34,116 nt of DNA from Myxococcales bacterium (GTDB taxonomy: Bacteria; Myxococcota; Myxococcia; Myxococcales; JAKAPL01). The notes under the pieces were generated by a model. That model saw nothing but the letters and a program-made list of their open reading frames with translations. It made no database searches and was not told where the DNA came from. Location: positions 1 to 34,116 of the forward strand of contig JAJXUD010000052.1 in NCBI GenBank assembly GCA_021783235.1, in the 5' to 3' direction. A program made the translations under genes and the position numbers. Of the stretch, positions 1-34,116 are shown one piece after another (within the stretch, counting starts at the first letter, position 1; each line of letters opens with the position of its first letter).

Positions 1-182
1 CGCAACCGCTCGTCGCTTTGGCGCACACGCTCCACGCCCCACGCTTTGCCACAAAACGCCGAACGGCGCCAGCCCCTGCGCTATCCCCGCGGATCCACGC
101 GACGTCTACGACTTTGCCGGGGCCCTGCGAGCCGCTTCGACCCCGAGCGCCTCCCTCGATCTCGAGAAGCCCCGAAGACCCT
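1..182. other. Left-edge stretch without a confident gene
   Basis: No gene is assigned here. One plus-strand frame is open from position 2 to a TGA at 215-217, with no start inside the window. It reads like a protein C-terminus in places (IPADPRDVYDFAGALRAAS) but has lower third-position GC than the neighbouring genes. It could be the tail of a plus-strand gene entering from the left and overlapping the 3' end of the beta-glucosidase gene by 35 bp, or simply non-coding. The stretch also holds a possible terminator for the minus-strand operon (listed separately). Confidence 0.2.
53..68 (-). terminator. Possible intrinsic terminator after the beta-glucosidase gene
   Basis: Read on the minus strand this is a short GC hairpin (CGCC, loop GTTC, GGCG) followed directly by TTTTG. 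It lies about 115 nt beyond the stop codon of the GH1 gene, where the reductase/beta-glucosidase transcript should end. The stem is only four or five base pairs and the T-run is short, so the call is tentative. Confidence 0.3.
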
Positions 183-1799
183 CTACTGGGCCCACTGCTT
201 GGCGATGGCGGGCGTGACGCCCTGCGCCGCGATGATCGCCTGGTAGGCCTTCGCGCCCATCGTGATCGTGCGGCTCTTCTGCGGGCTCGTGTAGTCGACC
301 CGGTAGAGCCCGTAGCGTGGCGCGAAGCCGTAGGCCCACTCGAAGTTGTCCATGAGCGCCCAGTGGAAGTAGCCGCGGACGTCGGCCCCCTCGGCCATCG
401 CCTGCTGCATCGCCTGAATGTGGTGGACGACGAAGGGGGCGCGCAGGACGTCCTTCGCGTCGGCGACGCCGTTCTCGGTCACGTAGATGGGGAGCTGCGG
501 GAACTTCCCCGAGACGGCCATGAGCTCGTCGTGCATCCCCTGGGGGTAGATCTGCTCGCTCGCGGGGGGATCGCTGTGCGGCACGTTCGGGTCGGGGTTC
601 TCCATCGGGAGGCCCGGCAAGGTGAGCGCCGACCCCTGCGCGTCCGGCAGGCCGCCCGCGATGGGGGTCACGACCTCGGTCGTGTAGTAGTTCACGCCGA
701 TGAAGTCGGCGCGGCCCGCGAGCGCGGCGATGGCGGTCCCCTCCCCCTCGGGATCGCCCGGGTGAGAGTAGCTGCCGTCCATGTGGGTATCGAGGTTGCC
801 GTCGACGACGGCGTTCAAGAAGAGCCAGTTGAAGACGTAGTCCATCTGCTGCGCCGCCGCGGCGGCCTGGGCCGGGTCGGAGGAGGGGTCGGGCAAGAAG
901 ACCGGCATGTTCTTCGCGATGCCGGCGAGCGCGGGCGGACCACCCGGCCGTGCGGCCACGAGGTCGTTTCCGTGGATGGCGTCGTAGGCGGCGGCGTTCG
1001 CATAGGCCTGGTTCACGAGGGCGTTGCGCGCGTCGGTGAGGTGGAGCGTCGCCCCCGGGGGGAAGGTGCCGCCGACGTAGGCCGCCGCGGCGAGCACCAT
1101 CGGCTCGTTCAGCGTGACCCAGAGGTCCACCTCGCCGCCGTACTCCTTCGCCATGTCGCCCGCGAACTTCCCGTAGGCCTGCACGACCTTCGCGCCGGGC
1201 CCCGCCGCCTCGCCCGGAAAGCCGCGCCAGCCACCGAGCCAATCCGCGTCGCTCGCGCCGCTCTTGCCCGGCGCGACGCCGTGCAGCCAGATCGGCAGCG
1301 TGTAGTGCTCGAGCGTCACCAAGGGCGTCAGCCCGTTCGCCGCGCAGGCGGCGAGGAGGGCGTGGTAGTGGGCGATGGCGGTGGGGTCGTACTCGCCCTC
1401 GGCGGGCTCGATGCGCGACCACTCGATGGAGAAGCGGTAGGCGTTCGTGCCGAGCGCCTTCGCGAGGGCGAGGTCCTGGGCGTACTGATCGTAGTCGTCG
1501 TCGCCGTCGTCCGGATCGTCGCAGTGAAGGATCTTCGTGCAGCTCCCGCCGTCGAGGGGCACCTCCGTCCACTGCCAGAAGTCGGCGCCGTGGATGCCGC
1601 CCTCGACCTGGAAGGCCGCGGTGGCGGTGCCGAAGAGGAAGCCCGCGTCGGTGTCGATGGCGAAGCTCCCCGGCCCCGCGTCGGCCGCGCAGACCGGGAT
1701 CTCCTTCGGCAGGCCGCCGTCGGCCGCCTGGCAGGGCGGCAGCGAGACGCAGCCCGCCGCACCCGCCGCCGCGGCGGCGAGCGCGCCGAGAAGCCTCAG
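183..1799 (-). CDS. GH1 beta-glucosidase, predicted lipoprotein
   Basis: This is a family 1 glycoside hydrolase, a retaining beta-glycosidase with a TIM-barrel fold, probably hydrolysing beta-glucosides outside the cytoplasm. Family landmarks are clear: FGTATAAFQVEGG near the N-terminus, YRFSIEWSRIEP, the acid/base motif TLNEP (Glu232), INYY-type GVNYYTTEVV, the nucleophile motif YVTENG (Glu442) and a C-terminal HWALMDNFEWAYGF. The start is unusual. A CTG at 1797-1799, overlapping the stop of the upstream reductase as CTGA and preceded by GGGGAAGAG, gives a short lipoprotein signal peptide, MRLLGALAAAAAGAAGC, and a 538-residue protein. The alternative ATG at 1850 adds 17 residues of charged sequence inside the reductase gene. 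After the lipobox Cys comes a short Cys-containing linker. The gene is translationally coupled to the reductase. Substrate specificity cannot be told from the sequence. Confidence 0.9.
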   Translation of the reverse strand: MRLLGALAAAAAGAAGCVSLPPCQAADGGLPKEIPVCAADAGPGSFAIDTDAGFLFGTATAAFQVEGGIHGADFWQWTEVPLDGGSCTKILHCDDPDDGDDDYDQYAQDLALAKALGTNAYRFSIEWSRIEPAEGEYDPTAIAHYHALLAACAANGLTPLVTLEHYTLPIWLHGVAPGKSGASDADWLGGWRGFPGEAAGPGAKVVQAYGKFAGDMAKEYGGEVDLWVTLNEPMVLAAAAYVGGTFPPGATLHLTDARNALVNQAYANAAAYDAIHGNDLVAARPGGPPALAGIAKNMPVFLPDPSSDPAQAAAAAQQMDYVFNWLFLNAVVDGNLDTHMDGSYSHPGDPEGEGTAIAALAGRADFIGVNYYTTEVVTPIAGGLPDAQGSALTLPGLPMENPDPNVPHSDPPASEQIYPQGMHDELMAVSGKFPQLPIYVTENGVADAKDVLRAPFVVHHIQAMQQAMAEGADVRGYFHWALMDNFEWAYGFAPRYGLYRVDYTSPQKSRTITMGAKAYQAIIAAQGVTPAIAKQWAQ

Positions 1800-2602
1800 C
1801 TCGAGATCTCTTCCCCGCCGTCCACGTTGAGCACGTTGCCGGTCATCCATTGGGTCTCCGGTCGCGACAGCGCCACGATGCAGCGCGAGACGTCCCCCGG
1901 CTCGGTGAGCCGGTGCGAGGGGTTCTTGCGCAGGGCGATCTCGATCATCCCCTCGTTGCCCGGGATCTTGCGGAGCGCCGGCGTGTCGGTGACGCCCGCG
2001 CGGATGGCGTTCGCCGTGATCCCCTTCGGCGAGAGCTCCCAGGCGAGCTGGCGGATGTGGGACTCGAGCGCGCACTTCGCCGCCGAGACCGCTCCGTAGC
2101 CGCCCCAGCAATGGACCGAGCCCGACGAGGTCATGGCGAAGATGCGGCCGCCGTGCCCCATGAGCCCGCGCCCGACCACGCCTTGCGCCCAGTAGACGAG
2201 GCTGTTCGCCATCACGTCGAGCGTCATCTCGATCTGCGGGCGGGTGAGGCAGTCGGGGCCGACCATCGGCTTCAGCGTCCCGAAGGCGAGCGAGTGCATG
2301 AGCACGCGCAGCTGCCCGAGCTGCCCGGCCTCCTTGAGGCGCGACTCGACGTGGCCGAGGACCTCCCGCTGCTTCTCCTCGTCGGCGGCGTTGACGTTGA
2401 AGAAGACCGCCTGCCGGCCAAGCGCCTGAATCTCCTCCTGGACCTTCTCGGCCGCAGGCACGGTCGCCTTGCGGTCGAGGTGCACCCCGAAGACGTCCAT
2501 ACCGGCCCTCGCGAGCTCCAGCGCCGTGGCCGCGCCGAAGCCGCTCGAGGCCCCGAGGACCATCGCCCACCCCGACAGGAACCGCTCGTCTCCCTGCGCC
2601 AT
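1796..2602 (-). CDS. SDR-family enoyl-ACP reductase-like protein (FabI/FabL type)
   Basis: A 268-residue short-chain dehydrogenase/reductase, cytoplasmic and NAD(P)H-dependent. The nucleotide-binding motif is GASSGFG (residues 17-23). The catalytic pair is Tyr169 and Lys176, spaced Y-x6-K as in FabI/FabL enoyl-ACP reductases rather than the usual Y-x3-K. The C-terminus has WMTGNVLNVDGG, typical of this branch. A role in fatty-acid or polyketide chain reduction is therefore the best guess, but other SDR substrates are possible. The ATG at 2602 is supported by GGAGG eight nucleotides upstream. It is the first gene of a two-gene operon with the GH1 gene and is divergent from the receiver gene at 2699. 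A possible promoter lies at 2631-2659. Confidence 0.82.
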   Translation of the reverse strand: MAQGDERFLSGWAMVLGASSGFGAATALELARAGMDVFGVHLDRKATVPAAEKVQEEIQALGRQAVFFNVNAADEEKQREVLGHVESRLKEAGQLGQLRVLMHSLAFGTLKPMVGPDCLTRPQIEMTLDVMANSLVYWAQGVVGRGLMGHGGRIFAMTSSGSVHCWGGYGAVSAAKCALESHIRQLAWELSPKGITANAIRAGVTDTPALRKIPGNEGMIEIALRKNPSHRLTEPGDVSRCIVALSRPETQWMTGNVLNVDGGEEISS

Positions 2603-2630
2603 GTAATGTCCTCCACTGAAGAGGGCGCGG

Positions 2631-2659
2631 AATCTATCCAAGGGAAGGGCGAAGTGCAA
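2631..2659 (-). promoter_or_regulatory. Possible sigma-70-type promoter for the reductase operon
   Basis: On the minus strand TTGCAC (2654-2659) is followed after exactly 17 nt by TAGATT (2631-2636), about 30 nt upstream of the reductase ATG. The -35 matches the consensus at three of six positions and the -10 at four of six. The stretch is AT-richer than its surroundings and lies in a divergent intergenic gap, which favours a promoter. The assignment remains weak. Confidence 0.35.
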
Positions 2660-2698
2660 AGGCTGTGGTAGGATTGGCCCGTCGGGGGTGACGGGACC

Positions 2699-3103
2699 AT
2701 GGGCGAAACTCTCTTGCGGAAAGCGCTCATCGCAGACGACGATGCCCTGGTGCGGGCGATGCTCGGCAGCGCGCTGCGGGGGCTCGGCTTCACGGTCGTC
2801 GAGGCGCAGAACGGCGAGGAGGCCGTCGTGCTCCATGAGCAGGAGCGGCCCGACCTGCTCTTTCTCGACCTCTTGATGCCGAAGCTCAACGGGCTCGACG
2901 CCCTGCGTCGCATCCGCAAGGAGGGGGCGCCCCACGTGCCGGCGGTGCTGGTCACGGCGCTGACGCGCGAGACCGTGAAGCAGTTCGAGCAGGACGACGT
3001 CCGGCCCGACGCCTACCTCGAGAAGCCCTTCAAGCTGAAGGCCATCGCCCGGATCGTCCGGCAGCTCGTCGGGCTCGCCGGCGAGGCGGAGGGGGCGGCC
3101 TGA
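2699..3103 (+). CDS. Stand-alone response-regulator receiver protein (CheY-like)
   Basis: A 134-residue single-domain receiver. All signature residues are present: the acidic pair Asp13/Asp14, the phospho-acceptor Asp57 in FLDLLMP, Thr86 in LVTAL and Lys109 in LEKPF. There is no DNA-binding or enzymatic output domain, so it should act through protein-protein contacts in a phosphorelay or by modulating a partner. The next gene, an HD-GYP phosphodiesterase, starts 3 bp after its stop, so the two are very probably co-transcribed. A link between phosphorylation and c-di-GMP turnover is a natural inference but is not shown by the sequence. No cognate histidine kinase is visible in the window. Confidence 0.9.
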   Translation: MGETLLRKALIADDDALVRAMLGSALRGLGFTVVEAQNGEEAVVLHEQERPDLLFLDLLMPKLNGLDALRRIRKEGAPHVPAVLVTALTRETVKQFEQDDVRPDAYLEKPFKLKAIARIVRQLVGLAGEAEGAA

Positions 3104-3106
3104 CGG

Positions 3107-4876
3107 ATGCGGCTCTCCCGACTCATCGTCCTGCTCGTCTTCGCCGTCGCGGCCGTGCCCGCGGCGCTCATCCTCGGAGTCACGAGCCTGTCGACCCGGC
3201 GGGTGCTCCTCGCGAACGCGAGGGAGCTCGCCCGCGAGCGCGCCGAGCGGCTCCGGCTGCGGCTCGCGGACCAGCTCGCCTCGACCCAACGGGCGATCGA
3301 GGTCGCGGCGCGCCGGCCCGGCTGGCCCGAGCTCTCGGACGACGCGCGGCGGGAGATCCTCTCGAGCCTGCTCGCCCAGCGCGAGGAGATCGACGTCGCG
3401 ACCCTCTTCGACCCCGCGGGCCATCCCCTCCCCGGGATGCAGGCGGCCGCGCCGGCGCTGCCGCCGGGACTTCGCGAGCGGCACCTCGAGGCGGCGGCAG
3501 CGCTCCTGCCCGACCTCGGCAAGGCCGCCTGGAGCCCGGTCCACCGCGCCGGGGATGGCCACCCGGCGGCGACCCTGGTCGAAGCGTTGCCCGGTCGCCT
3601 CGCCCGGGCGCGCGACGACGGCGGCGAGGCGACGGCGCCCGCGGGCTTCCTCGCCGTCGAGGTCGACCTCGAGGGGCTGCAGGCCATCGTCTCCCGCCAG
3701 TCGCTCGGCAACCAGACTCAGATCGCGGTCTTCGACGGCGCCGGGACGCTGGTCGCGAGCGACGGCCCGTTCGGCGCGGCGCTCGAGGGCGACGGCGGGC
3801 GGGGCTTGCGCGCCGCCCTCGCCGACGCCCGCCGCTCGCTCGAGGGCGCCGAGGGGCGCGGGCCGGACGACGTCCGCATCGGCAGCTACGAGCTGCCCGG
3901 GGGCGGTCCCGCGCTCGGCGCGGTGGGGCTCGTGCCGAGCACCGATTGGGAGGTGGCGGTGCTCACCCCCCGCGCGGCCGCGACGGGGCTCGTCGGCCGC
4001 GTGCAGCGCGAGGGGCTCGTCGCGCTCTGCGTCGGCCTCGCGTTCGCGGCGCTGCTCGGGATCCTCTTCGCGCGCCGGGTGGTCGGCCCCTTGCGGCAGT
4101 GCGTCGCCGAAGCCCTCGACGTCTCGCGCGGCATCTTCGGCCGCGAGATCCGGGTGCGGCGGCGCGACGAGCTCGGCGATCTCGCCCACACCTTCAACTA
4201 CATGTCGAAGCAGCTCTACGCCTACGACTCGGAGACGCGCGGGCTCTACGAGTCGCTCGAGCGGGGCTACCTCGAGACGATGGTCGCGCTCGCGAACAGC
4301 ATCGACAGCAAGGACCCGTACACGCGCGGCCACTCGCAGCGCGTCGCCGACCTCTCGGTCGCGACGGGGCAGCGGCTGCGGCTGCCCGACCGGACGCTCA
4401 AGCATCTGCTTTACGGAGGTGTGCTCCACGACATCGGGAAGATCGGCATCCCCGAGCGGATCCTCGGCAAGCAGGCGGTGCTCACCGAGGACGAGATGCG
4501 GATCATGCGTGAGCACCCGGTCATCGGCGCCGCCATCGTCAGCCCGGTGGGCTTCCTCGCGCCCTCCCTCCCCTGCGTCCGCAGCCACCACGAGCGCTGG
4601 GACGGCACCGGCTACCCCGACCGGATCGCGGGCGTGGAGATCCCGCTCGTCGCCCGCGTCGTCAACGTCGCCGACACCTGGGACGCCTGCACCTCGGACC
4701 GCCCCTACCAGGAGGCGATGAGCTTCGACGAGGCGCGGGCCGTGCTCGAGCGGCTCTCGGGGAGCCAATGCGACCCCGACGTCGTCCGCGCCTGCCTCGA
4801 GGCGCTCGACCTCTGGCGCGCCGAGGGCCGCCCGGCGGTGGCCAGCGAACCGCGCAAGCGCGCGGCGCACGGCTGA
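3107..4876 (+). CDS. Membrane HD-GYP cyclic-di-GMP phosphodiesterase
   Basis: A 589-residue sensor enzyme predicted to hydrolyse cyclic di-GMP. A transmembrane helix (about residues 5-28) is followed by a long periplasmic sensor region of dCache-like character (about 30-300), a second transmembrane helix (about 302-322), a HAMP segment (about 323-376) and a C-terminal HD-GYP domain. The HD pair is His441-Asp442 in GVLHDIGKIGIP. The GYP motif is at 502-504 in HHERWDGTGYPD, and the downstream VVNVADTWDACTSDRPY helix is typical of the active family. The catalytic set looks complete. The ATG follows the receiver stop by 3 bp. The periplasmic ligand is unknown. The domain order suggests an external signal controls c-di-GMP degradation. 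Confidence 0.93.
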   Translation: MRLSRLIVLLVFAVAAVPAALILGVTSLSTRRVLLANARELARERAERLRLRLADQLASTQRAIEVAARRPGWPELSDDARREILSSLLAQREEIDVATLFDPAGHPLPGMQAAAPALPPGLRERHLEAAAALLPDLGKAAWSPVHRAGDGHPAATLVEALPGRLARARDDGGEATAPAGFLAVEVDLEGLQAIVSRQSLGNQTQIAVFDGAGTLVASDGPFGAALEGDGGRGLRAALADARRSLEGAEGRGPDDVRIGSYELPGGGPALGAVGLVPSTDWEVAVLTPRAAATGLVGRVQREGLVALCVGLAFAALLGILFARRVVGPLRQCVAEALDVSRGIFGREIRVRRRDELGDLAHTFNYMSKQLYAYDSETRGLYESLERGYLETMVALANSIDSKDPYTRGHSQRVADLSVATGQRLRLPDRTLKHLLYGGVLHDIGKIGIPERILGKQAVLTEDEMRIMREHPVIGAAIVSPVGFLAPSLPCVRSHHERWDGTGYPDRIAGVEIPLVARVVNVADTWDACTSDRPYQEAMSFDEARAVLERLSGSQCDPDVVRACLEALDLWRAEGRPAVASEPRKRAAHG

Positions 4877-4897
4877 ACCGTCGCCAGCCGGGCAGAA

Positions 4898-4936
4898 CGA
4901 TTCTTTCGAAAGCTTTTTTCGAGGAGCCGCGAATCG
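4898..4936. promoter_or_regulatory. AT-rich nested dyad upstream of the metal-efflux operon
   Basis: In the 130-bp gap between the HD-GYP gene and the efflux operon lies an AT-rich island. Its core, TCGAAAGCTTTTTTCGA at 4906-4922, is a near-palindrome around AAAGCTTT. It is flanked by the inverted pair CGATTC (4898-4903) and GAATCG (4931-4936). The position suits an operator or promoter for the efflux genes. It does not fold into a convincing terminator hairpin. No known regulator consensus is recognised. Confidence 0.3.
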
Positions 4937-5006
4937 CCCGCAGTGACGACTCGTGCTCAAAGGAGCTTGCGCGCACGGCACACCTCGTGCATGAAGGTCG
5001 CCGTCA

Positions 5007-6140
5007 ATGCGTGCTCTCCTCTCGTCTCTCGCGGTCTCCCTCACCCTGCTCGCCTGCGGCGCCGCCGAGAAGCCGACTGCCGCCGCGGCCCAGGCGCCCA
5101 AGGGCGAGGTCTGGCTCTCGTCGCAGCAGGTCGACCAGGCCCACCTCAAGCTGGCGCCGGCGGCGGTCCGGCCGCTCGCCCGCGAGCTCGTCACCGGCGG
5201 CAAGATGGCCTTCGACGATCTGCTCGTGAGCCACGTCTTCTCTCCGGTCACTGGCCGCGTCTCCCAGATCTACGCCCACCTCGGCGAAAAGGTGACCAAG
5301 GGTCAGCCGCTCGCGCTCGTGGACAGCCCCGACCTCGGCAGCGCCTACAGCGACCTCCTCAAGGCCCAGGCGGACCTCGTGGCGGCGCAGCACGACATCC
5401 AGCGGCAGCGCGACCTGCTCGCGGCGCACGCGGCCTCGCAGTCGCAGGTCGAGCAGAGCGAGGACAGCTACCGCAAGGCCGAGGCGGAGATGGAGCGGGC
5501 CCGGCTCAAGGTGAAGCTCCTGCACGCCTCGCAATCGGACATCGTGAGCCAGCAGTACCTGCTCCGCTCGCCGATCGAGGGCGAGGTGATCGCCCGCAAC
5601 ATGAACCCCGGCATCGAGATCCAGGGCATGCTGTCGGGCGCGAGCATCGCGAACGAGCTCTTCACCATCGGCGACCTCTCGCGCGTCTGGATGCTCGCCG
5701 ACATCTACGAACGCGACCTCGGGGCCGTCCACCCAGGCGCCAAGGTCGCCATCACGACCGTGGCCTACCCGGGCGAGACCTTCCAGGGCTCGGTCGACTA
5801 CGTGAGCGACGTCCTCGATCCGCAGACCCGGACCGCCCACCTGCGCTGCACCATCGAGAACCCCGACAGGAAGCTCAAGCCCGAGATGTACGTCACGGCG
5901 TCGGTTGCGCTGGGCCAGCGGGACGCGCTCGCGGTGCCGCGCGACGCGGTCCTGCAGATGGGCGACAGGTCGATCGTCTTCGTGCAGGTGGGCACCACCG
6001 AGACCGGGCTGCGCCGCTTCGCCCCCCGCCCGGTCACGACGGGGATCGAGCAGCAGGACTGGATCGAGATCCTCCACGGCCTCCAGGCGGGCGACTCGGT
6101 CGTCACCGAAGGGGCCATCCTCCTCTCCTCGCAGGTCTGA
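5007..6140 (+). CDS. RND efflux periplasmic adaptor, CzcB/CusB-like lipoprotein
   Basis: A 377-residue membrane-fusion protein that should bridge the inner-membrane pump and outer-membrane channel encoded next to it. It has a lipoprotein signal ending LLAC (Cys17). A lipoyl/barrel-sandwich half, FSPVTGRVSQIYAHLGEKVTKGQPL, is followed by a helical hairpin of about 90 residues rich in Gln, Glu and Lys. The second lipoyl half contains LRSPIEGEVIARNMNPGIEI. A beta-barrel domain includes VWMLADIYERDLGAVHPG and DPQTRTAHLRC, and a membrane-proximal domain ends the protein. A GAAGG sequence lies nine nucleotides before the ATG. The pump gene begins 15 bp after its stop. The transported metal cannot be read from this protein. 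Confidence 0.9.
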   Translation: MRALLSSLAVSLTLLACGAAEKPTAAAAQAPKGEVWLSSQQVDQAHLKLAPAAVRPLARELVTGGKMAFDDLLVSHVFSPVTGRVSQIYAHLGEKVTKGQPLALVDSPDLGSAYSDLLKAQADLVAAQHDIQRQRDLLAAHAASQSQVEQSEDSYRKAEAEMERARLKVKLLHASQSDIVSQQYLLRSPIEGEVIARNMNPGIEIQGMLSGASIANELFTIGDLSRVWMLADIYERDLGAVHPGAKVAITTVAYPGETFQGSVDYVSDVLDPQTRTAHLRCTIENPDRKLKPEMYVTASVALGQRDALAVPRDAVLQMGDRSIVFVQVGTTETGLRRFAPRPVTTGIEQQDWIEILHGLQAGDSVVTEGAILLSSQV

Positions 6141-6155
6141 CGGCCACTACCACCG

Positions 6156-9100
6156 ATGATTCGGAAGATCGTCTCCTTCGCCCTGGGCTTCCCGGTCTGG
6201 GTGGCCGCCTTCGTCGCGCTGATCGTGGCGGGCGGCCTCTGGGCCTACCAGAACCTCGACATCGAGGCCTACCCGGACCCCGTCCCGCCGCGGGTCGAGA
6301 TCATCACCCAGCCGCCGGGCTGGAGCGCCGAGGAGGTCGAGCGCTACGTCACGGTGCCGCTCGAGACCGGCCTCTCCGGGATGCTCGGCCTCGACGTCTG
6401 CCGCAGCATCTCGATCTTCCAGCTCTCCGACATCAAGTGCTACTTCAAGTGGGACACCGACTACCGCTGGGATCGGCAGACGCTCCTCGACCGGCTGCAG
6501 CTCGTCACGCTCCCGAACGGCATCCAGCCGGGGCTCTCGCCCGACAACCCCATCGGCGAGATCTACCGCTACGTCGTCAAGGCGCCGGGCTACGATCTCA
6601 CCGACGTGAAGGCAACCGAGGACTGGGTCCTCGAGAAGGCGTTCAAGCAGGTCCCAGGAGTCATCGACGTGGCGAGCTTCGGCGGCCAGACGAAGCAGTA
6701 CCACGTCGACGTCGACCCCTACCGGCTCAAGGGGCACAACCTCACCCTCCCGCCGCTCGTCGCCGCGCTCCAGAACGCGAACCAGAACGTCGGCGGCAAC
6801 ATCCTGCCGCTCGGGGAGCAGGCTTTCGACGTCCGCGGCCTCGGCCTCATCCGCACCACGAAGGACATCGAGCAGGTGGTCGTCGCCGAGCAGAAGGGCG
6901 TCCCGGTCCGCATCGGCGACATCGCCGACGTGAAGGTGGGCTGGGCCACCCGGCTCGGCATCGTCGGCCACGACGACGACCCCGACGTGGTCGAGGGCAT
7001 CGTCCTCATGCGCCGGGGTGGCGACACCCTGAAGACCCTCGAGGGCGTCCGCGCCAAGGTCGAGGAGATCAGATCCCAGCACCTGCTGCCGCCAGGCATG
7101 GACATCTCCCCCTACTACGACCGGACCCACCTCGTGCACGTGACCACCCACACGGTCCTGCACAACCTGGTCGAGGGGATGGTGCTCGTCGTCCTGATCC
7201 TGCTCCTCTTCCTCTCGAACGTCCGGGCGGCCCTCATCACGGCGCTCAACATCCCGCTCGCGCTCCTGCTCGCCTTCCTCCTCATGGTGCTGACCGGAAC
7301 GCCCGCGAACCTCATCTCGCTCGGCGCGGTCGACTTCGGGATCATCGTCGATTCGACCGTGATCATGATGGAGAGCTGCTTCCACCACCTCGGCCACGGA
7401 ACCTCCGGGAAGGCGAGCGAACGGGTGCTCGCCGCCGCCAGCGAGGTGGGGATGCCGATGGCGTTCTCGACGATCATCATCGGTGTCGCCTTCCTGCCGC
7501 TCTTCACGCTGACCGGCGTCGAGGGCGTCATCTTCTCGCCGATGGCTCACACCTACGCCTTCGCGATCGGCGGCGCCATCGTCCTCGCGCTCACACTGAC
7601 CCCGAACCTCGCGCGGATGCTCCCCGTGGGGCGTGCCGAGGAGGACAACTTCTTCACCCGGGGGCTGCACGCCGTCTACGATCCGCTCTTCCGAGGAGCG
7701 GTCCGCCGGCCGTGGCGAGCGCTGCTCGTGGGCCTCTTGCCCCTCGCGCTCTGCGTCCTCCTCTTGCCGCTCCTCGGCAGCGAGTTCATGCCCAAGCTCG
7801 AGGAGGGGAACTTCTGGATCCGGGCAACCCTGCCGCTCTCGATCTCCCTCGAGCAGTCGGCCAAGTACGTCGGCCGGATGCGGCAGATCCTGCGCGAGAA
7901 GCCCGAGGTCGAGACGGTCGTCTCGCAGCTCGGTCGGCCGGACGACGGCACCGACGTGGCGGGCTTCTACAACCTCGAGTTCTTCGTGCCGCTGAAGCCG
8001 TTCGACGACTGGCCGCGAGGCGAGACGAAGGAGCACCTCACCGCCGTGCTGAGCGACGAGTTCGCGAAGGAGTTCCCCGGCGTCGTCTTCAACTTCTCGC
8101 AGAACATCGAGGACAACGTCGAGGAGGCCCTCTCGGGCGTCAAGGGAGAGAACACGGTCAAGGTGGTCGGACCGGACCTCGGGGTCGACGAGCAGATCGG
8201 CCGCCAGATCACGGACGTCCTCTCCAAGGTGCAGGGCATCCAAGATCTCGGGCTCGTGCCGAGCCTCGGCCAGCCGAACGTCGAGATCGTCCCGAACCGC
8301 GCCCTCTGCGCCCGCTATGGGCTGAACGTCGGGGACGTCGAGTCGGTGATCCAGGCGGCCGTCGGCGGTCAGGCGGTGACCCAGGTCTTCGAGGGAGAGC
8401 AGCGCTTCGATTTGACCGTCCGCTGGCTCCAGCAGTACCGGGCGGACATCCCGCGGCTCAAGGAGGTCCTCGTCGGCGCGCCCGACGGCTCGCAGATCCC
8501 GCTCGGCCAGATCGCGACCTTCAAGGAGGAGAACGGTCCGGCGCTCATCTACCGCGAGGGGAGCCGCCGCTACGTGCCGGTGAAGTTCAGCGTCCGCGGT
8601 CGCGACCTATCGAGCACCATCGGCGAGGCGCGCCAGAAGATCGAAGGTGCCGTCCACCTGCCGTACGACGTCCACCTCGAGTGGGCGGGCGAGATCAACG
8701 AACTGCAGGAGGCCACCCGCCGGCTCGCCTGGATCGTGCCCATCACGCTGCTCCTGATCGCGCTCCTGGTCTACGCCTCGGTGCGCGACTGGCGCGACGC
8801 CGCGATCGTGCTCTTCGACATCCCGATCGCGTGCAGCGGAGGGATCCTCCTCTTGCTCTTGACCCGCATCCACTTCAGCATCTCGGCGGCCATGGGCTTC
8901 ATCTCGATCTTCGGCATCGCCATCCAGGACGGGCTTTTGGTGATCAGCTACACCCAGCAGTCGTGGCGGGAGGGGCTCGGCCTCACCGAGGGGATCCTCC
9001 TCGCGTCCCAGCGCCGGCTGAGGCCGGTCCTCATGACGACCCTCGTCGCGATGCTGGGCCTCCTGCCAGCGGCCCTCTCGAACGCCATCGGCTCGCAGAC

Positions 9101-9269
9101 GCAGAAGCCGCTCGCCGTCGTCGTCATCGGCGGCGCGCTCATGCTGGCGGTCCTCCCACGGCTCCTGCAGCCGTCGCTGCTGCTCCTGATGCACCGCAGG
9201 GAGCCTCGCTGGCGCCTTCCGCCGACCGAGACGCCCCACATCCCCGCCGTTCCCGTCCAGCACGCCTAG
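6156..9269 (+). CDS. Heavy-metal efflux RND transporter, CzcA/CusA family
   Basis: A 1037-residue inner-membrane proton-driven pump of the HME-RND family, predicted to export metal cations through the adaptor and channel encoded on either side. Length and layout are normal: an N-terminal transmembrane helix, a large periplasmic loop, six helices, a second large loop and a final bundle. The family-defining charged motif of helix 4 is DFGIIVDSTVIMMES. Its Asp393, Asp399 and Glu406 have the spacing of Asp402, Asp408 and Glu415 of CzcA, which are needed for proton coupling. Helix segments such as MVLVVLILLLFLSNVRAAL and TLVAMLGLLPAALSNAIGSQTQKPLA are also characteristic. Monovalent (Cu/Ag) versus divalent (Zn/Co/Ni/Cd) specificity is not settled. 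The gene starts 15 bp after the adaptor, with no obvious ribosome site, suggesting coupling. Confidence 0.93.
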   Translation: MIRKIVSFALGFPVWVAAFVALIVAGGLWAYQNLDIEAYPDPVPPRVEIITQPPGWSAEEVERYVTVPLETGLSGMLGLDVCRSISIFQLSDIKCYFKWDTDYRWDRQTLLDRLQLVTLPNGIQPGLSPDNPIGEIYRYVVKAPGYDLTDVKATEDWVLEKAFKQVPGVIDVASFGGQTKQYHVDVDPYRLKGHNLTLPPLVAALQNANQNVGGNILPLGEQAFDVRGLGLIRTTKDIEQVVVAEQKGVPVRIGDIADVKVGWATRLGIVGHDDDPDVVEGIVLMRRGGDTLKTLEGVRAKVEEIRSQHLLPPGMDISPYYDRTHLVHVTTHTVLHNLVEGMVLVVLILLLFLSNVRAALITALNIPLALLLAFLLMVLTGTPANLISLGAVDFGIIVDSTVIMMESCFHHLGHGTSGKASERVLAAASEVGMPMAFSTIIIGVAFLPLFTLTGVEGVIFSPMAHTYAFAIGGAIVLALTLTPNLARMLPVGRAEEDNFFTRGLHAVYDPLFRGAVRRPWRALLVGLLPLALCVLLLPLLGSEFMPKLEEGNFWIRATLPLSISLEQSAKYVGRMRQILREKPEVETVVSQLGRPDDGTDVAGFYNLEFFVPLKPFDDWPRGETKEHLTAVLSDEFAKEFPGVVFNFSQNIEDNVEEALSGVKGENTVKVVGPDLGVDEQIGRQITDVLSKVQGIQDLGLVPSLGQPNVEIVPNRALCARYGLNVGDVESVIQAAVGGQAVTQVFEGEQRFDLTVRWLQQYRADIPRLKEVLVGAPDGSQIPLGQIATFKEENGPALIYREGSRRYVPVKFSVRGRDLSSTIGEARQKIEGAVHLPYDVHLEWAGEINELQEATRRLAWIVPITLLLIALLVYASVRDWRDAAIVLFDIPIACSGGILLLLLTRIHFSISAAMGFISIFGIAIQDGLLVISYTQQSWREGLGLTEGILLASQRRLRPVLMTTLVAMLGLLPAALSNAIGSQTQKPLAVVVIGGALMLAVLPRLLQPSLLLLMHRREPRWRLPPTETPHIPAVPVQHA

Positions 9270-9285
9270 TCGACTGGGGCCGCCC

Positions 9286-10584
9286 GTGATCCAGCACGCC
9301 CTGACGCTCCTCCTCGCCCTCTCCGCTCCGCCGCCCGACCGACTGGAGTCGCCACGGCTGCCGAGCCCACTGACCCTCGAGGCGGCCGAGCGGATCTTCC
9401 TCGACCACGGGCTCGACCTGCTCGTCGCCGACGCGCAGGCTCGCGGAGCCGAGGGCGATCTCCGGGCGGCGGGGGCCCACCCGAACCCGGGCGGCAGCGT
9501 CGGCGCGCTCTACAGCTTCCCCTTGCCGCCCGACCAGGGCGGCGGGGCCCCTGCGGTCTGGGGCTGGACGGCCTCGCTCTCGGACAACGCCGCGATCGAG
9601 GACCAGCTCTCCGGAAAGCGCTCGCTCCGCATCGAGGCCGCCGCCCAGGCGCTCGCCGCCGCCAAGCTGTCGGCGAAGGATCTGCGGCGCACCGAGCTCA
9701 CGCAGCTCCGGCAGTCCTTCGCCCAGCTCCTCATGGCCGCGGAGAACGTGACGCTCGCGCAGGACGTCCAAGCGAGCTACGCGAAGACATACGGCCTGAA
9801 CCAGATCCGCTACCAGAAGGGCGACATCAGCGAGGCCGACCTCGCGAAGATCTCGACGGCCAAGCTCGAGGCCGACCAGACCGTCTCGCAGGCGAACCAG
9901 GGGCTCGCCTCCGCCAAGGCGGCCCTGGCCTTCCTCCTGGGCGTGCGCGATGCCGTCGCGAGCTTCGAGGCGGCCGGGAGTCTCGAGTACCACCCGCTCG
10001 CGGAGCTCGCCTCGAAGGGGCCGAACGATCTCGTCACCCTGGGGCTCGAGCGGCGGCCCGACTACCTCGCGGCGGTCGCCATGGCGAAGCAGGACGAGGC
10101 GCTCCTCTCGCAGGCGAAGCGACAGATCCTGCCCGACATCGCGGTCACCGCGACCTACCTGACGCAGTACACCCCGGCCTACGTGGTCACGCCGCCCTCG
10201 CTCGAGCTCGGCCTCTCTGGGAACCTGCCCGTGCTCTACCAGCAGCAGGGCGAGATCGAGCGGGCCGAGAGCAACCTCCTCGCCGCGCGGGCGACGGAGG
10301 CCAAGGCGCGGGCGGTCGTGGTCTCGGACGTCGCCCAGGCCTGGGCGGGCTACGTCGCGGCCCGCGAGATGGTCGAGCGGATGGAGCGCGATCTGCTGAA
10401 GGAGGCGAAGCTCTCGCGCGACCTCGAGCAGCTCATGTACACGAAGGGCGCCGCCTCGCTGCTCGACTTCCTGGATTCCGAGCGGACGTACCTCGCGACG
10501 AACCTCGAGTACCACCAGGATCTGGCGAGCTACTGGAGCGCCGTCTACGCGCTCGAAGAGGCCACCGCGACGCCGCTGCGGTAG
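9286..10584 (+). CDS. TolC/CusC-like outer-membrane efflux protein
   Basis: A 432-residue outer-membrane factor, third gene of the metal-efflux operon, starting with GTG 16 bp after the pump. The N-terminus is a short hydrophobic export signal (IQHALTLLLALSAPP). The body has the two-fold repeat of the family: long amphipathic helices such as SFAQLLMAAENVTLAQDVQASY and LEADQTVSQANQGLASAKAALAF alternate with strand segments. The second repeat contains ERRPDYLAAVAMAKQDEALLSQAKRQILPDI and ends in GAASLLDFLDSERTYLATNLEYHQ, a typical closing motif. It should form the channel through which the pump discharges. It ends only two bases before the stop of the convergent barrel gene. Confidence 0.9.
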   Translation: MIQHALTLLLALSAPPPDRLESPRLPSPLTLEAAERIFLDHGLDLLVADAQARGAEGDLRAAGAHPNPGGSVGALYSFPLPPDQGGGAPAVWGWTASLSDNAAIEDQLSGKRSLRIEAAAQALAAAKLSAKDLRRTELTQLRQSFAQLLMAAENVTLAQDVQASYAKTYGLNQIRYQKGDISEADLAKISTAKLEADQTVSQANQGLASAKAALAFLLGVRDAVASFEAAGSLEYHPLAELASKGPNDLVTLGLERRPDYLAAVAMAKQDEALLSQAKRQILPDIAVTATYLTQYTPAYVVTPPSLELGLSGNLPVLYQQQGEIERAESNLLAARATEAKARAVVVSDVAQAWAGYVAAREMVERMERDLLKEAKLSRDLEQLMYTKGAASLLDFLDSERTYLATNLEYHQDLASYWSAVYALEEATATPLR

Positions 10585-10586
10585 CG

Positions 10587-11390
10587 CTAGAACGCGAAGT
10601 CGAGGCCGAACTCGAAGTAGCGGGCCGACAGATCGATCACCGGGATCGGAGCCGCGCCGCCCGTCCGGATGGCGTGAATCACGTTGCCGGGTCCGTTCTC
10701 GATGATCTGATCGGTGTAGGCGAGCACGAAGCTCGTGCGGGCGATGCCGAGGTCGTCGTAGATGTCGTGCGCGAGATCCGGATCGATCCAGTCGAGCACC
10801 AGCGCGAGGCCGACCGTCCCCTCGACCCCGGTGGTCAGGCCCAGCGCCGGCATGTCCGCCTGGGAGGCGGGCGGCAAGAACGAGATCTGGCCGCTCTGCA
10901 TGGCGTTCCAGTAGACCACCCAGTCGAGGCCGCCCCGCACGAAGGGGACGATCGGGACGCCCTGCGGCACGAATGGATCGAAGCGGTAGGTCGCGAGGAG
11001 CTTGAGGGGCAGGACGTGGAAGCTCGAGGTGGCGCCGCCCTGCTCGAGGGTGGCCGCGGAGATTCCATGGCCGTAGAACTCGGCGTAGCCGATCGACCCG
11101 CCGACCGCGAGCGAGCCGAAGCCCTGCCAGAGGTCGCGGTCCACCTCGAGTTGGGAGAGCAGCCGATGCTTCGAGCCGTAGATCGCCTTGAACGGGCTGC
11201 TCGACTTCGGCACGCCCCCGGCCGTGTAGCCCACCGGTCCGACGCCGGGGGTCTCGTCGGCGTCCGGGTAATAGACCGTGCTGAAGCGGAACTCCGCGTT
11301 CCATTCGTGCGGGCGGTCGGGGGTCTCGGCCCGCGCCCGCGCCGCGAGGCCCCCGAGGAGCGCGAGCGTCACGAGGGAGATCCGCCTCAA
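10587..11390 (-). CDS. Outer-membrane beta-barrel protein, MXAN_2562-like
   Basis: A 267-residue protein with a Sec signal peptide (MRRISLVTLALLGGLAARARA) and alternating amphipathic strands ending in an aromatic C-terminus (ARYFEFGLDFAF), the usual signature of an outer-membrane barrel. From memory it resembles the MXAN_2562 family, encoded beside the MYXO-CTERM partner family in Myxococcus; this was not checked by search. The start is taken as TTG at 11388-11390, overlapping the upstream stop as TTGA, because it gives a perfect signal peptide. A partner relation with the preceding gene is inferred from the coupling. Function is unknown; GGLDWVVYWNAM and DWIDPDLAHDIYDDLGI are possible landmarks for a search. 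Confidence 0.78.
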   Translation of the reverse strand: MRRISLVTLALLGGLAARARAETPDRPHEWNAEFRFSTVYYPDADETPGVGPVGYTAGGVPKSSSPFKAIYGSKHRLLSQLEVDRDLWQGFGSLAVGGSIGYAEFYGHGISAATLEQGGATSSFHVLPLKLLATYRFDPFVPQGVPIVPFVRGGLDWVVYWNAMQSGQISFLPPASQADMPALGLTTGVEGTVGLALVLDWIDPDLAHDIYDDLGIARTSFVLAYTDQIIENGPGNVIHAIRTGGAAPIPVIDLSARYFEFGLDFAF

Positions 11391-12424
11391 CGGCTCCTCC
11401 GCCGCCGCAAGAAGAGCAGCCCCGCGAGCGCGAGCGCGAGCGGCGGCAGCCCGCCCGAGGCGGAGGCGCAGTGGAACCCACCCGGGTCCTGCAGTCCCGC
11501 CTGGTGGGCGAGCCGCCAGTAGTCCAGCACCTCGATCGGCGAGGCGGCCACGGGCTGGCTGTAGTCACCCGGGGTGCCGTCGACGTAGAAGGCGCGAGCG
11601 GAGAGATCGTAGCAGGTCTCGTTCTCGAGGTTCGAGAGCATCGCCGAGGTGACTCCGGCCGGGGCCTGCTGGGTCGCCCCGGACCAGTTCGAGGGGTCTC
11701 CGGGATCGCCGGGCGAGCCCGTGGGCCCGCCGTCCGCGCCGAAGTTCTCGTAGAGGGCGCCACCCGCGATTCCGCCGTCGCAGCCGCCGAAGGTGTCCTT
11801 CTGCGTGTAGACGAGGAAGTGGTCCGGGGTGATGCCGTTCGAGACGAACGACCAGTCCATCGAGAGCTGGCCGTCTCCGGCCGTCGCTGTGACGTCGGCG
11901 GGCGCGGGCGGTGGCCGCATGTCGTAGATGAGCTGCATGTACCAAGGGGGCGTCGACGGGTAATAGACCGAGCCGACGTTCGGAAGGGCGACGCAGAGGT
12001 AGAGGGTACCGTTCGGCTCCGAGGGATCGTCGCACGGGTCGGACAGGCCGGTGGCCTCGGAGACGACCTGCTCGCCGTTGACGTTCACGACGTACTCGAG
12101 CTGGGTGTCCACGTAGCCGAGGGTCAGGTTGAACGTGGCGCCGCCGTCGGGGGTGCCGCAGGAAGAGTCGGTGGCCCAGAAGGCCGTCGCCCCCACGTCG
12201 GCCTCGGGGATTCCAAGCTGAACGCCGTTCACGCCCGGGGTCACGCTGCCGGTCAACGCCTCGCGGCAGCCAGCCTTGGTCACGTAGAGCGGCGGGGCCG
12301 ATCCGCTCGGCCACTGGGTCGGGTTCTGATCGACGGTCACGGTCAGCGTCGAGTAGCCGTACTGCGCCCGCGCCACACCGGCGAAGAGCGGTAGCACCCC
12401 CAGCAGGAGCCACTTCACGCGCAT
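11387..12424 (-). CDS. MYXO-CTERM-anchored fibronectin-like surface protein, MXAN_2561-like
   Basis: A 345-residue exported protein. It has a signal peptide (MRVKWLLLGVLPLFAGVARA), a Cys-rich extracellular body, a fibronectin-type-III-like segment (PPPAPADVTATAGDGQLSMDW onwards) and a tail with a Cys, a Gly-Gly, the hydrophobic stretch PLALALAGLLFL and RRRRSR. This tail is the MYXO-CTERM sorting signal, which in myxobacteria is thought to be cut near the Cys and lipid-anchored at the cell surface. The motif DYWRLAHQAGLQDPGGFHC just before the tail is typical of the family I recall as MXAN_2561. The gene is first in a two-gene operon with the barrel protein, overlapping it by 4 bp. The ATG lies 8 nt after an element shared with the phosphoesterase gene. 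Confidence 0.82.
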   Translation of the reverse strand: MRVKWLLLGVLPLFAGVARAQYGYSTLTVTVDQNPTQWPSGSAPPLYVTKAGCREALTGSVTPGVNGVQLGIPEADVGATAFWATDSSCGTPDGGATFNLTLGYVDTQLEYVVNVNGEQVVSEATGLSDPCDDPSEPNGTLYLCVALPNVGSVYYPSTPPWYMQLIYDMRPPPAPADVTATAGDGQLSMDWSFVSNGITPDHFLVYTQKDTFGGCDGGIAGGALYENFGADGGPTGSPGDPGDPSNWSGATQQAPAGVTSAMLSNLENETCYDLSARAFYVDGTPGDYSQPVAASPIEVLDYWRLAHQAGLQDPGGFHCASASGGLPPLALALAGLLFLRRRRSR

Positions 12425-12432
12425 GGGGTGGG

Positions 12433-12443
12433 ACTGTAGCAAA
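12433..12443 (-). promoter_or_regulatory. Shared 11-bp element (TTTGCTACAGT), possible extended -10
   Basis: On the minus strand TTTGCTACAGT ends exactly 8 nt before the ATG of the MYXO-CTERM gene. TGC-TACAGT fits an extended -10 promoter (TGn plus four of six -10 bases), which would start transcription at or just before the ATG and give a leaderless or nearly leaderless mRNA. The identical 11-mer with identical spacing precedes the phosphoesterase gene at 30733. No convincing -35 is seen. Confidence 0.45.
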
Positions 12444-12559
12444 CGAGAGGCCACGGGGCGACCGCTCGTTCCTGCCTTTTGACGGCGGGTTCCGGCCACG
12501 GTCGGCCTCGCTCGGCCGCGACTATTTGTCAGGGGACCAGCCGCCGGGCGAGCGGCCGA

Positions 12560-12572
12560 TGCCAAATTGGCA
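12560..12572. promoter_or_regulatory. Perfect 13-bp palindrome in a 180-bp intergenic gap
   Basis: TGCCAAATTGGCA is a perfect inverted repeat around a central base. It lies between the Asd-like gene's stop (12605) and the MYXO-CTERM gene's start (12424), about 135 bp upstream of the latter. It could be an operator for the MYXO-CTERM/barrel operon. The rest of the gap shows no gene. Confidence 0.25.
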
Positions 12573-12604
12573 CGCCGGGCCGAGGTTCGAGCCTCCAGGC
12601 GGAA

Positions 12605-13624
12605 TCAGAGCAGCAGGAGGGCGGCCTCGACGGCCGCCCTCCCGAGCAGCCGGGCCGGATCCGCCGCCGCCACGAGTTGAAGGTGGCGCGGGGCGTCGCT
12701 GCGGATCCGTCCGACCTGGACCGCGGCGTCCCCCGTCGCGAGCGAGGGCATGGGATAGACGTGGCTCGACGGGTCGTCCAGGAGCTGGAGCCCGGGCCCT
12801 CCTCGCGCGAGCTCGCGCGCCTCGGCCGGCCCGAGTTCGCGCTCGAGCGTCAGCGAGAGGACGGCGAGCAGCCCGAAGAAAAGGGGCGCCCGGAGCGCCG
12901 TGGAGGCGATCGCGAGCCCGGGACTCCCGAGCAGCCGTCGAAGCTCGGCCGCGAACGAGAGCTCGCTCCGGTCGTCGGCCCCCTCGAAGCCCATGACCTC
13001 CGGGATGACGTTGAACGCGATCCGGTGGGGGAAGCGCCGCGCCCGGATCCGCCGCGACCCGAGCAGCCCACCGGTCTGGCGGGAGAGCTCGCGGACGCCG
13101 CGGGAGCCCGCGCCGCTCGCCGGAATGACGAGCGTGGCCTCGACCCGCTCGATCCGGGCCTTCGCCCAGAGCGGCCCCAGGGCGCGGGCCACGACGAGCG
13201 CCGGCGCCCCCGGAATCGAGACGTGGCGCGGCCCGCTCGCGCCGGCGGGCCTCAGCAGGGCGACCTCCGGGTCGAGCCGGTGGGCCGCGGAGAGATCGAC
13301 CACCGAGGCGCCGGCCGCGAGGGCTCCCGGAATCCAGCGGCCGGCCCGCGCGGCGCCGGGGGCGAAGATGGCGGCGGAGACGCCCGCGAACGAGCCCTCG
13401 CCCAGCCTCGCGACCTCGAGCTCCCCGCCGCGGAAGGGCTGCTCGCGACCGGGCTTCTCCGAGAGCAGCCGGAGCTCCAGCGCGCGCGGAGCCAGCTCCT
13501 CGATCGCGTCGAGGATCTCCCGGCCGAGCAGGCTCTCGGCGCCGATCACCGCGAGCGCCCGCGCTCCCGCTCGCGCGGGGACCAGCTTCGACGCGCCTAC
13601 CGCGTGTTCGAGGGGCTCGGCCAT
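12605..13624 (-). CDS. Catalytically dead aspartate-semialdehyde dehydrogenase homologue (USG-1-like)
   Basis: A 339-residue protein with the fold signatures of the Asd family: an N-terminal Rossmann half (ALAVIGAESLLGREI), ASVVDLSAAHRLD, a dimerisation half with PASGAGSRGVRELSRQT, FPHRIAFNVIPEVMGFEG and YPMP..VQVGRIRSD near the end. The catalytic residues are missing. The PNC motif reads PGA (Cys to Ala140 in a gap-free 15-residue comparison), the Gln of the YQAVSG motif is Ile, and the His of NGHS is Leu. It therefore cannot use the normal thioacyl mechanism and resembles the E. coli USG-1 type of non-catalytic Asd paralogue. The ATG at 13624 is divergent from rsmB, only 31 bp apart. A structural or regulatory role is inferred only. 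Confidence 0.8.
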   Translation of the reverse strand: MAEPLEHAVGASKLVPARAGARALAVIGAESLLGREILDAIEELAPRALELRLLSEKPGREQPFRGGELEVARLGEGSFAGVSAAIFAPGAARAGRWIPGALAAGASVVDLSAAHRLDPEVALLRPAGASGPRHVSIPGAPALVVARALGPLWAKARIERVEATLVIPASGAGSRGVRELSRQTGGLLGSRRIRARRFPHRIAFNVIPEVMGFEGADDRSELSFAAELRRLLGSPGLAIASTALRAPLFFGLLAVLSLTLERELGPAEARELARGGPGLQLLDDPSSHVYPMPSLATGDAAVQVGRIRSDAPRHLQLVAAADPARLLGRAAVEAALLLL

Positions 13625-13655
13625 CGAAGACAGGCTATGGTATGGCGAGCCGATC

Positions 13656-15053
13656 GTGAAAGAGAAATCGCAGCGCGCCCCGCGCCCGAACAGCGGCCTC
13701 TCGTCGAAGCTGCGCCCCGACCGCGTCCACTCCGCCACGCTGGAGGTCCTCGCGATCGTGCGCGAGGAGGGGCGCCTCGCCGACCGGGCGCTCTCGCACG
13801 TGCTGCGGCGGGAGCAGAGCCTCTGGAGCGCGGAGCGCCGCGCCGTCGCCGAGCGCGTCTATGGTCTGCTGCGCAACGAGCGGCTGGTCGAGCGGGTCGC
13901 CGGAGCCACGCTCGGCTCCGGGCGCCTCGCGACGTTCTCCTCCAGCGAGGCCGACGCCGTGCGGCTCGCGGTCTGGGCGAGCCTCGTGGGCGCGCCGCCC
14001 CCGCCCGGCCTCGCGCCATCCCTCCGGCGTGCCGTCGAGGCCGCCGGGGCGGTCCGGGACGAGCTCCTCGCGGCGCTCGAACCGCTCGAGCGGCTGTCGC
14101 TGTCGTTCTCGCTGCCAGACTGGCTCGTCCGCCGCCTCGCCCTTCGGCTCGGAGAGCCCGAGTGCGCGAAGCTCTGCGACGCGCTCAACCGCCGCGCCCC
14201 GCTCACGCTGCGCGCAAACCTCCTGCGCGGCAGCCGAGAGGAGCTGCTCAGCGCGCTCGCGGCCGAGGGGGCGATGGCGACGGCCACGCGCCACTCGCCC
14301 TGGGGCACGGCCCTCGACGCCCGCACGAACGCCTTCGGCCTCCAGTCGTTCCGCCGGGGCCTCTTCGAGGTCCAGGACGAGGGGAGTCAGCTCCTGGCGC
14401 TGCTCTGCGGCGATCCGCCCGGCCGGCTCGTGGTCGACGCCTGCGCCGGCGCCGGCGGGAAGACGCTCGCGCTCGCGGCGTCGATGCGAAACCGCGGCGA
14501 GCTCTGGGCGCTGGATGCCCGCGCCGACCGGCTCGAGCTCCTCCGGCCGCGCGCCCGCCGCGCCGGAGCTCAGAACGTCCGCCTGCTGGCGATCCCCGAC
14601 GAGGGGCCCCTCCCCCCCGCGCTCGATCGGATCGCGGGCCGCGCGGACGTGGTCCTCGTCGACGCCCCGTGCAGCGGCATCGGGGCGCTCCGGCGCAACC
14701 CGGACGCCCGGCGGCGCCTGACCGAGGAGTCGGTCAGCGAGCACGCCCGGCGCCAGCTCTCGATCCTCATCCGCGCCGCGCGCCTCGTGCGGCCCGGGGG
14801 CCGGCTCGTCTACGCGACCTGCAGCCTCCTCTGGGAAGAGAACGAGGAGGTCGTGGAGCGCTTCCTCGCCCGCGGCGGCTTCGTCTCCGTCCCCTGGCAG
14901 GAGCTGCTCCCTTCGCCGCTCGCCCAGTCGCTCGCCGGCGACCTCGAGGGCGGACCGGAGGCGCTCCGCTCTCCGCTCGGGCTGCGCCTCTGGCCGCAGC
15001 GGCACGGCACGGACGGCTTCTTCGGCGCCGCCCTGCGCCGCGCTCCTCAGTGA
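13656..15053 (+). CDS. rsmB: 16S rRNA m5C967 methyltransferase RsmB
   Basis: A 465-residue RNA methyltransferase that should transfer a methyl group from SAM to C5 of cytosine 967 (E. coli numbering) of 16S rRNA. The N-terminal part is a NusB-like RNA-binding domain (SATLEVLAIVREEGRLADRALSHVL onwards). The SAM-binding loop is DACAGAGGKT (261-270). The two Rcmt cysteines are Cys339 in DAPCSGIGALRRNPD and Cys389 in YATCSLLWEENEE. Their spacing of 50 residues equals that of Cys325 and Cys375 in E. coli RsmB. The C-terminal RLWPQRHGTDGFFGA is typical. The only reasonable start is the GTG at 13656, without a clear ribosome site. Its stop overlaps the convergent next gene by 7 bp. Confidence 0.9.
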   Translation: MKEKSQRAPRPNSGLSSKLRPDRVHSATLEVLAIVREEGRLADRALSHVLRREQSLWSAERRAVAERVYGLLRNERLVERVAGATLGSGRLATFSSSEADAVRLAVWASLVGAPPPPGLAPSLRRAVEAAGAVRDELLAALEPLERLSLSFSLPDWLVRRLALRLGEPECAKLCDALNRRAPLTLRANLLRGSREELLSALAAEGAMATATRHSPWGTALDARTNAFGLQSFRRGLFEVQDEGSQLLALLCGDPPGRLVVDACAGAGGKTLALAASMRNRGELWALDARADRLELLRPRARRAGAQNVRLLAIPDEGPLPPALDRIAGRADVVLVDAPCSGIGALRRNPDARRRLTEESVSEHARRQLSILIRAARLVRPGGRLVYATCSLLWEENEEVVERFLARGGFVSVPWQELLPSPLAQSLAGDLEGGPEALRSPLGLRLWPQRHGTDGFFGAALRRAPQ

Positions 15054-15784
15054 ACGTAGATGTAGGTGACCTCGGTGGCGTTGCCGATGGGGAGCACCGT
15101 CACCTGCAGCCCCTCGGCTCCGCGGGCGTAGCGGAGCCCCTCCCCGAGCTCAGCGGGGCCCTGCTTCGCCTGCGTCCAGCCCTGGGCCGCCAGCCCACTT
15201 TGGATGAAGTCGAGGACCTCGGCCGGGTTGCCCTTGGCCGAGAAGCTGATGGTGCTGCTGCTCCTCGGCCCGTCCTGAGCGTCGGTGCGGAAGACGCCGT
15301 CGGTCTTCGGGAAGACGGGCAGCCCCGCCGGCATCTTCTGGTCGCCGGCGAGCGCGTTCTCGGTGAGCCCCTTCCCCGGAGCGATGCTCAGCACGACCCG
15401 GGTCGGCCCGCCGGCCCCCGGCATCACGAGAACGGTCTTCTGCAGGCCGCTCACGGGATCGAAGGCGGTCACGCCGGTCAACGGGATCTGCTTGGGCGGC
15501 GGCGGGACGAAGAGCTGCTCCCGCTTGAACTCGGCGCGGTAGAACGCGACCACCTTCTCCGGCGGGTCGTCCGTCTGGAAGCCGGCCATCTGCAGCTTCG
15601 CGTCGCCCAAGGTCACCTGATCGGCGATCTGGTAGGGGAGCGCGCCCGGGTACTCGTCGAAGTGGCCGAGGACCGCCCAGAGGCCGGCGGCGTCCTGCGG
15701 CGGCGACGCCACTCCGCCGTCGGTCCTGGCCGCCGCCGATCCCGAGCAGAGCGCGAGCAGCGCGCTAGCGGCCCAGGTAACGAT
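15047..15784 (-). CDS. Exported protein of unknown function with two similar modules
   Basis: About 237-245 residues; not assigned to a named family. The N-terminus (VTWAASALLALCSGSAAA) looks like an export signal, possibly a lipobox at LALC. Two modules follow. The first contains FQTDDPPEKVVAFYRAEF and a strand pair with VVLSIAPG. The second contains LPVFPKTDGVFR, ISFSAKGNPAEVLDFIQSG, QGW and TEVTYIYVH. Both share the layout of a strand, a pro-x-EVV/EVL helix and then paired strands, so an internal duplication is likely. There is no ATG, GTG or TTG near the N-terminus. The given end uses an ATC at 15782-15784; a CTG at 15760 is the other option. The gene overlaps the end of the preceding TadE-like gene and is the last of that operon, so translation is probably coupled. 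Confidence 0.65.
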   Translation of the reverse strand: MVTWAASALLALCSGSAAARTDGGVASPPQDAAGLWAVLGHFDEYPGALPYQIADQVTLGDAKLQMAGFQTDDPPEKVVAFYRAEFKREQLFVPPPPKQIPLTGVTAFDPVSGLQKTVLVMPGAGGPTRVVLSIAPGKGLTENALAGDQKMPAGLPVFPKTDGVFRTDAQDGPRSSSTISFSAKGNPAEVLDFIQSGLAAQGWTQAKQGPAELGEGLRYARGAEGLQVTVLPIGNATEVTYIYVH

Positions 15785-16769
15785 CGACGCGCTGGGAGAG
15801 CGCCGTCTGGTAGGCGTCCTGGGGGACGCCCTCGAAGGTGCCGTGATCCGACGGCCAGGTATTGAAGACCTGAGAGCCCGCCTCGGTGTTGACGGTGGGG
15901 CTTCCATTGCCGGCCCCGGAGGGGCTTGCACCATCGGCCGGCGTACCGGCCTGGTAGGCGAGCTCGGACGACCCGAACTCGGTGTCGAGCTCGGGCCCGT
16001 CGACGAGAACGTCGTAAGGAATCCAAGGGAGAGAGGGCGTGGTGTCATGGATCGCCTTCGATAGGGCGGAGAAGTGCTTGTTCTGGTCCTGGTCGGGCCA
16101 GCTCTTCGACGGGTCGCTCGAGCCGTCCTGCCCGAGGCCCCAGTCGTCCGTGAAGATCGTGAACGACGAGCTGATCCCGCAGCTCTTGGACGCGGGCGTC
16201 CCGATGCCGCAGACGGAGATGGAGCCTAGCAGATCGCTCGGCCAGATGCTGTCCCCTTGCAGGATCTCACCCTGCTCGGTCTTCTGGTCGAGATAGAAGT
16301 TCTCGATCCGGGCCTGCGTCTGGCACTGGATCAGGCCGCCCTCGTGGAGCTTCGTCCCTTCGGCCGCGGCCTGCCCCACGTCGAGCGACCCGGCCGAAGC
16401 CTGCTCGCACCGGATCGAACTCAGCTGGGCGCGCGCGCCCGCCCCGGTGAGCCAGCCGCTCGCCCCGCCGCCCATCCGCTCGTCCCAGGCGTCGAGCGCT
16501 CCGTAGACCTTCTTGATGTTCTTCTCGACGTCGGCCTTCGCCTTGTTGAACATCAGCGGGTGGTTGTAGTTGTCGTAGTTGTGAAGCAGGTGGCCCGTGA
16601 AATCCCACGCTGCCGCCGCCACCGCCTCCTGGGCCTTGAGCCGCGCGTAGAGCGCGTCCTGCAAGAAGATCGAATAGAGGAGCACGGGCACGAGGACCAA
16701 GAGGGAGATCATGAATTCGACCAGCGCCGTACCCCGGGCCCTTCCAGCATCGTCGACGCGCCTCGTCAT
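15765..16769 (-). CDS. TadE-like pilus-assembly-type protein, second module copy
   Basis: A 334-residue envelope protein. The N-terminal segment RGTALVEFMISLLVLVPVLLYSIFL is the TadE-type signature: a short basic head, a Glu in the helix and a single long membrane anchor. It is followed by a helical region (LKAQEAVAAAAWDFTGHLLHNY) and a large Cys-containing periplasmic or extracellular domain. It is clearly paralogous to the product of 18533-19780. Shared points include LLYSIFL, LKAQE, AAAAWD, LDAW, GAGA, TDDWGL..DG and a C-terminus ending YLG. It starts 2 bp after the TadG-like gene, exactly as its paralogue does. The usual TadE length is about 150-200 residues, so the distal domain is an addition of unknown role. 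Confidence 0.78.
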   Translation of the reverse strand: MTRRVDDAGRARGTALVEFMISLLVLVPVLLYSIFLQDALYARLKAQEAVAAAAWDFTGHLLHNYDNYNHPLMFNKAKADVEKNIKKVYGALDAWDERMGGGASGWLTGAGARAQLSSIRCEQASAGSLDVGQAAAEGTKLHEGGLIQCQTQARIENFYLDQKTEQGEILQGDSIWPSDLLGSISVCGIGTPASKSCGISSSFTIFTDDWGLGQDGSSDPSKSWPDQDQNKHFSALSKAIHDTTPSLPWIPYDVLVDGPELDTEFGSSELAYQAGTPADGASPSGAGNGSPTVNTEAGSQVFNTWPSDHGTFEGVPQDAYQTALSQRVDRYLGR

Positions 16770-16771
16770 GG

Positions 16772-18484
16772 CTACTCCGTCGCCGGCAAGACCGCGGCGA
16801 TCTTGGCGGGTTCCGTGAACTTGGCGGCGGTGAGCAGCGCCGCGAGATCGCCGCGGGCGAACGGATGCAGCTTGGCCCGCCAGAACGGATTGTAGAAGTT
16901 GGGCGGCTCTTTCCAGTCGCCGGGGCGGTGGTAGTAGGCGAGCCCCTGCGAGGCCGCGAGCATCTGCTTCCAGGGCACCGCGTCGGTGATGACGTTGTCG
17001 TAGGTGAAGTTCGACCGGTCGATCTGGCTCCAGACCTTCTGGTTCATCGCGTACGGCCCCTCCTCCGCGGCGGTGTAGCCGCGACCGAGCAGCGAGAACG
17101 TCCGGGGCTGGTTGTAGAGCTGCTCGCTCGGACTGATCTTGAACTCCGCCGTCGGGATCAGGACGCCGTAGTGCTCCGGGTTGCCGTCGCAAGGGCTGCA
17201 GCTCCCGAGCCGCAGATCGATCTGGCTCGTGTAGGAGGTGCTCCCGTCCGCCCAGCGGACCTCGCTCTGGCCCTGGCCCCCCGACGGCTGGAGCTTCGGC
17301 TCCGAGTAGGCCCAGACCTGCACGCTCGCGTCGCAGAAGCCTGGCGGGATCGGCGTCGACCAGCCGATCGGCTTGAGGTCGGTCGACAGCAGGTTGCCGT
17401 GGTCCTCGCCCGCGAACGAGAAGCCGCCCGGATCAGGCGCGTGAACGGCCGAGTGGACGTTCCCGCTCGCCGACTGAATCATCAGCGAGCTGCCCTGCCC
17501 CATCAGGGCGTTCTGCCACTCCGGGTCGGAGATCCACTCGTGGAGCAGGAGCTGGATGGGCGAGGTCGCGTAGTTCCGCTGCCGCAAGAAGTCGCTCATC
17601 ATCCCTGGACCGTTGCGACTGGCGTTCGAGGCCTCGATCTGGGTGTGAAGAACGGAGCCCGTGCCGCAGGGCACGGTATCGGTCGCCGTGCAGTAGCCCG
17701 CCGTGCTGCCGATCCCGATCGTGTTGGCGGCGTCGACCCCGACCCCGCCGACCGGGACGATCTTGCCCTTCGCGTCGAAGCCCTTGCCGAGCTGCGCCGC
17801 CAGCGCCTGGCCCTTGAGGATCTGGGCCATCTTCACGCTCACCTTCTCCTGCTGGGCGTTGACCGCCCAGATCTCCGCCATGTCCGCGAGGGCGGAGTCG
17901 TGGAGCGCGCCGGACAAAAAGCCACCGCTCCCGCTCTTGCCGAGCCCTTGCTGGACGTTCTGGATCCGCTGATTCAGGTTCTGGCAGATCCCGCTCTGGA
18001 TGCTCTGCTGCTCCTCCTCCGCCGAGACGTTGCACTCGATGAGCTGCCCGCAGTCGGTCCCCTCGGAGGCGACGCAGATCGGGCCGTAGATGGCCCAACA
18101 CCAGGCGTAGAGCTGATCGGGGATGTCGATCGGGCAGCTGCCGGAGTAGCCGCAGCCCCAGCTGTTCGCGAGCGACTCGAGGTAGCCCTCGTAGGCGACC
18201 AGGTAGCTCATGTGGCCGTACGTCGCGAGGATCGCGACGTAGTGCGACACCATCGACCGATTCGTGTAGGCGAAGAAGTTGAACGCGCGCGCCTCTTGAA
18301 CGGCGAGCGAGTAGCTGGATGCGTCGGCCGCCTGCTGGAGCTCGATCTTCGACTGGATGGCCTGGCCAATCGCGAAGGTGGTGAGGAGCGTGAAGGCGAC
18401 GATCGCGCCCATGACCGCGAGCAGCACGAGCGTCTGACCGCTCTCGCCGGTCCTGCGGCTCGCTGGCGTCGTCCACTCGGCCAT
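16772..18484 (-). CDS. TadG-like envelope protein, second module copy
   Basis: A 570-residue protein of the TadG/Flp-pilus-assembly type. An N-terminal Tad segment, SGQTLVLLAVMGAIVAFTLL, forms a single membrane anchor and is followed by QQAADASSYSLAVQEARAFNFFAYTNR, the usual cytology of these proteins. A large Cys-rich extracytoplasmic region follows. Near the C-terminus is the striking motif YYHRPGxWKEPPNFYNPFW, shared with the product of 19783-21726, as are the EDH..L.S.D and ADGS..SQID.RLG blocks. The ATG at 18484 is preceded by AAGGGGAGACG; a GTG at 18520 is the alternative. It is followed after 2 bp by its TadE-like partner. No von Willebrand MIDAS motif of classical TadG was seen, so function is open. 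Confidence 0.78.
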   Translation of the reverse strand: MAEWTTPASRRTGESGQTLVLLAVMGAIVAFTLLTTFAIGQAIQSKIELQQAADASSYSLAVQEARAFNFFAYTNRSMVSHYVAILATYGHMSYLVAYEGYLESLANSWGCGYSGSCPIDIPDQLYAWCWAIYGPICVASEGTDCGQLIECNVSAEEEQQSIQSGICQNLNQRIQNVQQGLGKSGSGGFLSGALHDSALADMAEIWAVNAQQEKVSVKMAQILKGQALAAQLGKGFDAKGKIVPVGGVGVDAANTIGIGSTAGYCTATDTVPCGTGSVLHTQIEASNASRNGPGMMSDFLRQRNYATSPIQLLLHEWISDPEWQNALMGQGSSLMIQSASGNVHSAVHAPDPGGFSFAGEDHGNLLSTDLKPIGWSTPIPPGFCDASVQVWAYSEPKLQPSGGQGQSEVRWADGSTSYTSQIDLRLGSCSPCDGNPEHYGVLIPTAEFKISPSEQLYNQPRTFSLLGRGYTAAEEGPYAMNQKVWSQIDRSNFTYDNVITDAVPWKQMLAASQGLAYYHRPGDWKEPPNFYNPFWRAKLHPFARGDLAALLTAAKFTEPAKIAAVLPATE

Positions 18485-18532
18485 CGTCTCTCCCCTTGCC
18501 ACGTCTCCCGGGGCACTCACGCGCCCCGCCGC

Positions 18533-19780
18533 TCACATCCCCAGGTAGTTCTCGGTCCGAGCCCTCCACGCCTTGTAGTACGCGTTGCCCGTCAAGGGCG
18601 CGATCGACGAGTTCGCCTTCAGGTAGAACGGCCAGGTGTCCGAGTACTGCGGCGACTGCTCGCCGTGCTCGATCTGCTGGAGGTTGTTCGGCGTATCCTT
18701 GAGCATGGCGGGGTCGCCCGACGCTCCGCCCCCGCCGCCGGGCTTGTCGGTCACCGGCGACCGCTCGTTCAGGAGGAAGGCGCCGTAAGCGACGTCGATC
18801 AGGGCGAGCTCACCGATCTCGGCGTAGCTGCCCCCGGTCGCATAGCCGGCCTCTGCCAGTTGCACGGCCCTATTGTACGTCAAGCCGCTGACGGCAGGAA
18901 CGCCGAGCGCACCGAGGCCGCCGGTGGGCACCGAGTTCTCGTAGACCTCCTTGCCCACCCGGTAGAAGTCCATCGAGTTCGACGAGCTGTCGTAGAAGTC
19001 CGTGTCCGTGTTCTGGCTCCCATCCGCCCAGTGGGTGTGGCTGTCCGAGCCGTTCGACGTCCCGTCGGCGGCGAGGCCCCAGTCGTCCGTCATGATCCCG
19101 AACGAGGCCGTCCCCGTTCCGCAGCTCCCCCCCGACGCCGTCCCGACGCCGCAGAGCGAGATCTTTCCGATGGCCGTCGCGTCATACAGCGCCACCTGCC
19201 CGAGCCAGGTCGGACCATCCATGAAGTGCTGCGACGGCTTCCCCGTGCCGAGGAACCAGTTCTGCGACTCGACCTCGGCCTGGCAGCGGACGAAGCCGCC
19301 GGTGTGCAGCTTCACGCCCGCGAACGCGGCGCTCGAGGGATCGATCGAGGGGAGCGGGCTGATGTCGCCGGACCCACCGCCGACCGAGGCGTCGAGCTTG
19401 CAGCTCACCGAGCCATTCTTGAGCGATCCCTTCGCGCCCGCGCCGACCAGATCCGACGACGAGGCCCCCCCGCCCCCCTCGTTGGCCCAGGCGTCGAGCC
19501 CCTTGTAGCGCTTCTCGACGGCGCTCTGCGTGGCCGACGCCGCCGCCGTGTACTTCGAGGCGTGATCGAAGCTCGACGAGTAGTCGTGCAGCGTCCGGCC
19601 GGTGAGATCCCACGCGGCCGCGGCGGTGATCTCCTGCGCCTTGAGCTGGAAGAAGAGCGTGTCGGCGAGGAAGATCGAGTAGAGCAGCGCCGGGATGAAG
19701 ACCAGCATCGAGACGGCGAACTCCACCGTGGCGGCGCCGCGCCGACGATCGAAACGACCCACTCGCGCCGTCGGGCTCAT
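18533..19780 (-). CDS. TadE-like pilus-assembly-type protein, first module copy
   Basis: A 415-residue protein with a TadE-type start (RRRGAATVEFAVSMLVFIPALLYSIFL) and then LKAQEITAAAAWDLTGRTLHDY, matching the later copy at 15765-16769. The long distal domain contains Gly/Ser-rich low-complexity stretches (EGGGGASSSD, PGGGGGASGD) and Cys pairs (SLCGVG..GGSCGTG), then TDDWGLAADG and the end RARTENYLGM. It is 81 residues longer than its paralogue, mainly in the C-terminal half. The ATG at 19780 is 2 bp after the stop of the TadG-like gene, and the next TadG-like gene follows after about 50 bp. It is predicted to be anchored in the inner membrane with the bulk outside. Confidence 0.78.
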   Translation of the reverse strand: MSPTARVGRFDRRRGAATVEFAVSMLVFIPALLYSIFLADTLFFQLKAQEITAAAAWDLTGRTLHDYSSSFDHASKYTAAASATQSAVEKRYKGLDAWANEGGGGASSSDLVGAGAKGSLKNGSVSCKLDASVGGGSGDISPLPSIDPSSAAFAGVKLHTGGFVRCQAEVESQNWFLGTGKPSQHFMDGPTWLGQVALYDATAIGKISLCGVGTASGGSCGTGTASFGIMTDDWGLAADGTSNGSDSHTHWADGSQNTDTDFYDSSSNSMDFYRVGKEVYENSVPTGGLGALGVPAVSGLTYNRAVQLAEAGYATGGSYAEIGELALIDVAYGAFLLNERSPVTDKPGGGGGASGDPAMLKDTPNNLQQIEHGEQSPQYSDTWPFYLKANSSIAPLTGNAYYKAWRARTENYLGM

Positions 19781-19782
19781 GC

Positions 19783-21726
19783 TCACTCCGTCACCCTGGG
19801 AACCGAGAGGGCGTCCACCGCGGCGATGTCGCCGAGCGGCATCCCACCCGCTTTTAGCACCGCATCGAGCGTGATCCGCGCATCCACCTGGGAGCTGCCA
19901 GGCGACTGCACGGGGTGGAGCTTCGCGCGCCAGAACGGGTTGTAGAAGTTCGGCGGCTCCTTCCACGTGCCGGGGCGGTGGTAGTAGGCGAGGCCGCGCG
20001 AGAGCGCCCACATCTTCTGCCCCGGGCCGAACTTCGTGAAGACGTTGTCGTAGGTGTGGCTGCTCGTGTCGACGATCCCCATCGAGCTCTTGTCGAGCTC
20101 CATTCCGTAGGGGCCCTCGTCCGCGGCCGCGAGCGAGGTCGTGAGCAGGGCCCAGGTGCTCGGCTGGTTCTCCAGCGGGTCGGTCGTCTGGACGGCGAAG
20201 TTCGCGGTGGGGATGCCGAGCCCCGCGATGGTCGGCGAGAGCTTCCCTCCCAGCCGGATGTCGATCTGGGAGCTCCCGCTGTCGGTCCCGTCGGCCCAGT
20301 GGACGTCGCTGTCCCCTTTGCCGGGCGGCATCGAGTAGACGAAGGTGTTCGACTCGTGGCCCATCGCCCCAAAGACCGGGAGGCACTCCTCGTCGGCCGA
20401 GATCAACCCGTTGTGATCCTCGGCGCCGGCCGCGGTGCTTCCACCCGAGGCCTGGCCGCCCGACGGCGGCGAGGGCGGGGCACCTCCGCCAGGCGCGGGG
20501 TTGTAGAGCGCGGGGCAGTTCCAACCGCTGCTGTCGTTGCAGAGCGCGTTCTGCTGCGGGCCGACGACGAGCCGAGACATCCCCGTCCCTTCGAGGCTGC
20601 CGAAGCTCAAGTGCGCGAGGTCGACGATGCCGTTCTGGCGCGGGAAGGGCGCGCCAAAGTAGTGCATCTGGAGGTAGACGTTCTCCTCGGTCTTCTTGCG
20701 GTCGCGCAGGAAATCCCCCGTCAACGCCCCCAGGTTCGCCGCGGCCGGCCCCCAGCGCTCGGAGTTCGCCGCGAACTGCAGCGTGTCGATCGAGACCGAG
20801 TTGTGCCCGCCGAGCGGCTCGCAGATGGGGGCCCCGATCCCGCCGACCATCGCGGCGTCACAGAAGCCGGCCGGCGTCTTCCCCGCGATCGACTTGACGT
20901 TGAGCGCCCCCACCAGGAGCGGGGCCTTGATGTGCGGGTCGAAGGTCTGGCCGATCTTCTCGGAGATCGCCTTCGTGTCCCCCATCGAGGCGATGAGCTT
21001 CGCGGCGATCCCCTCCTGCTGGAGTCCGGCGATCGTGTCGCGGGCGAGGTCGTCGCGATGGAGCTTCGCGAGATCGTGCAGCCGCCCGAGCGTCCCGCCG
21101 CCGCCGCCGCTCTTGCCGAGATCCTGGTCGGCCTGCTGGAGGTCGTTGCAGATCTTCGGGCAGTAGTTCTCGAGGATGTTGATGTTCTCTTGGATGACGC
21201 ACTCCGCCTGGTCGCAGAAGGGGAGACCGATCGGCGCCCCCGCGACGGTCGCCGCGAGCGCGCAGCCCGCGGCGACTTCGGCGTCCATCATCTCCGGGAT
21301 GTTGAGCGCCCCGAGGACGTCCTTGAGGAAGCTGGGCAATTTGTCGAGGATGCCCGGCAGCGCGATCGGCAGCGCCAGCGGGTTCACGTTGCAGGACGGG
21401 TCGAAGTCGCAGCCCCAGTTGGAGGCGAGCGCGTAGAGGTTCCCCTCGTAGTTCACGAGGTAGCTCATGTAGCCGTAGAGCGCCATGACGACGACGTAGT
21501 GCGAGACGATCGCCCGGTTGGTGTAGGCGAAGTAGTTGAAGGTCCGGGCCTCCTGGACCGCGAGCGAGTAGCTCGCGGCGTCGGCCGCCTGCTGGAGCTG
21601 AATCTTCTCGCGGACGGCCCGGCCGATGGCGAACGTCGTCAGGAGCGTGAAGGCGACGATCGCCGCCATCACGGCGAAGAGCACGATGGCCTGGCCGCTC
21701 TGGCCGCGCTTCGGCGCCGGCGTCAC
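19783..21726 (-). CDS. TadG-like envelope protein, first module copy
   Basis: A 647-residue paralogue of the 16772-18484 product. The N-terminus SGQAIVLFAVMAAIVAFTLL is the membrane anchor. It is followed by LQQAADAASYSLAVQEAR, FNYFAYTNRAIVSHYVVVMALYGYMSYLV and a large extracytoplasmic region with a Pro/Gly/Ser-rich linker (PGGGAPPSPPSGGQASGG). Near the C-terminus it carries the shared blocks EDHNGLISAD, ADGT..SQIDIRLGG and YYHRPGxWKEPPNFYNPFW. The GTG at 21726 overlaps the stop of the TadE-like gene as GTGA, so the genes are translationally coupled. DNA around the C-terminal motif is nearly the same in both copies (compare 19915-19995 with 16865-16945). Role in pilus assembly or adhesion is inferred from family only. 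Confidence 0.78.
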   Translation of the reverse strand: MTPAPKRGQSGQAIVLFAVMAAIVAFTLLTTFAIGRAVREKIQLQQAADAASYSLAVQEARTFNYFAYTNRAIVSHYVVVMALYGYMSYLVNYEGNLYALASNWGCDFDPSCNVNPLALPIALPGILDKLPSFLKDVLGALNIPEMMDAEVAAGCALAATVAGAPIGLPFCDQAECVIQENINILENYCPKICNDLQQADQDLGKSGGGGGTLGRLHDLAKLHRDDLARDTIAGLQQEGIAAKLIASMGDTKAISEKIGQTFDPHIKAPLLVGALNVKSIAGKTPAGFCDAAMVGGIGAPICEPLGGHNSVSIDTLQFAANSERWGPAAANLGALTGDFLRDRKKTEENVYLQMHYFGAPFPRQNGIVDLAHLSFGSLEGTGMSRLVVGPQQNALCNDSSGWNCPALYNPAPGGGAPPSPPSGGQASGGSTAAGAEDHNGLISADEECLPVFGAMGHESNTFVYSMPPGKGDSDVHWADGTDSGSSQIDIRLGGKLSPTIAGLGIPTANFAVQTTDPLENQPSTWALLTTSLAAADEGPYGMELDKSSMGIVDTSSHTYDNVFTKFGPGQKMWALSRGLAYYHRPGTWKEPPNFYNPFWRAKLHPVQSPGSSQVDARITLDAVLKAGGMPLGDIAAVDALSVPRVTE

Positions 21727-22433
21727 TGACAGGTCCCCTTGTAGCCCGGCGAGGCGCCCGCCGGCAGGTTCGACATCATCCGCATCGAGTAGGAGGTCCG
21801 CAGCGGGACGAAGTAGCGGCTGCCGAGGTGGTACTTGGCCGCGTCGGCCATGTGGGTCGCCTTGCGGCCGGCGAACAGGGCGTCGACGTTGCTCCGCTTG
21901 GAGGCCGGCACGAGCTCGTCGGCCTTGTTGCTGAAGTAGTTCGAGCCCGTCCACATCTCGTGGATCATCATGTTCGCGAACGGGATCCGGAGCTCGTAGT
22001 TGTAGGTGAGCTCCGCGGTCAACGTGAGCGGGTGGTCGGGGTCGTCGAAGTCCTGCGCCGTGTAGGGGGAGGCCGGGGCGCCGTCGTCCGCCGTGACGAC
22101 GTACTTGAGCCGGATGAGCGGCAGCGGCAGCGGCAGGTAGATGTTCCCAACCGGCGAACCGTAGCTGTTTCCGAGCCAGGTCTTGCCGAGTTCCAGCGCC
22201 GTGTCCGTCCGGCCGAAGCTCGGCAGGATGGCCTGGTCGGCCGCCGGGATCATCACGTTGCAGGCGACCTGGTTCACGCTGCCGGCCCGGACGGCGCGGT
22301 AGGCGGCGTACTCCGCGAGCAGGCGCGCCTGCTGCATCATGCTGAGCTGCATGATCCCGAGGATCATGAAGATGCTGAACGGCATGACCAGGGCCGTCTC
22401 CACTCCGACCTGGCCGGCTTCTCTCGAGCGCAT
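21723..22433 (-). CDS. TadE-like pilus-assembly-type protein heading the Tad gene run
   Basis: A 236-residue protein with a TadE-type N-terminus, REAGQVGVETALVMPFSIFMILGIMQLSMMQQAR, giving a single membrane anchor with the conserved Glu. AEYAAYRAVRAGSVN follows, a stretch usual in TadE proteins. The remainder is an extracytoplasmic domain of about 170 residues ending GASPGYKGTCQ. It is not closely similar to the other two TadE-like proteins, which share a different distal domain. The ATG at 22433 has GGAG with a 7-nt spacer. An in-frame ATG at 22451 sits 6 nt after TATGCT and could be a leaderless start instead. It is the first gene of the operon that continues through the TadG-like/TadE-like pairs to 15047. 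Confidence 0.8.
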   Translation of the reverse strand: MRSREAGQVGVETALVMPFSIFMILGIMQLSMMQQARLLAEYAAYRAVRAGSVNQVACNVMIPAADQAILPSFGRTDTALELGKTWLGNSYGSPVGNIYLPLPLPLIRLKYVVTADDGAPASPYTAQDFDDPDHPLTLTAELTYNYELRIPFANMMIHEMWTGSNYFSNKADELVPASKRSNVDALFAGRKATHMADAAKYHLGSRYFVPLRTSYSMRMMSNLPAGASPGYKGTCQ

Positions 22434-22483
22434 CGTCCGTCTCCGCTCCATGTGGGGAGCATACCGGAGCTTGGCCCTCGGCC

Positions 22484-22508
22484 CCATCCGTCAGGTGGAC
22501 GGGGCGGC
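22484..22508 (-). terminator. Imperfect hairpin between the YfaP-like gene and the Tad operon
   Basis: On the minus strand GCCCC-GTC, a 5-nt loop, GAC, a small bulge and GGGGC can pair. It lies 14-38 nt after the stop of the YfaP-like gene and before the first TadE-like gene. There is no T-run, so it would be at most a weak or Rho-assisted terminator. Confidence 0.25.
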
Positions 22509-22521
22509 GACTGGCCGCAAG

Positions 22522-23199
22522 TCATTGAATCGGCTTCGCTTTCCCGCTCGAGAGCCCAAAGCCGAGGTTCACCGAACCGAGCTGCGTGCTCTCGTCGCAG
22601 CGGCCCACCGAGCCCCCGAGGTCGATCCGCTCCTCCCGCTCCGTCCCCGGGAAGAGGATGGCGAGCGCCTGGACCGAGAGCTGGAGGCCCGGCGGAAGCC
22701 GGCCGCACTCGATCGAGACGCGGTATTCGCCGGGCGTGGCGCGGCGGAGCAGGAACACGTGCGGCCCGGGCGCCTCCGGGTCGTCCCGAAGCCGCAGCGC
22801 CCCCGAGCGCGCGCTGCGGTTGCTCGAGTCGATCGCCTCCCCGCTCGGGTCGACGACGCGCAGGTCGAGCCGAGCGCCGGCGGCCGGCCAGCCCGCGACC
22901 ACGACGAGATCGGGCCCCTGGGCGCGCCCGACGAGATCGACCCAGGCCCGCTCGCCGCCCCGGGCGACGCCGATCGGGTTCGCGCCGGGAAAGAGCGGCA
23001 GCCAGACGGCCACGCGGCCGTGCCGATCGACCGCGAGCGGCCAGCTCCGGTCGGCCCAGAGGAGCGCGGCCGGCCCATGGCCGACGTCGGCCACGAGCTC
23101 CGTGGTCTCGAGCCCCGTCGTGCCCGTGGCGGGGCGCTCGATCGATGGCGGCGACGGCGGCGGGGCGGCGAGGAGCGCGAGCGCGAGCAGAGCCCTCAT
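22522..23199 (-). CDS. YfaP/DUF2135-like exported protein beside the macroglobulin gene
   Basis: A 225-residue protein with a short signal peptide (MRALLALALLAAPPPSPPS). The central part, ARLDLRVVDPSGEAIDSSNRS followed by LRLRDDPEAPGPHVFLLRRATPGEYRVSIECG, has the layout of DUF2135/YfaP domains: a strand with D-L-x-V-x-D-P-x-G, an acidic pair, and a P-x-G-x-Y strand. The similarity is by eye and moderate. Support comes from the context: its ATG overlaps the stop of an alpha-2-macroglobulin-like gene as ATGA, and in E. coli yfaP is clustered with the macroglobulin gene yfaS. It is probably periplasmic or surface-exposed and may assist the macroglobulin; no activity is known. Confidence 0.62.
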   Translation of the reverse strand: MRALLALALLAAPPPSPPSIERPATGTTGLETTELVADVGHGPAALLWADRSWPLAVDRHGRVAVWLPLFPGANPIGVARGGERAWVDLVGRAQGPDLVVVAGWPAAGARLDLRVVDPSGEAIDSSNRSARSGALRLRDDPEAPGPHVFLLRRATPGEYRVSIECGRLPPGLQLSVQALAILFPGTEREERIDLGGSVGRCDESTQLGSVNLGFGLSSGKAKPIQ

Positions 23200-26100
23200 G
23201 GCGAGACCTCCAGGCGGCCGGCCGGCAGCGACGCGGCCGCGAAGCCGAGCGAGGCCCCGGGCAGCGCGAACTCTCCCGCGTGGACTGCCCGCGCGCCGTA
23301 GGAGACCACGAGCCTGCCGCTCGATCCGTCCCCGCAGAGGGCGAACGCGCCGGCCGCCTCCTCCGGCAGCCCCATCGGCAAGAGGCCGGCGGCCGGCCGC
23401 TCCACGAGGCAGGCGCGCGGCGTCGCCTCGGCGAGCTCGGCCGAGAGCTCCACCTGCAGCTCGTCGCCGACCCGGAGCCGGAGGCCCGGCCCCTTCGTCG
23501 CCTCCGGCGGCTCGTCGTCGGCGGCGATGGCGGCCTCCGTCCAGGGCGGACGGGTGAGCCGCGACAGCGAGCGTCGGACCGAGGTCGCGGGGGGCGCCCA
23601 GTCCGGCGGCAGCTCCCCCGAAAGCGGCGCGAGCGCGACGACGGCCTCGGCGGCGTCCAACGGGTCACCGCCCCGGAGCCAGCGGCTCGAGCGCTCGACG
23701 ATCGCCGTCCGCTCGAGCCGGCCGGGCCTCCGGGAGGGCTCCTTGACGAACTCGGAGCAGCCCCGTGGAAGCCCCGCGACCGGGCCGCCCTCGCCTGGCC
23801 GGAGGTCCTCGATCCGCTGCCGCGTCCGGTCGACGAGGCCGCGGTCGAGCGTCGCTCCGGAGCCCGCGAGCGCCCCGAGGCCGGCGAGCGCCTCGCAGTC
23901 TCGGCGCCGCTCGTCCACCGCCGACCCGAAGCCGCCCGCGAGGTTCTCGAGCTGCGCCAGCCTGGCCAGCGCGGCCTCCACCGACCGCGCGCTCCGCTCC
24001 GCGGGTCCGAGGGCCCCGAGCGCGCGCACGGCCGCGCAGGCGAGGTCGGCGTCGCCGCGGGCGTCGTGCGCCGAGGCCAACCGCTCGGCCAGCTCGCGGG
24101 CCGCGGCGCGCGGGCTCCTCCCCAGGCCCGCCGCCCAGTCCTCCGCCGGCAGGATCGGGAGGCGGGCCGTCCGATGGGCGCCCCGCAGCTCGAGGAGGCC
24201 CGGCGGCCCGGCCTCGACGAGGGAGATCGCCGTCGCCCCCTCGCAGCGGAACGAGACGAGCCGCCCCCCGGCGACCGCGGGAGGGGCCGGGCAGAGAGCC
24301 TGCGGGGGCCCGATGGCGGCGGCGGCGGCGGCGACGAGCCGATCGCCCGGCCGCATCCAGGCGGGCAGCTCCGGCGGCGGCTCGGCCGGGGGAGAGACGC
24401 GGAGGTCGATGCGGCGCTCCGCGAAGAGGCCCGGCCCCTCGACGGCCCAGAGGCTCGCGTGCAGGGTTCCGCCCTGCTGGGGACGGATCGTGGCGACCGC
24501 CGCCCCGGAGTCGTCCGCCGTGAGCGAGATCGCATGGCCGTCGGGGGCCGCCCCCTCCGCCTCCGGCCGGAGCGCCACCGGACCGTAGGGCTGCAGCGGC
24601 GGCCGCGAGGCCTCCCCGGAGGCGACGCGCTGGAACGGCTCCCGGGAGAAGGCGACCCCGGGCGGCGCGCGGAGCGGGGCGAGCAGCTCCTCGAGCCGCG
24701 GCGCCCAGGGGCGCTCGTTCGACAGGAAGAGGCCGAGCCAGGCGGGGACACCCCTCCCGGCGGCGTCTCGGACCTCGATGGAGAGCGGGTTGCCGGCGCC
24801 GGCCTTGAGCCGATCCGGCCCGATCCGGAGGCTGAGCGGCTCGCCGCGCTCCGCCGCCGCGATCGACGCGAGCGCGCGGTAGGATCGGCCGGCGACGAGC
24901 GCGCTCGCCGAGAGCAGGGCGGGGAGCTCGCCGAGCCGGACGCGGCCGATGCCGGAGTAGCCGTGGATCGGCACGACGTGGTCGGGCGGCCCCCCGGGGG
25001 CGACGCCCACGAGCGCGACCCCGGATTCGAAGGGGCAGAGCAGGAGGAAGCGGAGCTCGTCCCCCGGGGCCGCCGCGATCTTGTCGGGGACGAGGAGCAG
25101 CCGATCGGGGGTCGTCGGGACGTCGCCGCCGGCCTCGGTCACGAAGATCGACGCCTGCGCGCGGAAGCCCGCTTCGCCCCTCCCCGAACGGGCGGGCCGA
25201 GCCTCGAGCTCGACGTAGCCCGGCGCCGCCGGCGGGAGGAGCAGCGTGGCCCTCCCCTTCGCGTCGGTCTGGGCGCGGAGGCTCGCCGATTCGGACTTCT
25301 GCGCCTCGCCGCTCGGGCCGGCGCGAACGAACCGGACGAGCAGCTCGACCTCGCCGCGCCAGGGCTCGCCGCCGGCGGAGGCGGCCTCGACGCCCACGGC
25401 GATGGCCTTGCCCGGCCGGGCGATCCGATGCTCGGGGGAGATCCGGAGGCGCGGGGCGACGCCCCAGGCCTCGGCCTCGGCCACGGCCCTCGCCTCCCGC
25501 CCGGCCGGATCCTCGAGGCGGGCCTCGATCCGGACGCGGCCGGGCCCCGGGGGCGACGGGAGCGACGCCGTCAGCTCGCCGCCCGCGCCGCTCACGCCGC
25601 TGCCGCTCGCGAGGCTCTCCCAGGGGCCGTCCTCCGCGGGCCCCACTCCGTCCCCCGCCGTCCCGAGCGATCTCCAGAGCGCGTCCCAGCGGACCGCGGC
25701 GCCCGGGAGGGGGAGCCCCGGCCTCTGCCGCACCCGGAGCCGCGCGACGACGGGCCGGCCCGGCTCCATCCGCGGCAGCTCCCAGCGGCCCGAGAGCTCG
25801 GGCGGCGCGCCGCTCGCCAGCTCGAAGTCGACCCCGCGCCGGCTCCGCCCCCAGTCGAGGACCGCCGAGTAGAGGCCGGGCGGGAGCCCCTCGGGGAGCG
25901 GCAGCGAGGCGTCCACCGTGCCGAGCGCCGAGATGTCGACGGGGAGCGACTCGAGCAACGTCCCGCGGCGCCCCCTCAGCTCGAGCGTCGCCTCCTGGGC
26001 GTCGGCGATCCGCCAGGGGAGCGGCGCCCCGGGGCCGGTCCGCACCCGCAGCAGGGCCCGGGCGTGGAGCGTCTCGCCGGCGAGGTAGCGCGAGCGGTCG

Positions 26101-28358
26101 AGCGTCAGCGCCGCCGCGACCCGAGGGGCGCTCGGCGGGACGAGGTCGCGCTCCTCGCGGGCGGGCGGCAGCGGCGCCCAGGCGAGGTCGGCGCCGAGCC
26201 GCGCGACGGCGATCCCCTCCATCGGGGCCCGGGCGACGAGGAGGCCGTTCGGCTGCGTGCGGCCCGCGAGCGAGAGCTCGCGCCCCTCCCCCTCGGAGAC
26301 GAAGATCTCGGCCCCCTCGCGCGGGGCCCCGCTGTGCGCGTCGGTCGCGAGGAGAGAGACGCCCCCGCCCGCGCGCGCCACGAGCAGGGCGAGCCGGCTC
26401 GAGAGGACGATCGCCTCGCCCCGGGCGCCGCCCGCGAGCGCGACCGCCCGGTAGGCCCCCGCCTCGAGCGGCCCCAGCGCCACGTCGGCGTACGTCCAGC
26501 CGGGCTCGGGCGCCTCGACGCGCCAGGCGCGCACGAGCGGCTCGTCGCCCCTCACCTCGCTCGGCTGCTCGGCGTCCCGGGGCAGGCTGGCGCCGAGCGG
26601 CCGCGACGCGCCCGAGAGCGCCCGGGCGAGGGCGCGGCCGGGGGAGGTCAACGCCCGCCAGATCGCGCGGTAGCTGCTCGAGAGGGCGCGCCCCCCGAGC
26701 CGGGCGGCCGACTCGAGCGGCGGCGGAGCGACCGCCGCGCCGGAATCGAGCCGGCCCGCGAGCGCCGCGAGCGGATTGGGGAGCCGGTAGAGCGTCAGCT
26801 CGACCTCGCGCGCGCCTCGGACGGCGAGGTGGGCGACCGGCTGGCCCTCCGCGCCCGGGAGGACGGGGGCGTCCACCGAGAGCTGGACGGCGGCCTCGGC
26901 GCCCGCGCCGGCCTCCGCCGCCGCCGTCCCGCCGGAGGGGACGCTCGCCGGCTTCGGCGCGGCGCGAGCGGCCTCTGTTGGGGCTGGCGCGCTCGCGAGC
27001 GTCCAGCTCCCGCGCGCCCCCCCGCCCTGCCCGCGAAGCTCGGCCTCGAGCCGCAGGCCCGCCCCGTCGGCCAGCGCCCGCAGCAGGACGGGGCCCCCCA
27101 CCTCTCCCTTCTCCTCGGCCCGCTCGAGGAGCGGCCGCGCCGCGTGCTCGGCCACGGCCACGGCGCTCCAGCCCGCGCGGCTGCAGACGCAGACCGACGC
27201 GTCGACCCCGCCCGGACAGAGGATCCTGCCGCCCCGCAAGGCCGCCTCAAACGGCTCCTCGGCCTCGACGAACGCGAGGCGGGCGGCCCGCTCGAGCGGC
27301 TCGGCGGCCTCCGAGCTCGTCCGCCAGGCGAGCACGCCGCCGAGGCCGCCCGCGCCGTCCGCCCCCAGCCAGAGCCCCGCGCCGCGGCCGAGCCGCTGCG
27401 CGAGCGCGTCGAGCGCGCCCAGCAGCGCCGCCCCTTCGGGCTCGGGCGCCGGCCGGATCGAGCGCCAGGCAGCCGCGCCGTCGAGCCCCGGCCCCTCGAG
27501 CCGCACGATCCCGCCGGGCGGCAGGAGCGTCGGCGCGGCCGACTCTCCCCAGGCCCCGAGGTCGAGCTCCGCCGAGAGCGTCCCGTCGATCGCGCCGATC
27601 GACCGGAGGCCGAGCGGCGCGGAGGCCGCCTCGGGGCCAGCCTCGCCCGGCTGAAAGGCGGCGGCGAAGAGATGCCCCCTCGCGCTCTCCTCGAGCCCCG
27701 CGAACGGCACGGGGGCCCCAGGCGCCGCCGGCCGCTCCCCGATCGACGCCTCGAGCGCGCGGGCGAGCAGCGCGCCGCGGCTCGCGAGGACGAGCCGGTC
27801 GGCCAGGACGAAGTAGGAGACCGCCCCTTCGGGCGAGAGCCTCACCCGATGGAGCGGCACCCCCCGTCGCCGCTCGACCTCGACGTCGCGCCCCGAGGGG
27901 TGGACCGCGTGCAGCGCCCGGGCGAGGTCGAGGAGCGCCGCGCGCGCGGGGGAGAGCCGAGAGATCCAGAGCCAGCCGCCCGGCCCCTCGGGCCCGGGCG
28001 CGACGCGGACGAGGACCGCGGGGCCGTCGAGCAGCGCGGCGAGGTCGAGCGGGCTGCCGCGCGAGAGCTCCGAGAGCCGGTCGCGGGCGGTCCGGAGCCG
28101 CTCGAGCCACGGCAGCGCCTCGAAATCGCGATCGAGCCGCTCGCGCCGGAGGGCAGCGCCGAGGGGCGAGCGCTCCAGCGCCTCGAGGGCGCCGCGGGGG
28201 CTCGGAAAGACCGCGGCGAAGGTCGCGGGGCCCGGCAGGCGCGCCAGCAGGGGGCCGGGGCCGACGGCGGGGAGCGATTCGAAGGAGCCGCTCAGGCGAC
28301 CGCCGCCCGGCCGCCGGCAGGCGGCCAGCGCGACGGCGAGCGCGAGGAGGGCCTTCGT
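23196..28358 (-). CDS. Alpha-2-macroglobulin-like lipoprotein without thioester (YfaS-like)
   Basis: A giant exported protein of about 1720 residues. A lipoprotein signal, KALLALAVALAAC, is followed by about 450 residues that resemble DUF3352-type domains (LARLPGPATFAAVF, YFVLADRLVLASRGALLARALEA). Macroglobulin domains come next; LTLDRSRYLAGETLHARALLR near residue 745 is the hallmark MG2 strand. Further MG-like repeats and a helical thioester-domain-like region (about 1400-1530) follow, then a C-terminal domain with VGDELQVELSAELAEATPRACLVERPAAGLLP. No CxEQ thioester is present; the only Cys of that region is in GCSEF. This matches the thioester-less YfaS branch of bacterial macroglobulins, thought to guard the periplasm from proteases. 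There is no ATG, GTG or TTG at the signal peptide: the given start is an ACG (28356-28358); a CTG 75-80 bp upstream is another option. Confidence 0.8.
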   Translation of the reverse strand, partial: TKALLALAVALAACRRPGGGRLSGSFESLPAVGPGPLLARLPGPATFAAVFPSPRGALEALERSPLGAALRRERLDRDFEALPWLERLRTARDRLSELSRGSPLDLAALLDGPAVLVRVAPGPEGPGGWLWISRLSPARAALLDLARALHAVHPSGRDVEVERRRGVPLHRVRLSPEGAVSYFVLADRLVLASRGALLARALEASIGERPAAPGAPVPFAGLEESARGHLFAAAFQPGEAGPEAASAPLGLRSIGAIDGTLSAELDLGAWGESAAPTLLPPGGIVRLEGPGLDGAAAWRSIRPAPEPEGAALLGALDALAQRLGRGAGLWLGADGAGGLGGVLAWRTSSEAAEPLERAARLAFVEAEEPFEAALRGGRILCPGGVDASVCVCSRAGWSAVAVAEHAARPLLERAEEKGEVGGPVLLRALADGAGLRLEAELRGQGGGARGSWTLASAPAPTEAARAAPKPASVPSGGTAAAEAGAGAEAAVQLSVDAPVLPGAEGQPVAHLAVRGAREVELTLYRLPNPLAALAGRLDSGAAVAPPPLESAARLGGRALSSSYRAIWRALTSPGRALARALSGASRPLGASLPRDAEQPSEVRGDEPLVRAWRVEAPEPGWTYADVALGPLEAGAYRAVALAGGARGEAIVLSSRLALLVARAGGGVSLLATDAHSGAPREGAEIFVSEGEGRELSLAGRTQPNGLLVARAPMEGIAVARLGADLAWAPLPPAREERDLVPPSAPRVAAALTLDRSRYLAGETLHARALLRVRTGPGAPLPWRIADAQEATLELRGRRGTLLESLPVDISALGTVDASLPLPEGLPPGLYSAVLDWGRSRRGVDFELASGAPPELSGRWELPRMEPGRPVVARLRVRQRPGLPLPGAAVRWDALWRSLGTAGDGVGPAEDGPWESLASGSGVSGAGGELTASLPSPPGPGRVRIEARLEDPAGREARAVAEAEAWGVAPRLRISPEHRIARPGKAIAVGVEAASAGGEPWRGEVELLVRFVRAGPSGEAQKSESASLRAQTDAKGRATLLLPPAAPGYVELEARPARSGRGEAGFRAQASIFVTEAGGDVPTTPDRLLLVPDKIAAAPGDELRFLLLCPFESGVALVGVAPGGPPDHVVPIHGYSGIGRVRLGELPALLSASALVAGRSYRALASIAAAERGEPLSLRIGPDRLKAGAGNPLSIEVRDAAGRGVPAWLGLFLSNERPWAPRLEELLAPLRAPPGVAFSREPFQRVASGEASRPPLQPYGPVALRPEAEGAAPDGHAISLTADDSGAAVATIRPQQGGTLHASLWAVEGPGLFAERRIDLRVSPPAEPPPELPAWMRPGDRLVAAAAAAIGPPQALCPAPPAVAGGRLVSFRCEGATAISLVEAGPPGLLELRGAHRTARLPILPAEDWAAGLGRSPRAAARELAERLASAHDARGDADLACAAVRALGALGPAERSARSVEAALARLAQLENLAGGFGSAVDERRRDCEALAGLGALAGSGATLDRGLVDRTRQRIEDLRPGEGGPVAGLPRGCSEFVKEPSRRPGRLERTAIVERSSRWLRGGDPLDAAEAVVALAPLSGELPPDWAPPATSVRRSLSRLTRPPWTEAAIAADDEPPEATKGPGLRLRVGDELQVELSAELAEATPRACLVERPAAGLLPMGLPEEAAGAFALCGDGSSGRLVVSYGARAVHAGEFALPGASLGFAAASLPAGRLEVSP

Positions 28359-28462
28359 CGCTGGCCGTGCCGCGGGATGTCGAAGTCCTTCCGTTTGTCG
28401 GCCTCCAGGCTCCAGCGGTGAGCGAGCATCGCCGATCGGCTGGTCGGGACCAAGCGGTTCGA

Positions 28463-28987
28463 GGCGAGCGGGGTCGAGACGAGAGCGAGCAGGGTCGAGT
28501 CGAAGGCGAGCAGCGTCGAGACGAGGGCGAGCAGCGTCGAGTCGAGGCCGAACAGCGTCGCGTCGAAGGCGAGCGCGGTCGAGTCGAGGCCGAACAGCGC
28601 CGAGTCGAAGGCGAGCGCGGTCGAGTCGAAGGCGAACAGCGTCGAGTCGAGGGCGAGCACGGTCGAGTCGAAGGCGAACAGCGTCGAGTCGAGGGCGAGC
28701 GCGGTCGAGTCGAAGGCGAACAGCGTCGAGTCGAGGGCGAGCGCGGTCGAGTCGAGGCCGAACAGCGTCGAGTCGAAGGCGAGCGCGGTCGAGTCGAGGC
28801 CGAGCGGGGTCGAGTCGAGGGCGAGCAGGGTCGAGTCGAAGCCGAACAGCGTCGAGTCGAGGCCGAGCAGCGTCGAGTCGAAGGCGAGCGCGGTCGAGTC
28901 GAGGCCGAGCAGCGTCGAGTCGAAGGCGATCACGGTCGAGTCGAAGGCGAGCAGGGTCGAGTCGAAGGCGAACGCGGTCGAGTCGAA
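28463..28987. repeat. Minisatellite: 25 tandem units of 21 bp
   Basis: Exactly 525 bp made of 25 units of 21 bp, built on the plus-strand core GTCGAGTCGA followed by a variable purine-rich half. Units with A or G at fixed positions alternate in the middle of the array, giving a 42-bp higher-order period. Because the unit is a multiple of three, several frames on both strands stay open: minus-strand heptads of the type (F/L)DSTxLx and LRLDxAR, and plus-strand heptads RVExExx and VESxAxx. None has a convincing start and stop of its own. The array fills most of the 713-bp gap between the phosphoesterase stop and the macroglobulin signal peptide. Twenty-one bp is two helical turns, so each unit faces the same side of the DNA. 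Confidence 0.95.
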
Positions 28988-28999
28988 GCCGAGCGCGCC

Positions 29000-29014
29000 C
29001 TCGGTGCGACCGAG
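29000..29014 (-). terminator. Hairpin downstream of the phosphoesterase gene
   Basis: A perfect 6-bp stem with a 3-nt loop (CTCGGT, CGC, ACCGAG on the minus strand), about 60 nt beyond the phosphoesterase stop and just before the minisatellite. It is flanked by further complementary GC bases. No T-run follows, so it is terminator-like at best; it may separate the phosphoesterase transcript from the macroglobulin genes. Confidence 0.3.
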
Positions 29015-29071
29015 CGGGCCCGCGTCGATTCTCGTTCCTGGCCCGTTCGCCTCCCTCGGGGCGGTCCCGCC

Positions 29072-30733
29072 TCAGCCGGCGTCGGGCGTGCCGGCGTCCG
29101 GCAGGAGGTAGTCCTGCGCCTCGCTGTCGTTCGGCGGCAGGATGAGGGGCGGCAGCGGCGTCTGGCCGAAGTCGAACTCGCTCCGGAGGTCGCCGAGGAT
29201 CGCGACGTCCTCGCGCACCGTCGGTCGGGGATCGGGGCGGCCGTCGGTGGCCGGGTCGAGCCGCGCCCCGCCGAGGAAGATGTCCTCGATGAACTTGGCG
29301 TAGGCGTCGAAGCTCAGGGTCTGGTGGTCGATGAAGCCGGGCCGGACCCAGGGGCTGATCACGATGCCGGGCACCCGAAGCCCGTAGCCGTTCTCGTCGA
29401 CGATGGGCGGATCGACGTGGTCGTAGAAGCCGCCCCAGTCGTCCCAGGCGAGGAAGATGACCGTGCTCCCCCACTGCGGCCCCTGCATGATCGCGTTGAC
29501 GATCGTGGTCACGTAGGCCTGCCCCTCCGCGATTCCGTTCGGTGGGTGCTCGCTCACCTGGTTTCCGGGGATCACCCAGGCGACGCTCGGCAGCGTGCCG
29601 TCCTGCGCGTCGAGGAGGAGCTGGTCGGCCCCCTGGACGACGTCGTCGAGCTCGCCGTCCTGGGCGACGGTGACGAAGCCGGGCAGCGGGTTCCAGATCG
29701 AGAGCGTCGTGCCGACCATCGGCGTCGGGGGGCAGGTCATCTCGCCGTCGTCGCAGTCGGGCTCGTCGCCCTGCCCGAGGTAGTACCTCCAGCTCACGCC
29801 CGCGCGGTGGAGCAGGTAGGTGAGATCGGTCCAGGCGAAGACGTTCGGCTTCGGCCAGATGCTGTTCGGCTGGTTCGCGGTCGAGAGGTCGTAGCCCTCG
29901 TCGTTGACGCAGCTCGCGGGGTCGCTGGAGCCGCACTTGGCGGACCACTCGGAGACCAGGAACAGATGCGCCGCCATGCTCCACGAGGCGTTCGGCTCGA
30001 AGAGCGCGTCCTGCAGCGCGTAGGCGCGCGCGTAGGCCCAGTAGTTCGGGAGCTCGGCGTCGGTGTGGTAGCCGACGGCGTCGGCCCGGGCCCGGCCGTC
30101 GGTCATCGCCGAGCCGCAGCCGGCGTCGTTGGTCTGGCCGCTGCAACCCGAGCCGCCCGTGATGGGGTCGACCTGCATGTCGACGAGGAAGCCGTCCATT
30201 CGGCCGCCGTGCTCGTCGATCGGCGGGTCGGCGAGGCCGTGCGGCCCGCCCGCGTTGTAGTCGTGCGGATCGTGGAAGGGGCGGACGCAGTGGGCGTAGT
30301 CCCAGCTCCCGTCGAGCCGGCCGCCGTCCAGCAGCACGGGCACGCAGACCGTCGGCACGCCCGCGTCGTCCATCGGGATGCCGTTCGCGCCGGGGAAGGT
30401 CCCGAAGTAGGAGTCGAACGAGCGGTTCTCCTGCATGATGACGATCACGTGCTGGATCGGGTACGGACCCGAGCCGACGCCCGCGTCGCCGCCCCCCGCG
30501 TCGACCGTGCCGGCGTCGAGCCCGCCGTCGAGATCCGAGGGGCCGCCCGCGTCGAGCCCGGCGTCGAGCCCTCCGTCCACGCCCGCACCGGCGTCGGCGC
30601 CGCCCGCGTCGGCGGCGGAGTCGGGCGGCGAGCCGGCGTCCAGCGCGGCGGGCCCCGCGCCCGGCCGAGGCGCCGCCGGGCCGCAGCCGGCGAACGCGAG
30701 GAGCAAGGCGAGCGAGGAGGTCCGGCGCCCCAT
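29072..30733 (-). CDS. Secreted phosphoesterase lipoprotein, phospholipase C/acid phosphatase family
   Basis: A 553-residue member of the phosphoesterase family that includes bacterial phospholipase C and AcpA-type acid phosphatases. It has a lipoprotein signal ending AFAGC and a roughly 65-residue linker rich in Asp-Ala-Gly repeats. The catalytic domain opens with the metal/nucleophile motif [20 protein letters not shown]. It then carries [16 protein letters not shown], the second metal motif [17 protein letters not shown], and [16 protein letters not shown]. The C-terminus ends in another DAGTPDAG piece. It should cleave phosphate esters, perhaps phospholipids, at or outside the cell surface. 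The ATG at 30733 lies 8 nt after the shared TTTGCTACAGT element and is divergent from the metallo-beta-lactamase-fold gene. Substrate is undetermined. Confidence 0.9.
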
Positions 30734-30741
30734 TGGCTTCC

Positions 30742-30752
30742 ACTGTAGCAAA
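30742..30752 (-). promoter_or_regulatory. Shared 11-bp element (TTTGCTACAGT), second copy
   Basis: Identical in sequence and in 8-nt distance to the ATG to the element before the MYXO-CTERM gene at 12424. The 8-nt spacers themselves differ (CCCACCCC versus GGAAGCCA), so the conservation is specific to the 11-mer. It fits an extended -10 for a near-leaderless mRNA. Confidence 0.45.
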
Positions 30753-30781
30753 TTGACAGCCGGCGGGCGTTTCGGTTTGTA
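30753..30781 (+). promoter_or_regulatory. Possible promoter of the metallo-beta-lactamase-fold gene
   Basis: A perfect -35 hexamer TTGACA (30753-30758) is followed after 17 nt by TTTGTA (30776-30781), a poor -10. The ATG is 9 nt further on, so the transcript would have almost no leader. It directly abuts the divergent element at 30742-30752, so both promoters share a 57-bp gap. Confidence 0.3.
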
Positions 30782-30790
30782 AAGGCCCCC

Positions 30791-31513
30791 ATGGCCCTCT
30801 ACTTCCGCCAGTGGCTCGCCGGGCGCGACTTCGCGCCGGCAAACCCGTTCGCCGGGCAGATGGCGAACTTCGTCTACGCCATCGGGGACGACCGAACGCG
30901 CGAGTGCGTCCTCGTCGACCCGGCCTGGGACGTGCCCGGGCTCCTCGAGCGGCTCGAGCGGGATGGGATGACGCTGACGGGAGCGCTCGTCACCCACTAC
31001 CACCCGGATCACGTCGGCGGCGGCTTCATGGGCTTTCCCATCGAGGGGCTCGGGGAGCTGCAGGCGAGGCGGCCCGTGCCGGTCCACGCCAACGCCGAGG
31101 AGATCGAGGGGCTCGTGACGGTGACCGGCCTGTCGCGCTCGGACTTCCGGCCGGTCCAGAGCGGCGACCGGCTCTCGGTCGGCGACGTCGAGGTCGAGTT
31201 CATCCACACCCCCGGCCACACCCCCGGGAGCCAGTGCTTCCTCGTCGCCCCGGGGCGGCCGGGGGCGCGGCTCGTCTCCGGCGACACGCTCTTCATCGGC
31301 GCCTGCGGCCGCGTCGACCTGCCGGGCGCCGACCCGGCCGCGATGTACGAGAGCCTCACCCAGAAGCTCGCGAAGCTGCCGGACGACGTGGTGCTCTTCC
31401 CCGGCCACGACTACGGCGAGCTGCCGAGCGAGCCGCTCGGCGAGCAGAAACGCAAGAACCGCTTCCTGCGCGTCCCCTCGCTCGAGGCCTGGCTTCGGCT
31501 CATGGCGCGCTGA
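30791..31513 (+). CDS. Metallo-beta-lactamase-fold hydrolase (glyoxalase II-like)
   Basis: A 240-residue cytoplasmic enzyme with a complete dinuclear metal site: THYHPDH (His69, His71, Asp73, His74), His143 in HTPGHTPGS, Asp165 in VSGDTLF and His206 in FPGHDYG. The [18 protein letters not shown] segment and the overall length are typical of the hydroxyacylglutathione hydrolase/persulfide dioxygenase branch. Thioester hydrolysis or sulfur oxidation are both possible; the sequence does not separate them. The N-terminus [16 protein letters not shown] replaces the usual QL.DNY start of glyoxalase II, a mild argument for a distinct substrate. Start is the ATG at 30791, with little leader after the putative promoter. 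Convergent with the glycosyltransferase gene, 22 bp apart. Confidence 0.88.
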
Positions 31514-31535
31514 GCGGCGCGCCGGCCCCAGAAGG

Positions 31536-32744
31536 CTAGCCGCCGATCGAGTGGCGAGGGGTTCGCTCCCAGGCGGCGCTCTGGCCGTGCCGGAGCTGGC
31601 GAAAGGCGCCCACGGCGAGGGCCAGGTTCATCGAGACGAAGTGGTGGGCCAGCGCGCAGGCCAGGCCGAACGGCCCCTTCGAGGCGCCGAGGCTGCCGCG
31701 CAGCGCCGCCGCGTAGAAGGCGAGCTGGGCGACGAGGGCCGCGCGGACGAGCGGCTGCCGCCAGAGGGCGAAGGATCCCGCGAGCGCCGCGGCGAGGAAG
31801 AACGGCGCGAGCCAGCGCAGGAGCTTGTGGGAGACGAAGGCCAGGGCGGCGAAGGGGCGGGGGCCGCGGGCGAGCGCGCCGAGCAGGCCGAGGCTCTGGA
31901 GGTTGCCGGCGCCGATCCGGACGCGCCGCCGGAACTCGGTGGGGCCCTCGGCGGGCGCCTCCTCCGCGGCGACGGCCGCCGGCTCGTAGACCACCTGCCA
32001 GCCCGCGGCCAGGATGCGCAGCGGGATGACGAAGTCGTCGGTGATGGTCCCGGGCGGCAGCGGCTGGAAGAGCCTCCGCTGGATCGCGTAGAGGCCGCCG
32101 TTCGCGCCCACCACGCAGCCGAGCTTCCCCTCGTAGAGCTTGAGGAGGCTCTCGTAGCTCCAGTAGGGCCCCTCGCGCGACGGCTCGCCGCCGGCCGTCA
32201 CCAGATCCAGCCGTCCGCAGACCGCGCCGACCTGGGGGGCGTCGAGCCGCGCGACGAGCCGCCGGACGGCGTCCGCCCGGAGCATCGTGTTCGCGTCGGA
32301 GAGGACCACGACGTCCCCCTTCGCCATCGGGATGAGCCGGTTCAGCACCTGGGCCTTTCCAGAGCGCGGGGCGCGGGAGAGCACGACGCCCCGGAAGGCA
32401 TACGAGCGGACGATCGCGTCGGTCCCGTCGGTCGAGCCGTCGGAGCCGATGAGGATCTCGAGCCGATCGGGCGGGTAGTCGAGCGCGAGGCAGTTCTCGA
32501 TCTTCTCGCGGATCACCGCCTCCTCGTCGAAGGCCGCGACGACGAGGCTCACGTGCGGCGGCTCGAGCGACGAGGGCGGCCGTCTCCGCTCGGAGCCGCG
32601 GCGCAGCCGCCGCAGGTTTCCGCGCAGCTCGCGCCAGCCGTCCAGCGCGACGAGGAGGACTGGGTAGCCCAGGTAGGCGTAAGCGACCGAGGCGAGGCCT
32701 CCCCAGACGACCGCCTCCAGCAGAAGCGACGCCACGGTCCCCAT
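31536..32744 (-). CDS. Family 2 glycosyltransferase, membrane-bound
   Basis: A 402-residue processive-type GT2 enzyme that should add sugars from nucleotide-sugar donors to a polysaccharide at the inner membrane. It has an N-terminal transmembrane helix (residues about 5-35), a cytoplasmic catalytic domain and three or so C-terminal helices. Motifs: [11 protein letters not shown] at the domain start, [16 protein letters not shown] in place of Dx[23 protein letters not shown] with the catalytic Asp pair, and [11 protein letters not shown] in the position of the Q/RxxRW motif but without its Trp. This layout is that of the NodC/IcaA/hyaluronan-synthase-like group. The product (capsule, exopolysaccharide or O-chain) is unknown. 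The ATG at 32744 is preceded by GGCGGAG. Confidence 0.88.
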
Positions 32745-32808
32745 CTCCGCCCCCCCTCCCCGCCCAGCGAGCCGACCGGGAGAGGTGCAAGCGACGGGCC
32801 GACCGGAC

Positions 32809-32827
32809 CTCCCCGTCCCACGGGGAG
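32809..32827 (-). terminator. Perfect 8-bp hairpin between the TPR and glycosyltransferase genes
   Basis: CTCCCCGT, a 3-nt loop and ACGGGGAG form a perfect 8-bp stem in the 124-bp gap between two minus-strand genes, about 40 nt after the TPR gene's stop. There is no T-run. It could attenuate read-through into the glycosyltransferase gene. Confidence 0.3.
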
Positions 32828-32868
32828 CGGAGGAGAAACGGGGGGAGCGGGAGGGTAAAAAGCTTCTT

Positions 32869-34116
32869 CTACCAGCGCCGCCGGGAGCGCTTGCGCGGCT
32901 TCGCGCTCGCGACCGGCCTCGCCGGCCTGCGAGCCGGGGCAGCGGCGGCCGCGGCCCGAGTCTCGCGCTCCTGCTTCGCCGCGGCCTCGCGGGCGAGCGA
33001 CTCCTGGAGCCAGGCGACCAGGCGGGCGCCGCCGTCGTGCGCCGGGTCCTGGGCCGTCAGCGCCGCGGCGTCGTCCTTGGCGGCCGCGAGATCCCTCGCC
33101 TTGAAGTCGAGCTCGACGCGGAGGAAGCGGGCGCGGGTCAGCTTGGGATCGCGGGCGAGCGCCTCGGTGAGGTCGCCCTTCGCCGCCTGCCGCTTCTCCT
33201 CGGAGCTCTTGTCGCCCGAGACGTCGAGCTCCGCGAGCGCGAGCATCGCCCAGCCGTCCTTCTTCCCGAGCGCCTTGGTGTACGCGTCCACCATGGCCTT
33301 CGTCCGGTCGGCGTCCCCGTTGTCCGCGAAGTAGAAGGCGAGCGCCCGCAGCGCCGCGGCGTCGTGCGGGTCGGCCTTGTGCGCCGCGTCGGCGAGCTTG
33401 TAGGCGAGGTTCGAGTCGGTCGTCTGCTCCTGCCGGAGCGGGTCGTAGTCCTGATGCATCTTCTTCATCTGCGCGATGTCTTCGTTGACCTTCTGCGTCC
33501 AGTCGGCGGGCTCCTTGCGCTTGCTGAGCTCGGTCACCTGCCGCTGCAGCGCGTCGTACGCGTCGTAGATGCGGCGCGCGCGCAGATCGAGATCGTGGGC
33601 CCGGAAGACCAGGACGAGCGCCCGGTCGGCCTTCGCGTCCAGGTACTTCGGGCGCCGCTCGAGGATCTTCGCGAGCGACTGGTCGGCCGCGGCGAGGCTC
33701 TGCGCGTCGTCGCGCTCGAGGAGCGCCACGGCCTTGTCGTGCTCGGCGACGGACTTCCGATCGGAGCCCGCCGGCCCGAGCATCGACGGCAGGATGGACG
33801 CGAGCGCGAGGCCGAGCAGCACGAGCGCCGCGGCGCCGAGCCCGAGGTAGAGCGGCATCCGACTTCTCTGGACGAGCTTCGCCTCGAAGTCCTGCGTGGC
33901 CATGAACATCTGCGTCTGACCGGGCTTGCGGTTCGCCTCTCCCGAGGCCGCGCGGAGCGCCTCGGCGTTCGCCCGGTCGACGCTCTCGCCCTGCGAGAAG
34001 AAGAGCTGCGTCACCTTGCCGGGACGGGTGGGCGGCGCGAGGTCGGGGACGCCCTCGGGGGGCGCCGCCGCGGCCACCGGGCGGGGCTCAGGGGGCGGCG
34101 CGGCCGGCGCCGCGGG
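32869..34116 (-). CDS. TPR-type membrane protein, 5' part beyond the window
   Basis: At least 415 residues. The frame stays open to the right edge with the same Pro/Ala-rich composition (PAAPAAPPPEPRP), so the gene probably continues; a GTG at 34077 is the only nearby internal start candidate. The visible part has a Pro-rich cytoplasmic region (GKVTQLFFSQGESVDRANAEALRAASGE, then QTQMFMATQDFEAKL), one transmembrane helix (MPLYLGLGAAALVLLGLALASIL) and a long helical domain with TPR-like pairs such as DQSLAKILERRPKYLDAKADRALV, DAAALRALAFYFADNGD and LTEALARDPKLTRARFLRVELDF. The C-terminus is Ala-rich and ends in a basic tail, KPRKRSRRRW. It is probably a scaffold for protein contacts in the envelope. 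No enzyme domain is seen. Confidence 0.75.
   Translation of the reverse strand, partial: PAAPAAPPPEPRPVAAAAPPEGVPDLAPPTRPGKVTQLFFSQGESVDRANAEALRAASGEANRKPGQTQMFMATQDFEAKLVQRSRMPLYLGLGAAALVLLGLALASILPSMLGPAGSDRKSVAEHDKAVALLERDDAQSLAAADQSLAKILERRPKYLDAKADRALVLVFRAHDLDLRARRIYDAYDALQRQVTELSKRKEPADWTQKVNEDIAQMKKMHQDYDPLRQEQTTDSNLAYKLADAAHKADPHDAAALRALAFYFADNGDADRTKAMVDAYTKALGKKDGWAMLALAELDVSGDKSSEEKRQAAKGDLTEALARDPKLTRARFLRVELDFKARDLAAAKDDAAALTAQDPAHDGGARLVAWLQESLAREAAAKQERETRAAAAAAPARRPARPVASAKPRKRSRRRW

Follow-up and report, generated by a model that had tools for sequence, protein, structure and literature searches.

Does a compact run of five prepilin-like genes in a myxobacterium encode a surface structure of its own or part of a known pilus, and why does its first gene occur once when the pair that follows occurs twice? 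In Myxococcus xanthus, the products of mxan_4660, 4659 and 4658 (KilM4, KilN4 and KilL4), together with three paralogous sets, were shown to be minor pilins (Herrou et al., 2025; PMC12075869). These KilLMN sets constitute interchangeable Tips of the Kil (Tad) pilus and are required for contact-dependent prey killing; in the published models M, N and L of a Tip form a heterotrimer around a single alpha-1 bundle (PMC12075869). Each of the four Tips has its own trio; how the Tad pilus chooses among them is an open question (PMC12075869). The locus examined here is located on a 34,116-bp contig (C9) from a 4.58 Mb draft genome (G000, 97.5% complete). This whole contig is referred to as the window. 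Other members of the same order, i.e. Myxococcus and related myxobacterial genomes and MAGs, were used for comparison.

The five genes were named M, N1, L1, N2 and L2 in the order of transcription (Table 1). Their order, coordinates and lengths had been proposed in an earlier sequence-only reading, and all of them hold. M and N1 overlap by 4 bp (GTGA) and 48 bp separate L1 from N2. The 2-bp gap within each pair, N1-L1 and N2-L2, was confirmed, as were the shared motifs quoted in that reading. GGAG is present just 5' of each L start codon. Between the five genes no sigma-70-type promoter or terminator consensus was detected, such scans being weak evidence in this genome type.

Table 1. Genes of the tip locus and its flanks, in order of transcription (positions in the window).
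Gene	Predicted product	Position	Strand	Remarks
	alpha-2-macroglobulin-like protein, upstream of M	23196..27845	-	Pfam MG2 E 3e-8; 37% over 1315 aa to same-place gene of G001
	small protein upstream of M	22522..23199	-	56-59% identity to gene upstream of KilM in G001 and G002
M	KilM-like minor pilin (TadE domain)	21723..22433	-	236 aa; Pfam TadE E 3.5e-7
N1	KilN-like large minor pilin (TadG-like)	19783..21726	-	647 aa; Pfam Tad E 3.4e-5; KilN profile 566 bits
L1	KilL-like minor pilin	18533..19780	-	415 aa; 34-38% identity to KilL homologues, syntenic loci of G001 and G002
N2	KilN-like large minor pilin	16772..18484	-	570 aa; KilN profile 595 bits
L2	KilL-like minor pilin	15765..16769	-	334 aa; 42% identity to L1 over 254 aa
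D	conserved downstream protein	15047..15712	-	start codon uncertain, probably further upstream

As judged from sequence comparisons, all five proteins almost certainly are members of the KilM, KilN and KilL minor-pilin families, i.e. Kil-type tip pilins. M has 27-54% identity to KilM homologues. N2 and L2 have 42% and 35% identity to a KilN and a KilL which in a relative of the same family (G002) are encoded apart from any KilM. Pfam recognised the TadE and Tad N-terminal domains alone, partly below cut-off, and M, N, L and D matched no NCBIfam family. A sequence search against the PDB gave no match, nor did a fold search of the PDB with N1 and N2 at E 0.001. In a set of about 50 loci, drawn from Myxococcota and related MAGs and including two of M. 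xanthus AM003 (L074 and L092), the gene order was M-N-L with few exceptions. In a KilN tree the proteins of this myxobacterial family formed a clade of their own, outside the Tip3 and Tip4 groups.

The C-terminal YYHRPG...NPFW motif shared by N1 and N2 turned out to be a hallmark of the KilN family and no sign of a new system: the pattern YYHR..W.E.P...P.W was present in 50 of 54 KilN proteins, and the motif was dismissed as a special mark of this pair. Loci from the motif scan (L065 onward) carry the motif by selection; no such selection applied to the loci from the whole-protein search (L050-L064), and all of these except L063 have it.

Like the Kil Tips, the proteins have a prepilin leader and an N-terminal hydrophobic alpha-1 helix. 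Glu at +5 is present in M (EAG/QVGVE; the slash marks the cleavage site), L1 (RRG/AATVE) and L2 (ARG/TALVE), conforming to G/XXXXE. It is absent from N1 (QSG/QAIVL); the N proteins have G/QxxVL as is usual for KilN, and all 54 KilN proteins lack a Glu in this position. The AlphaFold2 model of N1 has one long N-terminal helix (residues 10-103), a helical insert and a beta scaffold, and in N2 the elements are predicted in the same order, helices, then strands (mean pLDDT 67 and 68, pTM 0.68 and 0.69 for N1 and N2, with much of the distal part at low confidence). The extra distal domain of the KilN type, helices plus beta scaffold, was thus seen in both models. Gene order, the predicted long N-terminal helix and the predicted helical and beta distal part are consistent with published features of KilN and the Tips. 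TadE/TadF/TadG of ordinary Tad (Flp) pili likewise have TadE and Tad N-terminal domains and comprise a large TadG-like protein. Unlike those, the proteins here possess the C-terminal motif and domains of KilN, and their sequences group with the Kil Tips.

How are the two N-L pairs related? When the pairs were aligned, as suggested in the sequence-only reading, protein similarity spanned the full length of both. N1 and N2 are 39% identical over 624 aa (E 1.9e-114); L1 and L2 matched with E 1.9e-44 to 1e-54. The likeness extends well beyond the membrane anchors and is far above chance, so that the observation withstood the alignment result which its author had named as a refutation. At the DNA level, identity between N1 and N2 amounts to 79% in a 302-bp stretch of the anchor and to 80% in a 145-bp stretch at the C-terminal motif; the matches between L1 and L2 were weaker. 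Protein identity of N1 and N2 falls from 69% over residues 1-110 to about 30% over residues 111-430, then rises to 41% over residues 431-560 and to 69% around the motif. The variable stretch is the part expected to face outward. Because anchor and motif are kept across the whole KilN family, sharing them is by itself no proof of a recent duplication.

Duplication followed by divergence, as originally suggested, stands insofar as the compact operon contains diverged paralogous pairs. The trees do not reject N2-L2 as the orthologue of the KilM-less N-L pair of G002. That the second pair arose in place by recent tandem duplication within this lineage is a tentative reading at slightly less than even odds; it is compatible with a use of the pairs as alternate heads (see below). 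In the KilN tree N1 and N2 were sisters (80/97 support), their anchors are 69% identical to each other vs 54-63% to relatives, and the locus is syntenic with single-pair loci of relatives. However, the AU test rejected neither a tree joining N2 with the KilM-less KilN of G002 (p 0.33) nor the matching L tree (p 0.14), and around the C-terminal motif N2 shares 80% identity with that KilN vs 69% with N1. With an anchor nearest to N1 and a motif region nearest to G002, N2 may belong to an old second pair whose anchor was homogenised, which we consider a lead.

Next to the question of origin is that of the filament. It had been stated that a Tad ATPase, a secretin and a prepilin peptidase are missing from the window. 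This is correct, yet the genome encodes on other contigs the components of a Kil (Tad-like) machine: secretin, CpaB, ATPase, two platform proteins, prepilin peptidase and a Flp major pilin. C42 carries an FHA protein, a KilA-like A24 prepilin peptidase, the secretin, an FHA-ATPase and an FHA/TPR protein. CpaB and the two T2SSF platform proteins are located on C62, adjoining FHA proteins. The Flp pilin, an 81-residue KilP-like protein on C95, is 59% identical to one in a relative (G001) and was the one good match when the genome was queried for Flp. No adapter pilin of the KilK/KilO type was identified; proteins like KilK and KilO are very short and divergent. Because Kil machinery and a Flp pilin are encoded on other contigs, a system separate from the Flp pilus was rejected. 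Of the proposed surface structure distinct from the classical Flp pilus, the surface structure is supported and the distinctness is not.

The locus resembles the KilLMN Tips of M. xanthus in its three families, the M-N-L order, the KilN C-terminal motif, the downstream gene D and the Kil-type machine in the genome. Unlike in M. xanthus, the tip locus is unlinked to the core kil genes in this draft, and the export gate of the needleless type III secretion system (T3SS*), a system which Tip1-3 of M. xanthus require, was not found. The search gave no FHIPEP match at E 0.001 in this genome (~97% complete); the organism thus probably lacks the T3SS* that accompanies the Kil system in M. xanthus. 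Is the pilus then used against prey? By analogy with M. xanthus a predatory role in this organism is more likely than not. A filament for general adhesion or surface sensing, unrelated to predation, would fit the missing export gate and the one tip locus in this genome vs four Tips in M. xanthus; moreover, TadEFG of ordinary Tad pili also give tip-like models (PMC12075869). Such a filament appears rather unlikely, however, because the sequence families are those of the Kil Tips, which are reported to be restricted to Myxococcota (PMC12075869), and the FHA-ATPase, a KilF homologue with FHA neighbours, is 71% identical to its Myxococcus homologue.

The novel feature is the ratio of the genes. 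Profile searches of this genome found two KilN and M as the single KilM. In place of one dedicated KilM per Tip, one M thus accompanies two N-L pairs (M-N-L-N-L-D), unlike in the KilLMN Tips of M. xanthus. This is a variant feature and not a sequence trait which defines the family. A second M, very divergent or in an assembly gap, could exist. The numbers of KilN and KilM were equal in G074 (7/7), G008 (1/1), G004 (4/4, plus one weak KilM-like fragment) and G001 (1/1). G033, whose loci have 83-94% DNA identity to M. xanthus AM003 and which was for this reason treated as a close Myxococcus relative, has four KilM and five KilN, one of these an orphan; this fits the four published Tips. An orphan KilN close to KilN4, with neither KilM nor KilL beside it, was seen in Myxococcus (L054, 4995-7091) and in M. 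xanthus AM003 (L092, 2959-5034), so tip sharing may occur there too. G002 has two KilN and one KilM in an assembly that is only 69% complete. In both G001 and G002, of the same family, this locus recurs with a single N-L pair, flanked on either side by the same genes as here; the second N-L pair of G002 is located elsewhere, without M (L052). Among the loci sampled, M-N-L-N-L-D was seen in the window only. Two Tip sets side by side also occur in the tandem Tip3-like clusters of some Myxococcus (G074; L080-L082, e.g. M. eversor and M. qinghaiensis). In those clusters every set comes with an M of its own, and short Flp-like genes adjoin the sets, whereas here M is not repeated.

We propose, with a probability of roughly 0.62, that the products of the five genes make up the minor-pilin Tip of a Tad pilus of the Kil class, with one KilM-type base and two KilN-KilL pairs as alternative heads. 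The sequences themselves show the family membership, the copy numbers and the synteny; that the proteins form trimers, dock, alternate and serve predation we infer by analogy with M. xanthus. The prepilins would be processed by a KilA/PilD-type peptidase. M, N and L would assemble into a heterotrimer that docks through its alpha-1 helices onto the end of the Flp (KilP-like) filament. N would probably be outermost with its variable region (residues 110-430) facing the target cell. In type II secretion pseudopili GspK, a large minor pilin without Glu+5, caps the filament. The absence of Glu+5 from N and its presence in M and L would fit an outermost N by analogy with GspK; the likeness is one of analogy alone, as no sequence or fold match between GspK and KilN was found. 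With a single M found, M-N1-L1 and M-N2-L2 would most likely form alternately on the same base, resulting in two tip specificities for prey or surface contact. For the alternation of N-L heads on a shared M as such the balance is somewhat favourable.

All five pilins could instead be part of one larger tip, consisting of M and both N-L pairs. The compact cluster with its short gaps suggests that all five are probably made together, and M is alone in the genome. Against this stand the M-N-L models of the known Kil Tips around one alpha-1 bundle (PMC12075869) and the relatives with one N-L pair at this locus. In addition, the shared anchor of N1 and N2 (69% identical) suggests that they compete for one site. 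We consider a five-pilin tip improbable. That N2-L2 is a decaying duplicate without function is very improbable: although N2 and L2 fall short of N1 and L1 in length, neither is disrupted, ribosome-binding-like sites and the conserved motifs are present, N2 has the same Cys count as N1 and the higher KilN profile score, and the separate N-L pair of G002 is intact as well.

What does one base with two heads imply? The system is a known one; what is new is its stoichiometry of two KilN with one KilM, compared with M-N-L trios in nearly all other sampled loci. Tips may be modular in that one KilM base takes heads that can be exchanged and the N-L pair moves as a cassette, with a second pair in tandem here and a KilM-less pair elsewhere in G002; a Kil-type pilus could also work without a T3SS* export gate. 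For this generalisation the odds are even. If true, the bacterium could alter pilus recognition while keeping its base pilin. With a single base and two heads side by side in a cluster, the question of tip choice would be reduced to a single exchange, which is testable. The locus also extends the Kil Tips to a myxobacterial family that lies outside the main Myxococcus group, and to a genome in which no T3SS* export gate was found.

The gene downstream of L2 belongs to an unnamed family of small proteins, which is a conserved fourth gene of Tip clusters. D is 57% identical to the protein encoded next to KilL in G001 and 54% to its counterpart in G002, and phmmer connected it with the products of the genes that follow KilL in Myxococcus and elsewhere (E down to 2.7e-20). 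The family follows KilL in most Tip clusters (e.g. L053, 2990-3772), those of M. xanthus included, and is also found beside KilL4 in Myxococcus; here D keeps its place 3' of the second N-L pair. No Pfam or NCBIfam family matched the members tested. The proteins are probably exported.

On the other side of the cluster, the alpha-2-macroglobulin-like and small-protein genes lie directly upstream of KilM in 3 of 3 genomes of the family. Any tie of the alpha-2-macroglobulin-like gene to the Tip is putative. At 28459-28994 the window contains a 21/42-bp tandem repeat of about 25 units, largely within a predicted reading frame (LDST repeats).
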